The translations under genes were made by a program, and so were the position numbers. 64,000 nucleotides of DNA. It comes from Isoalcanivorax indicus. Its GTDB lineage: Bacteria; Pseudomonadota; Gammaproteobacteria; Pseudomonadales; Alcanivoracaceae. Every line of letters begins with the position of its first letter. Position 1 is the first letter of the stretch. The notes beneath the pieces are model-generated. The model was given only the letters and a program-made list of their open reading frames with translations. It did no database searches and was not told the origin of the DNA. The stretch covers positions 868,001-932,000 of the forward strand of contig NZ_QGMP01000001.1 of the NCBI RefSeq assembly GCF_003259185.1. Reading direction: 5' to 3'. Below are positions 1-64,000 of this stretch, piece by piece.

Positions 1-162
1 AATACTGGTGTTGATAAGGGGGCTTCATGAGGCAGATTGCGAGCGGGTGGAGGCCCTCGTGATTGGGGTAAGTCCACACTATGTCTAAAGTGTCCGCTAA
101 AGTGGTAGCAGGTTAATCAGCTTAAGCGAGTGCTATGCTTGGGATTAATTGGGGGGGTTAAT
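1..162. other. Left edge, no gene that can be supported
   Basis: A short frame on the plus strand is open from base 2 to a TAA near base 88 (about 28 codons, ending near ...GVSPHYV) and could be the 3' end of a gene outside the window. It is too short to identify. The rest is AT-richer than the remainder of the window, like the lipoprotein gene that follows. Confidence 0.3.
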
Positions 163-666
163 ATGAAATGCAAAGTTATTATTTTGGTGCTGTTCGTATA
201 TCTAGGCGGTTGCTCAGTAAATCCAATTGTCCATAATCCAGACATGTTGCCGGAGTCTGAGCTGGCGAGGGTGTCGACTGAAGACATAGGTCGCTGGTTA
301 TCTGGCGATCAGTTGTTTACCAACTTTATGAATGTAAGGGATGCGGAGGGTAAAGAAATTGCCGCTGTGTCTTTCATGACTTCTCTTCCATCGACCTTTG
401 TTTTAAGTGAAGGTGAGTACCTGTTTAATGTGAAATGTTCCAATACAAATGGTATTGGAGACGGCGTCTATAGTTTTAGCCAAATATATGTAGGTATAGA
501 AGCAGGAGAAGAGTATATAGTTTACTGTTTAAGCAGATCGGAGAAAAATTTTCTGGGTATTTCAATGATCAGGCAGATGGTTGCATTTATCTCAAAAAGT
601 GAGAACTATGAAAAGGAGAGGGCGGATAATGTTGTACACCTTAAAGAATTGAAAACTGAAGATTAA
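163..666 (+). CDS. Small AT-rich lipoprotein of unknown function
   Basis: A 167-residue protein with a short basic start, a hydrophobic segment and a lipobox LGGC with the acylated cysteine at residue 17, so a lipoprotein is predicted. Asn at +4 after the cysteine gives no strong inner-membrane retention signal, so the outer membrane is more likely. The ATG at 163 is preferred over one 33 bases upstream because a GGGGGG tract lies just before it and the signal sequence begins there. I do not recognise the mature domain; it is soluble and mixed in composition. Codons are clearly AT-richer than in all neighbours (AAA, ATA and TTA are common), which suggests recent acquisition. It converges on fadA and ends before a shared terminator. 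Confidence 0.75.
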   Translation: MKCKVIILVLFVYLGGCSVNPIVHNPDMLPESELARVSTEDIGRWLSGDQLFTNFMNVRDAEGKEIAAVSFMTSLPSTFVLSEGEYLFNVKCSNTNGIGDGVYSFSQIYVGIEAGEEYIVYCLSRSEKNFLGISMIRQMVAFISKSENYEKERADNVVHLKELKTED

Positions 667-731
667 GTGTAAGAAGCCCCCGCGCCAGTTTGTACCATGG
701 TTGGCCGAACATATTCTTGCTCGTCCATAAA

Positions 732-758
732 AAAAGCCCGGCATAGCCGGGCTTTTCC
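732..758. terminator. Bidirectional intrinsic terminator
   Basis: AAAAGCCCGGC, loop ATA, GCCGGGCTTTT: an 11-bp perfect stem flanked by A-run and T-run, so it can end both the rightward lipoprotein transcript and the leftward fadBA transcript. Confidence 0.9.
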
Positions 759-783
759 GTTCTGATCTTACAGGCTCAAACCA

Positions 784-4133
<3,350 letters not shown>

Positions 4134-4176
4134 GTTGGTGCTCTCCCAATGAAAAAGCGCATGGTCCCGTGAATTC

Positions 4177-4196
4177 ATGTGAGTGTTTGCTCACGT
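4177..4196. promoter_or_regulatory. Operator-like palindrome upstream of fadB
   Basis: ATGTGAG, six bases, CTCACGT: an imperfect inverted repeat 43 bases before the fadB start. Its half-sites match those between the nearby TetR gene and hydrolase gene (5309-5327), though the spacer is six bases here and five there. A shared TetR-type repressor is an inference. Confidence 0.6.
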
Positions 4197-4246
4197 TTTG
4201 GCGGGCATTACCACCATCCGATACAAACCGGGTCGCCAAGTATAGG

Positions 4247-4286
4247 CAACCCCGGGGGGACTTTGACCCCCCCGGGGTTGGTTTTT
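4247..4286 (+). terminator. Strong GC-rich hairpin with T-run
   Basis: CAACCCCGGGGGG, loop of seven bases, CCCCCCCGGGGTTG followed by GGTTTTTG. The T-run lies on the plus strand although both flanking genes run on the minus strand. It may stop antisense transcription into the hydrolase gene, or the stem alone may end the hydrolase message. Confidence 0.6.
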
Positions 4287-4332
4287 GTGACTGTGGGGTT
4301 CTGCAGGGTCACACGCGGTCGGGCGGGGAGCT

Positions 4333-5268
4333 TCAGGCGTACCGGTGATAGAGCTGCTGCAGGGTGTCATGCATCTGTGTAACGCCCGGTTCCTCCACCG
4401 GGAAATGCCCGGCGCCCTCCAGCACCACATAGGCTTTTTCGGCGGCGATGCGATCGAAGAAGGGCAGGCTCATGCCGGCGGGGGTCCAGTGGTCGTCGCC
4501 GGGATGGATCAGGGTGACCGGCACGGCATGAAAAGCCTCGGGTGCGACTTCAGGTTGCGAGAACAGAAAGCTGCTGAGAAACCCCAGCGCTACGCGCCCG
4601 CCGCCGCCCCGGGCATCGGTGCTGCACAGCCGGGACAGGCGCGGGTGGTTGGCGATGCGGGTCATGGGCACCAGCCAGCGCAGCGGTACGCGCAAACGGC
4701 GCAGGCGCGGGCCGAGCCGCCGCATCAGCGGGCGCAACAGCCGCAGGCTGGTGGCGCCACCCCAGCGGGACAGCGCGGGCCAGGTCACGGGGTCAGCCGG
4801 ATTCAGCAGGCAGGTGGCCACCAGATGCGTGACAGACGGGGCGCCCGCCCGGGCAATGGCGGAATAGCCCAGCAGGCCGCCCATGCTGGCGCCCACAACG
4901 ATCAGGGGCCGGGGATCAGTGGCGGTTTCGGCGCGCAGCAGGTCGGCCACGCAATCCACCCAGTCCGGATAGCGCACGGCGGCGGGATCAGGCACGCGGG
5001 TCTGGCCGTAGCCGGGCAGATCCGGCGCCAGCACGTCGTAGCCGATGTCGGCGGCCAGCGCGGCGGCGGGCCACAGGGCACCGGAGTGACCGCCGCCACC
5101 ATGCAGGATCAGCATCCTCACCGGGGCCTCCGGGTTGGGCGCTCGGGCGATGTGCAGCGTCATGTCTCGCCACGGCCACCAGGTCGCCTGGGGTTTGGCG
5201 CTGGCGCGCGCTTGCCAGTGTGGCGGCAGGCAGGCGGTGTAGTCGCTGTGATTATAAGGCTGGGGCAT
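4333..5268 (-). CDS. Alpha/beta hydrolase
   Basis: A 311-residue single-domain alpha/beta hydrolase. The oxyanion-hole region LHGGGGHSGALWP, the nucleophile elbow VGASMGGLLG with the serine, and a C-terminal GAGHFPVEEPG with the catalytic His are visible. No signal peptide, so cytoplasmic. The ATG at 5268 has GGAG six bases upstream; a longer start would run through the palindrome. Divergent from a TetR gene with a 92-bp gap holding a perfect palindrome, so probably controlled by that regulator. The placement beside fadBA suggests an ester or acyl-thioester substrate from lipid breakdown, but the substrate is unknown. Confidence 0.85.
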   Translation of the reverse strand: MPQPYNHSDYTACLPPHWQARASAKPQATWWPWRDMTLHIARAPNPEAPVRMLILHGGGGHSGALWPAAALAADIGYDVLAPDLPGYGQTRVPDPAAVRYPDWVDCVADLLRAETATDPRPLIVVGASMGGLLGYSAIARAGAPSVTHLVATCLLNPADPVTWPALSRWGGATSLRLLRPLMRRLGPRLRRLRVPLRWLVPMTRIANHPRLSRLCSTDARGGGGRVALGFLSSFLFSQPEVAPEAFHAVPVTLIHPGDDHWTPAGMSLPFFDRIAAEKAYVVLEGAGHFPVEEPGVTQMHDTLQQLYHRYA

Positions 5269-5308
5269 CGGTCGCTCCGGATTGACGGGGGTGGCGGTGT
5301 TCGTGATT

Positions 5309-5327
5309 ATGTGAGTAATCCTCACAT
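5309..5327. promoter_or_regulatory. Perfect palindromic operator, TetR/hydrolase gap
   Basis: ATGTGAGTAATCCTCACAT: two 7-bp half-sites with a 5-bp spacer, 33 bases before the TetR start and 40 bases before the hydrolase start. This is the usual position for TetR autoregulation and repression of a divergent gene. Confidence 0.75.
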
Positions 5328-5360
5328 TTATCCGGGGCCACCACTACTCGCATTCCGCCT

Positions 5361-5984
5361 ATGTCATCCCATGCCAGCCACTCGCGGGCAACGCCGCGCA
5401 AAAAGCCCCGCCAGCGCCGTTCTCAGGCCACCTGGGAGGCCATCCTCGATGCTGCAGCTCAGGTTTTCGGGCAGCAGGGCTATGCGGCCACCACCAACAC
5501 GGTGGCGGAACGCGCCGGGGTGTCCATCGGTTCGCTGTATCAGTATTTCCCCAACAAGGATGCGTTGCTGATGGCGCTGGCGGAGCGTCATATCAGCGAG
5601 GCGGGGCTGGTATTGCAGGAGACCTTTGCCGGTTTGCTGCGCGATGAACCTGATTTGCCAGAGACCCTGCAGCGCCTCATCCACACCACGGTGGCCCTGC
5701 ACGAGCAGGACCCGGCCATGCATCGGCTGCTGTTTGATCAGACGCCACGCACGCCCGATGCGGTAGCACGGTTCCGGCAACTCGAGAGCCTGTTGGCAGC
5801 GGCGGTGGCGCAGCAGTTGGTGCGCCTCGGGGTTGGTGGCCCGCATCCGCAAGCGCGGGCCTTGTTGCTGGTGCAAGGATTGGAGGCGCAGATTCACGGC
5901 GCCGTACTCGCGCCGCCCCAGGGCATCAGCCGCCAGGCGTTGGTAGACGAAGTACAGTCCCTCTGGTTAAGGGCACTGGCATAG
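5361..5984 (+). CDS. TetR family transcriptional regulator
   Basis: A 207-residue TetR repressor. The N-terminal helix-turn-helix is clear: AAQVFGQQGYAATTNTVAER then AGVSIGSLYQYFPNKDALL, about residues 25-75. The C-terminal all-helical domain, which would bind a ligand, is not diagnostic. The very basic start (RKKPRQRRS) is common in fatty-acid-responsive members. It faces the hydrolase gene across a palindrome whose half-sites recur upstream of fadB, so I infer that it controls both itself with the hydrolase and fadBA, possibly in response to an acyl-CoA. It ends 12 bases from the convergent lipoprotein operon. Confidence 0.92.
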   Translation: MSSHASHSRATPRKKPRQRRSQATWEAILDAAAQVFGQQGYAATTNTVAERAGVSIGSLYQYFPNKDALLMALAERHISEAGLVLQETFAGLLRDEPDLPETLQRLIHTTVALHEQDPAMHRLLFDQTPRTPDAVARFRQLESLLAAAVAQQLVRLGVGGPHPQARALLLVQGLEAQIHGAVLAPPQGISRQALVDEVQSLWLRALA

Positions 5985-5996
5985 ACCTCACCGAAA

Positions 5997-8183
5997 TCAC
6001 CGCGCCGTCACTTCCAGTGAAAACCCCGCCGCTGCCGGATCGGGACCAGGCGGAATCTGCTCGACGGGCAACGTATCGCGGAAGCTGGCGACCAACCGGA
6101 TGCGATAGCTGCGGCCCGGTTCCATCGGCAGTGGCAAGGCGATGCCGTCATGGATGGCATAGACGTGATCGAAAACCAGATAAAGGGTGCTGGTGGTTTC
6201 GTCGATCAGTTGCACGCGCACGGTGTCCATGTCCGGGTTGATGGCCGTCAGCACATAATCGCTGTTGAGCGCCGTGATGTCGGTGTAGGCATAGAACAGG
6301 TTGTCGGTGGGGCGGTCGGTCCAGACGACGCGTTCCGGTGGCAGGGGCGTGCCGCCCAGGCGCACGGTGTAGTCATAGGTCAGATTCTCGTGGCCCGGGA
6401 TGTCGGCGAAGGCTTGCCGGGGCTGGAATGCCAGGCGGCGAATTTCCAGTTGGTAGCGGCTGTCGGGTTGCAGGCCGGTCAGGTCGATGGCGGCGTTGCG
6501 ATCCTCAAGCGTGGTGGTGAGGGTCTGTATCAGGGTGCGGTTATCCACGTCGGGGCGGCTGAAGATGTTGATTTCAATCTCGTCGCGGGTGAATTCGGAA
6601 TCCAGCACCAGTTGATGGCGGGTGGCGTTATAGCGGGTGATAAAGCTGTAGTAGGCCACGTCTGAGCCGGCGCCGCCGTTCTGGCCGGGCAGGGTCCAGA
6701 TGAAAGTGCCGTCTTCGATCAGTTGCGGTGGTTCATTTTCGCGTACCAGCCTGACGGGCTCGTGGGACACCAGTGGGGTGACGCCGATGGCGTGGATCAC
6801 GGCGGGGTTGTTGGCGCAGTCGCGCTGCACAAACACGGTGTACTCCTCCTGGGGGACCAGTGCGACATCCACGCTGATGGTGTTATTGCCCAGCCGGGCG
6901 CCGAGGACGTCGTTGCCCCGGGCGACGCTCAGCGAACTTTCGGTGAAGGTGCACAGCGGGGATTCCAGCGACGTCTGCTGGCCGGAGGAGACGCGATAGC
7001 TGCCCGACTGGCTGACGCGCAGGGGCACAGCGATTTCGCGGCGTGCGGAGTCGGGTGACTGCAGCAGGAACAGGCCGCTGTCGGAGAAGCGATTGGTGGC
7101 GCACAGGCTGGATGCGCCGCACTGGTTTATTTCGCGCACACGGCCCCAGGCGCCGGGCCCTTCGAACAGGGCGCCGGCGGGCGCCCGTTCAAAGTTATCG
7201 AGCAGAAACTGCCGTGCCTTGGTGAAGTTGACTTCGGTCATCTTGCGGCTGACATCGCGCAGCAGTTCGCCGTCGGTGTTGGCGGTGGTGATGTCGCCGC
7301 GATTGCCGAAGCCGTTGACCATGGTGGTGTATTGGCCGCCGGTGATACCGGCTTCCATAAAGGCGACGGAATACAGCAGCAGCAATTGGTTGTCGTAGGT
7401 TTCGGCGGTCAGGATTTCGCCGGCGGGTTGTTCGTTAAGCAGGGCCAGCGGGCACGGCAGGGCCGAGCAGGAGGCCAGCATGTTGAGCCGTTCCGGTGGG
7501 CGGGCGATGCCGAAAGTGCTTTCCATTTCCTGCAGGGCGGCGGCGCGGGCGGCAGCGAAGCTGAGGTTTGGCTGATTGTCCAGCAAGGTGCGCACCCGTT
7601 GATGCAGGAAGCGGGTCAGCACATTCAGATTGCCTTCGATACGGCCGTTGATGATCGGCGCCATCATGCGCAGGGCATAGCCGTTGTTGGCGACATATTG
7701 CCCGGTGCTTTCGTTGAAGTAGTCGCCGCTGACCAGTACTTCGGTCCAGCCGGTGGTGCCGAATTCGCCTTCCGGTGGCGCCACGAGGAAGCGGCCAAGA
7801 TCATCCACTTCGCCGGTCAAGACGGGCACGTCGAAGTCGACGCGACCACGCTCGTTGAGGGCGCGCACGGTAACCTGGGTGCCTTGTTGCAGCGGGCCTT
7901 TCTGGGCGTAGCCGAACAGGAAAGAACGCTGCCAGGACAGGCCGGTATCGGGCTCGGGCGGGTCTTCCGGGTCGACCGGATCTTCGGGATCAACGGGATC
8001 TTCCGGGTCCACAGGGTCAACGGGATCAACCGGGTCTTCAGGATCAATCGGATCTTCCGGGTCGACAGGGTTTTCGATATCCGGGTCGGTGTCGGGCGGC
8101 GGTGGAGTATTGCTGTCACCCCCGCAGCCGTGCAGCAAACTGGCAGCCATCAGCAGCAGGAGCAGTGCGGTATAGCGCTTCAT
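5997..8183 (-). CDS. Large lipoprotein with Asp-Pro repeat linker
   Basis: A 728-residue lipoprotein with lipobox LLHGC (Cys20), a proline-rich stretch and then a stalk of repeated VDPEDP units at about residues 39-77. The remainder is a soluble region rich in beta-strand-like sequence, with paired cysteines (CSALPC, CGASSLC); I do not recognise its fold. The stalk probably spaces the domain from the outer membrane, and surface exposure is possible. Third gene of a three-lipoprotein operon: its ATG overlaps the stop of the preceding gene by four bases, indicating translational coupling. Function unknown. Confidence 0.85.
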   Translation of the reverse strand: MKRYTALLLLLMAASLLHGCGGDSNTPPPPDTDPDIENPVDPEDPIDPEDPVDPVDPVDPEDPVDPEDPVDPEDPPEPDTGLSWQRSFLFGYAQKGPLQQGTQVTVRALNERGRVDFDVPVLTGEVDDLGRFLVAPPEGEFGTTGWTEVLVSGDYFNESTGQYVANNGYALRMMAPIINGRIEGNLNVLTRFLHQRVRTLLDNQPNLSFAAARAAALQEMESTFGIARPPERLNMLASCSALPCPLALLNEQPAGEILTAETYDNQLLLLYSVAFMEAGITGGQYTTMVNGFGNRGDITTANTDGELLRDVSRKMTEVNFTKARQFLLDNFERAPAGALFEGPGAWGRVREINQCGASSLCATNRFSDSGLFLLQSPDSARREIAVPLRVSQSGSYRVSSGQQTSLESPLCTFTESSLSVARGNDVLGARLGNNTISVDVALVPQEEYTVFVQRDCANNPAVIHAIGVTPLVSHEPVRLVRENEPPQLIEDGTFIWTLPGQNGGAGSDVAYYSFITRYNATRHQLVLDSEFTRDEIEINIFSRPDVDNRTLIQTLTTTLEDRNAAIDLTGLQPDSRYQLEIRRLAFQPRQAFADIPGHENLTYDYTVRLGGTPLPPERVVWTDRPTDNLFYAYTDITALNSDYVLTAINPDMDTVRVQLIDETTSTLYLVFDHVYAIHDGIALPLPMEPGRSYRIRLVASFRDTLPVEQIPPGPDPAAAGFSLEVTAR
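7953..8069 (-). repeat. In-frame 9/18-bp tandem repeat coding VDPEDP
   Basis: Degenerate tandem units reading (V/I)DPEDP or VDP. Variation in copy number by slippage would keep the frame and change only stalk length. Confidence 0.8.
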
Positions 8184-9583
8184 GGTGCGCACCCCGCGAT
8201 GATGGCAGCCGGGCAAAGCTCTGCCAGGCTGATGCTGTTCAGTGTGGTCGTGACGTCACGCAGGGAGACGATGGCGCGGCCGTTGGCGTTGCCCGCCAGG
8301 CCATTGACCTGAAGCACCTGCGCCGGGTCGTCACTGACGGTGCCGCGCTGGCTCCAGCCGGATGACGGCGTAAAGCGGCTGGCGCGCAGGGTGGTGCTGC
8401 CCACACCGCCGTCCTCGGGGGCATCGCCCCACAGGGCCAGCGCGCTCCGGGCGCCGACGGCGGTGAGCCGGAAACCGATATTGCCCGGGTTGTTGGCACC
8501 GGGAATGCTGACCATGGGACGCCAGTTACTGCTGCCCGGCGGCAGGCGGCGGCTGACCAGATAGCGGGGTGCCTCGTTGGACAGGCTGTGGTCCCAGACA
8601 AGAAGGGCACTGCCGTCGGCGGACATCACCAGTTCACTTTGCACCAGGGCGCCGTAGTAGGGCAGGGGGTCACCGTCGACCGTGGACATCGGGACAGGCG
8701 CTTGCCAGGCTCCGGTGGCATTACGCTGTTGCCCATAGAGGAATTGCGGTTGCTCAAAGAGGGTGTCGGCTAAGCGGAGATAGTTCAGTACGCTACCCTG
8801 GCCAGCGCGATGAGCCAGTCCTTGCAGGCGCAGCGTGTCACCGGCAGCCAGTGGTGTGTCGAGTTCCACGGGTGATGTGCTGCCCTGTATGTCATGCAGG
8901 GTGGTGCTGTACAGCCGGGTGATATCCGTGCCGCCCTCATTGGCGATGCTGGTCCATACCAGCAGCCAGTTGTCATCCTCTTCAGCCACAATGCGTGTGC
9001 CTTGCGGCTGGCCTGCGGGGTTGCTGATGTCCTCGCGATCCACATCGGTGCCGCTGTTGCCAGCCAGGGTATAGACGTACAGCGACAGGTCGCCAGAGCT
9101 GGCGTCCGCGCAGAGGAAGCCGGCGTCGCCGGCGCTGTTCAGCGCCATCTCGCAGGAGGCATTGTTGGCAATGGTGATGCGCGGTCCCCAGGTGCCGGTG
9201 CCCGTGTTGAAACGGCGCAGATAGTTGATGTGGGTGCCGCTGGTGCTGAAGGAAACGCTGACATTGCCGTCGGTATCATGCTGCACCTGATTGAGGAAGG
9301 CGTCGGCGTCGTTGAACAGCACAGTGGTGTTGTCGGTGACCGGGCCGACACGTCGCGCCAGGATATCCCGATTATTGCTGGCATTGCGCTGGCTGAACGC
9401 GACGGTGGCAATGTCGTTGTCGTCCATGACAATGCGCGAGTTGGTCTGGGCCAACCCACTGACGCTGGCCGGGGTGGTGGGGCTCCATTGCGGTGCGGGG
9501 GCGGTGCTGCTGCCGCCACCACCACCGCCGCAGGCGGCGAGACAGGCGGAGGTCAGCACGGCGGTGGCAAGATGTCGTTTCAT
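8180..9583 (-). CDS. Lipoprotein with repeated propeller-like sequence, paralogue A
   Basis: A 467-residue lipoprotein: lipobox LAAC (Cys18), a run of six glycines, then repeated segments of the type 'D..N..V.F.....N....R......W'. Such spacing is typical of beta-propeller or sialidase-like folds, but that is inference. Two cysteines near the C-terminus (ELCPAAIIAGC) match a pair at the end of the next upstream lipoprotein (ERCPGGSAAVC), so the two are paralogues. Middle gene of the operon; its stop overlaps the following start (ATGA). No catalytic motif recognised; likely a cell-envelope or surface binding protein. Confidence 0.85.
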   Translation of the reverse strand: MKRHLATAVLTSACLAACGGGGGGSSTAPAPQWSPTTPASVSGLAQTNSRIVMDDNDIATVAFSQRNASNNRDILARRVGPVTDNTTVLFNDADAFLNQVQHDTDGNVSVSFSTSGTHINYLRRFNTGTGTWGPRITIANNASCEMALNSAGDAGFLCADASSGDLSLYVYTLAGNSGTDVDREDISNPAGQPQGTRIVAEEDDNWLLVWTSIANEGGTDITRLYSTTLHDIQGSTSPVELDTPLAAGDTLRLQGLAHRAGQGSVLNYLRLADTLFEQPQFLYGQQRNATGAWQAPVPMSTVDGDPLPYYGALVQSELVMSADGSALLVWDHSLSNEAPRYLVSRRLPPGSSNWRPMVSIPGANNPGNIGFRLTAVGARSALALWGDAPEDGGVGSTTLRASRFTPSSGWSQRGTVSDDPAQVLQVNGLAGNANGRAIVSLRDVTTTLNSISLAELCPAAIIAGCAP

Positions 9584-9602
9584 GATGGTATGTCCATGGC
9601 AA

Positions 9603-9621
9603 AGCCCGGCGGTGCCGGGCT
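9603..9621 (-). terminator. Intercistronic hairpin between the paralogous lipoprotein genes
   Basis: AGCCCGGC, three-base loop, GCCGGGCT. On the minus strand it is followed only by TTTGCC, so it may attenuate or stabilise rather than fully terminate transcription between the first and second lipoprotein genes. Confidence 0.55.
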
Positions 9622-9638
9622 GATTCTGAAAGAGGGTG

Positions 9639-11114
9639 TTAATCGCATACTGCCGCGCTACCGCCGGGGCAGCGCTCGGCGAATAGCACGCTGCTGGCGC
9701 CGCCGGCGCCGCCCAGCCAGGTCACCAGCAGGTTGCTGTTGCCGCGTTTGACGAGTGCGGGCTCGCTGGAAACCCGGGCATCCCGCTCTACGCGTTCGGG
9801 CGCGTTCCAGCCTGATCCGTCAAGAAAATACGAGGCCCACAGGTTCAGTTCGTTGTCGGGCTGGGCGTCTTCGATTTCCTGCCACACCACATAGACTCTT
9901 GAGTTCTGGGTGATGGCATCGAAGTCCACACTGCTGGCGGCGCGTTCTGCGTTGTACGCAAAGGTGGGGGCCGCCAGGCTGGGTGAGGCCGCGGCGGTAA
10001 AGCGGCGCAGGACCAGCCCTTCGCGTGCATCCAGATCATTGAAATTGATGCGATACCAGATGGCGTTGAACTGGCTGTCCGGTGTGGTCACCAGGCGGGT
10101 GCGCACATTGGGCAGGGGGCCGAGGTGGTTGTCTTCCAGGGGGACGATGCTGGACAGGGTGCCATTGTTCAGTCGCACGCGTGCCTTGAGCGTGGTGGTC
10201 AGGGTATTCAGTGCGTAGCTGTTGTAGGCGACGGCGGCATCACCGTTGGCCAGCACGGCCAGCGACGGCAGGGTATTGAGGAGGGTGCTTGCCGTGCCGG
10301 GGGCGATATCGATGATGCTGGAGGTGGCCGGCGTCGTGGCCGCGTTGATACGCGCCAGCTGGATGCTGGAATTGAGCGGGCTCTGGGTGGCGTCGCTGTA
10401 GGCGAGCAGCCAGGTATTGTTGCCGGCGTGCGCGAGATCGGCCTGTGTCAGGGTACGCGTGACGGGAGCGCTGATCAGCTGCAGCGGGGTGGACCAGGTG
10501 TTATTGCCCGCGTTGTAGTTGAGAAAATGCAGGCTGCGCTCGTCGATGCTGAAGGTCACGGCGATCTGCCCGGCATCGTTGATGGCAATCAGTGGGGCGC
10601 TGGCGCTGCCGCTGAGACCTTCCAGGACCACGGGGCCCAGCCAGACGCCAGTGCCGGCATCGAAGCGGTTGGCATAGATGCTCAACTCGCTGTTATGCAC
10701 GTCGCGCCAGGTGACGGTGACATTGCCCAGGCTGTCGACCACGGCACTGGGGTTGCTGGCGGCATTGGCGCTGCTGCTGACTTTTTCCGTGCTATCGATG
10801 GGGTTGTCGCTGTCCAGGCTGACGCGACGGGCGAAGATCTCATTTTCACCGCCGTTGTTCTGTACCCAGAAAAAGGTGGTGGCGTCCGGGCCGATCACGG
10901 CGGTGGCATCGCGCTGTGAATTGACCGACGCGCTGATCAGGGCGGCGGGCGTCCAGTTCAGGGTGCCGTCCGGGGGCGGGTTGCCGCCGCCGCCGCTGCC
11001 ACCGCCACCGCCACCGCAGGCGGTGAGCAGCAGCGCACAGAGCAGGCTGAGGGTGAACGGCCGTGCAAGCCGCCGGGTACAAGAAGCAGGATGAGAAAGC
11101 CGCAATTCATTCAT
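9639..11114 (-). CDS. Lipoprotein with repeated propeller-like sequence, paralogue B
   Basis: A 491-residue lipoprotein. The basic n-region and hydrophobic stretch end at lipobox LLTAC (Cys33), followed by a Gly-rich linker. The mature part repeats 'A..D..GN.TV.WRD' and 'AINDAGQIAVTF' type blocks, as in its downstream paralogue, and ends with the paired cysteines ERCPGGSAAVC. The ATG at 11114 is chosen because it places a normal-length signal sequence; a longer frame upstream lacks this logic. First gene of the lipoprotein operon, divergent from the LuxR-type gene, with 180 bases between them. Function unknown. Confidence 0.83.
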   Translation of the reverse strand: MNELRLSHPASCTRRLARPFTLSLLCALLLTACGGGGGGSGGGGNPPPDGTLNWTPAALISASVNSQRDATAVIGPDATTFFWVQNNGGENEIFARRVSLDSDNPIDSTEKVSSSANAASNPSAVVDSLGNVTVTWRDVHNSELSIYANRFDAGTGVWLGPVVLEGLSGSASAPLIAINDAGQIAVTFSIDERSLHFLNYNAGNNTWSTPLQLISAPVTRTLTQADLAHAGNNTWLLAYSDATQSPLNSSIQLARINAATTPATSSIIDIAPGTASTLLNTLPSLAVLANGDAAVAYNSYALNTLTTTLKARVRLNNGTLSSIVPLEDNHLGPLPNVRTRLVTTPDSQFNAIWYRINFNDLDAREGLVLRRFTAAASPSLAAPTFAYNAERAASSVDFDAITQNSRVYVVWQEIEDAQPDNELNLWASYFLDGSGWNAPERVERDARVSSEPALVKRGNSNLLVTWLGGAGGASSVLFAERCPGGSAAVCD

Positions 11115-11257
11115 GCCGTAGGTCCGCGATACGTTCAGGAAGGTGCAGGGAAGTGTAGGCGTGCGGCCGCGACAGGCTTGTACCGCATTTCCGGGACACC
11201 GCGGCACAGGGAGCATGCTTTGTCTTGCCATTCACGCCAAAGCGCTGGTTAATAGCC

Positions 11258-11274
11258 CTATGGATTTCCACAGG
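11258..11274. repeat. 17-bp direct repeat, copy 1
   Basis: CTATGGATTTCCACAGG, 20 bases before the LuxR-type start. An identical copy lies at 12042-12058, between that gene and the response regulator. Could be a binding site shared by both promoters. Confidence 0.7.
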
Positions 11275-11294
11275 CCTGCATAGAAGACCTCGCC

Positions 11295-12023
11295 ATGGAA
11301 CGCATGCTGGAACGGCTGAGCGAAGCATTACCCGAATGTGCGGATGCCGATGCGGTCTGGGCATTGAGTACGCGCGTGTTCGCGGCGCTCGGTTTTGATC
11401 GGGTGTTGTATCTGGATAGCCAGGTCAGTCACGCGGAGCCTTCCGCCGTCACCGTGTTGTCGGGGTTTTCGTTTGCCTGGGTCACGCATTATCAGGACAG
11501 CGGCTACGCGCTGGATGATCCGTTTCCCCGATATTGCGCCACCACCTACGCGCCGCAGCGTACGGGCGTCGATCATCTGGCGCAGCATCAGTATCTGGAA
11601 GTGCGCGAGCGGCGCATCATCGAAGAAAGCGCCGAAGATGGCTTTCGCTCCGGCGTATCCTGTACCACACGTCTGATGGGCCCAGCCGGTTTCAGTGCCT
11701 GGAACCTGGGTTCAACCCTGCCGGGCAGCGAGGTGGACAAACTGCTGCTGCGCTACGGCGACGCGCTGCGTTTGCTGGCGTTCTGCGTGCATGACCGGTT
11801 GTGTCAGTTTCCGGTGGTGGGCGCGCCATCGCTGAGTGGTCGCGAACGCCAGTGCCTGGAGCGCTTGTGTGCGGGCCAGCGCGTCAAGCAGATTGCCTGG
11901 GCGCTGTCGCTGGCGGAGGTGACGGTGGAACTGCACATTGCCAATGCGCGCCGCAAGCTTGGTGCGCGCACTCGGGAAGAAGCCCTGGCGCGCGCCTTGC
12001 GCTGGCGTTTGATCGAGCCCTGA
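11295..12023 (+). CDS. LuxR-type regulator, orphan (solo)
   Basis: A 242-residue protein with an N-terminal autoinducer-binding domain (about 15-160) and a C-terminal GerE helix-turn-helix (about 175-240, LSGRERQCLERLCAG and TVELHIANARRKLG). Of the six ligand-domain residues conserved in LuxR/TraR, the Trp and Tyr of WVTHY, the Asp-Pro of DDP and the Gly of FRSG are present. The second Trp (W85 in TraR) seems lost in APQRTGVDHL. No luxI synthase is in the window, so it is a candidate solo responding to an exogenous or different signal. It may control the divergent lipoprotein operon, itself, or the two-component system downstream. Confidence 0.88.
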   Translation: MERMLERLSEALPECADADAVWALSTRVFAALGFDRVLYLDSQVSHAEPSAVTVLSGFSFAWVTHYQDSGYALDDPFPRYCATTYAPQRTGVDHLAQHQYLEVRERRIIEESAEDGFRSGVSCTTRLMGPAGFSAWNLGSTLPGSEVDKLLLRYGDALRLLAFCVHDRLCQFPVVGAPSLSGRERQCLERLCAGQRVKQIAWALSLAEVTVELHIANARRKLGARTREEALARALRWRLIEP

Positions 12024-12041
12024 AGTGGCCCGGTAGGGCAA

Positions 12042-12058
12042 CTATGGATTTCCACAGG
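12042..12058. repeat. 17-bp direct repeat, copy 2
   Basis: Identical to the element at 11258-11274. It lies just after the LuxR-type stop and about 105 bases before the response-regulator start. Confidence 0.7.
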
Positions 12059-12100
12059 TGCCGCGACAGGCGGTTCGGGATTCAATGAGTGATCAGCGGT

Positions 12101-12120
12101 TGTCCCGTGAATTGGGGACA
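12101..12120. promoter_or_regulatory. Inverted repeat upstream of the response regulator
   Basis: TGTCCC, eight bases, GGGACA, about 45 bases before the start codon. Candidate autoregulatory site for the NarL-type regulator; not tested. Confidence 0.4.
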
Positions 12121-12163
12121 CGGGTGCGTATCCGCGCATCCCCGTCGCGCCTACCATGTGGGG

Positions 12164-12841
12164 ATGGACACTTCATTGGGTATTATTGTCGTCGAAGACG
12201 ACCCGCAGATGCGTGCGCGTTTCGACGCCGCGCTGACCTCGCCCGAAGCGGAGCGCGCCGGTGTACGGGTGCTCGCCTGGGCAGCCACCGCCGCCGATGC
12301 GTTGGCAGCGCTTGCCCGCCATCGTCCCGAGGTGGTGCTGGTGGACCTCGGCTTGCCGGATGCCAGCGGCATCACGGTGATTCGTGAGGCGCGTCGGCGT
12401 CATCCTGAATGCGACATCATGGTCATCAGTATCTTCGGCGATCAGCGCAATGTGCTGGCCAGCATCGAAGCGGGCGCGACCGGGTACCTGCTCAAGGACG
12501 ATACCGATGAAGATTACGTCGCGCGTATTCAGGAGCTTCGTGCGGGCGGGTCGCCCATCACGCCCATTATTGCCCGGCAATTGTTGCGCAAGCTGCAGCC
12601 GGCTCCGTCATCGGCTGTCGGGGTGACCGACCCCGCCGCGCCGTCGTTGTTGTCACCGCGCGAGTCCGAAGTGCTGAACCTGCTGGCGCGCGGCTTTGCC
12701 TACCAGGAGATTGCCCTGTTGCTGGGGGTGTCGCCGCATACCATCGGCACCTACGTGAAGCGTCTGTACGAAAAGCTGCAAGTGCGCTCGCGCGGGGAAG
12801 CCATTTATGAGGCCCAGTGCATGGGGCTGCTGGCGCCCTGA
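12164..12841 (+). CDS. NarL/FixJ-type response regulator
   Basis: A 225-residue two-domain regulator. The receiver domain shows the acidic pair in VVEDDPQ, the phospho-acceptor Asp in VLVDLGLPDASG and the Lys in GYLLKDD. After a linker, a LuxR-type helix-turn-helix (SPRESEVLNLLARG, then SPHTIGTYVKRLYEKLQV) fills the C-terminus. The start is uncertain: ATG 12164 follows a G-rich stretch too closely for ideal spacing, and the in-frame GTG at 12158 is an alternative. Its TGA overlaps the kinase ATG (ATGA), so the two are coupled and surely partners. Confidence 0.9.
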   Translation: MDTSLGIIVVEDDPQMRARFDAALTSPEAERAGVRVLAWAATAADALAALARHRPEVVLVDLGLPDASGITVIREARRRHPECDIMVISIFGDQRNVLASIEAGATGYLLKDDTDEDYVARIQELRAGGSPITPIIARQLLRKLQPAPSSAVGVTDPAAPSLLSPRESEVLNLLARGFAYQEIALLLGVSPHTIGTYVKRLYEKLQVRSRGEAIYEAQCMGLLAP

Positions 12842-14820
12842 TGCACACGCCCGCAGAGGCCCCCGCGAGTACAACGGTCTGGTGGCGACGCCTTGGCCAT
12901 GCGGCCGCCTGGAGCCTGACTGGTCTCGCGCTGGTGGCAGTGGTGTTTCTCATGGTGTCGCTGCTGTATCCGGTGTTGCTCAGTGAACCGCCGGATGATC
13001 CGCGTATTGCAGCCTATGACACGGCCACCTGGCAGATGACCTCTGAGCCGGGGCCACCTGCTGCGAACACGGCCTGGCAAGCCGTGTCACTACCGGACTA
13101 TCAAGCCGCCGAGCGTGTCCAGAGCACGCGTTTCGGGCTGCATCGGGGAACCCGGCCCACGCATTATCACTGGTACCGATTTACCGTAGAACGGCCTGAT
13201 GACCTGCAGGGCTGGGCGTTGTACATGCCGCGCTTTGAAGATCGGGCGCTGGTGCTGGTGAACGGGGTCGAAGTCCACCGGACCTTTTTACCGGACATTA
13301 TCCAGCACGGCTGGAATGTGCCGCTGTGGGTGGTGACACCGCCGATGGTCTGGCAGGAGGGCGAGAACGAAATCCTCATCCGTCTGGATTCTCCTTACAT
13401 CGGGGTGGTGCTGGTCTCGCGGCTGTTTGTCGGCCCCCCTGAACTGCTGCAACCGGTATATCGCCGTGCCTATGCGCTGCGTATTGATACAGCGCAGATC
13501 AGTGCCTGGATGCTGGCGGGGCTGGGCGTGTTTGCGCTGGGTATCTGGGCCATGCACCGTACGGATAATGCCCTGCACCTGCTGCTCGGCCTGTGCGCGC
13601 TGGCCTTCGCTGCACGACAGCTGCATTACTTTGTCGATCAACCGGTGATGTCGCTGGCGTTCCACTGGTGGCTGGCGGTGTGCTCGCTGGCCTGGGCCAT
13701 TCTGTTTCTGTTCCTGTTCGCCTGTCGCTTTTACGCCTTTACCTATAACTGGTTCCAGAAGTTGCTGGTGTTTGGCACCGTGCTGGTGTCGTTGCTGATC
13801 TTGCCCGGCGTCGGCTTTGATGCCTACAGCACGGCAGGGTTGGTCTATACGATGCTGGCGCCGTTGGGTATCGGTATCGGTGTGGTGCTGATCCAGCGCG
13901 CCTGGCAGCAGCCGGGTATCGCGCCACTGCTGATGGCGATCGGTTTTACTCTGGTGGTGGCGTTGGGCGTGTATGACTTTGCGCTGATGATGCGCCTGAT
14001 TTCCATTGAAATGCCATATCTGTTGCCCATTGGCGCGGCGCTGTTGCTGTTGTGTTTTTCCATGGCACTGGCGTCGCGTTATGTGGAGTCCCTGCGCGAA
14101 GTGGGAACGCTGAATATGTCACTGGAGGCGCGCGTGTTGGAGCGTCAGGCGGCGCTTGAACAGACTTATGAGCAGTTGCGCCAGTTGAACGAAGAGCAGG
14201 CGTTGGCCGATGAACGTCAGCGCCTGATGCGTGAAATTCACGATGGCATCGGCGCCAACCTGGTGGCGACATTGGCCTCGGTGGATGGAGGTAGCGCAGG
14301 GGGTGGCCCCGCAGCGCGCGCGTTACGGCAGGCGATTGCCGACCTGAAACTGACCATTGATTCACTGGAGCCAGTGGATGGCGACCTGCTCAGTTTGCTG
14401 GGTAATCTGCGCTATCGGTTGGCGCCGCAATTGCGTCAGGCCGGGATCGAGATCGACTGGCGGGTGGAGCCGGTGCCTGCGCTGCAATGGCTGCGCGCAC
14501 CGCAGGCCTTGCACGTGCTGCGCATCCTGCAGGAGGCGTTCAGCAATGTCTTGCAGCATGCCGATGCCCGGCGCGTGACAGTCTGCACTGGCGCGGGCAA
14601 CGATGAACGCAGCGGTCAGGCCGGTGTGTGGATCAGCATCGTTGACGATGGCGCCGGGTTCGCGCCGGTGCAGCCGGACAAGCGACCCGGCAAGGGTATG
14701 GCCAACATGACTTACCGCGCCCGCGCGCTGGGCGGCCACCTCACCGTGCAGCCGCAGCCGGGCGGCGGCACCCGGGTGCGGCTGTGGCTGCCCGGTGAGG
14801 CGGCCACCCCGGCAGCCTGA
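12841..14820 (+). CDS. Seven-TM sensor histidine kinase (NarX/DegS class)
   Basis: A 659-residue membrane kinase. One TM helix near residues 25-50 is followed by an extracytoplasmic domain (about 60-200) resembling jelly-roll 7TMR-DISM extracellular domains. Then come about seven TM helices (220-420), a short coiled coil (LEARVLERQAALEQTYEQLR), a HisKA_3 dimerisation domain with phospho-acceptor His467 in REIHDGIG, and an HATPase domain (FSNVLQHADA, IVDDGAGF, GKGMANMTYRA). Most similar in layout to 7TM-DISM kinases that often sense carbohydrates or small ligands; the ligand is unknown. Partner of the overlapping upstream regulator. Confidence 0.9.
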   Translation: MHTPAEAPASTTVWWRRLGHAAAWSLTGLALVAVVFLMVSLLYPVLLSEPPDDPRIAAYDTATWQMTSEPGPPAANTAWQAVSLPDYQAAERVQSTRFGLHRGTRPTHYHWYRFTVERPDDLQGWALYMPRFEDRALVLVNGVEVHRTFLPDIIQHGWNVPLWVVTPPMVWQEGENEILIRLDSPYIGVVLVSRLFVGPPELLQPVYRRAYALRIDTAQISAWMLAGLGVFALGIWAMHRTDNALHLLLGLCALAFAARQLHYFVDQPVMSLAFHWWLAVCSLAWAILFLFLFACRFYAFTYNWFQKLLVFGTVLVSLLILPGVGFDAYSTAGLVYTMLAPLGIGIGVVLIQRAWQQPGIAPLLMAIGFTLVVALGVYDFALMMRLISIEMPYLLPIGAALLLLCFSMALASRYVESLREVGTLNMSLEARVLERQAALEQTYEQLRQLNEEQALADERQRLMREIHDGIGANLVATLASVDGGSAGGGPAARALRQAIADLKLTIDSLEPVDGDLLSLLGNLRYRLAPQLRQAGIEIDWRVEPVPALQWLRAPQALHVLRILQEAFSNVLQHADARRVTVCTGAGNDERSGQAGVWISIVDDGAGFAPVQPDKRPGKGMANMTYRARALGGHLTVQPQPGGGTRVRLWLPGEAATPAA

Positions 14821-14839
14821 TCGAGCGCGCGATCCGGGG

Positions 14840-14845
14840 TATACT
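14840..14845 (+). promoter_or_regulatory. Likely -10 box of recJ
   Basis: TATACT, 26 bases before the recJ ATG, in the short gap after the kinase gene. No convincing -35 is seen. Confidence 0.45.
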
Positions 14846-14871
14846 GCCGCCTTTGCCAAGGTCCCCGCTGT

Positions 14872-16599
14872 ATGCTGCCCCAGATTCGCCGTCGCACTGT
14901 GACCTCCTCTACCGCCTGGCCTGACCTGCCGTCAGAGATGCCCGCCGTGCTGGCCCGTGTGCTGGCCGGGCGTGGGGTCACCGCAGCGGATGAGCTGGAT
15001 CTGAGCCTCAAACAATTACCTGCCCCCGAGAGTCTGCCCGGCATCGCCGAGGCGGTGCCGCTGCTGCTGGCGCAGCGCGCCCGGGGCGGGCGGGTGCTGA
15101 TTGTCGGTGACTACGATGCCGATGGTGCCACCGCCACCGCGCTGATGCTGCGCGGCTTGCCGTTGCTGGGGTTTGCCCAGCCGGGCTTTCTGGTGCCGGA
15201 TCGCTTTGTGTTCGGTTATGGGCTGTCGCCAGCGATTGTCGAGTTGGCCCAGGCCGAGGCGGCGCCGGATCTGATCATTACGGTGGACAACGGCATCGCC
15301 AGTGTTGAGGGCGTGGCAGCGGCGCGGGCGGCGGGGATTCAGGTGGTGATTACCGATCATCATTTGCCGGGCGCCGAACTGCCGCAGGCGGACGCCATCG
15401 TTAATCCGCGCCTGGCACCGGAAGGTCCGGGCCAGAATCTGGCCGGGGTCGGGGTGGCGTTCTATCTGTTGCTGGCGTTGCGTGCGGCGCTGCGCGAGCA
15501 GGGCGATGCCGCCGGGCAGGCGCCGCTGGCTGATTTGCTGGATCTGGTGGCGCTGGGGACGGTGGCTGATGTGGTGCCGCTGGATCAGGTCAACCGGGCG
15601 CTGGTGGAGCAGGGCTTGCGCCGCATCCGGGCCGGGCAATGTGTGCCGGGCATCACGGCGTTGCTGGAAGTGGGGCGGCGTGAACCGTCCCGGGTGGTGG
15701 CGGCGGATCTTGGCTTTGCTGTGGGGCCACGCCTGAATGCCGCCGGGCGGCTGGACGACATGACGCTGGGCATCAATTGCCTGCTGACGGACGACCGCGA
15801 GATGGCGCTGGGGTTGGCCACCGAGCTGGACACCATCAACCGCGAGCGGCGCGGCATTGAACAGGGCATGCGCGACGCCGCCATGGAGACGGTGCAACGG
15901 CTGCGGCAGCAACACACGACGCTGCCTTGTGCGCTGTGCCTGCACGATGACCAATGGCACGAGGGCGTGGTGGGCATTCTGGCGTCGCGAGTCAAGGACG
16001 CGACGCATCGTCCGGTGGTGGCGTTTGCACCGGCGCAGGAGCGCGGTCTGCTGAAAGGCTCGGGGCGTTCCATTCCCGGCCTGCATCTGCGTGATGTGCT
16101 GGACCGGGTGGCTACGGCCAATCCCGGTTTGCTGCATCGTTTCGGCGGCCATGCCATGGCCGCAGGCATGACGCTGGCGGCCCGCGACCTGCCCGCGTTC
16201 GAGGTGGCATTACGGGCGGCGGTGGAGGAACTGTCGTCCCCGGCGTTGTTTGAGGAAGTGGTGGAAACCGACGGCCCGCTGGCGGACGAGGAGCTGCATT
16301 TGCAGCACGCGGAGTTGCTCAGTCATGCCTTTCCCTGGGGGCAGGGTTTTCCGGCGCCGACCTTCGATGGTGAGTTCGAGGTGATCGAGCATCGCGTGCT
16401 CGGCGAGCGGCATCTGAAGCTGACGCTGGGGTTGCCGGGTACTGGCGGCATTATCGACGGGATTCATTTCAATATGGCGGTCGAGGTATTACCGCAACGG
16501 CTCCGGCGCGTACGCGGGGTGTACCGGCTGGAAGTGAATGTCTGGCAGGGACGGCGTAATCCGCAACTGGTGTTTCAGTATCTGGAGGTGGTGGGTTAG
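14872..16599 (+). CDS. recJ: Single-stranded-DNA-specific exonuclease RecJ
   Basis: 5'-3' ssDNA exonuclease of recombination and mismatch repair; the 575 residues match the E. coli length. DHH phosphoesterase motifs are present: VGDYDADGATATA (motif I), TVDNGIAS (motif II) and ITDHHLPG (DHH at about 162-164). The DHHA1 domain contains GSGRSIPGLHLRDVLD and RFGGHAMAAG. The C-terminal OB-fold is intact. Its TAG lies within the last bases of the convergent antiporter gene (stops overlap by four bases), so no terminator separates them. Confidence 0.97.
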   Translation: MLPQIRRRTVTSSTAWPDLPSEMPAVLARVLAGRGVTAADELDLSLKQLPAPESLPGIAEAVPLLLAQRARGGRVLIVGDYDADGATATALMLRGLPLLGFAQPGFLVPDRFVFGYGLSPAIVELAQAEAAPDLIITVDNGIASVEGVAAARAAGIQVVITDHHLPGAELPQADAIVNPRLAPEGPGQNLAGVGVAFYLLLALRAALREQGDAAGQAPLADLLDLVALGTVADVVPLDQVNRALVEQGLRRIRAGQCVPGITALLEVGRREPSRVVAADLGFAVGPRLNAAGRLDDMTLGINCLLTDDREMALGLATELDTINRERRGIEQGMRDAAMETVQRLRQQHTTLPCALCLHDDQWHEGVVGILASRVKDATHRPVVAFAPAQERGLLKGSGRSIPGLHLRDVLDRVATANPGLLHRFGGHAMAAGMTLAARDLPAFEVALRAAVEELSSPALFEEVVETDGPLADEELHLQHAELLSHAFPWGQGFPAPTFDGEFEVIEHRVLGERHLKLTLGLPGTGGIIDGIHFNMAVEVLPQRLRRVRGVYRLEVNVWQGRRNPQLVFQYLEVVG

Positions 16600-18341
16600 C
16601 GCGCCATGAGCAGCAGGCCACTGAGTATCAGGGCCAGCAGCACGAACAGCATGACCGGCCAGCGTTGCAGATGCCGCTCTGCGCGCAGGGCCAGATCGCC
16701 GATCTGATGCAGGTGTTGGTCTTCCCATTGCACCACCTTCTCCCAGCGCCAGTCCTTGCCGGGCCGCCGTTGCCACAGCCGTATCACACCGCGCACGGCT
16801 GCTTCGATCAGTACCACAATATCGCCCGCCGGTACGCCCGGGCCGCGCGTTGTGGTTCTGGCGCTGCGAAGCCAGACTGCGCGGCAGGCTCCGCCCACCA
16901 GTACCCCGACCCCCACCGGCCACACCAGCCCCCAGAGATCGCCCGCTCCGGCCCAACGCTGGCCCCAGTCTGCCGCCATTCCGGGCACGGCCCATACCAC
17001 GCCGGTCACGCTGGCCAGCACGGCGGCCAGGGTCGCGCCCTGCATCAGCCCGGCGGGCGCCGTGTCCCCGGCCTCCCGTTGCAGGCAGAACATGAACCGC
17101 ACCATCAGCAAGGTCGTGCCCACCGCTGCCAGACTCAGCCACAGCATCAGCCCCGGAAAGGCGAGCTCATAAAGCCCGGCTTTCATGGTCAGTTTGGCGG
17201 CGGCGCCGGTGGTCAGGGGCAGGCCCGCCAGACTCAGGGCGGGCAGCCACAGCAAGGGGCGCCAGCGTGGCGCCAGGCCGTTCACGCCGAGGAACAGGGC
17301 GCCCTTGGCCAGGGCGTGGTGCAGGGCATACAGCAGTGTGGCCGGTCCCAGCACCGGCCATAGCCCCGGGGCCATCAGCCCGGCGGCCATCATGACCGTG
17401 ATCAGCCCCATCTGGCTGATGCTGGAATAGGCCAGCACGGCCTTGGCCTGCTGCTGGGTCACGCCGATCAGGGCACCGCCCAGTGCGGCCACCAGGGCAG
17501 CGATCACGGCGATCTCGGCCCAGGGCAGGGCGCTCAGTCCCAGCGGCAGGGTCAGCCACCAGCCGAGCAACCCGGCCTTGATCATGGCGCCGCTGAGCAC
17601 GGCGCTGGCCGGTGTGGGGGCCACAGGATGGGCCAGGGGCAGCCACATATGCAGCCCGGCCAGCCCGGCCTTGACGCCAAAACCGAGCCACAGCAGCGCG
17701 GCCAGCCAGGCGCTGTGGCGGTGCCCGGCAATGGCCTCGGGCAGGCTCTGCAGGGCCGGGGCGCCGGCCCCGCTGGCGGCCAGGATCAGACCGGACAGAA
17801 TCAGCATCTCGCCGATCACGGCCATCACCAGATAAAGGCGCCCGGCGCGGCGGGCGGCGGCGCGGCCGGTGTGCACCACCAGGCCGTAACCGGCAAAGGT
17901 CATCAGCGCGAAGCAGGTATAGAAACCGGCAATGTCGCGGCTCACCAGCAGGCCCAGATTGCCCGCCAGGGTCAGCAGCCAGAACACCTGGAAACGGCGC
18001 GCTGAACCGCCGGGCTGGCCGCCCTCGTCTGTGGGTTTTTTCTCTGCGGCGAGCGGGTAGCGCAGGGCATAAAGCCCGGCCAGCAGCCACAGCAGGGCGG
18101 TGGCGGTGAGCAGCGCGCGGGCCAGATCGTCCAGCAGCCAGAAGCCGCCCAACAGCACGTCGGGCAGCAGCAGGGTCAGGTCGGTCGGGGCCAGCAACGC
18201 CAGCAGCAAGGCGGGCAGCGGCGCCAGCGCGGTCAGACGATGAAGGAGGCCATGCCAGCGCGCGGGCAGCGCCCAGGCGCATGCCAGCAGCAGGGGCAGC
18301 GCCAGTGTCAGCGCCGGCATCCACAGGGCGAACGGGCTCAT
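16596..18341 (-). CDS. NuoL/M/N-like antiporter subunit with altered TM5, last gene of extended Mrp operon
   Basis: A 581-residue polytopic protein of the proton-conducting transporter family. The conserved lysines are present in TM7 (GVKAGLAGLHMWLP), TM8 (GAMIKAGLLG) and TM12 (TGAAAKLTMKAG). At the TM5 position where relatives have Glu (E144 of E. coli NuoM) this protein has Ala145, in FYTCFALMTFAGYGLV. After the core there is a charged segment with an amphipathic stretch (WRWEKVVQWEDQHLHQIG) and one more TM helix, about 80 residues in all. The start overlaps the upstream stop (ATGA), with GGGAG before it. Likely a modified antiporter-like unit or adaptor rather than a standard proton channel (inference). 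Confidence 0.88.
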   Translation of the reverse strand: MSPFALWMPALTLALPLLLACAWALPARWHGLLHRLTALAPLPALLLALLAPTDLTLLLPDVLLGGFWLLDDLARALLTATALLWLLAGLYALRYPLAAEKKPTDEGGQPGGSARRFQVFWLLTLAGNLGLLVSRDIAGFYTCFALMTFAGYGLVVHTGRAAARRAGRLYLVMAVIGEMLILSGLILAASGAGAPALQSLPEAIAGHRHSAWLAALLWLGFGVKAGLAGLHMWLPLAHPVAPTPASAVLSGAMIKAGLLGWWLTLPLGLSALPWAEIAVIAALVAALGGALIGVTQQQAKAVLAYSSISQMGLITVMMAAGLMAPGLWPVLGPATLLYALHHALAKGALFLGVNGLAPRWRPLLWLPALSLAGLPLTTGAAAKLTMKAGLYELAFPGLMLWLSLAAVGTTLLMVRFMFCLQREAGDTAPAGLMQGATLAAVLASVTGVVWAVPGMAADWGQRWAGAGDLWGLVWPVGVGVLVGGACRAVWLRSARTTTRGPGVPAGDIVVLIEAAVRGVIRLWQRRPGKDWRWEKVVQWEDQHLHQIGDLALRAERHLQRWPVMLFVLLALILSGLLLMAR

Positions 18342-19843
18342 TGCAGATACTCCCGCGACGACACCAGTTGCGCCCACGACAGCGGGCTGAACGGCAAGCC
18401 GGCAAACAGCCCTGCGCCGATGATGCACAGCGCCGTGGCCACCGCAGGCCAGAGCAGCCAGCCGCTGGTTTCAAAGCGCGTGCTGAGTAGCTGCTCGGCG
18501 GGCCAGTCTTCTCGCTGGGGCCGGAACCACAGGCGATGCACGATGGGCAGGAAATAGCAGGCATTGAGCATCGAGGAGCCGATCAGCACCCACAGGGCCC
18601 AGTGCATGTCGGCGGCAATGGCGCCGGTGCCGAGAAACCACTTGCTGATAAACCCTGCCAGCGGCGGTACGCCGATCATGCCGAAAGCGCCCAGAGTAAA
18701 GGCGGCGCTGGTCAGGGGCATGCGCCGTCCGGCGCCATCGAGTTCGTCGATACGGTGAACGCCCAGCGTCTCGGCATAGTTGCCCGCGCAGAAAAACAGC
18801 GTGATTTTCATGAAGCCCTGATGCAGCAGATGCACCAGCGCGCCGATGGTGCCCACCGGGCCAAACAGGCTGATGCCCAGGACGATATAGGACACCTGGC
18901 TGATGGTGGAATAGGCCAGCCGCCGTTTCAGTTCGCTTTGTGCCAGGGCACGCAGTGAGCCGTACAGCACCGTGATGGCCGCTGCGATCCCCAGCGGCAG
19001 CAGCAGGTCCAGGCTGGCGGCAAACTCGATGCCGTAGAGGTCATAGACCACGCGGATAATGCCGAAGGCGCCCGCCTTGACCACCGCCACGGCATGCAGC
19101 AGTGCACTCACTGGCGCGGGCGCCACCATGGCCACCGGCAGCCAGCCGTGCACCGGCACCATGGCGGCCTTGACCGCCAGCCCGCCGATCAGCACGGCGA
19201 ACACCAGCGACAATTGGCCGTGCAGTGCTTCCGGAGTGTGCCGCAGCAGGCCGCCTTCCTGGAATTCCACGTCGCCCACCAGGCCATACAACCAGAGCAC
19301 GCCGCCGAGCAGCACGGCGCCGCCGGTGAGGGTGTAGATCAGGTAGGTGCGGCCGGCCTTGAGCGCTTTTTCCGTGCCGCGATGCGTGACCAGCGGCCAG
19401 GTGGACAGCGTCAGCAGTTCATAGAACAGCAGGAAGGTGAACAGGTTGCCCGCCAGAGCAATGCCCATGGTGGCGGTCACGCAGAGGCTGAAGAAACCGA
19501 AAAAGCGGCTGCGGTTGGGGGAGTTTTCCAGATAGCCGATGGCATACAGGGTGGTGAACAGCCACAGCACCGATGACAGCCCGGCGAAGAACATGGCCAT
19601 GCCGTCAGCGCGCAGAATGAAATCCACCCCCGGCAGAATCGTATAGCGCAGTTCGAATTCCACGCCGCGCTCGACGCCGATGACCATCACCATGACCAGC
19701 AGCACCTTGACGACGGCGCCGGTCAGGTTGAGCAGGCCACGAGTGATGTGCCGGTTCTCGGGCAGGGTAAAGATGACCAGCGCCGTGACCAGCGACGAGG
19801 CCAGCACCAGCAGCGGCATCCAGCTGGTCCAGGCGCCACTCAT
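18338..19843 (-). CDS. NuoM/MrpD-like antiporter subunit
   Basis: A 501-residue protein with about 14 TM helices. It has the full set of family residues: TM5 Glu in LLFYELLTLSTWPLV, TM7 Lys in LAVKAAMVPVHGWLP, TM8 Lys in AVAVVKAGAFGI and TM12 Lys in LAGFISKWFLG. This is the pattern of an active H+ (or Na+/H+) translocating subunit. The start at 19843 overlaps the upstream stop by four bases. It is one of three extra large subunits after mrpABCDEFG; relatives in archaeal Mbh-type membrane modules and complex I are established, but the partner of this set is not. Confidence 0.9.
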   Translation of the reverse strand: MSGAWTSWMPLLVLASSLVTALVIFTLPENRHITRGLLNLTGAVVKVLLVMVMVIGVERGVEFELRYTILPGVDFILRADGMAMFFAGLSSVLWLFTTLYAIGYLENSPNRSRFFGFFSLCVTATMGIALAGNLFTFLLFYELLTLSTWPLVTHRGTEKALKAGRTYLIYTLTGGAVLLGGVLWLYGLVGDVEFQEGGLLRHTPEALHGQLSLVFAVLIGGLAVKAAMVPVHGWLPVAMVAPAPVSALLHAVAVVKAGAFGIIRVVYDLYGIEFAASLDLLLPLGIAAAITVLYGSLRALAQSELKRRLAYSTISQVSYIVLGISLFGPVGTIGALVHLLHQGFMKITLFFCAGNYAETLGVHRIDELDGAGRRMPLTSAAFTLGAFGMIGVPPLAGFISKWFLGTGAIAADMHWALWVLIGSSMLNACYFLPIVHRLWFRPQREDWPAEQLLSTRFETSGWLLWPAVATALCIIGAGLFAGLPFSPLSWAQLVSSREYLQ

Positions 19844-21270
19844 ACGGCACCCCCGACGAACAGTGACAACACGGGCAGGGTACTCAGGCCCAGCAGCAGG
19901 GTGAACAGCGCCAGCAGGAAGGCCGACATTTTCTGTACCCGTGGCGGATGCTCGAACACGTCCTGCTCCGGCCCTTCGCGGAACGCCTGGCGCAGCAGCT
20001 TGAGAATATAGGCGGCGCTGAGCAGGCCGCCGCCTATCAACACCACCAGCCACAGGATCGCGCCGCTGCCCAGCGCGCTGCTGGCCATCAACCACTTGGC
20101 GGCAAACCCGGCGCTGGGCGGCATGCCCATCAGGCTGATGCCCGCCAGCCCCAGGGTCAGCAGGGTCAGCGGCAGATGGCGGCCAGTGCCGACAAGCTGG
20201 CTGATCCGGTCACTGCCGGTGGCGGTGATCAGGTGCCCGGCGACCATGAACAGGGCGGCCTTGGCCAGGCCATGGGCGAGCATCTGGTAGATCAGGCCCT
20301 GGTAGGCCAGTTGCCGCAGCAGCGGGTCGTCGGCCAGTAGCAGCGGAAACGCCAGCAGCAGGTAGCCGGTCTGGGCCACGGTGGACCAGGCCACCAGCAA
20401 TTTCAGGCGGGTCTGGCGCAGGGCCAGCACACTGCCCCAGAGAATGGCCAGGGTGCCCAGCGTGGCCATCACCAGCGGCAGCGCCGAATCGGCAAAGGGC
20501 GGCGCCAGGGTCAGCCAGTGGCGCATCATCACGAACACCGAGGCCTTCACCACCAGCGCCGAGTGCAACACGCTCACCGGCAGCAGGGCATTGGCGTGGG
20601 CGGCGGGCAGCCAGCCGTGCAGGGGGAATACGGCCGCCTTCAGGGCCAGCCCGGCCAGCATCAGGGCAAAGCCGGTGCCGGTGGCCGCATTGGCGTCCGC
20701 GACCTCGGCCAGCGCGGGCAGGCTCAGGGTGCCGTACTCGGCAAACAGCAGCCCGGCGCCCACCAGATAGGCCATGGAGCCGAGCAGGGTGGCAAACAGG
20801 TAGCGCAGGGCGGCGGCCAGGGCGTCCGGTTTGCCGGACAGCGTCATCATGGCCACGGCCACCAGGCCCAGGGCCTCCACGCCGATATACAGCGTCAGCA
20901 GGTCGGCCCCCAGCCAGACCAGATTGAGCACAGCCAGCAGTAACCAGGCCAGCGGCCAGAACGGATCCGGCAGGTCGGGGCTGCGGCGCAGGCCGCTGTG
21001 CACCAGCGTGGCGGTGCCGACCCAGCAGGTCAGCAGGGCCAGGGTCAGGGCGGCGCCGTCGGCCTGCAACACCCAGTGCCGGTGAGCGCCCAGAGGCACC
21101 TCGATCAGGGTATCCCCCTGTGCGCCCACCTGGCGCCACAGCACCAGCGTCAGCAGGTTCAGGGCCAGCAGCATCACGGCCTGCATCACCGGCCAGAGCG
21201 GATGTTGCCGTGGCAGCACGCTGAGCAGGGCAGCCAGCAGGGGCAGGGCGATCAGTCCCGTCACCATCAT
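19840..21270 (-). CDS. NuoL/M/N-like antiporter subunit
   Basis: A 476-residue polytopic proton-conducting transporter family protein. TM5 Glu is in LTLYIGVEALGLVAV, TM7 Lys in LALKAAVFPLHGWLP, TM8 Lys in SALVVKASVFV and TM12 Lys in SAGFAAKWLMA. It is shorter than MrpA and lacks the MrpA C-terminal extension. ATG 21270 overlaps the upstream TGA (ATGATG); a second ATG lies directly after it. Belongs to the five-gene extension of the leftward Mrp operon. Confidence 0.9.
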   Translation of the reverse strand: MMVTGLIALPLLAALLSVLPRQHPLWPVMQAVMLLALNLLTLVLWRQVGAQGDTLIEVPLGAHRHWVLQADGAALTLALLTCWVGTATLVHSGLRRSPDLPDPFWPLAWLLLAVLNLVWLGADLLTLYIGVEALGLVAVAMMTLSGKPDALAAALRYLFATLLGSMAYLVGAGLLFAEYGTLSLPALAEVADANAATGTGFALMLAGLALKAAVFPLHGWLPAAHANALLPVSVLHSALVVKASVFVMMRHWLTLAPPFADSALPLVMATLGTLAILWGSVLALRQTRLKLLVAWSTVAQTGYLLLAFPLLLADDPLLRQLAYQGLIYQMLAHGLAKAALFMVAGHLITATGSDRISQLVGTGRHLPLTLLTLGLAGISLMGMPPSAGFAAKWLMASSALGSGAILWLVVLIGGGLLSAAYILKLLRQAFREGPEQDVFEHPPRVQKMSAFLLALFTLLLGLSTLPVLSLFVGGAV

Positions 21271-21575
21271 GGGTCCGATTCCAGGTCCGGTGGCGGGGGC
21301 AGGTCAGTGCGGCCACTCTGCTGTTGCCACAGGCGCAGCAGATACAGGCCCAGGGCGGTGGCGCCCAGGGCCACCAGCATGCCGGTCAGCACCAGCAGGG
21401 CCGGGGCCAGCCCGCGCTCGTCGCCCGACAGCGCCAGTACCATCAACAGGGCGCCGCTGCCGGTGATGTTGAAGGCCAGCAGGCGGCGCAGCAGATGGCG
21501 AGCAAACAGGAAACCGGCCAGGCCGATCAGGACCAGGCCAGCCCCGGCGATGATCCAGACGTCAGCCTCTGTCAT
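21267..21575 (-). CDS. NuoK/MrpC-like small membrane subunit
   Basis: A 102-residue protein with three TM helices, in the NuoK/MrpC/HyfE size class. The fold is suggested by LVLIGLAGFLFARHLLRRLLAFNITGSGALLMVLAL and LVLTGMLVALGATALGLYL, read with short gaps. It lacks the long cytoplasmic tail of MrpC. It overlaps genes on both sides by four bases. In complex I and Mrp this subunit sits between the large antiporter subunits, so here it probably bridges the DUF4040 protein and the first extra antiporter. Confidence 0.8.
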   Translation of the reverse strand: MTEADVWIIAGAGLVLIGLAGFLFARHLLRRLLAFNITGSGALLMVLALSGDERGLAPALLVLTGMLVALGATALGLYLLRLWQQQSGRTDLPPPPDLESDP

Positions 21576-21814
21576 GCGTCCGGCTCCCGTTGCAGGCGGC
21601 GCAATCCACGATGGCAGATCAGGCCGATCAATCCGGTGCCGAGCAGCACTTCAGCCAGTGCGAGCCACGGCCAGCCGAGCAGCGCCCAGCTGAGCGCCAG
21701 CAACAGGAAAAAGCCTTGCAGCAAGACAATGGCGTGGCTCAGGCGCGGGTACAGCAGACAAGCCAGGGCGGTGAGCCACAGGCCCGCGGTCAGCACTCCG
21801 GCCAGCAGGGTCAT
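21572..21814 (-). CDS. DUF4040/MbhD-like small membrane protein
   Basis: An 80-residue protein with two or three TM helices. Its second half (WPWLALAEVLLGTGLIGLI) resembles the MbhD/DUF4040 motif 'APD.ALTE..VG.GL', which is normally part of the MrpA C-terminus or a separate archaeal Mbh subunit. Since mrpA of this operon already has that region, this is a second copy. It starts 14 bases after mrpG and overlaps the next gene. Family assignment is moderate because the protein is short and hydrophobic. Confidence 0.65.
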   Translation of the reverse strand: MTLLAGVLTAGLWLTALACLLYPRLSHAIVLLQGFFLLLALSWALLGWPWLALAEVLLGTGLIGLICHRGLRRLQREPDA

Positions 21815-21828
21815 CCGTGTGCCCCGCC

Positions 21829-22278
21829 TCAGCCTGCGCCGTCGTCGGGCGTCTTGCCATCGTCCGTTACCGGCTTCTGCCGATAGCGTTGCGGCGAGGC
21901 CAGGGTGTGGGTGTCTTCGTCGTATTTGCCCTTGAGTTCATCGCGGACGATTTTTGACCACATGGGCACGCCGGTGAAGTAACCGGCGCGGGCCAGTACA
22001 TGGGCTGCCACGGGCGAGGTCAGCATGATGAACAGGGTGGCCGCGAGGGCGCGGGCGGTGACGCCGGTTTCGCCAAAGTGCACGGCCACGGCAATCATGA
22101 TCAGGCCGGAGCCCAGTGCGCCCGCCTTGGTGGTGGCATGCATGCGCATCAGCAGGTCGGGCATGCGCAGGGCACCCAGCCCGGCCAGCAGCATGAACAG
22201 AGCGCCGGTCAGCAGCAGGCCGGCGGCGATCCAGGCCGGGGCTGCGGCCAGCCAGGTGTCCAGCGTTTCAATCGTCAT
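21829..22278 (-). CDS. mrpG: Mrp antiporter subunit G (first operon)
   Basis: A 149-residue MrpG/PhaG family protein: three TM helices with the signature LGALRMPDLLMRMHATTKAGALG, given here as two joined parts, and LTSPVAAHVLARAG. The hydrophilic C-terminal tail of about 45 residues is longer than in the rightward copy. The start at ATG 22278 overlaps mrpF by 11 bases. MrpG is a small structural subunit of the Mrp Na+/H+ antiporter in the inner membrane. Confidence 0.93.
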   Translation of the reverse strand: MTIETLDTWLAAAPAWIAAGLLLTGALFMLLAGLGALRMPDLLMRMHATTKAGALGSGLIMIAVAVHFGETGVTARALAATLFIMLTSPVAAHVLARAGYFTGVPMWSKIVRDELKGKYDEDTHTLASPQRYRQKPVTDDGKTPDDGAG

Positions 22279-22543
22279 CGCGGTGGCCCCCTTTTTCCAG
22301 ATAGCGGGCAAAGCCCACGGCCGCCAGGAAGGCGGTCAGCGCCAGCACCAGCGCCACATCCAGAAAGGCGCTGTGCCCCGACTTGATGGTATAGACGCCG
22401 ATAAACGCCATGGTCAGCAGGGCCATCAGTTCCAGCATCACCACGCGATCGGGCAGGGTCGGGCCGAGCACCAGACGGATAAAGGTCACCACCAGCGCCA
22501 GACACAGAATGATGAAGCTGATCCATACCACCACTTCCATCAT
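22268..22543 (-). CDS. mrpF: Mrp antiporter subunit F (first operon)
   Basis: A 91-residue MrpF/PhaF protein with three TM helices; the signature is LVLGPTLPDRVVMLELMALL. It overlaps mrpE by four bases (ATGATG start) and mrpG by eleven. Small membrane subunit required for Mrp complex activity in characterised systems. Confidence 0.93.
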   Translation of the reverse strand: MMEVVVWISFIILCLALVVTFIRLVLGPTLPDRVVMLELMALLTMAFIGVYTIKSGHSAFLDVALVLALTAFLAAVGFARYLEKGGHRDDD

Positions 22544-23013
22544 CGCAGCAGCTCCAGAACCCGTTTTTCGAAATACTTGATTTCCTCTCGCGCGGCTTCC
22601 GGGTCATCCAGGTACATCATGTGCACATACAGCACGCGGCGATCCGTGGAGACGTCCAGGCTCAAGGTGCCCGGGGTCAGGGAAATCAGGTTGGCCAGCA
22701 GGGTGATTTCGCCGTCGGTGTGTGCCTCAAGGGGCATGGCAATCACGCCGGGGCGCATGTAATCCGTGGGCGTCAGCACATCATAGGCCACGCGGAAATT
22801 CGAGCGGATCAGTTCGCGAATGAAGAAGAACACAAAGCGAATGACACGCGGCACCTTGCGGATATAGCCGGAAAAATGCGGCACGTCGCGCAGGGTGACG
22901 CCCAGCAGCAGATAACCGAGCAGAAAGCCCACCGCCAGGCCCGAGCCGGTAAAGTTGCCGGTCATGGCCACCCAGATCAGGGCCAGCATGATGTTCCAGG
23001 TCAGGCCATTCAT
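22540..23013 (-). CDS. mrpE: Mrp antiporter subunit E (first operon)
   Basis: A 157-residue MrpE/PhaE protein: N-terminal TM helices, then a cytoplasmic domain with LLANLISLTPGTLSLDV, the hallmark of the family. Overlaps mrpD by four bases. Shared position: it is the first gene of an E-F-G-DUF4040-NuoK-like-antiporter series that resembles the order of archaeal Mbh modules. Confidence 0.94.
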   Translation of the reverse strand: MNGLTWNIMLALIWVAMTGNFTGSGLAVGFLLGYLLLGVTLRDVPHFSGYIRKVPRVIRFVFFFIRELIRSNFRVAYDVLTPTDYMRPGVIAMPLEAHTDGEITLLANLISLTPGTLSLDVSTDRRVLYVHMMYLDDPEAAREEIKYFEKRVLELLR

Positions 23014-24515
23014 GGCGTTACCCCCAGCACGGCTTCAATGTAGCCGTTGCGGTCCAGCAGCTGCTCGGCCGCCATCATCGACATGCGGAACAGCGGCTCC
23101 ATGGCCAGCCCCATGAAAATGGTCAGGCCCGCCAGCATCACCACCGTGGCATACATGACACGGGTGCCGCCACGGAATTTGCGGGGTGGTTTGATGTGGC
23201 AGACTTCCTGCTCTTTCCAGAACACTTCGGCCCAGATCTTGACCATGGAATAGAGGGTCATGAAGCCCACCGCCAGCGCGGTGGCCACCAGCCACCAGGC
23301 GTACTCTTCGACACCCGCGCGAATCACCATGAATTTGGCGAAAAAGCCGGACAGTGGCGGCAGGCCCGCCAGGGAAAAGGCGCAGATCAGGAACAGCAGC
23401 GCGAGCATCGGATACTGGCGGTAGACGCCGCCCAGCTCTTTCAACTCGTAACTGCCCTTGAAGCGGAACACCAGACCGCTGATCAGGAACAGCCCGGACT
23501 TGGCGACGATATTGTGGGCAATGAAATAGATGCCTCCGGCCAGGGCCAGCGGGGTGAACAGGGCCAGCCCCATCAGCATGTAGCCGATCTGGCTGACGAT
23601 ATGAAACGACAGGATACGCCGGAACTCGAACTGCGCCGCTGCGCCCAGCACCCCGGTGACCATGGTCAGCCCGGCAATCCACACCATCAGCGACTGCGAC
23701 AGGGTGCCCTCGAAGGGGAAAATCAGGGTAAAGAAACGGAACAGCGCATAGACCCCGACCTTGGTCAGCAGCCCGGCAAACAGCGCCGACACCGCCACCC
23801 TGGGGGTGTGATACGACGCCGGTAGCCAGAAGAACAAGGGGAATGCCGCGGCCTTGATGCCGAACGCCATGAGGAACAGCATCGACACCACGGTGATCAT
23901 GGCGGTGTCTTCCAGCTCGCCAATCTTCATGGCGATGTCCGCCATGTTCAGCGTGCCCATCAGGCCGTAGAGCAGACCGATGGCCGACAGGAACATGGCC
24001 GAGGACACCAGGTTCAGGGTCACGTACTTGATGGCCCCTTCCATCTGCGCCCGTTCGCCGCCCAGGATCAGCAGGGCGAAGGAGGCCACCAGCATGACTT
24101 CAAACCAGACATACAGATTGAAGACATCGCCGGTGAGAAAGGCGCCATTGACCCCGGCCAGCAGCAGGTGCATCAGTGGATAAAAACCGAAATGCTCGTG
24201 CTGCTTGCTCACCGAGCCGAGCGCATAAAAAGCGGTGGTCACGGCGCTGACACCGGTCATGACCACCATGAAGGCGGCCAGCATGTCGCCCACCAGCACG
24301 ATGCCGAAGGGGGCATGCCAGTTGCCCATGTGCATCACCAGGGTGCCTTCACGCCAGATCTTTTCCAGCAGGAAACCGGAAGCGATCAGCAGCCCGGTGG
24401 AGCCGAGCACACCGATGATGCGTTGCGCCTTGCGCGAGCGCCAGTAGATCAGTGACAGGGCACCTGCCAGCAGCGGAATGACAATCGGCAGGGCCAGAAG
24501 TGTGGGGGACTGCAT
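23010..24515 (-). CDS. mrpD: Mrp antiporter subunit D (first operon)
   Basis: A 501-residue NuoM/N-like MrpD with about 14 TM helices. TM5 Glu lies in VWFEVMLVASFALLILGG, TM7 Lys in FGIKAAAFPLFFWLP and TM8 Lys in LLTKVGVYALFR, so it appears competent for ion translocation. Its start shares one base with the mrpC stop (TGATG). Confidence 0.95.
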   Translation of the reverse strand: MQSPTLLALPIVIPLLAGALSLIYWRSRKAQRIIGVLGSTGLLIASGFLLEKIWREGTLVMHMGNWHAPFGIVLVGDMLAAFMVVMTGVSAVTTAFYALGSVSKQHEHFGFYPLMHLLLAGVNGAFLTGDVFNLYVWFEVMLVASFALLILGGERAQMEGAIKYVTLNLVSSAMFLSAIGLLYGLMGTLNMADIAMKIGELEDTAMITVVSMLFLMAFGIKAAAFPLFFWLPASYHTPRVAVSALFAGLLTKVGVYALFRFFTLIFPFEGTLSQSLMVWIAGLTMVTGVLGAAAQFEFRRILSFHIVSQIGYMLMGLALFTPLALAGGIYFIAHNIVAKSGLFLISGLVFRFKGSYELKELGGVYRQYPMLALLFLICAFSLAGLPPLSGFFAKFMVIRAGVEEYAWWLVATALAVGFMTLYSMVKIWAEVFWKEQEVCHIKPPRKFRGGTRVMYATVVMLAGLTIFMGLAMEPLFRMSMMAAEQLLDRNGYIEAVLGVTP

Positions 24516-24862
24516 CAGGTGTCGGTGTCCTTCATCTGGTCCATATCATCCGCCTGCACGATCTCGTAGGCGCGGTGGATCAGTACCACGGCAAAGGCCA
24601 GCACGCCGAAGCCGATCACGATGGCGGTCAGGATCAATGCCTGGGCCAGCGGGTCGGCCACCACGCCCTCCGGTGCCATGGCGCCCACCGGAATCAGCGG
24701 TGGCGCCTCACGGGTCATGCCGGCCGAGGTGAAGATCAGCAGGTTGGCCGCATTCGACAGCAGCACCAGCCCGATCACCAGCTTGACGATGGAGCGGCGC
24801 ATGATCATGTAGATGGCGGCGGCATACAGGCCGCCCACCAGAAATGACATCAGGGTAATCAT
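24515..24862 (-). CDS. mrpC: Mrp antiporter subunit C (first operon)
   Basis: A 115-residue NuoK-like protein. Three TM helices; [20 protein letters not shown] is the conserved C-terminal MrpC block. It overlaps mrpB by four bases. Confidence 0.94.
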
Positions 24863-25284
24863 TCTTCGGCCTCCGCCAGGGACAGCACGATGGTGAGCAC
24901 GGTGCCGATGACCACGGCATAGACGCCGATGTCGAACAGCAGCGGCGTGCCGAGCTTGGTTTCACCCAGAATCGGCAGGGTCAGCTCGACCCATTGCGAG
25001 GTAAAGAAGGCGTCGCCCATGAACACGCCCGGGACACCGGACAGGGTCGCCAGGAACAGCCCCCAGCCGAGCAGATCGCGCGGGTCGATGTGAATCAGAC
25101 GGCGGGTGGCCGGGACATCGGTAAAGAACAGATGCAGACACACGGCCGCTGCCGCCACCAGCCCGGCAATAAAACCGCCGCCCGGTTCGTCGTGGCCACG
25201 CAGCAGCAGGAACACGGAAAAGATCAGCAGGAGCGGCAGCAGGAAGTAGCCGGTGGTGCGCAGTACCAGAGACAGGCTGTTCAT
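24859..25284 (-). CDS. mrpB: Mrp antiporter subunit B (first operon)
   Basis: A 141-residue MnhB-domain protein: [20 protein letters not shown] and [20 protein letters not shown] are the family blocks. In the rightward operon the same domain is fused to MrpA, so the two operons are of different types. Overlaps mrpA by four bases. Confidence 0.95.
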
Positions 25285-27587
25285 ACGTCCTTGTCCTCCG
25301 CACGGAAGCGAATCATCGCCAGTACACCGATGGCGGCCAGCGCCAGCACAAAGATTTCACCCAGCGTATCCAGGGTACGGAAATCCACCAGGATGACGTT
25401 GACGATATTGCGGCCGTAGGCGGCCGGAGCACTTTCCGCAATGTGGTATTCGGAAATGCTCGGGAAGTAGTAAGTGCTGTTCACGCTCAGCATCAGCAAG
25501 GTCATGGTGGCACCCACCGCAATGGCCAGGCCGGCATCACGCAGGCGCAGGTGCGTGGGCGACAGCTTGACGAAGCGCGGCAGACGGAACAGCACCAGTA
25601 CCAGCAGGATGACCGTCAGGGTTTCGATCAGCACCTGGGTAATGCCCAGATCCGGCGCACTGAAGAGCACATACACCAGTGCCACGGTGAAACCGATCGC
25701 GCCCAGCGAGGCCACCGCGCTGAGTCGCGACGAGGTCAGCACCGCCATCAGCACGGCACTGGCCAGCACACCGGCGACCACGATTTCATACAGGCGCAGG
25801 TCGCTGAAATCGAACAGCAGCGTGATGTGTTCGCGGAAGGCGAACAGCTGGCTGCCCACCAGCACCACGGTGCTGCCCAGAATGATCATCAGGTAGTAAC
25901 GCAGGTAGCCGTTCTGCAGCATGCGGGTCTGCCAGGCGGACAGACGGGTGATGGCATCGATGCTGCGCTCGTAAATCTGCTCCGGGCCGACTTTTGCCAG
26001 CAGGTCGACGAAGCCGGTGCCGCGCCGGAACAGGGACCAGCCGGCGTACAGGAGCAGGCCCAGCGCCAGGCTGGCGGCGCTGAGCATCAGTGGCAGGTTG
26101 ATGCCGTGCCACAGGCTGATGGATGTTGCCGCCGGGGCGCCGTTGACGGCGGTAACGGCCGCGCCCAGCAACCAGCTCTGGGTCAGCGGCGCGGCCAGGC
26201 CCAGCAGCAGGCTCAGGGTGGCCAGCACCACCGGCCCGGCGAGCAGGGCCGGTGGTGCTTCATGGGGGGACTTCTTCGTTTCCACCCGCTGCCCGTACCA
26301 CGGCTTGAGGCCGACAATGGCTGCCACGGTCACGCCCATCACCGCCGAGGCGATGGCCAGGGTCGCCAGAATGCCGCTGAACAGGGGCGCGTCCAGCACG
26401 GCTTCGAACATCAGTTCCTTGGCGACAAACCCGAACAGCGGAATGATGCCGCCGAGCGACAGTGCCGCCACCCCGGCAAACAGGGCTGTCACCGGCATGG
26501 CCCGGCGCAGCCCGCCGGTGTTGAGAAAATCCTTGCTGCCGGTTTCATGGTCGATGATGCCCGCCACCAGAAACAGCGCGCCCTTGTACAGCGAGTGCGC
26601 CAGCAGGAACGCCATGGCGGCGGTCAGGGCGAGCTCGGTGCCGATGCCGATGAGCATGGTCAGGGTGCCCAGGGCCATCACGGTGGAGTAGGCCAGCACG
26701 CGCTTGATGCCGGTGCTGCGCACCGCCAGGAAAACACCGAGGAACATGGTGAAAGCGCCCGCCAGACCGAGCACGGCGGTCCACAGCTCGGTGCCACCCA
26801 GTGCCGGTTGCAGCCGTGCCAGCAGGTAGACGCCCGCTTTCACCATGGTGGCGGAATGCAGGTAGGCCGACACCGGGGTCGGCGCCGCCATCGCATTGGG
26901 CAACCAGAAGTGGAACGGGAACTGGGCCGATTTGGTGAAGGCGCCAATCACGATCAGCAGCAGGATCGGCGCATAGAGCGCATGGCTGGTCAGGGCCTCG
27001 CGCTCGGTGAGCAGTTCGGACAGCTCGTAGCTGCCGCCGACCATGCCCAGCATTACCAGGCCGGTCATCAGGGCCAGGCCGCCGGCCATGGTGACGAACA
27101 GCCCCTGGCGGGCCGACAGGCGGGCCGGTTTGTCAGCGTGGTTGAAACCGACCAGCAGATAGGAGGTAATGCTGGTGAGTTCCCAGAACACGAACAGGCT
27201 GATCAGGTTATCCGAGAGCACCAGGCCGAGCATCGAGGCCATGAAGCAGAGCAGCAGCACATACAGCCGCGCCTGGTCACGGTGGCCTTCCAGATAACGG
27301 CCGGCGTAGGCAACGATGAAGAAACCGATGCCGGAGATCAGCAGGGCAAACAGCAGCGACAGGCCATCCAGGCGGAACGCCAGGCTGACGCCCAGGCTGG
27401 GAATCCATTGCCAGGCATGCAGCAGCACCTCGCCGTCATGACCGACAGCGCGCAAGTGGCTGGCAAACCAGACAAACAGGGCAGCCGGCAACAGGGCCAG
27501 CAACCAGCCGCCGAAGCGGGGTTGCAGGCGGTGCACCAGAGGGGCCAGTGCGGCCACCAGAAAACCGGATAGTACGGCAAGCAACAT
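25281..27587 (-). CDS. mrpA: Mrp antiporter subunit A (first operon)
   Basis: A 768-residue MrpA. The NuoL-like core has TM5 Glu in [21 protein letters not shown]7 Lys in [19 protein letters not shown] and TM8 Lys in [15 protein letters not shown]. The C-terminal part has MbhD- and MbhE-like regions ([35 protein letters not shown]). It lacks the MrpB domain, which is separate here. First gene of a twelve-gene leftward operon ending at 16596. The gap to the divergent mrpAB is 236 bp. Mrp complexes exchange cytoplasmic Na+ for H+, serving sodium and alkali tolerance. Confidence 0.96.
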
Positions 27588-27625
27588 AAGGTCAGCTCAA
27601 GGCCCGAATCAATCAGCGCGCCGTT

Positions 27626-27655
27626 ATCCTATCCAAAAGTCTAATGCCTTGGCAA
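27626..27655 (-). promoter_or_regulatory. Predicted promoter of the extended Mrp operon
   Basis: On the minus strand TTGCCA (27655-27650) and TAGGAT (27631-27626) are separated by 18 bases, about 40 bases before mrpA. A sigma-70 type prediction only. Confidence 0.4.
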
Positions 27656-27666
27656 ACCGGAGGGGG

Positions 27667-27681
27667 CGCGCTAAGTGCGCG
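27667..27681. promoter_or_regulatory. Palindrome between the divergent Mrp operons
   Basis: CGCGC-TAAGT-GCGCG, located upstream of the leftward promoter prediction and before the rightward one. A candidate operator or simply a GC-rich palindrome. Confidence 0.35.
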
Positions 27682-27750
27682 AAATTACTTGTTTTTTCAT
27701 AGCTGTTATGGCGCGGGCTTGTCACAGGTCAAGGTGCGGCGTTTCGTCCC

Positions 27751-27778
27751 TTGCACATATATATAAGCATGGCATACT
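27751..27778 (+). promoter_or_regulatory. Predicted promoter of the mrpAB-CDEFG operon
   Basis: TTGCAC (27751-27756), 16-base spacer including the AT-rich TATATATAAG, then CATACT (27773-27778), 45 bases before the GTG start. Confidence 0.5.
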
Positions 27779-27823
27779 GCGCCGCGCTGAGGGGGCGCAA
27801 ACCCTGATATCCGGGCGATTTCC

Positions 27824-30613
27824 GTGAATAGTCTGCTGATTGTCCTGTTACCGCTGTGCGGCGCTTGCCTGCCACGACTGACGCAGGGCCTGGGGCGTGC
27901 CTGGTGCGCGCGCCTTACGGTGTTGCCGGTGCTGGTGGCTCTGGCGCTGTTGCTGCTGGCGGTACCGGATGTCTTCGGCGGTGGCGACGGCCTGCGCTTC
28001 AGCCTGCCCTGGCTGACCCAACTTGGCATGGCGCTGGCCTTTCGTCTGGACGGCCTGTCCTGGCTGTTTGCCCTGCTGATTCTGGGCATCGGTGTACTGG
28101 TCATTCTCTACGCCCATTACTACCTGGAAAAAAGTGATCCAGGGGGCCGCTTCTATACCCTGCTGCTGTTGTTCATGGGCGCCATGCTCGGTCTGGTGCT
28201 GGCGGACAACCTGCTGCTCATGGTGCTGTTCTGGGAGTTGACCAGCATCAGCTCCTTCCTGCTGATCGGTTACAACTATCAGGATTCCGGAGCCCGCAAG
28301 GGTGCGCGCATGGCGCTGGCGGTCACCGGCGCGGGCGGGCTGGCGCTGTTGGCCGGGGTGCTGCTGATCGGCCAGATCGTCGGCAGCTATGCGCTGGATG
28401 ACGTGCTGGCGGCGGGCGATCTGATCCGCGGCCACAGCCTGTATCCGCTGGTGCTGGTGCTGGTGTTGCTCGGTGCCTTCACCAAGTCGGCGCAGTTCCC
28501 GTTCCACTTCTGGTTGCCGCATGCCATGTCGGCACCGACGCCGGTGTCGGCCTACCTGCATTCCGCCACCATGGTGAAAGCGGGTGTCTTTCTGCTGGCA
28601 CGGTTTTACCCGGTGCTGTCCGGCACCGAGCTGTGGGGCCTGCTGGTCACCGGGGCCGGGCTGGCCACACTGCTGCTGGGCGCGGTCACGGCGCTGTTCC
28701 GGCATGATCTGAAGGGCTTGCTGGCGTTTTCCACCATCAGCCATCTGGGCCTGGTGACGCTGCTGTTCGGGCTGAACACGCCCATGGCGACGGTGGCGGC
28801 GCTGTTTCATATCGTCAACCACGCCACCTTCAAGGCGTCGCTGTTCATGGCGGCGGGCATCATCGATCACGAAACCGGCACCCGGGACATGCGTCTTCTG
28901 GGCGGCTTGCGCCGCTATCTGCCGCACACGGCGTTACTGGCCACGGTGGCGGCGGGCGCCATGGCCGGGGTGCCGTTGCTGAACGGCTTCCTGAGCAAGG
29001 AAATGTTCTTCGCCGAAACCGTGCAAGCGCGGGTGTTCGGCACCTGGCATCTGCTGGTGCCGGTGATCGCCACGGTGGCAGGCAGCTTCTCGATTGCCTA
29101 TTCGCTGCGCTTTATCCGCGACGTTTTTTTCCGCACCACACCGGCCTGGTTGCAGGAAAAAGCCCCGCACGAACCGGCCCGCTACATGCGTCTGCCGGTG
29201 GAGATTCTGGTCATCCTGTGTCTGGCCGTGGGCATGATTCCCATGTTCATGGTGGGCGCGTTGCTGGCCACGGCGGCAGCGGCCACGCTCAACACCGAGG
29301 CGCCGGCGTTCAGTCTGGTGCTCTGGCATGGTTTTGATACGGCGCTGAAGATGAGTCTGCTGGCGCTGGTGGCCGGGGTGGCGATCTACCACTACCGCAA
29401 GGTGTTGTGGCGCTGGCATGCGCGCCTGCCGTTGCAGGATGCCCGGCATGTGTTCGAGGGCGCCCTGCAGGCGCTGGGCAAAGCCGGTGAGCGTGTGGCC
29501 TCCAGCGTGGTCAACGGTTCGTTGCAGCGCTATATGCTGATTCTGTTGCTGGCGGTACTGGCCTTGCCGGTATGGGCTCTGTGGGGCTGGCCGCACTGGT
29601 CGGGGCAGGCGGGGCTGACGCCTGCCGATCCGGTGACCGCTGTCGGCGCCTTCATTCTGTGTGCGGCGGCCATCGGCACGGTGGTCAGCCACCATTACCG
29701 TCTGGCGGCGCTGGTGCAGTTGTCCGCCGTGGGCTTGATGGTGGCGCTGGCGTTTGCCCGCTTCTCGGCACCGGATCTGGCGCTGACACAGATTTCCGTG
29801 GAAATCGTCACGGTGGTGTTCCTGATGCTGGCGCTGTATTTCCTGCCGCAGTATGCCGGGAATCGTTCGAGCCGTGCGCAACTGGTGCGCGACGGCGGCA
29901 TTGCGGCGCTGATCGGTGGTGGTGTGGCGGCGCTGGCCTGGGCGGTCATGACCCGGCCGCTGGAGAGCATTTCCGGTTTCTTCATCGAGCAGGCGGTGCC
30001 CGGCGGTGGCGGCACCAATGTGGTCAACGTGATCCTGGTGGATTTCCGTGGCTTCGATACGCTCGGCGAAATTTCCGTGCTGGTGATTGCGGCCATCGGT
30101 ATCTATTCACTGCTCGATGGCCTGCGCATTGATGCGCCGGGGCGGCCCAGAGGTGAGTTGATCAACCCGCACCCGATGATCATGACGATTGTCTCCCGGC
30201 CGATGCTGCCCATCGCGCTGGCGGTGGCGCTGTATATTTTCCTGCGCGGCCATAACCTGCCGGGCGGCGGCTTTATTGCCGGGCTGATCACGGCGGTGGC
30301 GCTGATCCTGCAGTTTGTCGGTAACGGCGTCGACTGGACCCAGGAACGGCTCAGGTTCCGTTATCACCCGGTGCTGGCCACAGGCCTGCTGATTGCGCTG
30401 GCCACCGGCGCGGGCAGCTGGCTGTTCGGCTATCCGTTTCTGACCTCGTCGCACACCCATGTGCATGTGCCGGGGGTCGGTGAGATCGAACTCGCTACGG
30501 CCATGCTGTTTGATCTGGGCGTTTACCTGGTGGTGGTGTCCAGCACCCTGTTGATCATCGGCAAACTCGGCAGCATCAGCGCCGTGCCCAAGACCACGGA
30601 GGCGAGTCACTGA
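27824..30613 (+). CDS. mrpA: Fused Mrp antiporter subunit A-B (second operon)
   Basis: A 929-residue fusion. Residues 1 to about 770 are MrpA: TM5 Glu in LFWELTSISSFLLIGYNY, TM7 Lys in [21 protein letters not shown]8 Lys in [15 protein letters not shown], MbhD-like FSAPDLALTQISVEIVTVVF and MbhE-like [15 protein letters not shown]. The last 140 residues are MrpB ([36 protein letters not shown]). This is the Pseudomonas/Rhizobium Pha(Sha)-type arrangement. The start is GTG with weak ribosome binding. The stop overlaps mrpC by one base. First gene of a six-gene operon. Confidence 0.95.
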   Translation: MNSLLIVLLPLCGACLPRLTQGLGRAWCARLTVLPVLVALALLLLAVPDVFGGGDGLRFSLPWLTQLGMALAFRLDGLSWLFALLILGIGVLVILYAHYYLEKSDPGGRFYTLLLLFMGAMLGLVLADNLLLMVLFWELTSISSFLLIGYNYQDSGARKGARMALAVTGAGGLALLAGVLLIGQIVGSYALDDVLAAGDLIRGHSLYPLVLVLVLLGAFTKSAQFPFHFWLPHAMSAPTPVSAYLHSATMVKAGVFLLARFYPVLSGTELWGLLVTGAGLATLLLGAVTALFRHDLKGLLAFSTISHLGLVTLLFGLNTPMATVAALFHIVNHATFKASLFMAAGIIDHETGTRDMRLLGGLRRYLPHTALLATVAAGAMAGVPLLNGFLSKEMFFAETVQARVFGTWHLLVPVIATVAGSFSIAYSLRFIRDVFFRTTPAWLQEKAPHEPARYMRLPVEILVILCLAVGMIPMFMVGALLATAAAATLNTEAPAFSLVLWHGFDTALKMSLLALVAGVAIYHYRKVLWRWHARLPLQDARHVFEGALQALGKAGERVASSVVNGSLQRYMLILLLAVLALPVWALWGWPHWSGQAGLTPADPVTAVGAFILCAAAIGTVVSHHYRLAALVQLSAVGLMVALAFARFSAPDLALTQISVEIVTVVFLMLALYFLPQYAGNRSSRAQLVRDGGIAALIGGGVAALAWAVMTRPLESISGFFIEQAVPGGGGTNVVNVILVDFRGFDTLGEISVLVIAAIGIYSLLDGLRIDAPGRPRGELINPHPMIMTIVSRPMLPIALAVALYIFLRGHNLPGGGFIAGLITAVALILQFVGNGVDWTQERLRFRYHPVLATGLLIALATGAGSWLFGYPFLTSSHTHVHVPGVGEIELATAMLFDLGVYLVVVSSTLLIIGKLGSISAVPKTTEASH

Positions 30614-30981
30614 TGGAAGCGTTGATGGCGGTGTGCATTGGTGTGTTGACGGCGTGCGGTGTCTACCTGATGTTGCGCGCGCGCACCTTTCCGGTGGTGA
30701 TGGGGCTGATGTTGCTCGGCTATGCGGTCAACCTGTTCCTGTTTTCCATGGGGCGTCTGGCCACGGATGCCCCGGCGGTCATCGGCCGTGCCGAGAGTCA
30801 TGCAGACCCGTTGCCGCAGGCGCTGGTGCTGACCGCCATCGTGATCGGTTTTGCCATGACGGCCTATGTGGTGATTCTGGTTATTCGTGCCCGCAAGACG
30901 CTGAACCATGATTACGTGGACGACCGGGTCAACGAACGCGCCCACGGTGCGCCCGAGAAAAGCCGGGAGGGCCATTCGTGA
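30613..30981 (+). CDS. mrpC: Mrp antiporter subunit C (second operon)
   Basis: A 122-residue NuoK-like MrpC; MGLMLLGYAVNLFLFSMG and [20 protein letters not shown] are the family blocks. Three TM helices with a hydrophilic tail. Its TGA overlaps the GTG start of mrpD (GTGA). Confidence 0.95.
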   Translation: MEALMAVCIGVLTACGVYLMLRARTFPVVMGLMLLGYAVNLFLFSMGRLATDAPAVIGRAESHADPLPQALVLTAIVIGFAMTAYVVILVIRARKTLNHDYVDDRVNERAHGAPEKSREGHS

Positions 30982-32480
30982 GTTCACACCTGCTTGTCCT
31001 GCCGGTGTTGTTGCCGTTGTTGGCGGGCACCATTCTGCTGTTGTTCAGCGGTGCGCGGCTGGCCTGGAAGCGGCCCATCAATCTGCTGGCCTGTGTGCTG
31101 TTGCTCGGTGTCGCGCTGGCATTGCTGGTGCGCGCAGCGGGCGGCGACACCCAGGTGTACGTGCTGGGGGACTGGGCGCCGCCGTTCGGGATTGTGCTGG
31201 TGCTGGATCGCCTCAGTGCGCTGTTGCTGGTGGTTACCGCCGTGCTGGCCATTCCGGTGACGCTGGCGATGAGTGCGGGCACAGACCGCAGCGGGCAGAA
31301 TTTTCATGGGTTGTTGCAGTTCCAGTTGATGGGGCTTAACGGGGCCTTTCTGACCGGCGACCTGTTCAACCTGTTCGTGTTTTTCGAAATCCTGCTGATC
31401 GCGTCCTACGCGTTGCTGGTGTTTGGCGGTGGCCGGGCGCGGGTGGCCGCGTCGCTGCATTACGTGTTTCTCAATCTGGCCGGGTCGGCAGTTTTTATCA
31501 TCGCGGTGGGGCTGCTGTACGGCATCACCGGCACGCTGAACATGGCCGACATGGCGCAGCGCCTGGCGACGTTGCCGGTGGACGATGTGCCGCTGGCGCG
31601 GGCCGCCGGGCTGTTGCTGTTGCTGGTCTTTGCCATGAAGGCGGCGCTGTTGCCGCTGGGCATGTGGCTGCCTGCCGCATACGCCTCGGCAGCGGCGCCC
31701 ATTGCGGCGTTGTTTGCGATCATGTCCAAGGTGGGCATCTATGCGATTTTCCGGGTGCATGGTCTGTTGTTCGGCGAGCACGCCGGGGCGCTGGCGGGCC
31801 TTGGCCAGACCCTGGTCTGGTGGCTGGCGCTGGGCACCCTGGTGCTCGGTGTGTGCGGCATGCTGGGCGCTCGTTCGCTGCGCAGTTTACTGGCGTGGCA
31901 GGTCATGGTGTCGGTGGGCACCCTGTTGGCGGGCTGGGCGCTGGGCACGGTAGCCGCCTGGCAGGGGGCGCTGTTCTATCTGATTCACAGCACCTGGCTG
32001 ACGGCGGCCATGTTCCTGTTGGCGGGCGTGGTGGTGGCGCGCCGTGGCGTGGCGGAAGACGGCTTCATGATCGGTCAGCGCATCGTATCACCGGTGGTGG
32101 GGCTGGCGTTTCTGGCCGGTGCGGTGGCGCTGGTGGGTCTGCCACCGCTGTCCGGGTTTGTCGGCAAGGCATTGCTGTTGCAGGCGGCAGGTCCTGCAGA
32201 CGCGTTGTTCTGGGTGCTGTTGCTTGTCGCCGGTCTGGCTGCGTTGCTCAGCTTTGCCCGAGCGGGGTCTACCCTGTTCTGGCGCGGTGACCCGGCCACG
32301 CCCTTGTCCTCGGCCCAGCCGATGCCGCTGGCGCCGGTCTGGCTGTTGCTGCCCTTGTCGTTGCTGCTGGTGGCGGCGGGCGATGTGATACTGGCGTATC
32401 TTGAAGCGACGGCTGTGGCGCTGAAGTCGCCACAGGATCTGATTGATGCCGTGCTGGGCGCACGCACTGGAGGTGAGTGA
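30978..32480 (+). CDS. mrpD: Mrp antiporter subunit D (second operon)
   Basis: A 500-residue MrpD with TM5 Glu in LFVFFEILLIASYALLVFGG, TM7 Lys in FAMKAALLPLGMWLPAAY and TM8 Lys in FAIMSKVGIYAIFR. GTG start overlapping the mrpC stop. Sequence is clearly divergent from the leftward MrpD, so the two operons are not a recent duplication. Confidence 0.95.
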   Translation: MSSHLLVLPVLLPLLAGTILLLFSGARLAWKRPINLLACVLLLGVALALLVRAAGGDTQVYVLGDWAPPFGIVLVLDRLSALLLVVTAVLAIPVTLAMSAGTDRSGQNFHGLLQFQLMGLNGAFLTGDLFNLFVFFEILLIASYALLVFGGGRARVAASLHYVFLNLAGSAVFIIAVGLLYGITGTLNMADMAQRLATLPVDDVPLARAAGLLLLLVFAMKAALLPLGMWLPAAYASAAAPIAALFAIMSKVGIYAIFRVHGLLFGEHAGALAGLGQTLVWWLALGTLVLGVCGMLGARSLRSLLAWQVMVSVGTLLAGWALGTVAAWQGALFYLIHSTWLTAAMFLLAGVVVARRGVAEDGFMIGQRIVSPVVGLAFLAGAVALVGLPPLSGFVGKALLLQAAGPADALFWVLLLVAGLAALLSFARAGSTLFWRGDPATPLSSAQPMPLAPVWLLLPLSLLLVAAGDVILAYLEATAVALKSPQDLIDAVLGARTGGE

Positions 32481-32971
32481 TGCAACCGCGTAGCGGGTTG
32501 CCGCATCCGAACCTGACGGTATTCCTGTTCATCGTCTGGTTGTTGCTGATGAATACCCTGTCGGTGGGGGTGGTGCTGCTCGGGTTGCTGTTTGCCTGGT
32601 GGCTGCCGAGCATGACGCGGGCCTTCTGGCCGGAGGTGCCGCACGTCAACAGTGCCTGGAAACTGTTCCGTTTCGTGCTGCTGGTGCTGGGCGATATCGT
32701 GCACGCCAACATGGTGGCGTTCCGCCTGATTCTGGGGCCGACGCGCAAGTTGCATCCCGCCTGGATTGAAATGCCCATTGATCTGGATGATCCGTTTGCG
32801 GTGACGATACTGGCCAGCACCATTTCCCTGACCCCCGGCACCGTGACCGTGGAGGTCGGGCGCGGGCATCACAGCCTGTTGATCCATGCGCTCAATGCGG
32901 AAGACCCCGAGGCACTGGTGGCGCATCTGAAGGCGCGTTACGAGACACGCATCAAGGAGATCTTCGAATGA
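32480..32971 (+). CDS. mrpE: Mrp antiporter subunit E (second operon)
   Basis: A 163-residue MrpE; the block TILASTISLTPGTVTVEVG is diagnostic. The ATG at 32480 shares a base with the mrpD stop (TGATG); the GTG three bases earlier is an alternative. A GGAGG ribosome site lies upstream. Confidence 0.93.
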   Translation: MQPRSGLPHPNLTVFLFIVWLLLMNTLSVGVVLLGLLFAWWLPSMTRAFWPEVPHVNSAWKLFRFVLLVLGDIVHANMVAFRLILGPTRKLHPAWIEMPIDLDDPFAVTILASTISLTPGTVTVEVGRGHHSLLIHALNAEDPEALVAHLKARYETRIKEIFE

Positions 32972-33237
32972 TCGCGGCGGTGATTCCCGTGGCCCTGGCG
33001 ATGATGTCCCTGGCCCTGTTGCTGAATCTGTTTCGCCTGTTGCGTGGCCCGGAGATCACCGACCGCATCCTGGCGCTGGATACCATGTACATCAATTCGA
33101 TTGCGTTGATCGTGCTGTACGGTATCCAGCAGGGCTCGGATCTGGTGTTTGAAGCTGCCATGCTGATTGCCGTAATGGGCTTTCTGGGCACGGTGGCGGT
33201 GGCCAAGTATCTGCTGCGGGGGGATATCATCGAATGA
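32968..33237 (+). CDS. mrpF: Mrp antiporter subunit F (second operon)
   Basis: An 89-residue MrpF; LRGPEITDRILALDTMYINS is the signature. Three TM helices; four-base overlaps on both sides. Confidence 0.94.
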   Translation: MIAAVIPVALAMMSLALLLNLFRLLRGPEITDRILALDTMYINSIALIVLYGIQQGSDLVFEAAMLIAVMGFLGTVAVAKYLLRGDIIE

Positions 33238-33569
33238 TGGCGATCCTGATCGAATTGATTGTCGCGGCCCTGCTGCTGGCCGGTGCAGCGTTCGCGCTGG
33301 TGGGTTCCATTGGCCTGGCGCGGTTGCCGGACTTTTTCCAGCGTCTGCATGGACCCACCAAGGCCACCACCCTGGGGGTCGGTTGCACGGTGCTGGCGTC
33401 GGCCTTCTATTTTTCCTGGCAGGATGGCGGCATCAGCCTGCATGAGTTGCTGATCGTCATGTTCCTGTTCATCACCGCTCCGGTGAGTGCGCATACGGTG
33501 GCCCGTGCCGCACTGCATCGTCATGTGAAGACCTCGCCACGGACCCGTGGTGAGCCCTGGCAACACTGA
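33234..33569 (+). CDS. mrpG: Mrp antiporter subunit G (second operon)
   Basis: A 111-residue MrpG; GSIGLARLPDFFQRLHGPTK and FLFITAPVSAHTVARAA are the family blocks. Last gene of the second Mrp operon. An immediately following second ATG is an alternative start. No obvious terminator follows. Confidence 0.94.
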   Translation: MMAILIELIVAALLLAGAAFALVGSIGLARLPDFFQRLHGPTKATTLGVGCTVLASAFYFSWQDGGISLHELLIVMFLFITAPVSAHTVARAALHRHVKTSPRTRGEPWQH

Positions 33570-33676
33570 TTTCAGGTAAACGGGACCGGGTAAAATTTAT
33601 TTAAACTCTGACCGGAGTGGTTTCCCCCTTGCCCCGTGTGCAGTACAACCTTGAAGCATCCACCGGCAATAAAGGG

Positions 33677-33694
33677 CTGCGTCGTGCGACGCAG
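33677..33694 (+). promoter_or_regulatory. Hairpin in the leader of the outer-membrane protein gene
   Basis: CTGCGTCG-TG-CGACGCAG: an 8-bp perfect inverted repeat whose 3' end lies about 20 bases before the ATG and just before the GGGGAGA ribosome site. Could affect message stability or initiation. Confidence 0.5.
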
Positions 33695-33714
33695 GCCAAT
33701 CAGGGGAGACAACG

Positions 33715-34338
33715 ATGAACAAGGGACGGCTGATACGGGCGGGGTGTGCTGCACTGATGATCGGTGGCCTGGTGCCCCTGGCGCAGGCCGACGAGGCTGG
33801 TGTGCACCAGACACGTTTCTACGTGGGCCTGGGTGCCCAGGACCTGCGTGGCTTTCGCGACGACGGCCTGTATGACGGGCTGACCCTCACGCGTGAAGAC
33901 AACAGTGGCGGGATGCTCTATGCCGGGGTTGAGGTGTTGCCCTGGCTGTCACTGGAAACCACCTTCCGTGATCTGGGCGAGTACCGTGCCGACGGTGAGC
34001 GGCAGACCTTTGGTGCCATGACCGTGGATGCCCTGTTCCTGACGCCGCCGCTGGCGGGCCTGAGTGCCTACGGCACCCTGGGGCTTGCCGGGGTGGCCAG
34101 TGATATTCGCTTGCCGGATACCCGCCGCGACAGCAGCGATGCCGGGGTGCATGTGGGCGTGGGGGCGCAATGGCAGGTGCCGAACACGCCGATCGGCCTG
34201 CGCGCCTCCGTGTCCCGTATTTATGCCGATGCCGAGATCTATCGTGGCATTGATGTGGGCGGGCAGCCGTTTGCCGACAGTCAGGATTACCGCTTCCGCT
34301 TCACCACCGCCCAGGTGGGTGTGCATTACCGCTTCTGA
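33715..34338 (+). CDS. Outer-membrane beta-barrel protein (OmpA-like/OmpW-like small porin fold)
   Basis: A 207-residue protein with a signal peptide cleaved after AQA (about residue 25), alternating hydrophobic strands (RFYVGLGAQDL, GGMLYAGVEVLPWLSLETTF, AYGTLGLAGV) and the terminal aromatic pattern TTAQVGVHYRF recognised by the BAM machinery. The size suits an eight-stranded barrel. The ATG is preceded by GGGGAGA at normal spacing. Function unknown: structural or a small porin. It has its own 145-base leader after mrpG with an AT-rich stretch (AAAATTTATTTAAA) that may hold the promoter. Confidence 0.82.
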   Translation: MNKGRLIRAGCAALMIGGLVPLAQADEAGVHQTRFYVGLGAQDLRGFRDDGLYDGLTLTREDNSGGMLYAGVEVLPWLSLETTFRDLGEYRADGERQTFGAMTVDALFLTPPLAGLSAYGTLGLAGVASDIRLPDTRRDSSDAGVHVGVGAQWQVPNTPIGLRASVSRIYADAEIYRGIDVGGQPFADSQDYRFRFTTAQVGVHYRF

Positions 34339-34360
34339 GTCGGCTGTTGCCGGGCCTGGC

Positions 34361-35704
34361 CTACAGTCGGCCACCCCGGCGCAGGGCCAGGTAAGCATGA
34401 TTCAATCGCCGGGGCATCTGCTCCGGCGTGCCCGCCGCCACCACCACTCCCGCATGACGCAGCCGTGCATGCAGCGCCTCGCGCGCCGCATCGAAGCGTG
34501 CGGCGGCGGCAATCTTCAGTGCGGTGTCGTGGTCCTCGGCATGGGCGCGTGCCAGATCCACCTGGGCGGGTAACAACATATCCCCGATCAGGATGCGGCA
34601 GCGGCCGCGCAGCAATGATATCGCTTGCAGCAGATCGTCGCTGTCGTCCGGCTGCAGGCGGGTAATCAGCACCACCAGTGCCTGACGCCGCCAGTGATGC
34701 AGCAGCAGTCGGGCGGCATCGGCGTAGTCGCTGGTCTGGCCGCCGGGGTGCAGCGGATAAACCTGATTCAGCAAGCGGTTCAGTGCACCCCGGTGCGCCA
34801 TCGGCGGTTGCCACAAGGGCTGCTCGCCGGAGAACAGCAACAGCCCCGGGCGATCACCCTGGTCGAGACTGCTGGCACACAGCAACAGGGCGCTGTCGAG
34901 GCCGTGGTCGAACAGGGTGCGCGTGCCCACCGGCAAGGCCATACGGCTGCCGCCGTCCAGCAGCAGCACCAGATGGCGATGCTGCTCGTCACGATACTCG
35001 CGGCTGATCAGGGCGCCACGCCGGGCGGTGGCGGGCCAGTCGATCTGGCGCAACGAATCGCCGCTGCGGTATTCACGCAATTGATGGAATTCCTGGCCGT
35101 CGCCGCTGCGCCGTTGCTGGTGGCGGCCCTGCTGGCGGCTGCTGCTGGGGGTGGCCGTCAGGCCAGCGTCCCGCAGCCAGGAAAAATCCGGGTACACCGG
35201 GATGCTGGCGGGCTCACCCAGACGATGTCGGTACTGCCACAGGCCCCAGGGACTGGGGCACCACAGTTCCACCGGGCCGAAGTCGGCCTGGCCGCGTCGT
35301 GCCGGGCGGTAGCTGTAGCGCACCTCGGTGATCGCTTCGCTGGCGGGCTGCACCATGACCGGCAGGCCGGTATGGGGATCATCGCCGGGGTGGTTGTCGC
35401 TGAGCAGGCTTTCTCTGCGCTCAGCGCGGCCAGGCAGGCTGGCGCTGTCCAGGCGAATACGCACGCTGCCGGGCTGGCCGGCGGCGAAGGCTGCGGGCAG
35501 GCGTCGCTGCAACTGCGGGCGCTGGCGGCGGGCGCGCAGGGCGTCGGCCACCGCGGTCAGCAGCAAGGCCAGCGCCAGTAGCCCCCACAGCAGGGTGGCT
35601 GGCGGCTTGACGGCGGGCAGCCACACACCGGCCAGCAGGGGCACCAGTGCCAGCAGGAGCAGCATACAGGCCGCGATAAACAGACGCCGGGCCGGGATCA
35701 TCAT
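34361..35704 (-). CDS. DUF58 domain protein (MoxR-associated)
   Basis: A 447-residue protein with two N-terminal TM helices (about 8-55) and a cytoplasmic region. The DUF58 core contains GQEFHQLREYRSGDSLRQID followed by WPATARRG, and a von Willebrand A-like fold follows with DGGSRM as a degenerate metal site. Usually encoded with MoxR AAA+ ATPases, thought to act in assembly or metal insertion of client complexes. Last gene of the leftward operon; ATGATG start overlapping the moxR stop. Confidence 0.9.
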   Translation of the reverse strand: MMIPARRLFIAACMLLLLALVPLLAGVWLPAVKPPATLLWGLLALALLLTAVADALRARRQRPQLQRRLPAAFAAGQPGSVRIRLDSASLPGRAERRESLLSDNHPGDDPHTGLPVMVQPASEAITEVRYSYRPARRGQADFGPVELWCPSPWGLWQYRHRLGEPASIPVYPDFSWLRDAGLTATPSSSRQQGRHQQRRSGDGQEFHQLREYRSGDSLRQIDWPATARRGALISREYRDEQHRHLVLLLDGGSRMALPVGTRTLFDHGLDSALLLCASSLDQGDRPGLLLFSGEQPLWQPPMAHRGALNRLLNQVYPLHPGGQTSDYADAARLLLHHWRRQALVVLITRLQPDDSDDLLQAISLLRGRCRILIGDMLLPAQVDLARAHAEDHDTALKIAAAARFDAAREALHARLRHAGVVVAAGTPEQMPRRLNHAYLALRRGGRL

Positions 35705-36675
35705 TGGCGCGGTGCCGCCACCTGTTCCAGCAGGCGGTCGAGCAGGGCTTCCATGTGCAGGCCCTCGATCTCGGCGTCGGCGCTCAGGGCCAGCCGGTGG
35801 CGCAGCACCGGCCGGGCCACGGCCTTGATGTCGTCCGGGATCACGAAGTCGCGGTCTTCCAGCAGGGCATGGGCGCGGGCGGCGCGGGTCAGGGCGATAC
35901 TGGCGCGCGGGCTGGCGCCCCGGCTCAGGCCGGCAAAGTCACGGGTTTCGCGCACCAGGCGCACGGCATAGTCGAGCACGGCATCATCCAGTTGCACCGT
36001 GGTGGCCGCCTGTTGCAGGGCGAGCACACCGTCGCGGTCGGTGAGCGGGCTCAGCGCGGCCACGTCCAGGCCATCGCCAATGGTGCCGTCCAGCATCATG
36101 CGCACCAGGCGCTGTTCGTGGGCGGCGTCCGGGTAATCGATCAGCACCTTGAACAGGAAGCGGTCCAGTTCTGCTTCCGGCAGCGGGTAGGTGCCTTCCT
36201 GGTCCACCGGGTTCTGCGTGGCCAGCACCATGAATGGGGCGGGCAGGTGGAAGGCCTTGCCTTCGATGGTGATCTGCTTTTCCTGCATCACTTCCAGCAG
36301 GGCGGCCTGGGTCTTGGCCGGGGCGCGGTTGATTTCGTCGGCCAGCAGCAACTGGGTAAAGGCCGGCCCCTTGCGCATCCGGAAGCTTTCGCTTTTCGGG
36401 TCGTAGATGGCATGGCCGGTGATGTCCGAAGGCATCAGGTCCGGGGTGAACTGGATGCGCGCGGCGGGCAGGTCCAGGCAGCGTGACAGGCTGCGTACCA
36501 GCAGGGTCTTGCCCAGGCCGGGGACGCCCTCGATCAGGACATGGCCGCCGGTAACCAGTGCCAGCAATATCTCGCGCACGACCTCATCCTGGCCCACCAG
36601 GACCTGGTTCAGCCGGGCTTCGATGCGCCGGGCGATCTCGCCGGCGGCGGTGACGGAGGCGTTGATCTCACTCAT
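35701..36675 (-). CDS. MoxR family AAA+ ATPase
   Basis: A 324-residue AAA+ ATPase. Walker A is EGVPGLGKT (about residue 45), Walker B is LLADEINRAPAKTQAALLE, sensor 1 is VLATQNPVDQEGTYPLPEAE and the C-terminal lid domain is complete. The ATG at 36675 overlaps the upstream stop (ATGA), which fixes the start. MoxR proteins work with the adjacent DUF58/VWA protein as a chaperone pair. Client unknown here. Confidence 0.95.
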   Translation of the reverse strand: MSEINASVTAAGEIARRIEARLNQVLVGQDEVVREILLALVTGGHVLIEGVPGLGKTLLVRSLSRCLDLPAARIQFTPDLMPSDITGHAIYDPKSESFRMRKGPAFTQLLLADEINRAPAKTQAALLEVMQEKQITIEGKAFHLPAPFMVLATQNPVDQEGTYPLPEAELDRFLFKVLIDYPDAAHEQRLVRMMLDGTIGDGLDVAALSPLTDRDGVLALQQAATTVQLDDAVLDYAVRLVRETRDFAGLSRGASPRASIALTRAARAHALLEDRDFVIPDDIKAVARPVLRHRLALSADAEIEGLHMEALLDRLLEQVAAPRQ

Positions 36676-37976
36676 AGGCTGCGTCTCAGGGTTTGCAGTG
36701 TGTTGACGTAGTCGCGGAAGGTGCTGGCATCGTCCGCGTCGTGCCGGTCTGTCGTAGGGTTGACGGGATGGTTGAGGGCGGCCTCGATGGCCTCCTCCGG
36801 CAGGCCGCTCAGGCGTGCCGCGGCGGCGCGCTGTTGCGCAGCCGTGGCGCCGTGTCTTGGCATGCGCGCCTTCACGGCGTCGCGCAGGCCGTTCAGCAGT
36901 ACCGTGCGGCGCTGTTCGCGCCACAGCAGGCGGCCGCTGGCCAGCAGATGGTCAATGAAGTCGCCGGGGCGCTCGCTGGCGTCCTCCAGCGCCGGGCCGC
37001 GACGGGGCAGATACCGCCAGATGAACAGCACCAGCAACAGCAGCAGCGCCAGGATCAGCGGTGCCGCCTGTTGCCAGGCCCACACATGCAGGCGCGGCAG
37101 CGTGACGCCCTGGATGAACCAGATGCGCGGATGGTCTGCGGCGATATCGGCCAGCAGCCAGGCATGATCCAGATAATGCAGTTGATCGTTGTACCAGGGC
37201 GCCAGTTCGGTCATCACCGTGACCTGGCCATCACCCCAGCCCACCTGCAGCAGTTGCCGGCCCGCCTCGTTGTCACCGATGGCCAGCACCGGGGAGCCTT
37301 CGTACCAGACGTCGGTGTCATCAGAAAAGTCAGATGCCAAGGGCAGGGCCACCAGGGTGGCCCGGCTGTCCAGAGCGATGCGGCGTGTGCCGTTATCGGT
37401 GTTCAGTCGGGTGTCGTAGAGTGTGCGCCGGCGGCCACACATGACGCGCTCGCAGGCGTCGCTCATGCCGTCGCTGGTGGCACCGATGCAGTGCCGTTGC
37501 ATCAGCCCTTCCAGCCCCAGCCACAGGTCGTCGAAGGGCGTCTCCGTGAGCACATGGGCCACGGCCACCTCGCTGCGCTCCACGGTGATGTTCAGGGCGT
37601 CCAGCAGTGGATGCTCGCGAGCAGGCTGGTCCATGTCCGGAGCCCGCGGCGCGGCGATGATCAGGTGGCCGCCCCGGGCTACCCAGTCGAGCAGATCCCA
37701 GCTCTGCTCGATACTGGCGCTGCCCCGGGTGCGGTCCAGTATCAGCAGGGTGTCTTCCGCGGGCAGCGGGAACAGGCTGTCGGCGCCGTGCAGGGTGCGG
37801 GTGCGGTGGCCGCGTTGTTGCAGCAGGGTTTCGGCAGCATGGAAAGGGTTCCGCTGTACCGACGTCGCCAGAGCGTCGTGGCTGATATAGCGATAGCGCT
37901 CGACCTGGGTCACCAGCCAGCCGACGAGCACCAGCACCACCATGCTGGCCAGCAGCACAAGCAGACGGCGGTTCAT
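36672..37976 (-). CDS. DUF4350 membrane protein
   Basis: A 434-residue protein: an N-terminal TM helix (about 5-25) and a periplasmic Rossmann-like DUF4350 domain (LLILDRTRGSASIEQSWDLL then DWVARGGHLIIAA) resembling degenerate amidotransferase folds. A second TM helix follows near 295-315 (AAPLILALLLLLVLFIWRYL), then a cytoplasmic helical tail. Found beside MoxR/DUF58/DUF4129 in many proteobacteria, presumably part of one envelope complex. Overlaps both neighbours by four bases. Confidence 0.82.
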   Translation of the reverse strand: MNRRLLVLLASMVVLVLVGWLVTQVERYRYISHDALATSVQRNPFHAAETLLQQRGHRTRTLHGADSLFPLPAEDTLLILDRTRGSASIEQSWDLLDWVARGGHLIIAAPRAPDMDQPAREHPLLDALNITVERSEVAVAHVLTETPFDDLWLGLEGLMQRHCIGATSDGMSDACERVMCGRRRTLYDTRLNTDNGTRRIALDSRATLVALPLASDFSDDTDVWYEGSPVLAIGDNEAGRQLLQVGWGDGQVTVMTELAPWYNDQLHYLDHAWLLADIAADHPRIWFIQGVTLPRLHVWAWQQAAPLILALLLLLVLFIWRYLPRRGPALEDASERPGDFIDHLLASGRLLWREQRRTVLLNGLRDAVKARMPRHGATAAQQRAAAARLSGLPEEAIEAALNHPVNPTTDRHDADDASTFRDYVNTLQTLRRSL

Positions 37977-39478
37977 GCGTGGCCCTCCTGGTGCTGGCAC
38001 CAGTCATCCAGCAGCGCAGTGATGGCGGCGGGGTCCACCGGCCGATGGGCCCAGGCGCTGGCCTGCCACAGGGGGGTGATGCGGCCCAGCAGGCGCACCT
38101 CGGTATCGGTGGCATGGTGCTGGCGCAACTGGCGCAGCACTTCGCTTTCCGTGGCGCCACGGGGCAGCGTGACGGCCAGGCGCTGGTGCAGACTGTGCAG
38201 GCAGCAGCGGTAGAGCAGGCTCAGGGCGTCGCGCTGGTGACCGGCATCCAGGGCGGCGCGGATGGCGGCGGCGGGGTTGTCGGGCAATGGCTGACGGTGG
38301 CTGGCGAGGGCGCGGATATCCACTGGCATGGCGGTATCGCCGCCCTCTGTGGAGGCGAGATCGCGGCGCACCAGATGGCGCCCGGACCACAGCAGCCAGC
38401 CCAGCGCGGCCAGCATCAGCGCCCAGAGCAACAGGCGCAGCACATCGGCAACGCCAGCGAAATCCCAGCTGCTGTCGCGGCGCTCGCGCTCGGTGTTGCG
38501 GTTGAACAGCCAGTCCAGCACACGTTGCAGCAGGGACTCGCTGCGGTCGTTCCGGTCTTGCTGTGCATCCGGGCGCAGGCGCCAGCTGGTGCGTTCAGTC
38601 ATGGGCATCAGGTCGTCACCGGCCAGGATCTCGATGGCCTGCTGGCGCACCGCGTCGCGGTCCTCAGCGGCCTCCACCGGGCTGGCCCACCAGAGCCAGG
38701 GCAGCAGGGCGCAGCACAGCAGTGTCGGGCCCAGGGTGTGGCGCCGGGCAGCGCGGCGCTGGCCGACGCTGCGCAGGCCCTGTTCCAGATCCCAGCCCTC
38801 GAGCCAGGTGCGCTTGTTCAGATACAGCGCGAAGCCGCAGCAGACGTAAAGTGGCTCGGTGATGCACAGGGCCAGGTACCAGCAGGCCAGCATGAGCCGG
38901 TGTTCCACCGCCACATTGTCGTTCATCCAGTCGTACAGGCTGAGGTTGAATTCCCAGGGAAACAACAGCACCAGCAAGGCCAGAATGCCAAAGGCAATGA
39001 ACTGCTCGACATGCACCAGGGTTACGGTCAGCGCCCCGGCGCGCTGGCCCGGCTCGGCGTGCATCACCGCCAGCCGCGGCCCGGCACTGCCGCGCGGGCG
39101 CTCCAGCTGAAACACCGGCGCATTGAAACTGCGCGAGGGACTCAGTCGGCGCCAGGTCAGGGCGCTGAACAGGCCCGGGCGCACGTAGTTCGGCCAGCTG
39201 CGCAGCAGGGCACGCAGCGTCGGTGGCTCGCCGAACAGGGCGCGGGCGCAGTATTCCAGCAGTGGCCTTTCCCACAGGGGTTTGAGCCACCAGAACAGCA
39301 TCGAGGTCCAGAACAGGTCGCCGCCGGTCAGCCACAGCAGAAGCAGTAGCCCGGGCAGTGAGGTGACCAGCCAGATGCTCAGCAGGGGGCGCCACCAGGT
39401 GCGCAGCATGCGCGTGCCCAGGTCCATCGCCTGCCAGGGGCTGCGGGGCGCAATGCGGGCGGCGTGCGGCGTGCTCAT
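37973..39478 (-). CDS. DUF4129 membrane protein
   Basis: A 501-residue protein with several TM helices in its first half, a periplasmic stretch after LPWLWWASPVEAAED, one more TM helix (LRLLLWALMLAALGWLLW) and a C-terminal DUF4129 domain (LYRCCLHSLHQRLAVTLPRG, ATESEVLRQL). DUF4129 resembles transglutaminase C-terminal regions, though no catalytic triad is seen. Member of the MoxR operon; starts and ends in four-base overlaps. Confidence 0.8.
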   Translation of the reverse strand: MSTPHAARIAPRSPWQAMDLGTRMLRTWWRPLLSIWLVTSLPGLLLLLWLTGGDLFWTSMLFWWLKPLWERPLLEYCARALFGEPPTLRALLRSWPNYVRPGLFSALTWRRLSPSRSFNAPVFQLERPRGSAGPRLAVMHAEPGQRAGALTVTLVHVEQFIAFGILALLVLLFPWEFNLSLYDWMNDNVAVEHRLMLACWYLALCITEPLYVCCGFALYLNKRTWLEGWDLEQGLRSVGQRRAARRHTLGPTLLCCALLPWLWWASPVEAAEDRDAVRQQAIEILAGDDLMPMTERTSWRLRPDAQQDRNDRSESLLQRVLDWLFNRNTERERRDSSWDFAGVADVLRLLLWALMLAALGWLLWSGRHLVRRDLASTEGGDTAMPVDIRALASHRQPLPDNPAAAIRAALDAGHQRDALSLLYRCCLHSLHQRLAVTLPRGATESEVLRQLRQHHATDTEVRLLGRITPLWQASAWAHRPVDPAAITALLDDWCQHQEGHA

Positions 39479-40467
39479 TCGGACGGCTCCCGGGCCACGG
39501 CAGGCGGGCGACCGGCCAGACCCAGATACAGGGCCAGCAAGGCCCAGCAGGCGGCGCCGACGCTGTACTTGATCCCGGCGGGCAGCACGCGCGGCGACCA
39601 GAAGGCCTCGATGAAGGCGGCCAGAATCAGCAGCAGGATGACGCCATAGATCACCGGCATGCCGCTGCGCGCGGCCTCGCGCAGTGCGGCCAGACGGGTC
39701 AGTTGACCCGGCGCGAGTACCGCCGCGCCGAGACGCAGCCCGGCGCCCCCGGCCAGAATGATGGCCGTGATTTCCGGCGCCCCGTGGGCGATGACGAACG
39801 TGAACAGCGCTTCGCCCGCATCGATATTGACCAGATGCCCGGCCACCGCGCCGAAGAAGCCGCCGTTGAAGATCATGATGAACAGGGCGCCGACACCGAA
39901 AAAGAGGCCGCCAGCGAAACTGCGGAACGCCACGCTGATATTGTTGTAGATGTAATAGCCGAACATCAGCATGTCGTCGCCGCTGTCGCGGGCGCCCAGG
40001 CCGCGTTCATTGGCGTACATGCTTTCTATGCTGGCCAGGGTGTCGCCGCCGAGCACGCTGTGAATGCGGTCCGGCTGCCAGGCCACCAGCAGCCAGATCA
40101 TGGCCATGGCGATGACAAAACTGAGGCCGCTGGCCAGATGCCAGGGCCATTGCTGGCGCACGGTGCGGGGGAAGTCCGTTCGCACAAAGGCACGCAGTTT
40201 CGGCAGCAGCGGCGGGCGGTACTGATACAACTGGCGGTGGCCGCGCAGTACCAGGGCGTTGAGCCGCCGTACCAGGGCCGGGCCATAGCCGCGCTGGCGT
40301 GCCAGGGCCAGGTGGTGACACAGACGCCGGTAGTCATCGGCAAACTGATCAATGCCTTCGGTGCCGTCTTCATGCTTCTTGCGCTTGCCCTGCTCCAGTT
40401 GCGTCAGGGTAGTGGCCAGCCGTTCCCAGAAGATATTGTGGGCCTGCTCGAATTGCTGCTGGCGCAT
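39475..40467 (-). CDS. SpoIIM-like integral membrane protein (DUF95)
   Basis: A 330-residue protein with a cytoplasmic N-terminal helical part (residues 1-110) and about six TM helices. The block FGYYIYNNISVAFRSFAGG, followed by GALFIMIFNGGFFGAVAGH, and the HGAPEITAIILAGGAGL segment are typical of the stage II sporulation M family. In non-sporulating proteobacteria the family sits in MoxR/DUF58/RDD operons; the role is not established. Start shares one base with the RDD stop. Confidence 0.88.
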   Translation of the reverse strand: MRQQQFEQAHNIFWERLATTLTQLEQGKRKKHEDGTEGIDQFADDYRRLCHHLALARQRGYGPALVRRLNALVLRGHRQLYQYRPPLLPKLRAFVRTDFPRTVRQQWPWHLASGLSFVIAMAMIWLLVAWQPDRIHSVLGGDTLASIESMYANERGLGARDSGDDMLMFGYYIYNNISVAFRSFAGGLFFGVGALFIMIFNGGFFGAVAGHLVNIDAGEALFTFVIAHGAPEITAIILAGGAGLRLGAAVLAPGQLTRLAALREAARSGMPVIYGVILLLILAAFIEAFWSPRVLPAGIKYSVGAACWALLALYLGLAGRPPAVAREPSE

Positions 40468-41156
40468 CAGTTGGCCCCCTGTGTATGCCGGGCTGCGGCG
40501 TCCAGACGCTCGGCAGCTGCGTCGCCCAGTTCGGGGAAGGCGAGTTGGGCCAGTTCGTTGCGCCGCGCCGGGGTCAGGCGCGGGCCGCGCTCGTAGTAGT
40601 CCAGCAGCAGGTGACGATCAGCGAGGGTGAGCGGCCAGTCGGGTGCCTGGCTGTCGCCGCTGTCCGGGATGGCCTGCGGCGTTTCCTTGTGTTGCGGGTG
40701 CAGGGGGTGGAGATGCACCACCAGGGTGCCGGCAGCCAGATCGCCAAGACGCCGGAAGCGGCTGTCGATCAGCATGCACAGGAAGCCCGCCAGGTAGAAC
40801 ATCGGGAACAGGTCGGCGGTGCGCAGCAGGTTGCGAATCAGGCTGGCATTCAGATCCACCGGGGTGGCGTCTTCGCGCACCACGGCCAGGCCCAGGCTTT
40901 TCTTGCCCGGTGTTTGCCCCCGGCGCATCACTTCGAACCAGACCGGATAGAACCATTCCAGCAGGAAGACCAGAATCAGCAGCAGGCCCCAGCCGACACC
41001 ACCGAAAGGCGACAGCAGCATGGCCCCCACGGTGTACACCAGAATGCGAATGCAGGCATCGATCAGATAGGCCACGGCGCGCGGCACTGGCCCGGCCAGC
41101 GCCAGCGTCAGGGGCACCCCTTCCGGCGTGGTGATGTGGCGCTGTTCGTCGATCAT
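40467..41156 (-). CDS. RDD family membrane protein
   Basis: A 229-residue protein. The RDD domain (about 20-150) has the usual Arg and Asp positions: VPRAVAYLIDACIRILVY and QTPGKKSLGLAVVREDATP, with about three TM helices. The C-terminal 70 residues are hydrophilic. First gene of the tightly overlapping MoxR set, 24 bases after DUF2069, so the whole run from arsC may be one transcript. Confidence 0.9.
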   Translation of the reverse strand: MIDEQRHITTPEGVPLTLALAGPVPRAVAYLIDACIRILVYTVGAMLLSPFGGVGWGLLLILVFLLEWFYPVWFEVMRRGQTPGKKSLGLAVVREDATPVDLNASLIRNLLRTADLFPMFYLAGFLCMLIDSRFRRLGDLAAGTLVVHLHPLHPQHKETPQAIPDSGDSQAPDWPLTLADRHLLLDYYERGPRLTPARRNELAQLAFPELGDAAAERLDAAARHTQGAN

Positions 41157-41180
41157 GTCGATCCCCCCGGATCGTCGCGG

Positions 41181-41528
41181 TCAGCGGTCCTGGCTGGCCT
41201 GGCCTGCGCGGATCAGCAGCATCGCGGTGATAAACAACCCGACCAGTGCCAGCACGCGGAAGATGGCCAGCACCCCCATCGGTGGCGGATAGAACAGCTG
41301 TATCACAAAGCCGCAAAAATAAAACATCAGCACGAAACACATCCAGGTGAGCAGGCGCGGACTGCCCTGAATGGCTGCATGGGTAAAGATGAGCAGAGGA
41401 CCGTACAGGATCAGGGTCATGAACAGTTTGGCGATGAGGGGCGTATCCGGCGGTGCCAGCCACCAGAGACCACCAATACCGGTGAGCAGCAGCAGGGCAA
41501 AGAAAAGGCGGTTCAGATTCAGGATCAC
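41181..41528 (-). CDS. DUF2069 inner-membrane protein
   Basis: A 115-residue protein with four TM helices (LFFALLLLTGIGGLWWLA, MTLILYGPLLIFTHAAI, LTWMCFVLMFYFCGFVIQLF, FRVLALVGLFITAMLL). The GTG at 41528 is chosen: it lies one base after the wrbA stop with GGAG upstream. A longer in-frame start at 41612 would overlap wrbA. The order arsC-wrbA-DUF2069 is, as I recall, also seen in Pseudomonas. Function unknown. Confidence 0.8.
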   Translation of the reverse strand: MILNLNRLFFALLLLTGIGGLWWLAPPDTPLIAKLFMTLILYGPLLIFTHAAIQGSPRLLTWMCFVLMFYFCGFVIQLFYPPPMGVLAIFRVLALVGLFITAMLLIRAGQASQDR

Positions 41529-41529
41529 A

Positions 41530-42491
<962 letters not shown>

Positions 42492-42552
42492 GATCTCTCT
42501 GTGCGTGATGTCGAGTAAGCGGACATTCTAGTCCGCTGGAAGGATGTATGTC

Positions 42553-43875
42553 ATGAACGACGATGCAATGCCCCGCTGGCGAGCGGAACTCAAGCGATTG
42601 CAGGTGCGTACCGAGGGTCTGGTGACCTTCGTGCGCTTGCTGGCGCACCAGTTCCGCAAGGATGGCCTGCCGCAAAGTGCCGCCGCGCTGACCTACACCA
42701 CACTGTTTGCCATCGTGCCGGTGCTGACCGTGACCTATTCGATCCTGGCGGCCATTCCTGCCCTGCGCGAGCGCGGTGAGTTTATCCAGAGCTGGGCGCT
42801 GGATTATTTCGTGCCCGATGCGGGTGTGCAGGTGCAGGAGTACCTGGGCGAGTTTACCCGACAGGCCGCCAACCTGACCGTGATCGGTGCGGTATTTCTG
42901 TTCGTGACCTCGGTGCTGCTGTTGCGCACCATCGAGAACGCCATGAACCGTATCTGGATGGTCACCCAGCCGCGCCGTGGCGTGACCAGCCTGTTGATGT
43001 ACTGGGCGGTGCTGACGCTGGGCCCGCTGCTGCTGGGCGCTGGTCTGGGGATCAGTTCCTATGTCACCTCCATGACACTGGTGACCGACACCGTGGCCTG
43101 GTTTGGCGGGGCGCGCCTCTGGCTGGTGATTCTGCCGGTGTTTCTGACCACGGTGATGCTGACCCTGTTGTATGTGGTGGTACCGAATTGTCATGTGCCG
43201 TTGCGGCAGGGGCTGCTGGGCGGTTTCGTCGCGGCGATCCTGTTCGAGCTGGCCAAGAGTGGCTTTGCCCTGTTCATCCGTTTTGCGCCGAGCTACGAGG
43301 TGGTGTACGGCGCCTTTGCCGCCGTGCCGTTGTTCCTGCTCTGGGTGTACGTATCCTGGGTGATCGTGCTGGCCGGGGCCGAGCTGGTGCGCACCCAGAC
43401 GGTGTACTCGGAGTACCGGCGCGACGTGCCGCGTTTGCAGGCGCTGCTGCGTGTGCTGGAAGTGCTCTGGCACAAGCAGCAGCGTGGCCGCGTATTGCGA
43501 CCGGCGATCCTGCGTCGCACGCTGCAGGCGGCCGGGGCCACGCGCTGGGATGAGTTTCGCAATCTGCTGATTGATCTGGGGCTGGTGCGGCGTACCGACG
43601 AGGGCGGTTATGTGCTGACCCGCGATCTGCGCACCCTGACGGTGGCCGAACTGATTGACCTGACGCCCTGGCCTGCGGTGGCGCAGTTGCGCACCAGCGG
43701 TGAGCATACGCGGCCCTGGGAGGCGGCCTTGACTGAGCGCTGCGCGGCGGCGCGTGAGGGCATGCAGGCGCCGCTGTCGTTGTCGCTGGAAGCCTTGTTC
43801 ACCAGTGCAACACAGGGGGATGCGTCCTCGGATACGACCCCGGTGACGGCGGTGAAGGGGAAAGCCCATGCGTGA
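42553..43875 (+). CDS. YihY/BrkB family inner-membrane protein
   Basis: A 440-residue protein with about six TM helices in the first 290 residues. SAAALTYTTLFAIVPVLTV is the family signature and FVAAILFELAKSGFALFI is a later block. A cytoplasmic C-terminal region of about 130 residues resembles a winged helix. Once annotated as ribonuclease BN, a role now assigned elsewhere; the function is unclear. The ATG at 42553 has GGAAGG nine bases upstream, while the in-frame ATG at 42544 sits directly against it. Overlaps the acylphosphatase gene by eight bases. Confidence 0.9.
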   Translation: MNDDAMPRWRAELKRLQVRTEGLVTFVRLLAHQFRKDGLPQSAAALTYTTLFAIVPVLTVTYSILAAIPALRERGEFIQSWALDYFVPDAGVQVQEYLGEFTRQAANLTVIGAVFLFVTSVLLLRTIENAMNRIWMVTQPRRGVTSLLMYWAVLTLGPLLLGAGLGISSYVTSMTLVTDTVAWFGGARLWLVILPVFLTTVMLTLLYVVVPNCHVPLRQGLLGGFVAAILFELAKSGFALFIRFAPSYEVVYGAFAAVPLFLLWVYVSWVIVLAGAELVRTQTVYSEYRRDVPRLQALLRVLEVLWHKQQRGRVLRPAILRRTLQAAGATRWDEFRNLLIDLGLVRRTDEGGYVLTRDLRTLTVAELIDLTPWPAVAQLRTSGEHTRPWEAALTERCAAAREGMQAPLSLSLEALFTSATQGDASSDTTPVTAVKGKAHA

Positions 43876-44152
43876 GGCCACGCCGAAAGCCCTGCATGTT
43901 CGGGTGCAAGGCCGGGTGCAGGGCGTGTTCTATCGCGCCAGCACACAACAGCAGGCGCAACGGCTGGGCCTGCGCGGCTGGGTGCGGAACTGCGATGACG
44001 GTAGTGTGGAGGCCGTCCTGTGTGGCGATGACGCCGCCCTGGAGGCCATGTTGGCATGGATGGCGCAAGGACCAGACAAGGCGCGGGTGGATGCGCTGGA
44101 TAAAACACCGGCCGAGGTGCCGGATAACAACGATTTCGAGGTTCGACAGTGA
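43868..44152 (+). CDS. acyP: Acylphosphatase
   Basis: A 94-residue acylphosphatase that hydrolyses carboxyl-phosphate bonds such as in acetyl phosphate or 1,3-bisphosphoglycerate. The family signature VRVQGRVQGVFYR includes the catalytic Arg, and LRGWVRNCDDGSVEA includes the catalytic Asn. Starts inside the yihY 3' end and overlaps the next gene by four bases (GTGA). Confidence 0.95.
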   Translation: MREATPKALHVRVQGRVQGVFYRASTQQQAQRLGLRGWVRNCDDGSVEAVLCGDDAALEAMLAWMAQGPDKARVDALDKTPAEVPDNNDFEVRQ

Positions 44153-45033
44153 AACAGGTGGAACTGGTCAACGGGGATCTGCGCTTTCCGGCGCTGATGG
44201 CGGGGGACGGCGAGCCGGTGATTCTGTTGCACGGCTTTCCGGACAGTTTTCGCAACTGGCGGCATCAGGTGCAGGCATTGGCCGATGCCGGGTATCTGGC
44301 CGTGGCGCCTGCACTGCGCGGTTATGCGCCGGGCTGCCAGCCGCGCAACGGTGACTATTCCCTGCGCGCGGCGGTGGAGGATGTCTGCGCCTTTGCCAGC
44401 CAGCTCGGCGGCTGCGCGCACCTGGTGGGCCATGACTGGGGTGCTGTGGTGGGCTATCTGGCGGCCGCCCGGTCACCGGAGCAGTTCAGCTCGCTGACGA
44501 CGCTGGCCATTCCGCCGTTGAAGCGTTTACCCGCTGCCGTATTGAAGGTGCCTGAGCAACTGCTGCTCAGCGCCTACATGGAATTCTTCCAGTTGCCGCT
44601 GGTGCCGGAATGGACCCTGCGCCGCAACGACCTGGCCGGGGTCGAATGGCTCTGGCGGCGCTGGTCGCCGGACTGGGAGCCGGGCGAGTACCTGATCGAA
44701 GCCCAGACCGTGCTCAGCGAACCGGGCGTGATGCGTGCCGCCCTGAACTGGTACCGGCACCTGCCACGGGTCTGGAGCAGCGCCCACCGCGAGGCACGTC
44801 GCTGGATGGCGCGCCCGATCGACGTGCCTGCCATGGTCATGGTGGGGCGCAAGGACGGCTGCATGAGCCCGCGCCTGCTGGACCACACCATCCACCAGCG
44901 CGACTTCCCGGCAGGCCTCCGTGTGGAGCAGGTGTCCGGTGCCGGGCACTTCCTGCATCTGGAGCGCCCGCAGCGCATCAACGACCTGCTGCTCCAGCAT
45001 CTGGCCGCCAGCCCCAGCGCCTGCGCGGTCTGA
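44149..45033 (+). CDS. Alpha/beta hydrolase, epoxide-hydrolase-like
   Basis: A 294-residue alpha/beta hydrolase. HGFPDSFRNWRHQ is the oxyanion region. The nucleophile elbow is VGHDWGAVVG with Asp rather than Ser, the mark of epoxide hydrolases and haloalkane dehalogenases. The C-terminal His is in GAGHFLHLERPQ. GTG start in a four-base overlap with the acylphosphatase stop. The substrate cannot be read from sequence. Confidence 0.88.
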   Translation: MKQVELVNGDLRFPALMAGDGEPVILLHGFPDSFRNWRHQVQALADAGYLAVAPALRGYAPGCQPRNGDYSLRAAVEDVCAFASQLGGCAHLVGHDWGAVVGYLAAARSPEQFSSLTTLAIPPLKRLPAAVLKVPEQLLLSAYMEFFQLPLVPEWTLRRNDLAGVEWLWRRWSPDWEPGEYLIEAQTVLSEPGVMRAALNWYRHLPRVWSSAHREARRWMARPIDVPAMVMVGRKDGCMSPRLLDHTIHQRDFPAGLRVEQVSGAGHFLHLERPQRINDLLLQHLAASPSACAV

Positions 45034-45066
45034 GTGGTAACGGGATGTCGGCGGGCGCTTCTCTGC

Positions 45067-45072
45067 TATAAT
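45067..45072 (+). promoter_or_regulatory. -10 box of the fumarase promoter
   Basis: Consensus TATAAT, 34 bases before the fumarase ATG. No good -35 is seen at 16-18 bases, so an activator or extended element may be needed. Confidence 0.6.
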
Positions 45073-45106
45073 GCGCGCCCCCGAGAACCCGAGTCTGGAG
45101 TACCCC

Positions 45107-46627
45107 ATGACGGTGATCCGCCAGGACGACGTGATCCAGAGCGTCGCTGATGCCCTGCAGTACATCTCTTACTACCATCCCGCTGACTTCATCCAGGCCG
45201 TGCACGAGGCCTATGAGCGTGAAGAGAACCCGGCGGCGAAAGACGCCATGGCGCAGATTCTGGTGAATTCCCGCATGTCGGCCACCGGCCACCGGCCGAT
45301 CTGCCAGGACACCGGCATCGTGACCGTGTTCTGCAAGGTGGGCATGCAGGTGACCTTTGAGGGCGACCTGAGCCTCACCGACATGATCAACGAAGGTGTG
45401 CGCCGGGCCTACAACCACCCGGACAATGTGCTGCGTGCGTCGGTGCTGGCCGACCCGGATGGCAAGCGGGCCAACACCAAAGACAACACCCCGGCGGTGA
45501 TCCATTACGACATCGTGCCGGGCAATACGGTGGACATCCAGGTGGCGGCCAAGGGCGGCGGCAGCGAGGCCAAATCCAAGTTCGCCATGCTCAATCCGTC
45601 CGACTCGATTGTCGACTGGGTGCTGGAGCAGGTGCCGAAGATGGGCGCGGGTTGGTGCCCACCGGGCATGCTCGGTATCGGGATCGGCGGCACCGCCGAG
45701 AAGGCCATGGTGCTGGCGAAAGAATCCCTGATGGACCCGATCGACATCCACGAACTGAAAGCCCGTGGCCCGCAGAACCGTGCCGAGGAACTGCGCCTGG
45801 AGCTGTTCGAGAAGGTCAACGCGCTGGGCATCGGCGCGCAGGGTCTGGGCGGCCTGACCACGGTGCTGGATGTGAAGGTGGTGGATTACCCGACCCATGC
45901 CGCCAACAAGCCCGTGGCGATCATTCCCAACTGTGCGGCGACCCGCCATGCGCACTTCGTGCTGGATGGCAGTGGCCCGGCCGACCTGAAGGCGCCGGAC
46001 ATCAATCTCTGGCCGGACATCGCCTGGGGCGACGGCGGCCAGTCGAAGCGCGTCAATCTGGACACCATCACCCCGGAAGAGGTGCAGACCTGGAAATCCG
46101 GCGACACGCTGCTGTTGTCGGGCAAGTTGCTGACCGGGCGCGATGCGGCGCACAAGCGCATGGTGGACATGCTGGCCAAGGGCGACACGCTGCCGGTGGA
46201 CTTCACCAACCGCTTTATCTACTACGTGGGCCCGGTGGACCCGGTGGGCGATGAGGTGGTGGGCCCGGCCGGCCCGACCACGGCGACGCGCATGGACAAG
46301 TTCACCCGTACCATGCTCGAGCAGACCGGCCTGATCGGCATGGTCGGCAAGGCCGAGCGCGGGCAGACGGCCATTGACGCGATTCGCGACAACAAGGCGG
46401 TATATCTGATGGCGGTGGGCGGCGCTGCCTACCTGGTATCGAAGGCGATCCGTGCCTCACGTGTGGTGGCGTTCGAAGATCTGGGCATGGAAGCGATCTA
46501 CGAATTTGAAGTGGAAGACATGCCTGTGACGGTTGCCGTGGACAGTGACGGCACTTCCGTGCACCGTACGGGTCCGAAGATCTGGCAGGCGAAAATCGGC
46601 AAGATTCCGGTGGCCGAGGAAGCCTGA
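45107..46627 (+). CDS. fumA: Class I (iron-sulfur) fumarate hydratase
   Basis: A 506-residue single-chain class I fumarase, converting fumarate to L-malate in the TCA cycle with an oxygen-sensitive [4Fe-4S] cluster. Cluster cysteines lie in ATGHRPICQDTGIV (about Cys64) and IIPNCAATRHAHF. The alpha part (1 to about 340) and beta part (GPAGPTTATRMDKFT; AVGGAAYLVSKAI) are both complete. The ATG at 45107 has GGAG at normal spacing. Monocistronic: a promoter box lies before it and a hairpin after it. Confidence 0.95.
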   Translation: MTVIRQDDVIQSVADALQYISYYHPADFIQAVHEAYEREENPAAKDAMAQILVNSRMSATGHRPICQDTGIVTVFCKVGMQVTFEGDLSLTDMINEGVRRAYNHPDNVLRASVLADPDGKRANTKDNTPAVIHYDIVPGNTVDIQVAAKGGGSEAKSKFAMLNPSDSIVDWVLEQVPKMGAGWCPPGMLGIGIGGTAEKAMVLAKESLMDPIDIHELKARGPQNRAEELRLELFEKVNALGIGAQGLGGLTTVLDVKVVDYPTHAANKPVAIIPNCAATRHAHFVLDGSGPADLKAPDINLWPDIAWGDGGQSKRVNLDTITPEEVQTWKSGDTLLLSGKLLTGRDAAHKRMVDMLAKGDTLPVDFTNRFIYYVGPVDPVGDEVVGPAGPTTATRMDKFTRTMLEQTGLIGMVGKAERGQTAIDAIRDNKAVYLMAVGGAAYLVSKAIRASRVVAFEDLGMEAIYEFEVEDMPVTVAVDSDGTSVHRTGPKIWQAKIGKIPVAEEA

Positions 46628-46639
46628 CCCCGGTAGCGG

Positions 46640-46683
46640 GTGTCAGGTCGGCTCGCCCCTGCCAGATCTGACACTCTTGTTTC
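46640..46683 (+). terminator. Hairpin after fumarase
   Basis: GTGTCAGGTC (46640-46649) pairs with GATCTGACAC (46665-46674) through one G-T pair, followed by the T-rich TCTTGTTTCC. Confidence 0.6.
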
Positions 46684-46704
46684 CTGACGGTCTGACATCA
46701 GCTT

Positions 46705-47580
46705 ATGCGCCAGCGTACTTGTTATCCCGCCCTTCTGCGTCGTGCTGCGTTGTCCTGCATGGCGCTGCTTGGCCTGGCGGGTTGTGCCAGCCTGCCGTTT
46801 GACGCGCCGGGGGTGTCCACTGCTGTGGCGCCGGAGCGGGTGGCCGGTCTGCGTTACGCGCAGATGGAAGAACTGGGCGCGCTGCGTGGCGCCTGTGCCC
46901 ATCTTCAGGACATGCGCAAGCAGGGGCGGCGGGTGCGCCAGCAAGAGCTGGACGAGCAGCTGTTGCCCGCCTGTGAACGCCAGATTCAAGCGGCGCAGGA
47001 CAGGCTGGCACGCCAGCGGCAGGAAGCCGAAGAACAGGCCATTGCCGAGATGATGGCGCGTGAATGGGCCTGGGTGCAGGAACAGGCGGCCCTGCGCCGC
47101 AGCCGCGAGGCAGAATGGCGCGAGGCGGAGCGCCAGCGGCAGGAGGCGGAGTTGCTGCGGGCGCAACTGGCGGTGGCGGAGCAGGCGCAGGCCGAGCGCC
47201 GTGCCGCCCTGGCACAGCGCATCATGAGCACCCAGGTACAGCAAGCGCTGGCGGACTATGAAGACAAGCCCATTGCCCACAGCATGGGTCAGCCCTCCGC
47301 GACCACCCTGAAGACCTTTCTGGCCTGCATCGAGCTGGCTTATCCCAACAAGGGCTATCGGGTCTCCCAGTCCGGTCGCACCCTGACGGTCATTGCACGC
47401 CAGGCGCAACTGCCGCGCGGCGATCTGCCTATCGAGGCACGCTTTGTGGAAAATGCCAACTACTGGCGCATGACCTATCTGATGGTCGCCGATATCGAGG
47501 CGCGCTCGGACGCAGATCGTTTTGTGCTGTCGCAGAATCTGGTGGCAGAGGCCTGCCCGCAGGAAGGCGGGCTGTTCTGA
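46705..47580 (+). CDS. Lipoprotein with a long coiled coil
   Basis: A 291-residue lipoprotein: lipobox LAGC (Cys27) followed by Ala-Ser, which favours outer-membrane sorting. From about 100 to 190 it is rich in Arg, Gln and Glu (RLARQRQEAEEQAIAEMMAR, REAEWREAERQRQEAEL) and very likely a coiled coil. A C-terminal globular part (about 200-291) has LKTFLACIELAYPNKGYRV. Not recognised as a named family. It converges on the GAT1 gene with six bases between stops. Confidence 0.8.
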   Translation: MRQRTCYPALLRRAALSCMALLGLAGCASLPFDAPGVSTAVAPERVAGLRYAQMEELGALRGACAHLQDMRKQGRRVRQQELDEQLLPACERQIQAAQDRLARQRQEAEEQAIAEMMAREWAWVQEQAALRRSREAEWREAERQRQEAELLRAQLAVAEQAQAERRAALAQRIMSTQVQQALADYEDKPIAHSMGQPSATTLKTFLACIELAYPNKGYRVSQSGRTLTVIARQAQLPRGDLPIEARFVENANYWRMTYLMVADIEARSDADRFVLSQNLVAEACPQEGGLF

Positions 47581-47586
47581 TACGGG

Positions 47587-48300
47587 TCAGTGCCGGCGCA
47601 AGTCGACCTTGCCGAACGTGCGTCGCCGCTGTGCGGCGTTGACCAGTGCCGAGAACAGGCGCCGGTGGGCCGGGTGGTAAAGCAGATACTCCGGATGCCA
47701 CTGCACTCCCACCTGCCACTGTCCCGGCCCGGTCGTTTCAATCGCCTGAACAAAATTGTCCGCATCGCGGGCGGCCACACGCAGGCGCGTGCCCAGTGCG
47801 TGGATGGCCTGGCTATGCAGTCGATTGGCGCCCAGGCGATCACGGCGCAGGATGCGTGACAGGCGCGAGCGTGGTGTCAGGCGTACGCGCTGCATGGCCG
47901 TGATCAACCGCCGTGGCCGGGTATGGCGCCGCATCGGAGTAATGTTCTGATGCAGGTTGCCGCCGCGATGCACATTCAGCAGCTGGGCGCCGCGGCAGAT
48001 GCCCAGGACCGGCAAGCTGCGTTCCCGGGCTTCGTCCAGTAGCGCCATTTCCACGCGGTCACGCTCAGGGTTGAAGCGCGCCTCGATCTGCGGCAACTGC
48101 TGGTAGTGGCGCGGATGAATATGATCGCCGCCGGCGATGACCAGACCGTCGATGGGGCGCGGCGGAGTTTCCTGGCCGGGGCACAGATAACAGGTGCGTG
48201 CCCCGCTGGCGCGCAATGCCAGCCGGATCAGGTGGATGTCGAACAGATACCGGCGTGGGCCGGCGACAGCGATCAGGATCCGGTCGGAGGATTCAGCCAT
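47587..48300 (-). CDS. Class I glutamine-amidotransferase-like gamma-glutamyl hydrolase (PuuD-like)
   Basis: A 237-residue GAT1-fold protein. The nucleophile Cys is in LPVLGICRGAQLLNV and the His-Glu pair in VGVQWHPEYLL, so the triad is complete. VIAGGDHIHPRHY matches the PuuD-type family that hydrolyses gamma-glutamyl amide bonds. The gene overlaps the upstream amidoligase gene by 28 bases, so the two are coupled. Families of this pair have been predicted to act together in making or trimming a gamma-glutamyl-linked peptide or metabolite; the substrate is unknown. Confidence 0.88.
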   Translation of the reverse strand: MAESSDRILIAVAGPRRYLFDIHLIRLALRASGARTCYLCPGQETPPRPIDGLVIAGGDHIHPRHYQQLPQIEARFNPERDRVEMALLDEARERSLPVLGICRGAQLLNVHRGGNLHQNITPMRRHTRPRRLITAMQRVRLTPRSRLSRILRRDRLGANRLHSQAIHALGTRLRVAARDADNFVQAIETTGPGQWQVGVQWHPEYLLYHPAHRRLFSALVNAAQRRRTFGKVDLRRH

Positions 48301-49283
48301 GAGGCGGTTTCCTGTTCCCAGCGAGTGACCAGTTTGGCCAGGCGGCCCTCGTGATGCGAGCGCCAGCCGTCCGCCATGGCGGCCAGACGTTCGCGGTCGG
48401 CGGCGAGGTCATCCACCCTGACCCAGTCGTTCCAGACATGGCTGAAAGACCAGCCCGGGTTATCGATATCGCAATCGGGCAAACGGTAATGCAACGTGGG
48501 GCGCGGCTTGATACGTGGATCGTCCACCACCTGCCGCACCCGGTCTTCATCCAGATGGGCAAACAGCGGCATCATGTCCAGCGCCCGGTTGCGGGTCGGA
48601 TTGTGTTTCAGGTAATCGTCGATCAACTGGTCGAGGTCCGGCTGGTAATCTGCCGCGTTGATCAGGCGCACGTATTCGTCCGGCCAGGGGCCGATATAGG
48701 TGGTGAACTTGCGGCTGATATCCAGTTGCTGACGCGTCTTGAGCCAGTCGTAGCAGAGAGAGAAGGCGCGCAGGTAGCCGAGCAGGGTGTCGGCCTCGAG
48801 ATTCGGCAGCTCCGGGTTGAGTTGCAGGCCGAACGCATAATGCAGTGCGTGGCGGCTGCCCTTGGCGCCGCGTTCACGCAGGCGATTGCACAGGGCTTCG
48901 ATCTCCGGCAGGGCATCCAGGGCCAGCGGCGGCCCGACGATTTCCAGGGGCACGACACGTTCAGCGGCCGCGTCCACCAGATCAAGCGCTACATTGGCGA
49001 CATCACTGAGCATGTCCGGGAGTTCGCCGGTATCGAATTCCAGATCCTTGATCGGGTCGGAGTCCAGTTCTACCTTGAACGGGCCTTGTTCGGCATCGAC
49101 GACATGCACATAGCGGCTTTCTTCACGGGCATCGGCGTTGAAAAAATCACTGACATGACCGACCAGCTCATCGAAGGTCATGCCGGACAGTTCGATCTCG
49201 ACGCCAACGCGTCGTGTCTTGCCGTCGGCAGTTTGTGTGCGGGCCGGGGTCAACAGCGGGGTCGACGTAGAGGCTCTGGACAA
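48273..49283 (-). CDS. Putative amidoligase (COOH-NH2 ligase, glutamine-synthetase fold)
   Basis: A 336-residue member of the amidoligase_2-like family, recognised by RRVGVEIELSG near the start, the segment KVELDSDPIK and the block HALHYAFGLQLNPELPNLEA. These enzymes are predicted to form ATP-dependent amide bonds. Start choice: TTG 49283 has AAGGAG exactly eight bases upstream and gives a short lead like relatives. The ATG at 49313 is possible but lacks a ribosome site. First gene of a two-gene operon with the GAT1 protein. Confidence 0.82.
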   Translation of the reverse strand: MSRASTSTPLLTPARTQTADGKTRRVGVEIELSGMTFDELVGHVSDFFNADAREESRYVHVVDAEQGPFKVELDSDPIKDLEFDTGELPDMLSDVANVALDLVDAAAERVVPLEIVGPPLALDALPEIEALCNRLRERGAKGSRHALHYAFGLQLNPELPNLEADTLLGYLRAFSLCYDWLKTRQQLDISRKFTTYIGPWPDEYVRLINAADYQPDLDQLIDDYLKHNPTRNRALDMMPLFAHLDEDRVRQVVDDPRIKPRPTLHYRLPDCDIDNPGWSFSHVWNDWVRVDDLAADRERLAAMADGWRSHHEGRLAKLVTRWEQETASWLNPPTGS

Positions 49284-49367
49284 GTGCGATACTCCTTCGT
49301 CGCGATTTCGCATCAAAGCATCACGCTAGCAGAGCCTCGCCGTGGTCACCAGTGAAAGGATGTGAAA

Positions 49368-51200
49368 TCAGTACTCGTGCTCGCGGATCACCTCAAGGAA
49401 GGCGTCACCGAAACGTTCCAGTTTCGTCTCGCCGACCCCGGTCACACTGAGCATTTCATTTTCTTTCAGCGGCCGACGCTCCACCATTTCCAGCAGGGTT
49501 CGATCGTTGAAAATCACATAGGGTGGCACGCCATGTTCGTCGGCCAGTTCGCGGCGCAGGCGGCGCAGGGCTTCCCACAGCGGTTTGTCGTCGTCGGGCA
49601 GGGCGACCTGCGGGCGACCACGGGGACGTTTTTCGGTGACGTCACGCACATCCCGGCGCAAGGCAATGGTCGCTTCGCCGCGCAGGATCGGGCGGCATTC
49701 GTCGGTCAGGTGCAGCGCCCCGAAACCGTCCACATCCACGCGCAGCAGGCCGCGTGCTACCAGTTGCCGGAAGATGCTGCGCCAGGTGCCGTTGTCGAGG
49801 TCTGCGCCGATGCCATAAGTGGACAGGTGCTGATGACCGAACTGACGGATCTTTTCGGTATCGCCGCCGCGTAACACATCAATCAGATGATTGACGCCGA
49901 AGCGCTGGCCGGTGCGATACACGCAGGACATGGCCTTGCGCACCGGGTCGCTGGCATCCCAGGTGGTGGGCGGGTTCAGGCAGGCATCGCAGTTGCCGCA
50001 GTGCTCGGTGGAATCTTCACCGAAATATTTCAGCAGGGCATGGCGCCGGCAGCTGGTGATTTCGCACAGGCCGAGCATGGCATCAAGTTTGTGCCGCTCG
50101 CTGCGCTTGTGTTCTTCCGAGCCGCTGGACCCCTCCAGCATTTGCCGAAGCTTGATGACATCCTCGATGCCGTAGGCCAACCAGGCGGTGGCGGGTTCGC
50201 CGTCGCGGCCTGCGCGGCCGGTTTCCTGGTAATAGCCTTCCACGCTCTTGGGCAGATCAAGGTGCGCCACGAAGCGCACATCCGGTTTGTCGATGCCCAT
50301 GCCAAAGGCAATGGTGGCGACCATGATGATGCCGTCTTCGCGCAAGAACCGTTGCTGGTGCCGACGGCGCGTATCGGCGGGCAGGCCGGCATGGTAGGGC
50401 AGGGCATTGAAGCCTTGCTGTTGCAGCCAGGCCGCGGTGGCATCGACCTTGTTGCGTGACAGGCAGTAGACGATCCCGGCATCGCCGGGATGCTCCTCGC
50501 GCAGAAAGCGCAGCAGCTGCTGGCGTGCGTTCTGCTTCTGGGTAATCCGGTACTGGATATTGGGGCGATCAAAGCTGCTGACAAAATGCTGTGCCTGGGC
50601 AAGCCCGAGACGGTCAGCAATCTCGCGCCGGGTGCGCGGGTCTGCGGTGGCAGTCAGCGCGATGCGCGGCACCTGCGGAAACTGTTCGCGCAACAGCCCC
50701 AGTTGCAAATAGTCGGCGCGGAAATCGTGGCCCCACTGGGACACACAGTGGGCCTCGTCAATGGCGAACAGCGCGATCGGACAGCGATGCAGCAGATCAA
50801 GGGTGCGTGCCTGGGTAAGCCGTTCCGGGGCCACGTAGAGCAGGTCGATGGTGCCGTCCAGCAGCGCCTGTTCCGTGGCCGCGACCTCGGCACCGGAGAG
50901 GGTCGAATTGAGGAAGCCGGCCCGGACACCCAGCTCATGCAGGGCATCGACCTGATCCTGCATCAGGGCGATCAGGGGGGAAATCACGATACCCGCGCCA
51001 GGACGCAACAGGGCGGGTAACTGATAGCACAGGGATTTGCCGCCGCCGGTGGGCATCAGTACCAGCGCGTCGTCGCCGGCCACCAGGGCATCGATGACGG
51101 CCTGCTGGTGGCCCCGGAAGCTGTGATAGCCGAAGACGCGTTCGAGTACAGCCAGTGGCGTGTCTGAGAGCGGCGTGCTTGTGAGTCGCGTGTCTGTCAT
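49368..51200 (-). CDS. recQ: ATP-dependent DNA helicase RecQ
   Basis: A 610-residue 3'-5' helicase. Walker A is [17 protein letters not shown], the DEAH box is [17 protein letters not shown] and helicase domain 2 has [13 protein letters not shown] and ETGRAGRDG. The zinc-binding RQC region includes [11 protein letters not shown]. The HRDC domain occupies the last 80 residues ([33 protein letters not shown]). Starts at ATG 51200; an in-frame ATG three codons earlier is less likely. Acts in RecF-pathway recombination and fork repair with RecJ, also encoded in this window. Confidence 0.97.
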
Positions 51201-51245
51201 GGGGCGCAAGTATACAGCCTTGGCTGCGGCTTGCCTGTAGGAGAT

Positions 51246-51271
51246 GCGCCGGCTGCCATGTCAGCCGGCGC
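51246..51271. terminator. Strong stem-loop between recQ and the DUF gene
   Basis: GCGCCGGCTG, six-base loop, CAGCCGGCGC: a perfect 10-bp stem without a clear T-run. It lies after the unknown protein's gene on the minus strand and upstream of recQ. May be a terminator or an mRNA processing structure. Confidence 0.5.
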
Positions 51272-51304
51272 TTACACCGGCGCCGAAGTTGCGGGAGACG
51301 GGCG

Positions 51305-52027
51305 TCAGCGCTGGAGGCGGTGACTGATCAGGAAGCTGCTGAGGTGGTTGCCGACAAGCGGGTAGAGCGGCGGGGTGATCTGTTGCCCGAAGCGCACCAG
51401 CATGCGCTGGATCAGCGCGCGGATCATGGCGATGGCGCCATCCAGCGGCTTGCTGATGACAACGTTGAAGTTCAGCAGGTTCTTGGGCTCTGTTGCCAGC
51501 GGCACCATCAGTTCCTCGACAATGCGGTTGAGCAGGGCAATGCCCTCGTCGAGATTCGTCGCGGTGCCGTGCTGCAGGGTCAGGATGATCTCTTCACCCC
51601 GGTGCGCCAGCGCTGGCGAGATCGGTAACTGCAACTGGTGGCTGTGCGCGGCGTCGGCCGGGGCCGGATGCACCAGGGCGTGAAAATGGCGAATCACCGG
51701 CGGCAGGCGGCGGCTGGCAATGCGGCCACCGGCCCAGCCGACGTAGTGGCGTGCCTTGTCTTTCACATCATCGGCAATGCGCCGGGCGTCCCGCAGGGCT
51801 TTCACGTCGTACTGTGTGCCGATGTCATCCAGCAGCGTGATCAGGGTGGTATCAATGATGTCGCAGTAGGCGTCCACCAGCAGATCAATGCCCTGCGCCT
51901 TGTCCTGATCCGTCAGCCGGCCATTGGCACGCAGCACCAGCGCATCCAGTTGTGCCGGGATGTGCGCGGCCAGCGGGGTGCGCACCGACGCGGTCATGGC
52001 GGCAGGGGGGAGGGTTTGGGGTGTCAT
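51305..52027 (-). CDS. Conserved hypothetical protein, 240 aa
   Basis: I do not recognise a domain. The 240-residue protein is predicted mostly helical and soluble, with no signal peptide and no TM helix. Segments such as DLLVDAYCDIIDTTLITLLD and LLNRIVEELMVPLATEPKNL look amphipathic. It lies 18 bases after the metal-dependent hydrolase gene and is probably co-transcribed with it, under the divergent AraC regulator. A lipid- or membrane-associated role is possible but not supported by a motif. Confidence 0.7.
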   Translation of the reverse strand: MTPQTLPPAAMTASVRTPLAAHIPAQLDALVLRANGRLTDQDKAQGIDLLVDAYCDIIDTTLITLLDDIGTQYDVKALRDARRIADDVKDKARHYVGWAGGRIASRRLPPVIRHFHALVHPAPADAAHSHQLQLPISPALAHRGEEIILTLQHGTATNLDEGIALLNRIVEELMVPLATEPKNLLNFNVVISKPLDGAIAMIRALIQRMLVRFGQQITPPLYPLVGNHLSSFLISHRLQR

Positions 52028-52045
52028 ATCAGCGCTCGTCTTGAG

Positions 52046-52927
52046 TTAATGCCTGGCCTTGAGCATGTGCTGCATGCTGCCGTCATTGCCGAACAGCTTC
52101 TGTTGCCATTCGGCTTCCAGTGCCCGGGTGTCATGTTTTGCGGGATGGAAATCCCGGCGGGCAAATAACGGCATCTTGCGCAGGATGCGGGTCACAAACC
52201 CGCGTCGTCCGAACAGGATGCCGGCGCCTCGTGCCAGATCACCCGGACGGCGCCAGGCGCGCTCCTTGATAATCAGATATCCCCAGCTGAAGGCGATTGC
52301 CGGAATCATGACAGTGGCCACCAGCGGGAACGCCAGGATACGTTCCCGGCGACGGTTACCGATCAGTTCATACACGTCGTAAGCGACGGATTTGTGTTCC
52401 AGTTCTTCCATGGCGTGCCAGAGCCACATTTGCAGCATGCGGGGTTCGGCACGGCTGCGAAAGCGGTCGTCGGTCAGCAACTGCTCGCCGAGCAGGGCCG
52501 TGAAGTGCTCCATAAAAGTGGTGCAAGCCAGTTGCTGACTGGGTGGCAGTTTTTCCAGCAGGCGCAGGGCCGTGGCCACGGCCAGTTCCGGGACCCGGGT
52601 GTTGATGCCCTGGGTTTGCAGCAGGTCATTCAGGCGCTCGTGTTCGCGGGCGTGGATCGCTTCCTGGCCGATAAAGCCGGCCACCTGGGCCTTCAGTACC
52701 GGGTCGGTAACCTGGTCACGGTAATGCCGCACCGACTCCACAAAAAAGCGTTCGCCGGGCGGGAAGAAGCCGGACAGCACGGCCAGAAACAGGGTCATGG
52801 TGGCGTTGTCATCGTAGACGTAGCGGGGCGCGTCATCGGGCAGCGCAAAGTGCACCGGGCGCGGGGGGATGCCGACGCTGGCGCCGCCCTTTGGCGGTTT
52901 TGGTGTGCTGGCGGATGTTCCGGTCAT
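52046..52927 (-). CDS. Metal-dependent hydrolase (PF10118 family)
   Basis: A 293-residue protein of a family named as predicted metal-dependent hydrolase. It is helical and carries ferritin-like metal ligands: GQEAIHAREHERLND and MWLWHAMEELEHKSVAYDVY (E..H spacing). A hydrophobic stretch (FPLVATVMIPAIAFSWGYL) may anchor it to the membrane. The ATG at 52927 has a perfect AGGAGG site. The activity is not established. Divergent from an AraC gene, so probably its target. Confidence 0.85.
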   Translation of the reverse strand: MTGTSASTPKPPKGGASVGIPPRPVHFALPDDAPRYVYDDNATMTLFLAVLSGFFPPGERFFVESVRHYRDQVTDPVLKAQVAGFIGQEAIHAREHERLNDLLQTQGINTRVPELAVATALRLLEKLPPSQQLACTTFMEHFTALLGEQLLTDDRFRSRAEPRMLQMWLWHAMEELEHKSVAYDVYELIGNRRRERILAFPLVATVMIPAIAFSWGYLIIKERAWRRPGDLARGAGILFGRRGFVTRILRKMPLFARRDFHPAKHDTRALEAEWQQKLFGNDGSMQHMLKARH

Positions 52928-52952
52928 GTTACCTCCTCGCAAACCGTGACAG

Positions 52953-52970
52953 TCTGTGATGTCTGTGTTG
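52953..52970. repeat. Two 9-bp direct repeats in the AraC/hydrolase gap
   Basis: TCTGTGATG followed at once by TCTGTGTTG. Direct half-site repeats are a usual AraC activator pattern; weak evidence. Confidence 0.35.
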
Positions 52971-53034
52971 ATGCTTTTCTGATGGTACTTGTGTGGCAGA
53001 ACGGCGGAAGGTTATCTTTCTCCATAAATCGGTC

Positions 53035-53076
53035 ATTAGGGGCCGTCTATTAGGGGCCGTCTATTAAGGGACATGT
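53035..53076 (+). repeat. 14-bp tandem repeat reaching the AraC start codon
   Basis: ATTAGGGGCCGTCT occurs twice in perfect tandem and a third, degenerate unit (ATTAAGGGACATGT) supplies the ribosome site and meets the start codon. Confidence 0.85.
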
Positions 53077-54112
53077 GTTGAACGAACGCGCATCGGAACC
53101 CGCAGCAGGCGTACTGCTGGGCGAATATGCCGAGATGCTCTGTCAGTTCATGGGGCAGGCGCACCCCGTGTCGGCATTACTGGCGGGCACCGGCCTCAGT
53201 CGTGACCTGTTCAGCGAGCCGGGTTACCGCCTCAGCATGACCGCCACCCGGCGCCTGCTGCGCAATGCCCGGCAGCTGGACCCCGCCCCGGATCTGGGCA
53301 TGCGGCTGGGTCAGCCACTGAATTTCGGCAGCCATGGTTTTCTGGGTTATGCGGCGATTTCCAGCAGCACACTGGGGCAGGCGTTTGAGCTGGCCGTGCG
53401 CTATATCCGTACCCGCGCCGGACTGTTCGATATCCAGATGCTGCAGGACGGCGACATGACCGTGGTGCGCTTTGATGCGCGCCATGCGCTGGATGATTTG
53501 CTGCCGCTGGTGTGTGATGCGCTGGTGACCTCGATACTGAGCATCGGCGAGCAGATGTTCCGGGTGATACCGGCGCACCGGGTGCACCTGCTGTTGCCTT
53601 ACGGCGAAGCACCGCATCATCAGCGCTGGCGAGAGCACAGTGACTTTCAATTGCACTTCGGGCAGCTGCATTTGGGTGCCAGCGCGCTGGTGATCCGCTT
53701 CCCGGCGCAATGGCTGGCGGCGCCGCTGGATACGGCGGACCCGCAGCTGGCCATGCTCGCCGCCGCTCGCTGTGAGGAAGAGTTACGCCTGGCCGGTGGC
53801 GCAGATGACGTGATTATTCAGGTGCGGCAGCTCGCCCGCCGTTTTCTGCGAGAGGACAACGCGCAGCAGTGTGTGGCAGATGCCATGCATATCAGCGTGC
53901 GTACGTTGCGCCGTCATCTGGCGCGCGCCAATACCACCTACAAGGCGTTGTCTGATGTGCTGCGCCATGAGCTGGCGGTGGACCTTCTGCGCGACAGGAC
54001 GCGCTCGATCGAGGATATTGCCAGCGAGTTGGGCTACAGCGATCCCTCCAATTTCGGCCGCGCTTTCCGGCGCTGGGCGGGTATGTCCCCGCGGCAGTTT
54101 CGTCAGCAGTAA
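53075..54112 (+). CDS. AraC family transcriptional regulator (OruR/ArgR-like layout)
   Basis: A 345-residue regulator. The N-terminal Arabinose_bd-type domain (about 20-200; DLGMRLGQPLNFGSHGFLGY) is typical of AraC members in Pseudomonas relatives. The C-terminal double helix-turn-helix is clear: VADAMHISVRTLRRHLAR and IEDIASELGYSDPSNFGRAF, then RRWAGMSPRQFR. The start is read as GTG 53075; the TTG at 53078 would have better spacing to AAGGG. Probably controls the divergent hydrolase operon. Confidence 0.9.
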   Translation: MLNERASEPAAGVLLGEYAEMLCQFMGQAHPVSALLAGTGLSRDLFSEPGYRLSMTATRRLLRNARQLDPAPDLGMRLGQPLNFGSHGFLGYAAISSSTLGQAFELAVRYIRTRAGLFDIQMLQDGDMTVVRFDARHALDDLLPLVCDALVTSILSIGEQMFRVIPAHRVHLLLPYGEAPHHQRWREHSDFQLHFGQLHLGASALVIRFPAQWLAAPLDTADPQLAMLAAARCEEELRLAGGADDVIIQVRQLARRFLREDNAQQCVADAMHISVRTLRRHLARANTTYKALSDVLRHELAVDLLRDRTRSIEDIASELGYSDPSNFGRAFRRWAGMSPRQFRQQ

Positions 54113-54118
54113 GGCGAG

Positions 54119-54150
54119 GCGCCAGCCGAGGTGTCAGCTGGCGCATTTCT
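54119..54150. terminator. Terminator between AraC and barrel-protein genes
   Basis: GCGCCAGC, ten-base loop, GCTGGCGC, followed by ATTTCT on the plus strand. It lies between convergent genes. Confidence 0.65.
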
Positions 54151-54164
54151 GGCGTGGTATCGCG

Positions 54165-54830
54165 TCAGAAGCTCCAGCGCACCCCGAGGCGGATCTCGTC
54201 CGTGTCCAGGTCATCGTCATCGGCTTCCAGACGTTCAAAACGGAAATCCAGCGCCACGGCGAGGTGCGGGGTGGCGTGGTACAGACCGCGCAGGGCATAG
54301 CGTAACCCGTCAATATCCAGTTTATTGCCACCACCAAAATCAAAGCTGCCGTAATCCACGTACCCGATGGAAGGGTTGATCTCCAGTTGGGGTAATGGCA
54401 ACCAGCGCAGCCCGGCGGTAATGCCGAAGCCACCAGAGGTTTTGAACTCAGCGAGGATGAATTCTTCATAGGTCAGGGTGCCATAGGCGTCCAGACGGCT
54501 ACCGTTATTCTGCATCAGCGGCAGATAGCCGCCGCCGCCGAAGGAGAAGGCGCCAAGGGTGGGGTCCGTCCCCCCTGAGACGTCGACCTCGGCGCTGGTG
54601 GCGCGGGCAGTGACAAAGAACTGCGGTGCGACCTCTGCCATGGCTTCCAGGCTGAAGCCGCGGTAATCAAGGTCGTCCGAGCCGCCACTGATCTCACCGT
54701 CAACGAGATAGTCCAGCTGGACAAAGTCATAGCGGAGATCCGCATGGGCGGTGCCGATATGCAGCAGGCCGGCGGTGGCCAGGGCCAGGGTGATGGGGCG
54801 CCATGTGTGGGCGTGGGCAAGCTTTGTCAT
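54165..54830 (-). CDS. Outer-membrane beta-barrel protein
   Basis: A 221-residue protein with a signal peptide cleaved after AHA (near residue 30). The mature part has alternating strands (LRYDFVQLDYLVDGEISGG, GFGITAGLRWLPLPQLEINP, LRYALRGLYHATPHLAVALD) and the C-terminal strand IRLGVRWSF ending in Phe. The size suits an 8-10-strand barrel. No ligand can be proposed. Followed upstream by the STAND ATPase gene on the same strand, with 95 bases between. Confidence 0.83.
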   Translation of the reverse strand: MTKLAHAHTWRPITLALATAGLLHIGTAHADLRYDFVQLDYLVDGEISGGSDDLDYRGFSLEAMAEVAPQFFVTARATSAEVDVSGGTDPTLGAFSFGGGGYLPLMQNNGSRLDAYGTLTYEEFILAEFKTSGGFGITAGLRWLPLPQLEINPSIGYVDYGSFDFGGGNKLDIDGLRYALRGLYHATPHLAVALDFRFERLEADDDDLDTDEIRLGVRWSF

Positions 54831-54925
54831 GGTGAAATCCTTGTCAGAATGGGCGTCGTAACCTCCTTGTTATTGAAAGCGTTGAGGCGGCCACGCGACA
54901 GGCCAGATTCCGGCCATTTCTGGTA

Positions 54926-56962
54926 CTAGAGTTTCTGTTCTTGCTGCCACAGGATGTGGCTCAGGCGGGTCAGCGCCTGGGCCAGATGGCGACGATAGCT
55001 GCGTTCGGACATCGACAGTGCCTCGGCGGCCAGTTGCTGGTTGGCGGCGGGGTGCAGATAGGTGCGCTGGAGAATCTTTTCGTGATGGCCGTTGCCGCCT
55101 TCCCGCGTGAGTTGTGTGCAGGTCTGTGCCAGCAGATTGCGCAAGGCTTCTGCCCGGCATGCCGGGTCGCAGCTCTGCTCGGCCGCGTGCGTGACCAGGC
55201 GGCTGCCCAGCAGGGGATTGCTGCGCAGCTTGTCCGGGGCATGATAGGCGCGCAACGCCTGCCTGACCGCTTCCTGAAATCCGTTCTGATCCAGCAGCGG
55301 CGGCGTATCCAGCTGGGCGGGTAGTGCGCGCAACCGTTCGTGCAGGCTGTGTATCCAGACCAGCGGCGGGATGGCCAGGCAATCATGCACGTACAGCTGG
55401 CGCTGGTGGCCGGCAATGTCCAGGCGCCCACCGGGCAGGGGTTGATGCCGCCCCTGTTCGGAAATTTTTTCCCAGGCGGGGTGCGCCGGTTGCAGGTGGA
55501 ACATGTAGGCCAGGTTGCGGGTCGTCAGGGTGCGGAACAACAGGTAGGCACAGATGCGCGTCTGTACGGGGGAGATGGCCTGATATTCCTGTGCCGACAT
55601 CCAGAAGCGGGTCAACAGCGCCGCATGGTGTGGCGGCAGCTCCGGTTGCGCCGCGAGAAAGTCCAGCACCGGCTGCAACACCGGATCAGTGCGCGCCGCG
55701 TCGGGATCGACGCGCGTCACATCCAGGCTGAACAGAAAGCCCACCAGTGACAGATTGCGATCGCGCACGGCCACCAGCCCCTCGGGCTGCTGGGCATGCC
55801 AGTGCTCCAGATGCTGGCGTGCCTCAATGCCTTCATGGCGCTCCACCATGGCGCAGATCAGTGGCCAGTCCGCCTCGGTGGCGCGGTCGCAGTAGCACAC
55901 CTGTTCCTGATCCAGGCGATAGGCCTGGCTGACCAGAAAGGTATCTCGCTGGATATAGAACAGATCCAGCGCGCACTGTTCGTGGTCGGTGAGCAGACCG
56001 CTGGCAATCTGGCGAATGGTTTCACCGTAGGCGCGGGCAATCAGGGTCTCGTAACGTTGCGGATTGCGTTGCCGCAGATCGCTGATGATCGCATTGCGCA
56101 CCAGATCGTGGGGCATCAGCCCACGCTCGCCCTGGCGAATAAACGATTGCCGTCGGAGCCAGTCGAACAGGGCGGGCGCGTCTTCGCGCTCGGTCATGGC
56201 GGCCAGCATGGGTTCGTTGAGCGCACGCACCAGCGCGGTGGCCTGTATCGCCAGACGCTGTGCGGGCACATCGATGTCGCGCAGCAGCCGTGAAATCAGT
56301 TGGGCTTGCAGGGGCTCCCGGGCGTCGTCCGTGAGTTGCAGATGCGGGTCCCGCAGCAGCAGATCGGCGGTCAGCGCCAGTGCCAGGGGATTACCATGGG
56401 CCAGTTCGCGGGCACGATCATGCAGTGCCACGGGCAGCTGCCGCCGCAGCAGAAAATGCCGGCTTTCTTCGTCGTCAAAATCCGGCAGCGCTTCCGTGCG
56501 CATCAATTGTGCCCAGCCACAGTCGGCACACCATTCCGGCGAAGGCGGGTTGCGGCTGGCGATGACGGTACGGACATGGGTGGGCAAGGACGGCAGAAAC
56601 TGATCACGCAACCAGCCTTCCAGCATGGCAATGCGCTCGAAGGTATCCAGTAGCAACACCGTTGGCTTGTCTTCATCGCCAGTGTCGAGGGGGCGCCGCA
56701 ATGCCCGGTCCAGGTCGTCGGGTGTGCCGGGCAGGTTCTGCGCGTCGAAATAGCAGGCCTGCACGCCCTGTTGCTGTGCCTGGCGCTGGTATTCGGCCAG
56801 CAGCTGGCTTTTGCCCGTGCCGCCGGGCGCATAGATATACAACACGCGCAGTGCGCTGTCAGGCGCGATCAGCGTGTTGAAATGGTGCAGTTGTTTTTCG
56901 CGGCCCACAAACATGTGGGCGCGGGCGAGCTCCAGCTCTTCCCTGATCGTGCGTGGCACCAT
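54926..56962 (-). CDS. STAND-type P-loop ATPase, possible transcription regulator
   Basis: A 678-residue protein. The nucleotide-binding domain starts after MFVGREKQL; Walker A is IYAPGGTGKSQLL (Lys51), Walker B is TVLLLDTFERI and a sensor-like stretch is HVRTVIASRNPPSP, as in AAA_16/NB-ARC type ATPases. A winged-helix-like part follows (about 190-290). The rest is helical, without clear TPR repeats. The last 40 residues (AAEALSMSERSYRRHLAQAL) look like a helix-turn-helix, so a MalT-like regulator is plausible. The ATG has AAGGA close upstream. Ligand and target are unknown; the barrel gene downstream is a candidate. Confidence 0.8.
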   Translation of the reverse strand: MVPRTIREELELARAHMFVGREKQLHHFNTLIAPDSALRVLYIYAPGGTGKSQLLAEYQRQAQQQGVQACYFDAQNLPGTPDDLDRALRRPLDTGDEDKPTVLLLDTFERIAMLEGWLRDQFLPSLPTHVRTVIASRNPPSPEWCADCGWAQLMRTEALPDFDDEESRHFLLRRQLPVALHDRARELAHGNPLALALTADLLLRDPHLQLTDDAREPLQAQLISRLLRDIDVPAQRLAIQATALVRALNEPMLAAMTEREDAPALFDWLRRQSFIRQGERGLMPHDLVRNAIISDLRQRNPQRYETLIARAYGETIRQIASGLLTDHEQCALDLFYIQRDTFLVSQAYRLDQEQVCYCDRATEADWPLICAMVERHEGIEARQHLEHWHAQQPEGLVAVRDRNLSLVGFLFSLDVTRVDPDAARTDPVLQPVLDFLAAQPELPPHHAALLTRFWMSAQEYQAISPVQTRICAYLLFRTLTTRNLAYMFHLQPAHPAWEKISEQGRHQPLPGGRLDIAGHQRQLYVHDCLAIPPLVWIHSLHERLRALPAQLDTPPLLDQNGFQEAVRQALRAYHAPDKLRSNPLLGSRLVTHAAEQSCDPACRAEALRNLLAQTCTQLTREGGNGHHEKILQRTYLHPAANQQLAAEALSMSERSYRRHLAQALTRLSHILWQQEQKL

Positions 56963-57121
56963 GGTCCTTGATCCCGTTCACCCTGAGGTACGTGGATATT
57001 CTTGCATGAATGCAGGTGGCCTGAGCAGTACCAGCGCACGTTGCCGAGCCTGCTACCGGCCATCCGCTGCGGCGGGATTTCACGGCGGTGGCACGCACTA
57101 TCTGTTCCTATGGTGTGGTTT

Positions 57122-57140
57122 CCATTGAGTCCATCAATGG
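57122..57140. promoter_or_regulatory. Inverted repeat upstream of the DUF6435 gene
   Basis: CCATTGA-GTCCA-TCAATGG, a perfect 7-bp inverted repeat 34 bases before the ATG and 160 bases before the divergent ATPase start. Operator-like; a site for the neighbouring ATPase is possible. Confidence 0.5.
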
Positions 57141-57173
57141 AATGCTCAGACGTCACCGCATCAGGAGCCGACA

Positions 57174-57347
57174 ATGTTGGGATTTCTTCGTACTGATCCG
57201 AAAAAGAAGCTGCAGAAAGCCTATGAGGCAAAACTCCAGCAGGCGATGACGTTGCAGCGCAACGGCGACATTCGCGGTTATTCCCTGATGACCGAGGAAG
57301 CAGAGGCGATCTATGCCCGACTGAAAGCGCTGGAACAGACCGACTGA
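57174..57347 (+). CDS. Small DUF6435-like protein, 57 aa
   Basis: A 57-residue soluble protein beginning MLGFLRTDPKKKLQKAYEAK and continuing with QRNGDIRGYSLMTEEAEAIY. It is charged and helical. The AGGAG site seven bases before the ATG and strong coding character support it. It resembles the DUF6435 family of short proteins. The function is unknown. Confidence 0.85.
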   Translation: MLGFLRTDPKKKLQKAYEAKLQQAMTLQRNGDIRGYSLMTEEAEAIYARLKALEQTD

Positions 57348-57395
57348 GCTGCGTCGTCTTGCCTTGCCTGGTGCGGCACCTTTCTAAACGGTAGT

Positions 57396-57414
57396 GATAT
57401 GCATTATCATTATC
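57396..57414. promoter_or_regulatory. Fur box upstream of the DUF6746 gene
   Basis: GATATGCATTATCATTATC matches the 19-bp Fur consensus GATAATGATAATCATTATC at 15 positions, including the whole right half except one base. It lies 38 bases before the start codon, in promoter position. Iron-repressed expression is inferred. Confidence 0.75.
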
Positions 57415-57452
57415 GGAAGTGCCCATTCCGGGCCCGTTTGTGTGGAGGCACG

Positions 57453-57827
57453 ATGAACAAGGTATGGGGTATGCGTGTGGTCGGTCTGGTGCTGTTGGTA
57501 GCCAGCCCGGCAGTGTTGGCAGACAGAGCCGATCACTTTGAAGGCAAGCCAGCGGATACGCTGGCGGACGCGGTGGCCAACATGTCCGAGTACAACAAGC
57601 AGCTGGCGGCGATTCTGGCGCAGGGTGCGCTCAGCCCGCAGGACATGCACAACGTACATCAGCTGACATACACGCTGGAAAATGCGTTGGCGAAAATACG
57701 CGCTGAAGTGGTCGAGTTGGCTGATGTGCTCGAGGCGGTGCATGTGGCCTCGGAGACGGCGGACACCGACGCCGTATTGGAGTCTGGTGCTGTCTATCTG
57801 GATACTGCCCGGATTCTTGTGCCCTGA
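57453..57827 (+). CDS. DUF6746-like periplasmic protein
   Basis: A 124-residue protein: signal peptide cleaved after VLA (about residue 24), then a helical mature domain with DHFEGKPADTLADAVANMSE, YNKQLAAILAQG and MHNVHQLTYTLENALAKIR. This resembles the DUF6746 family; its function is not established. The ATG at 57453 has GGAGG upstream and gives a normal signal peptide. The Fur box suggests a role under iron limitation, possibly with metal or haem. Confidence 0.82.
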   Translation: MNKVWGMRVVGLVLLVASPAVLADRADHFEGKPADTLADAVANMSEYNKQLAAILAQGALSPQDMHNVHQLTYTLENALAKIRAEVVELADVLEAVHVASETADTDAVLESGAVYLDTARILVP

Positions 57828-57860
57828 CAGGGGGCCATTCTTTGTTGGCGTGGTGGTTGT

Positions 57861-57881
57861 GGCCCTCGCCCCCCGAGGGCC
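57861..57881. terminator. Hairpin between the DUF6746 gene and mltF
   Basis: GGCCCTCG, five C, CGAGGGCC: a perfect 8-bp stem between convergent genes. No T-run, so termination strength is uncertain. Confidence 0.5.
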
Positions 57882-57901
57882 GTCACGCTAAGCCTGGTTA
57901 A

Positions 57902-59257
57902 CTATTCAAAGCCGGTCGCAATCACATCCTGGTAGTTGCGAATACGTTGCACGTAATGCACGGGCTCGTAGCCCCGGGCGTAGCCGTAGCGAGTTTGCGG
58001 GTAGTAGCGCGGGTCGGCTTTCAGCGGCAGGACTTCGCGCATGTCTTCCCAGGAATCCGGGTTCTTGCCCAGGTTGCGGGCCAGCTGGCGGGCGTCCAGC
58101 AGGTGGCCGCGACCGATGTTGTAGCTGGCCAGGGCCAGGTAGGTGCGATCGGGTTCCGGGATGGTGTCGGGCAGGCGCGCGTGCAGGTCTGCAAGGTAGC
58201 GGGCGCCGCCGTCGATGGCCTGGGGTGGGTCAAGGCGGTCAACGCCGAGGGATTCTGCGGTGCGTTGGGTCAGCATCATCAGCCCGCGTACGCCGGTGGC
58301 GGAGCGGGCTTCCGGGTCCCAGTGTGATTCCTGGTAGGCCAGGGCGGCGAGCAGTTCGGCGGGCATGCCGGTGTTGGCTTCGGCGCGGGTGAAGTAGCGG
58401 CGGAAGTCAGGCAGCCGGTCACTCAAGCGGCGATTCAGGGCGCGCAGGTCAACGAAATCGAAATCGCTGATGTAGGCGTAATAACGACTCTCCATGGCGC
58501 CGATGGCCGCATTGCCGGCACCGCTGTTCATCCAGCCCTTGGCGGTGGCAGCCAGCGCCTCGTTACCCTGAGGCAGATACCAGCCCAGATTCTGGCCGTC
58601 CGACAGATCGGCAATGATCTCCAGTGCGGGCCAGTAGCGCCGACTGACCTGGACAATATTGGAATCGGCGACGGTGCAGTCGATGCGACCGTTGGCCACA
58701 TGGGAGAGCAGGATTTCCGTGCTGTGGCGGCTGCTCTCCGTGAAGGTGATGGTGCTGTCTGCCTCGCGCAGGGTGTTCAGTGTTTCCGCGTAGCTGGAGC
58801 CGGCGGTGACATGGGTGTTGAGTCTTGGCAGGTCGGCGGCGCTGCGGGGAATGGGGCGCAGCTCGCGGTTACAGACCAGCTGCTGGGTGATTTCCGTATG
58901 GGCCGGGCCTTTGGCAAAACGCTGGTCGCGGCCGGGTCGATGGGTCAGGCCGGCGGCGGCCAGGTGAACCGTGCCTTGCTCCAGGGCCTGGAGCACGTCG
59001 GCGGTGGAATCCAGCATCAGCCACTCCACGTCCCAGTCGTGATCGCGGGCAAAGGCCGAGACCAGATCATACTCGGGGCCGATAGCCCGTTCGTGGCGAT
59101 CCAGGTAGTAAGTGGTGGAGCCATTGCGCGTGGCGACCTTGAGGATGCCGTCTTCCTCCAGCGATGACAGTGTTGCCGCTTCCCGGGGGGCATCGCCGCA
59201 GGCGACCATCAGCAAGGCTGCCGCAGGCAGTGCGGCTGTTTTCAGAAAGTCTTTCAT
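57902..59257 (-). CDS. mltF: Membrane-bound lytic murein transglycosylase F
   Basis: A 451-residue lipoprotein (lipobox MVAC, Cys20) with an N-terminal periplasmic solute-binding-like domain (about 35-260; LKVATRNGSTTYY, GPEYDLVSAFARDHDWDVEW). A C-terminal SLT domain has the catalytic Glu in AALAYQESHWDPEARS and motifs TGVRGLMMLTQ and LASYNIGRGHLLDAR. It cleaves peptidoglycan glycan strands to 1,6-anhydro-MurNAc products and may be regulated by muropeptide binding. Outer-membrane anchored. Confidence 0.95.
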   Translation of the reverse strand: MKDFLKTAALPAAALLMVACGDAPREAATLSSLEEDGILKVATRNGSTTYYLDRHERAIGPEYDLVSAFARDHDWDVEWLMLDSTADVLQALEQGTVHLAAAGLTHRPGRDQRFAKGPAHTEITQQLVCNRELRPIPRSAADLPRLNTHVTAGSSYAETLNTLREADSTITFTESSRHSTEILLSHVANGRIDCTVADSNIVQVSRRYWPALEIIADLSDGQNLGWYLPQGNEALAATAKGWMNSGAGNAAIGAMESRYYAYISDFDFVDLRALNRRLSDRLPDFRRYFTRAEANTGMPAELLAALAYQESHWDPEARSATGVRGLMMLTQRTAESLGVDRLDPPQAIDGGARYLADLHARLPDTIPEPDRTYLALASYNIGRGHLLDARQLARNLGKNPDSWEDMREVLPLKADPRYYPQTRYGYARGYEPVHYVQRIRNYQDVIATGFE

Positions 59258-59283
59258 TTTTTTCGCCCGATCAGTGTGTCTGA

Positions 59284-59301
59284 AAAAGCCTACAGGCTTT
59301 T
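59284..59301. promoter_or_regulatory. Hairpin in the mltF leader
   Basis: AAAAGCCT-AC-AGGCTTTT, a perfect inverted repeat 26 bases before the mltF start. Possibly a terminator-like or regulatory stem in the leader. Confidence 0.4.
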
Positions 59302-59546
59302 CTGCAAAAATTGAAATTTCCCTATGAATAACAATAAGTAACCGTTATTTGACGTGTTCTTGACGGCGCAGCGGGGCGTGCTGGTGCGGCACGCACTTTG
59401 GCGCCGCCTTCACACCCGCGCTTCGGCCCTCGTTGCAGACTGATATTCAGGGTCAGTTGTAACCATCCTGTCATTCGTGCATCACTGTGCGACCGGGTGA
59501 TGGATAATGGCGGTATCTGGTGGTCATGAAGAGGAGCGATCCGGCA
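59302..59546. other. Intergenic region between mltF and arsM-like gene
   Basis: About 245 bases with no gene. It contains AATAAC (59327-59332) and GTTATT (59344-59349) as an inverted repeat with 11 bases between, in an AT-rich patch that may hold the mltF promoter. No convincing ArsR-type site was found by eye. Confidence 0.4.
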
Positions 59547-60608
59547 ATGCGGGACGAGACACAAGCGCACGTCAGTGTGCGTGAGTATTACGGTCAGACA
59601 CTGACCTCCAGCGGCGATCTGCAAACCAATGCTTGCTGTGATCAGCTGCCGCCCGAGTGGCTCAAGCCACTGCTGGCGCAGTTGCATGACGAGGTGGTCA
59701 CGCGCTATTACGGTTGCGGTCTGGTGGCGCCGCAGCTGCTACAGGGCATGCGTATCCTGGACCTGGGGTGTGGCAGCGGGCGCGATGTCTATGTGCTGTC
59801 GGCGCTGGTGGGCGAGCAGGGCGAAGTGGTCGGGGTGGACATGACGGCCGAGCAGCTGGCGGTGGCCGAGCGTCACCGGGACTATCATCGCCAGCAGTTT
59901 GGTCATGCCAGCAGCAATGTGTCGTTTCGGCAGGGCTATATCGAACAGCTTGATGCGCTGGGTTTGCCGGATGACTACTTCGATATCGTGGTGTCCAATT
60001 GTGTGATCAATCTGAGCCCTGACAAGGAGCGGGTGCTGCGGGAGGTACATCGAGTACTCAAGCCCGGCGGTGAAATGTATTTTTCCGACGTTTACGCTGA
60101 TCGGCGCATCCCCGAGGTGTTGATGCAGGATCCGGTGCTTTATGGTGAGTGCCTGTCCGGCGCGCTGTACTGGAACGATTTTCTCCATCTTGCCCGGACG
60201 GCAGGCTTCGGTGATCCGCGCCGGGTGGAAGACCGTCCGATCACCATCGAGAATCCGGCCATTGCCGACCGGTTGGCGCCGGCGCGTTTTTATTCCGCGA
60301 CGTACCGGCTGTTCAAGCTCGACGGCCTGGAGCCCGCCTGTGAAGACTATGGCCAGGCGGTCATCTACAAAGGCACGGTGCCGCACGCGCCGCAGGTGTT
60401 TCGCCTGGATGGCCATCATCTGATCGAGCGGGGCAAAGTGTTCCCGGTGTGCGGCAATACCTGGCGCATGCTGCACGATACGCGGTTCGCGCCGCACTTC
60501 GACTTTATTGGCCACTTCGACACCCACTACGGCATATTCGAAGGGTGTGGTGTCAGTGTGCCGTTTGGTCAGGATCAGGGCGAGGCAGGTGCCGCGCCCT
60601 GTTGTTGA
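59547..60608 (+). CDS. arsM: ArsM-like arsenite S-adenosylmethionine methyltransferase
   Basis: A 353-residue class I methyltransferase. The SAM loop is ILDLGCGSGRDVYVLS, with VGVDMTAEQL next. The three cysteines that bind As(III) in ArsM are present: Cys57 in RYYGCG, Cys152 in VSNCVINLSPDKERVL and Cys202 in GECLSGALYWNDF; a further pair is at 30-31. The C-terminal extension (VCGNTWRMLHDTRFAPHFDF) and terminal CC recall ArsM proteins of arsenosugar clusters. The ATG at 59547 has GAGGAG ten bases upstream; an earlier ATG at 59526 has no site. First gene of a three-gene operon. Confidence 0.87.
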   Translation: MRDETQAHVSVREYYGQTLTSSGDLQTNACCDQLPPEWLKPLLAQLHDEVVTRYYGCGLVAPQLLQGMRILDLGCGSGRDVYVLSALVGEQGEVVGVDMTAEQLAVAERHRDYHRQQFGHASSNVSFRQGYIEQLDALGLPDDYFDIVVSNCVINLSPDKERVLREVHRVLKPGGEMYFSDVYADRRIPEVLMQDPVLYGECLSGALYWNDFLHLARTAGFGDPRRVEDRPITIENPAIADRLAPARFYSATYRLFKLDGLEPACEDYGQAVIYKGTVPHAPQVFRLDGHHLIERGKVFPVCGNTWRMLHDTRFAPHFDFIGHFDTHYGIFEGCGVSVPFGQDQGEAGAAPCC

Positions 60609-60644
60609 AATCAGGTTGAAATCTGTACGGGTTCCGGAGACAGC

Positions 60645-61562
60645 ATGCAGTTGATCAAGACACAGGACTGGTACCGCACGGCGCAGGATGAGCCGCGGGG
60701 GTATATTGAATCCAGCGCCCTGCGTGAGGTGTGGTTCCATACCGGAACGGCCTGCAATCTGGCCTGCCCCTTTTGCCTGGAGGGCTCGAAACCGGGCGAT
60801 GATCGGCTGGGCCTGATGACCCTGGCGGATGTTCGCCCGCTGATTGATGAAGCCTGCGAGCTGGGTGTCGAGCAGTTTTCCTTTACCGGCGGCGAACCGT
60901 TCGTGGCACGGCAGTTTCCTGACATCCTGGCGTACGCCGCTGCTCGTCGCCCTTGTCTGGTGCTCACCAATGGCACCCGGCCGCTGTTGCAGCGGCTGGC
61001 GCAGATTGAGCCGTTGGCGACGGCGGCGCACCCCGTGGCTTTCCGCATCAGCATCGATTACCCGGACCTGGCGCGGCATGAGGCCGGGCGCGGTGCGGGG
61101 ACGTTTGATGAGTCGTTTCGCGCCCTGAAGGCCTTGCATGATCTGGGCTTTCAGGTGTCGCTGGCACGCCAGTGGGCGCCGGATGAAAACACCGCCGAGG
61201 TCGAGGGAGCGTATCGGGCATGGTTCAGGCAGTATGGTCTGCCGGAGACGCTGCATCTGGTGTCGTTCCCCGATTTCGCTCCGCCGGGTGCGGCGCGTGA
61301 GACGCCGGAAATCACGGAGCACTGCATGACCACCTATCAGAATGCCGAGAGTCGCGCGCGCTTCATGTGTGCCTTCAGCCGCATGGTGGTCAAGGATAAA
61401 GGGCGCATGCGGGTCTATGCCTGCACGCTGGTGGACGATGACTCGCGCTATGATCTGGGCAGCACGCTGCGCGAGAGCCTGGGGCAGCGCATCATGATGC
61501 GTCACCACCGTTGTTTCAGTTGTTTCAGTCTGGGTTCCTCTTGCAGTGAGTTGGGTGCATGA
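60645..61562 (+). CDS. Radical SAM enzyme, ArsS/ArsL-like candidate
   Basis: A 305-residue radical SAM protein. Cys37, Cys41 and Cys44 form the CxxxCxxC site for the [4Fe-4S] cluster (TACNLACPFC), and the GGEP-like motif is FSFTGGEPF. C-terminal cysteines (FMCAFSRM, VYACTLVDDD, HRCFSCFSLGSSC) suggest an extra cluster. The final CxxC...GSSC resembles the end of ArsS, the arsenosugar enzyme, although the N-terminal half differs from ArsS. Placed between arsM-like and TVP38/reductase genes, it probably adds a carbon group from SAM to a methylated arsenical (inference). ATG overlap with the next gene. Confidence 0.82.
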   Translation: MQLIKTQDWYRTAQDEPRGYIESSALREVWFHTGTACNLACPFCLEGSKPGDDRLGLMTLADVRPLIDEACELGVEQFSFTGGEPFVARQFPDILAYAAARRPCLVLTNGTRPLLQRLAQIEPLATAAHPVAFRISIDYPDLARHEAGRGAGTFDESFRALKALHDLGFQVSLARQWAPDENTAEVEGAYRAWFRQYGLPETLHLVSFPDFAPPGAARETPEITEHCMTTYQNAESRARFMCAFSRMVVKDKGRMRVYACTLVDDDSRYDLGSTLRESLGQRIMMRHHRCFSCFSLGSSCSELGA

Positions 61563-63706
61563 ATACGCGCAAGTTTGTGGTGCTGGCGTTGATGGCAAGT
61601 GCCGTCGCCGCTTTTTTTGTGTTTGATCTGGGGCAGTACCTGACACTGGAATACCTGCGCGGCAGCCTCGAGCGCTTCCAGGCGCTGTATGCGGAACATC
61701 GTTTGCTGACGCTGGCGGGTTTTTTCCTGGTCTATGTGGCGGTAACAGGACTGTCGCTGCCCGGGGCCGCCATCATGACTCTGGCCGCCGGCGCTTTCTT
61801 CGGATTGGCGGTGGGCGTGGTGCTGGTCTCGTTTGCCTCGACGCTGGGCGCCACCATTGCTTTTCTGGTGTCCCGTGTGTTGCTCAAGGATACAGTGCAG
61901 GGGCGATTCGGTGAGCGTCTCAAGGCCATCAACGAGGGGGTGCGCAAGGACGGTGCCTTCTATCTTTTCACCCTGCGCCTGGTACCGATCTTTCCCTTCT
62001 TCGTGATCAATCTGGCCATGGGCCTGACGCCGATCCGCACCTGGACCTTCTTCTGGGTCAGCCAGCTCGGCATGCTCGCCGGCACGGTGGTGTACGTCAA
62101 CGCGGGTACCCAGCTTGCGCTGATCGAATCGCCCGGGGATCTGTTGTCACCGCCGTTGATCGGTGCCTTCGTGTTGCTGGGGCTGTTCCCCTGGCTGGCG
62201 CGTGCCGTGCTGGGTCGGGTGCAGGCGCTGCGTGTCTACCGGGGCTGGAAAAAGCCGAAGCGGTTTGACGCCAATATCGCTGTGATTGGTGCGGGGTCTG
62301 CCGGGCTGGTGACCGCCTACATCGCGGCGGCGGTCAAGGCGAAGGCGATCCTGGTCGAACGGGATCGCATGGGCGGGGATTGCCTGAATACCGGGTGCGT
62401 GCCGTCGAAAACACTGATCAAGAGTGCACGCGTGCGTCACCTGCAGGGGCTGGCGCCTGATTTTGGTATTGCCGGTGTGCCCGGTGACGTGGATTTTCCT
62501 GCCGTCATGGCCCGCGTCCAGTCGGTGATTGGCAAGATTGAACCGCACGACTCTGTCGAGCGTTATACGGAGCTGGGCGTGGACTGCCGCCAGGGGCAGG
62601 CGCGGCTGGTGTCACCCTGGGAAATCGAGATCAGCAATGAACAGGGCAGTGAACGTATCAGCGCGCGGCATATCGTGATTGCGTCCGGTGGCGAGCCGTG
62701 GGTGCCGCCCATTCCCGGCCTGATGGAGATGTCGTTCCTGACCTCTGACAGCCTTTGGTCGCTTCAGGTCTTGCCGCCGAGGCTGCTGGTGCTGGGTGGC
62801 GGGCCCATCGGCTGTGAGCTGGCTCAGAGTTTTGCCCGTCTTGGCTCCCGGGTAACGGTGGTGGAAATGGCCCCTCGGCTGTTGCCTCGGGAAGATGAAG
62901 AGGCTTCCGCGCTGGTGGCGGCGTCACTGGCGGCCGATGGGGTTACCGTGCTGACCGGCTTCCGTGCCAGCCGTTTCGAGCGTATCGATGGCCAGCAGTG
63001 GTTGCTGGCAGCGGGCGCCGACGGGGAGCAGCGGGTGGCCTTTGATCAGGTGCTGGTGGCACTGGGGCGCCGCGCGCGCACCGAAGGTCTGGGGCTGGAG
63101 GAACTGGGTATCGAGCGCACGGACAGTGGCACCCTGGCGGTGGACGATTACCTGCGCACGCGGGTGCCGAATATTCTGGCCTGTGGCGATGTGGTGGGGC
63201 CTTACCAGTTTACCCATGTGGCCTCGCACCAGGCCTGGTACGCCGCCGTGAACGCGCTGTTTGGTCGCCTGAAGCGATTCCGGGTCGATTACCGTGTGAT
63301 TCCCTGGTGTACTTTTACCTCGCCGGAAGTGGCGCGCGTGGGCCTGAGCGAGGCCGAGGCCCGGGAGCGGGGTGTGGCCTTCGAGGTGACCCGCTACGGC
63401 ATTGATGATCTGGATCGTGCCATCGCTGACGGCACCGATTATGGCTTCGTCAAGGTGCTGACGCCGCCGGGCAGCGATCGCATTCTGGGTGTGACCATTG
63501 TTGGCGAGCACGCCGGTGATCTGATTGCCGAGTATGTCCTGGCCATGAAACACGGCCTGGGCCTGAACAAGATCCTGGGCACCATTCATATCTACCCGAC
63601 GCTGGCCGAGGCCAACAAGTTTGCGGCGGGCGCCTGGAAAAAGGCGCACGCGCCGCAGCGCGTGCTGGCATGGCTGGGCCGCTATCACCGCTGGATGCGC
63701 GGGTGA
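61559..63706 (+). CDS. TVP38/TMEM64-pyridine nucleotide-disulfide oxidoreductase fusion (MerA-like)
   Basis: A 715-residue fusion. Residues 1-225 are a membrane TVP38/TMEM64 (VTT, DedA-like) domain with FTLRLVPIFPFFVINLAMGL. From about 238 it is an FAD-dependent oxidoreductase: FAD loop VIGAGSAGLVTA, redox pair Cys275/Cys280 in CLNTGCVPSK, NAD(P) loop VLGGGPIGCELAQ and FAD motif ILACGDVVG. In the C-terminal active-site motif a Tyr replaces the usual His (HIYPTLAE), as in MerA. No NmerA domain and no terminal CC, so mercury reduction is unlikely. Last gene of the arsM operon; may reduce or export a metalloid compound. Confidence 0.9.
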   Translation: MNTRKFVVLALMASAVAAFFVFDLGQYLTLEYLRGSLERFQALYAEHRLLTLAGFFLVYVAVTGLSLPGAAIMTLAAGAFFGLAVGVVLVSFASTLGATIAFLVSRVLLKDTVQGRFGERLKAINEGVRKDGAFYLFTLRLVPIFPFFVINLAMGLTPIRTWTFFWVSQLGMLAGTVVYVNAGTQLALIESPGDLLSPPLIGAFVLLGLFPWLARAVLGRVQALRVYRGWKKPKRFDANIAVIGAGSAGLVTAYIAAAVKAKAILVERDRMGGDCLNTGCVPSKTLIKSARVRHLQGLAPDFGIAGVPGDVDFPAVMARVQSVIGKIEPHDSVERYTELGVDCRQGQARLVSPWEIEISNEQGSERISARHIVIASGGEPWVPPIPGLMEMSFLTSDSLWSLQVLPPRLLVLGGGPIGCELAQSFARLGSRVTVVEMAPRLLPREDEEASALVAASLAADGVTVLTGFRASRFERIDGQQWLLAAGADGEQRVAFDQVLVALGRRARTEGLGLEELGIERTDSGTLAVDDYLRTRVPNILACGDVVGPYQFTHVASHQAWYAAVNALFGRLKRFRVDYRVIPWCTFTSPEVARVGLSEAEARERGVAFEVTRYGIDDLDRAIADGTDYGFVKVLTPPGSDRILGVTIVGEHAGDLIAEYVLAMKHGLGLNKILGTIHIYPTLAEANKFAAGAWKKAHAPQRVLAWLGRYHRWMRG

Positions 63707-63724
63707 GCGGGGAGGTCGTGGTGT

Positions 63725-64000
63725 TCAGGCGCGCAGGCGTGTACTGACACCACGGCTGGTCATGACCGCGAGCACTTCCAGCAACGAGAGAAAGCCCCTG
63801 TCATGCTGCCGGGGTGCCTTGCCCTGACCCATGCGCGCCAGTTGGCGTGCATACCAGCTGACTTCCATCAGGGCCATTTTGTCGATGGCCTTGATGCCCA
63901 CCTTGATTGGCCGTACCTGGCTGACCACGTCTTCACCATCGAAAATGCGTTGCGGCAGATCGGGTTCAATGGCCAGGGGTCTGGCCAGACCGACAAGGTC
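63725..64000 (-). CDS. NADH:flavin oxidoreductase (Old Yellow Enzyme family), 3' end
   Basis: The last 91 codons of a gene that begins outside the window. DLVGLARPLAIEPDLPQRIF is the conserved end of the TIM barrel, including the Gly-Arg-Pro that holds the FMN phosphate in this family, followed by VSWYARQLARMGQGKAP. The enzyme would reduce activated double bonds with NAD(P)H; substrate not readable. It converges on the TVP38-reductase fusion with 18 bases between stops. Confidence 0.85.
   Translation of the reverse strand, partial: DLVGLARPLAIEPDLPQRIFDGEDVVSQVRPIKVGIKAIDKMALMEVSWYARQLARMGQGKAPRQHDRGFLSLLEVLAVMTSRGVSTRLRA

Follow-up and report, generated by a model that had tools for sequence, protein, structure and literature searches.

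A three-gene arsM operon of Isoalcanivorax indicus may encode early arsenosugar steps with an unnamed radical SAM family in place of ArsS

In marine organisms, arsenosugars are among the major forms of arsenic, and to our knowledge the known bacterial route to them depends on ArsS. The window, a stretch of 64,000 nucleotides of Isoalcanivorax indicus, contains an arsM gene followed by genes for a radical SAM protein and a membrane flavoenzyme, which raises the question of what such a gene set would make when its radical SAM protein is not ArsS. Our main reading, with a probability of about 0.6, is that the operon encodes early steps towards an arsenosugar (or arsenosugar-lipid), with an unrecognised radical SAM family taking the role of ArsS. 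The features are:

59258..59546, no strand: intergenic region between arsM and a divergent lytic-transglycosylase-like gene, presumed promoter region
59547..60608, + strand: arsM, predicted As(III) S-adenosylmethionine methyltransferase (phmmer against solved enzymes, conserved cysteines)
60645..61562, + strand: 305-aa member of an unnamed radical SAM family (PF04055, 72.3 bits), a candidate for arsenic adenosylation in the role of ArsS
61559..63706, + strand: 715-aa fusion of a VTT (TVP38/TMEM64/DedA-type) membrane domain with a MerA/PRK06370-like FAD disulfide oxidoreductase (Pfam domains)

The three genes form a genuine operon. Their coupling is as tight as the preliminary description had it: the open reading frames leave 36 bases (60609-60644) between arsM and the radical SAM gene, and an ATGA overlap (61559-61562) joins the latter to the gene of the fusion. 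Alternative arsM starts are possible at 59520 and 59526, but it is 59547 that has a GAGGAG-like stretch located 5' of it. The order ArsM, radical SAM protein, VTT-flavoenzyme is found in 8 of 84 distinct loci of the radical SAM family, the window counted, and therefore the arrangement is not due to chance.

Judged by homology, the ArsM protein is related over its whole length to arsenite methyltransferases of solved structure. In a phmmer search of solved structures it matched 5evj with 375 bits (E 4.4e-111, residues 4-351 when numbered from the start at 59520) and 4fr0 and 4kw7 with about 293 bits (E 2.6e-86 for 4fr0); we take these entries to be CmArsM-type arsenite methyltransferases, with which the protein shares homology over the full length and the conserved cysteine positions. 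In the same numbering, C39/C40, C66, C161 and C211 align with cysteines of the solved enzymes and are presumably arsenic-binding. Three such cysteines had been proposed from the sequence; their conservation holds, and the number becomes four, as four positions are kept in 26 out of 26 aligned rows (one from the window and 25 from relatives, among which one genome occurs twice), together with a C-terminal CC. The protein scores below the curated NCBIfam cut-offs for PRK11873 (170.8 of 263 bits), AsSugarArsM (97.3 of 400) and the arsinothricin ArsM (127.8 of 500). The ArsM found at ArsS loci is mostly of a different type, with 30-34% identity in eight of the nine ArsS loci that have one and 64% in the ninth.

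The radical SAM protein carries the motif C37-x3-C41-x2-C44, and this CX3CX2C signature and the PF04055 match place it in the radical SAM superfamily. Among the 25 of 40 NCBIfam matches listed, no cut-off is reached. The top score, for an Rv1681-type family, amounts to 92.3 bits against a cut-off of 380 and is confined to residues 28-205, and this assignment was rejected. A profile check against ArsS and ArsL had been proposed: the ArsS model TIGR04167, named arsenosugar biosynthesis radical SAM (seleno)protein, gave 43.6 bits against a cut-off of 300, over residues 23-170 only, and no ArsL-named model is among the same 25 matches. The protein is thus distinct from ArsS, as the preliminary description held, and belongs to an unnamed family, for which 80 loci with 55-80% identity were fetched. 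An AlphaFold2 model (mean pLDDT 89.2) had BlsE, SkfB and MoaA as best Foldseek matches, and the 50 matches listed are generic radical SAM proteins only, with TM values of 0.40-0.61 in query length.

The protein also has features in common with ArsS. Both are about 305 aa long and begin with a radical SAM core, their five C-terminal cysteines follow one another in the same order, both finish in GSSC (RCFSCFSLGSSCSELGA in the window protein, HCYGCTAGQGSSCGGAL in ArsS), and the partner genes ArsM, TIGR04282, TIGR04283, VTT and flavoenzyme are common to both. They differ in CNLACPFCLEGSKPGD and TGGEPF, which replace the CNQxCLHCHVNAGP and TGGAPE of ArsS, and in an invariant C227 that is extra with respect to ArsS. 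An ArsS-like ending with CxxC and GSSC had been noted earlier; in a profile comparison of the two families the last cysteines line up. The difference from ArsS had been placed in the N-terminal half, and the reverse was found: alignment is strong between the N-terminal halves (98.3%), as expected of radical SAM cores, whereas the C-terminal halves reach 9% (E 0.0036), which is not significant, so that direct C-terminal homology to ArsS is not supported. The whole-protein comparison gave 97.7%, and the C-termini of two other radical SAM proteins gave 0.3%. In a tree the family groups with ArsS, apart from 20 other radical SAM rows (SH-aLRT 90), though the joining branches are long and the tree search was a quick one, and the join may be false.

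The third protein proved to be the fusion that was anticipated, of a membrane DedA-like domain and a MerA-like flavoenzyme with Tyr at the active-site His position. A VTT domain at residues 71-184 (PF09335, 81.9 bits, gathering threshold 33.9) is followed at 239-687 by Pyr_redox_2 (PF07992, 201.9 bits) and a dimerisation domain (PF02852, 103.1 bits), with the redox pair C275-x4-C280 and Tyr679 within IHIYPT. The position of Tyr679 is occupied by His in dihydrolipoyl dehydrogenase and by Tyr in MerA. The CxxxxC pair and the FAD/NAD and dimerisation domains are shared with PRK06370/MerA-like flavoenzymes that have a VTT domain; the window protein differs from these in lying under the curated cut-offs of NF004991 (489.8 of 620 bits), TIGR02053 for MerA (383.1 of 454.45) and TIGR01350 for dihydrolipoyl dehydrogenase (385.3 of 408.8).

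A survey of gene neighbourhoods, also suggested beforehand, links the radical SAM family with the arsenosugar gene set. Within 5 kb and on the same strand of the family gene, the 84 distinct loci contain TIGR04283-like (44) and TIGR04282-like (43) genes, flavoenzyme (38), VTT (32), ArsM (19) and MTA phosphorylase (9); ArsM or a glycosyltransferase is present in 59 loci, and none of the six pathway probes in nine. At 5 kb or more, on either strand, the same probes are rare (VTT 6, ArsM 2, flavoenzyme 1, glycosyltransferases 0). A looser count (either strand, up to 8 kb) for 85 family loci and 20 ArsS loci gave ArsM 27 versus 9, TIGR04282 45 versus 13, TIGR04283 45 versus 12, flavoenzyme 47 versus 9, VTT 40 versus 9 and MTA phosphorylase 11 versus 0, in a comparison where several loci of both sets end at contig edges and the probes were taken from family loci. 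The genome of the window has a single TIGR04283-TIGR04282 fusion gene about 136 kb from the operon, and MTA phosphorylase only as a distant homologue elsewhere, in contrast to the dedicated copy beside the radical SAM gene of some relatives. Speaking against the main reading, the closest Alcanivorax relative keeps ArsM and the radical SAM gene together but has the fusion elsewhere.

At the scale of genomes, ArsS above its cut-off occurs in 0 of 43 carriers of the family (five among the 229 genomes of the class sample and 39 reached through loci, one of which repeats genome G140) versus 113 of 224 other gammaproteobacteria (Fisher test), or 113 of 229 in the whole sample. TIGR04282, which as far as we know is linked to arsenic solely via ArsS, is present in 42 of the 43 carriers, in 19 of 20 ArsS genomes and in none of 17 selected genomes that have neither; in the class sample the figures are 114 of 116 ArsS genomes, 5 of 5 carriers and 8 of 108 others. 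A gene like that of the fusion (E<=1e-80) was found in 41 of 43 carriers, 18 of 20 ArsS genomes and 3 of the 17 others. Marinobacter genomes are numerous in these panels, which are not phylogenetically independent, and the analyst picked the 17 controls. Gene order, homology, neighbourhood, co-occurrence and mutual exclusion with ArsS are established by these data. An ArsS-like genomic setting (ArsM, TIGR04282/TIGR04283) thus exists at the level of the family, though no more than 18 of 43 carriers have ArsM.

An ArsM-like gene (E<=1e-25) is absent from 25 of 43 carriers, versus 3 of 20 ArsS genomes. As(III) methylation is therefore not a constant step in the pathway of the family, which may act on methylarsenic from the environment, on arsenite or on a compound without arsenic. 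The view of the locus as a tightly coupled, organoarsenical-type operon with an ArsM is supported. Alternatively, the family might make 5-deoxy-5-X-ribose from a non-arsenic nucleophile (e.g. sulfur, selenium or phosphorus species) to feed the same TIGR04282 and TIGR04283, with ArsM beside only some of its members. Besides the carriers lacking ArsM, this would fit the clusters of Neptuniibacter, Marinobacterium and Amphritea, where glycosyltransferases are present, in some cases along with MTA phosphorylase, and ArsM is mostly missing (one Neptuniibacter cluster has it), and a Roseomonas relative (37% identity) that adjoins a phosphonate-type ABC transporter and a metallophosphoesterase. We consider it unlikely, however, as carriers have ArsM more often (18 of 43) than genomes with neither the family nor ArsS (1 of 17), and in 14 of 84 loci it immediately precedes the radical SAM gene in the same orientation, a count that leaves out one locus with ArsM on the opposite strand and one with a 1.3 kb gap. 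The two genes also adjoin in three loci of Kiritimatiellae and Uabimicrobium, and the family excludes ArsS yet has the same partners.

Plain detoxification, in which ArsM methylates arsenic and the other two genes are unrelated neighbours, is improbable: the genes do occur apart, and the complete order is limited to the eight loci given above, but the short gap and the overlap, the recurrence of the linkage across families and the genome-scale co-occurrence argue against it. Also improbable is an ArsL of arsinothricin biosynthesis, which shares with the operon a radical SAM gene immediately 3' of arsM but which, according to PMC8552651, has 428 aa, CX3CX2C at 194-201 and arsQ as a neighbour, as opposed to 305 aa, a motif at 37-44, no GntP-like arsQ among the neighbouring open reading frames, and glycosyltransferase partners that point to a sugar, so that this identity was rejected on size, layout and neighbours.

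The product had earlier been left as arsenosugar, arsinothricin-like or new; an arsenosugar or arsenolipid is now favoured over an arsinothricin-like compound, because neighbourhood and co-occurrence tie the family to the arsenosugar gene set. PMC12159101, citing the ArsS paper, describes a radical SAM enzyme that adenosylates arsenic in oxo-arsenosugar synthesis. The radical SAM enzyme of the window is best read as the counterpart of ArsS, which would transfer a 5'-deoxyadenosyl (or other SAM-derived) group to trivalent arsenic on the way to an arsenosugar or arsenolipid; we infer all reactions of this enzyme and of the fusion, as well as the final compound. As(III) would be methylated by ArsM, probably to dimethylarsenite, after which the radical SAM enzyme would cleave SAM and the 5'-deoxyadenosyl radical would be captured by trivalent arsenic, giving 5'-deoxy-5'-arsinoyl adenosine as with ArsS. 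Adenine would then be removed by an MTA-phosphorylase-type enzyme, for which the clustered gene of some relatives is a direct candidate, and TIGR04283/TIGR04282-type glycosyltransferases would build the glycoside. The fusion may act at the membrane or redox end, for example in the movement of arsenolipids or in keeping arsenic or thiols reduced.

More tentatively, and with rather less than even odds, a family forming As-C bonds may take the place of ArsS throughout marine gammaproteobacteria and in several further groups and, with an MTA-phosphorylase-type partner and TIGR04282/TIGR04283, provide every step that leads from methylarsenic to arsenosugar glycosides, possibly with lipid export by the VTT-flavoenzyme; members without ArsM would draw on methylarsenic from the environment or attach the adenosyl group straight to inorganic arsenite. 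If a second family does perform the ArsS step in marine bacteria such as Marinobacter, Neptuniibacter, Marinobacterium and relatives of Alcanivorax, tallies of arsenosugar producers based on ArsS only are too low. Among the titles and abstract openings of the literature matches listed, there was no description of this radical SAM family and none of an MTA phosphorylase in arsenosugar synthesis.

Viral contigs gave at least 21 weak matches (21-36%), 20 of them N-terminal, with no close family member among the matches listed. A plasmid search returned seven records, including one 55.5% match, in two pieces, on Marinobacter adhaerens pHP-187, in a region where the incomplete gene table of that plasmid has no gene annotated. 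Upstream of arsM, comparison with one relative gave no convincing operator candidate, and the + strand of 59258-59546 had no sigma-70-like promoter match. The same intergenic region contains an inverted repeat, AATAAC-N11-GTTATT at 59327-59349, which is not conserved in Alcanivorax sp. S71-1-4, the sole relative aligned, and a second inverted repeat at 59364-59406.

We take the radical SAM protein of the operon to be a putative counterpart of ArsS (TIGR04167, the arsenosugar radical SAM enzyme), because of the presence of ArsM, the mutual exclusion with ArsS itself and the partners common to both. The three-gene operon of the preliminary description is found as claimed, with a 36-base gap between the first two open reading frames and an ATGA overlap between the second and third:

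59547-60608, arsM
60645-61562, gene for the radical SAM protein
61559-63706, third gene, a fusion of a VTT domain and a MerA-like flavoenzyme

Read from the sequence, the 5′ neighbor is a divergent lytic-transglycosylase-like gene and the 3′ neighbor an ene-reductase-like gene on the other strand; with a divergent gene upstream and a strand turn downstream, the operon therefore consists of these three genes. The window covers G000:C1:868001-932000 of a genome of 3.44 Mb. An antisense open frame of 635 aa (window 59739-61646, minus strand) spans arsM and the radical SAM gene, and similar frames recur in relatives; these are probably shadows of codon usage.

The first protein is, by homology, an ArsM outside the curated subfamilies, as none of the ArsM-type NCBIfam cut-offs was reached. 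Over its length it scores 375 bits against the solved arsenite methyltransferase 5evj and about 293 bits against 4fr0/4kw7. Residues C39, C40, C66, C161 and C211 (counted from a possible earlier start at 59520) and the terminal CC are kept in 26/26 aligned rows, the window being one row and Methylohalomonas counted twice. With this protein as query, a relative at E ≤ 1e-30 was found in 15/40 searched.

That the radical SAM protein is not ArsS is borne out by the profile search (43.6 of 300 bits on the ArsS model). Among the matches listed, no NCBIfam model fits (best, the Rv1681 family, 92.3 of 380 bits) and no cut-off of NCBIfam release 20 is reached, while Pfam returns general radical SAM domains only; therefore the family appears unnamed in these collections. 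Among the papers listed in literature searches, no title or abstract opening described it. The type of pathway is already known; the radical SAM branch and the phosphorylase link are new variations on it. Among the matches listed, the AlphaFold2 model (pLDDT 89.2) retrieved generic radical SAM structures only (BlsE, SkfB, MoaA). The alignment of 38 members shows no variation at C37, C41, C44, C227, C242, C260, C290 and C293, and almost none at C300; in ArsS, C235, C250, C289, C292 and C300 are invariant in 12 proteins, in corresponding order. The profile-profile alignment of the family with ArsS spans the length (97.7%), but with the halves taken apart the N-terminal core gives 98.3% and the C-terminal half 9% (E 0.0036). 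In these profiles the signal thus sits in the N-terminal core, common to any radical SAM protein, and not in the C-terminal half.

A second subfamily, 37-38% identical, occurs at L013:9034-15994 (a Roseomonas haemaphysalidis plasmid) and at locus L006; the Roseomonas member has as neighbors the glycosyltransferase TIGR04282, DUF547, another radical SAM protein, a metallophosphoesterase and an ABC transporter of phosphonate type. A quickly built tree with 50 rows (16 from the family, 12 ArsS, 2 from this subfamily, namely Roseomonas and genome G202, and 20 other radical SAM proteins from these genomes) groups the family and the subfamily with ArsS (SH-aLRT 90), on long branches whose joining may be false.

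Full-length members (identity at least 53%) are present in 5/274 genomes sampled from its class, including the window's own; G202 has a 38% relative and three further genomes only weak partial matches. Of 284 relatives in a genome-contig search, which is not a census, the best 80 were kept; these show 55-80% identity and, as labeled, come mainly from gammaproteobacteria, alongside some alphaproteobacteria, Methylotenera, Kiritimatiellae, Omnitrophota and Uabimicrobium. The nearest named locus among these 80 is that of Alcanivorax sp. S71-1-4 (80% identical in the radical SAM protein). On Marinobacter adhaerens HP15 plasmid pHP-187 a member matches in two pieces (L012:15001-15847), where the incomplete gene table lists no gene; this is possibly a broken copy.

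Partner genes were probed at 85 family loci, 84 of them distinct (L014 repeats L024). Within 5 kb and on the strand of the radical SAM gene, glycosyltransferases are the most frequent (TIGR04282-like 43/84, TIGR04283-like 44/84; no match at 5 kb or beyond), followed by the flavoenzyme (38/84), VTT (32/84), ArsM (19/84) and MTA phosphorylase (9/84). ArsM lies immediately 5′, 0-85 bases away on the same strand, at 14/84 loci, not counting L037, where it is on the opposite strand, and L094, where the gap is 1.3 kb. The window's complete gene order is present at 8/84 (the window, L015, L021, L023, L024, L065, L077 and L079). Nine of the 84 have none of these six partners nearby on the same strand (L030, L034, L037, L068, L073, L082, L085, L088 and L093), with some on the other strand at L037 and L073. 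For comparison, the 20 best-scoring ArsS loci, some shortened by contig ends, have on either strand ArsM at 9, TIGR04282 at 13, TIGR04283 at 12, flavoenzyme at 9, VTT at 9 and MTA phosphorylase at 0.

ArsS is above cut-off in 113/229 class genomes, in 0/5 genomes carrying the family ("carriers") within the class sample and in 0/39 reached through 40 of the 80 family loci (one being G140 again), giving 0/43 carriers together. We compared these 43 with the 20 best-scoring ArsS genomes and 17 controls with neither, picked by us from the class sample; many of the 80 are Marinobacter, and the following counts are therefore not from independent samples. TIGR04282 is present in 42/43 carriers, 19/20 ArsS genomes and 0/17 controls, and a third-gene-like protein in 41/43, 18/20 and 3/17 (one match across both domains in 35, 13 and 1). 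Across the 229 genomes of the class sample, TIGR04282 occurs in 114/116 ArsS genomes (three with fragments under cut-off), 5/5 carriers and 8/108 others, among them G202 with the second subfamily. With a wider family model, G202 and each of the five carriers gave a full-length match, whereas the 31 remaining genomes given had partial matches or nothing. Genomes G051, G055 and G120 have TIGR04282 and neither ArsS nor a full-length family member; a further radical SAM variant may be hidden in them, or the glycosyltransferase may serve another purpose there. As far as is known, TIGR04282 owes its arsenosugar name solely to its link with ArsS.

An ArsM-like gene (E ≤ 1e-25) is found in 18/43 carriers, 17/20 ArsS genomes and 1/17 controls, so that 25/43 carriers do without one, against 3/20 ArsS genomes. 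The pathway may alternatively use imported methylarsenicals, arsenite directly, or a non-arsenic nucleophile. For an ArsS counterpart, trivalent arsenic would capture a 5′-deoxyadenosyl radical, and adenine could then be removed by the clustered MTA-phosphorylase-like protein, whose gene is a candidate for this step of arsenosugar synthesis. VTT proteins presumably act on lipids of the membrane, so movement of an arsenolipid is a guess.

MTA-phosphorylase-family genes directly 3′ of the radical SAM gene are, at six family loci:

L017:7616-8476, minus strand
L027:10923-11768
L028:10951-11799
L032:10958-11800
L040:10618-11460
L051:10912-11754

The latter five share 63-69% identity with the copy at L017. 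The gene is clustered in Neptuniibacter, Motiliproteus, Emcibacter and genome G139; compared with the G139 copy, those of genomes G279, G280, G282 and G309 show 65-71% identity, and other, housekeeping-type matches in the panel at most 44%. In the genome of the window there is only a distant homolog (37%), in a match that crosses two TGA codons. About 136 kb from the operon this genome encodes a further fusion:

L120:7038-8396 (G000:C1:1068037-1069395 of the window's genome), TIGR04283-like and TIGR04282 glycosyltransferases fused, 452 aa, the TIGR04283 half assigned by inspection of the sequence

A gene for an RNA polymerase sigma factor, judged from its sequence to be of ECF type, turns up repeatedly close to the radical SAM family as well as to ArsS (e.g., L015:12762-13391, a family locus), with probe matches within 8 kb at 21/85 family and 6/20 ArsS loci; at some ArsS loci it is accompanied by a small cysteine-containing partner.
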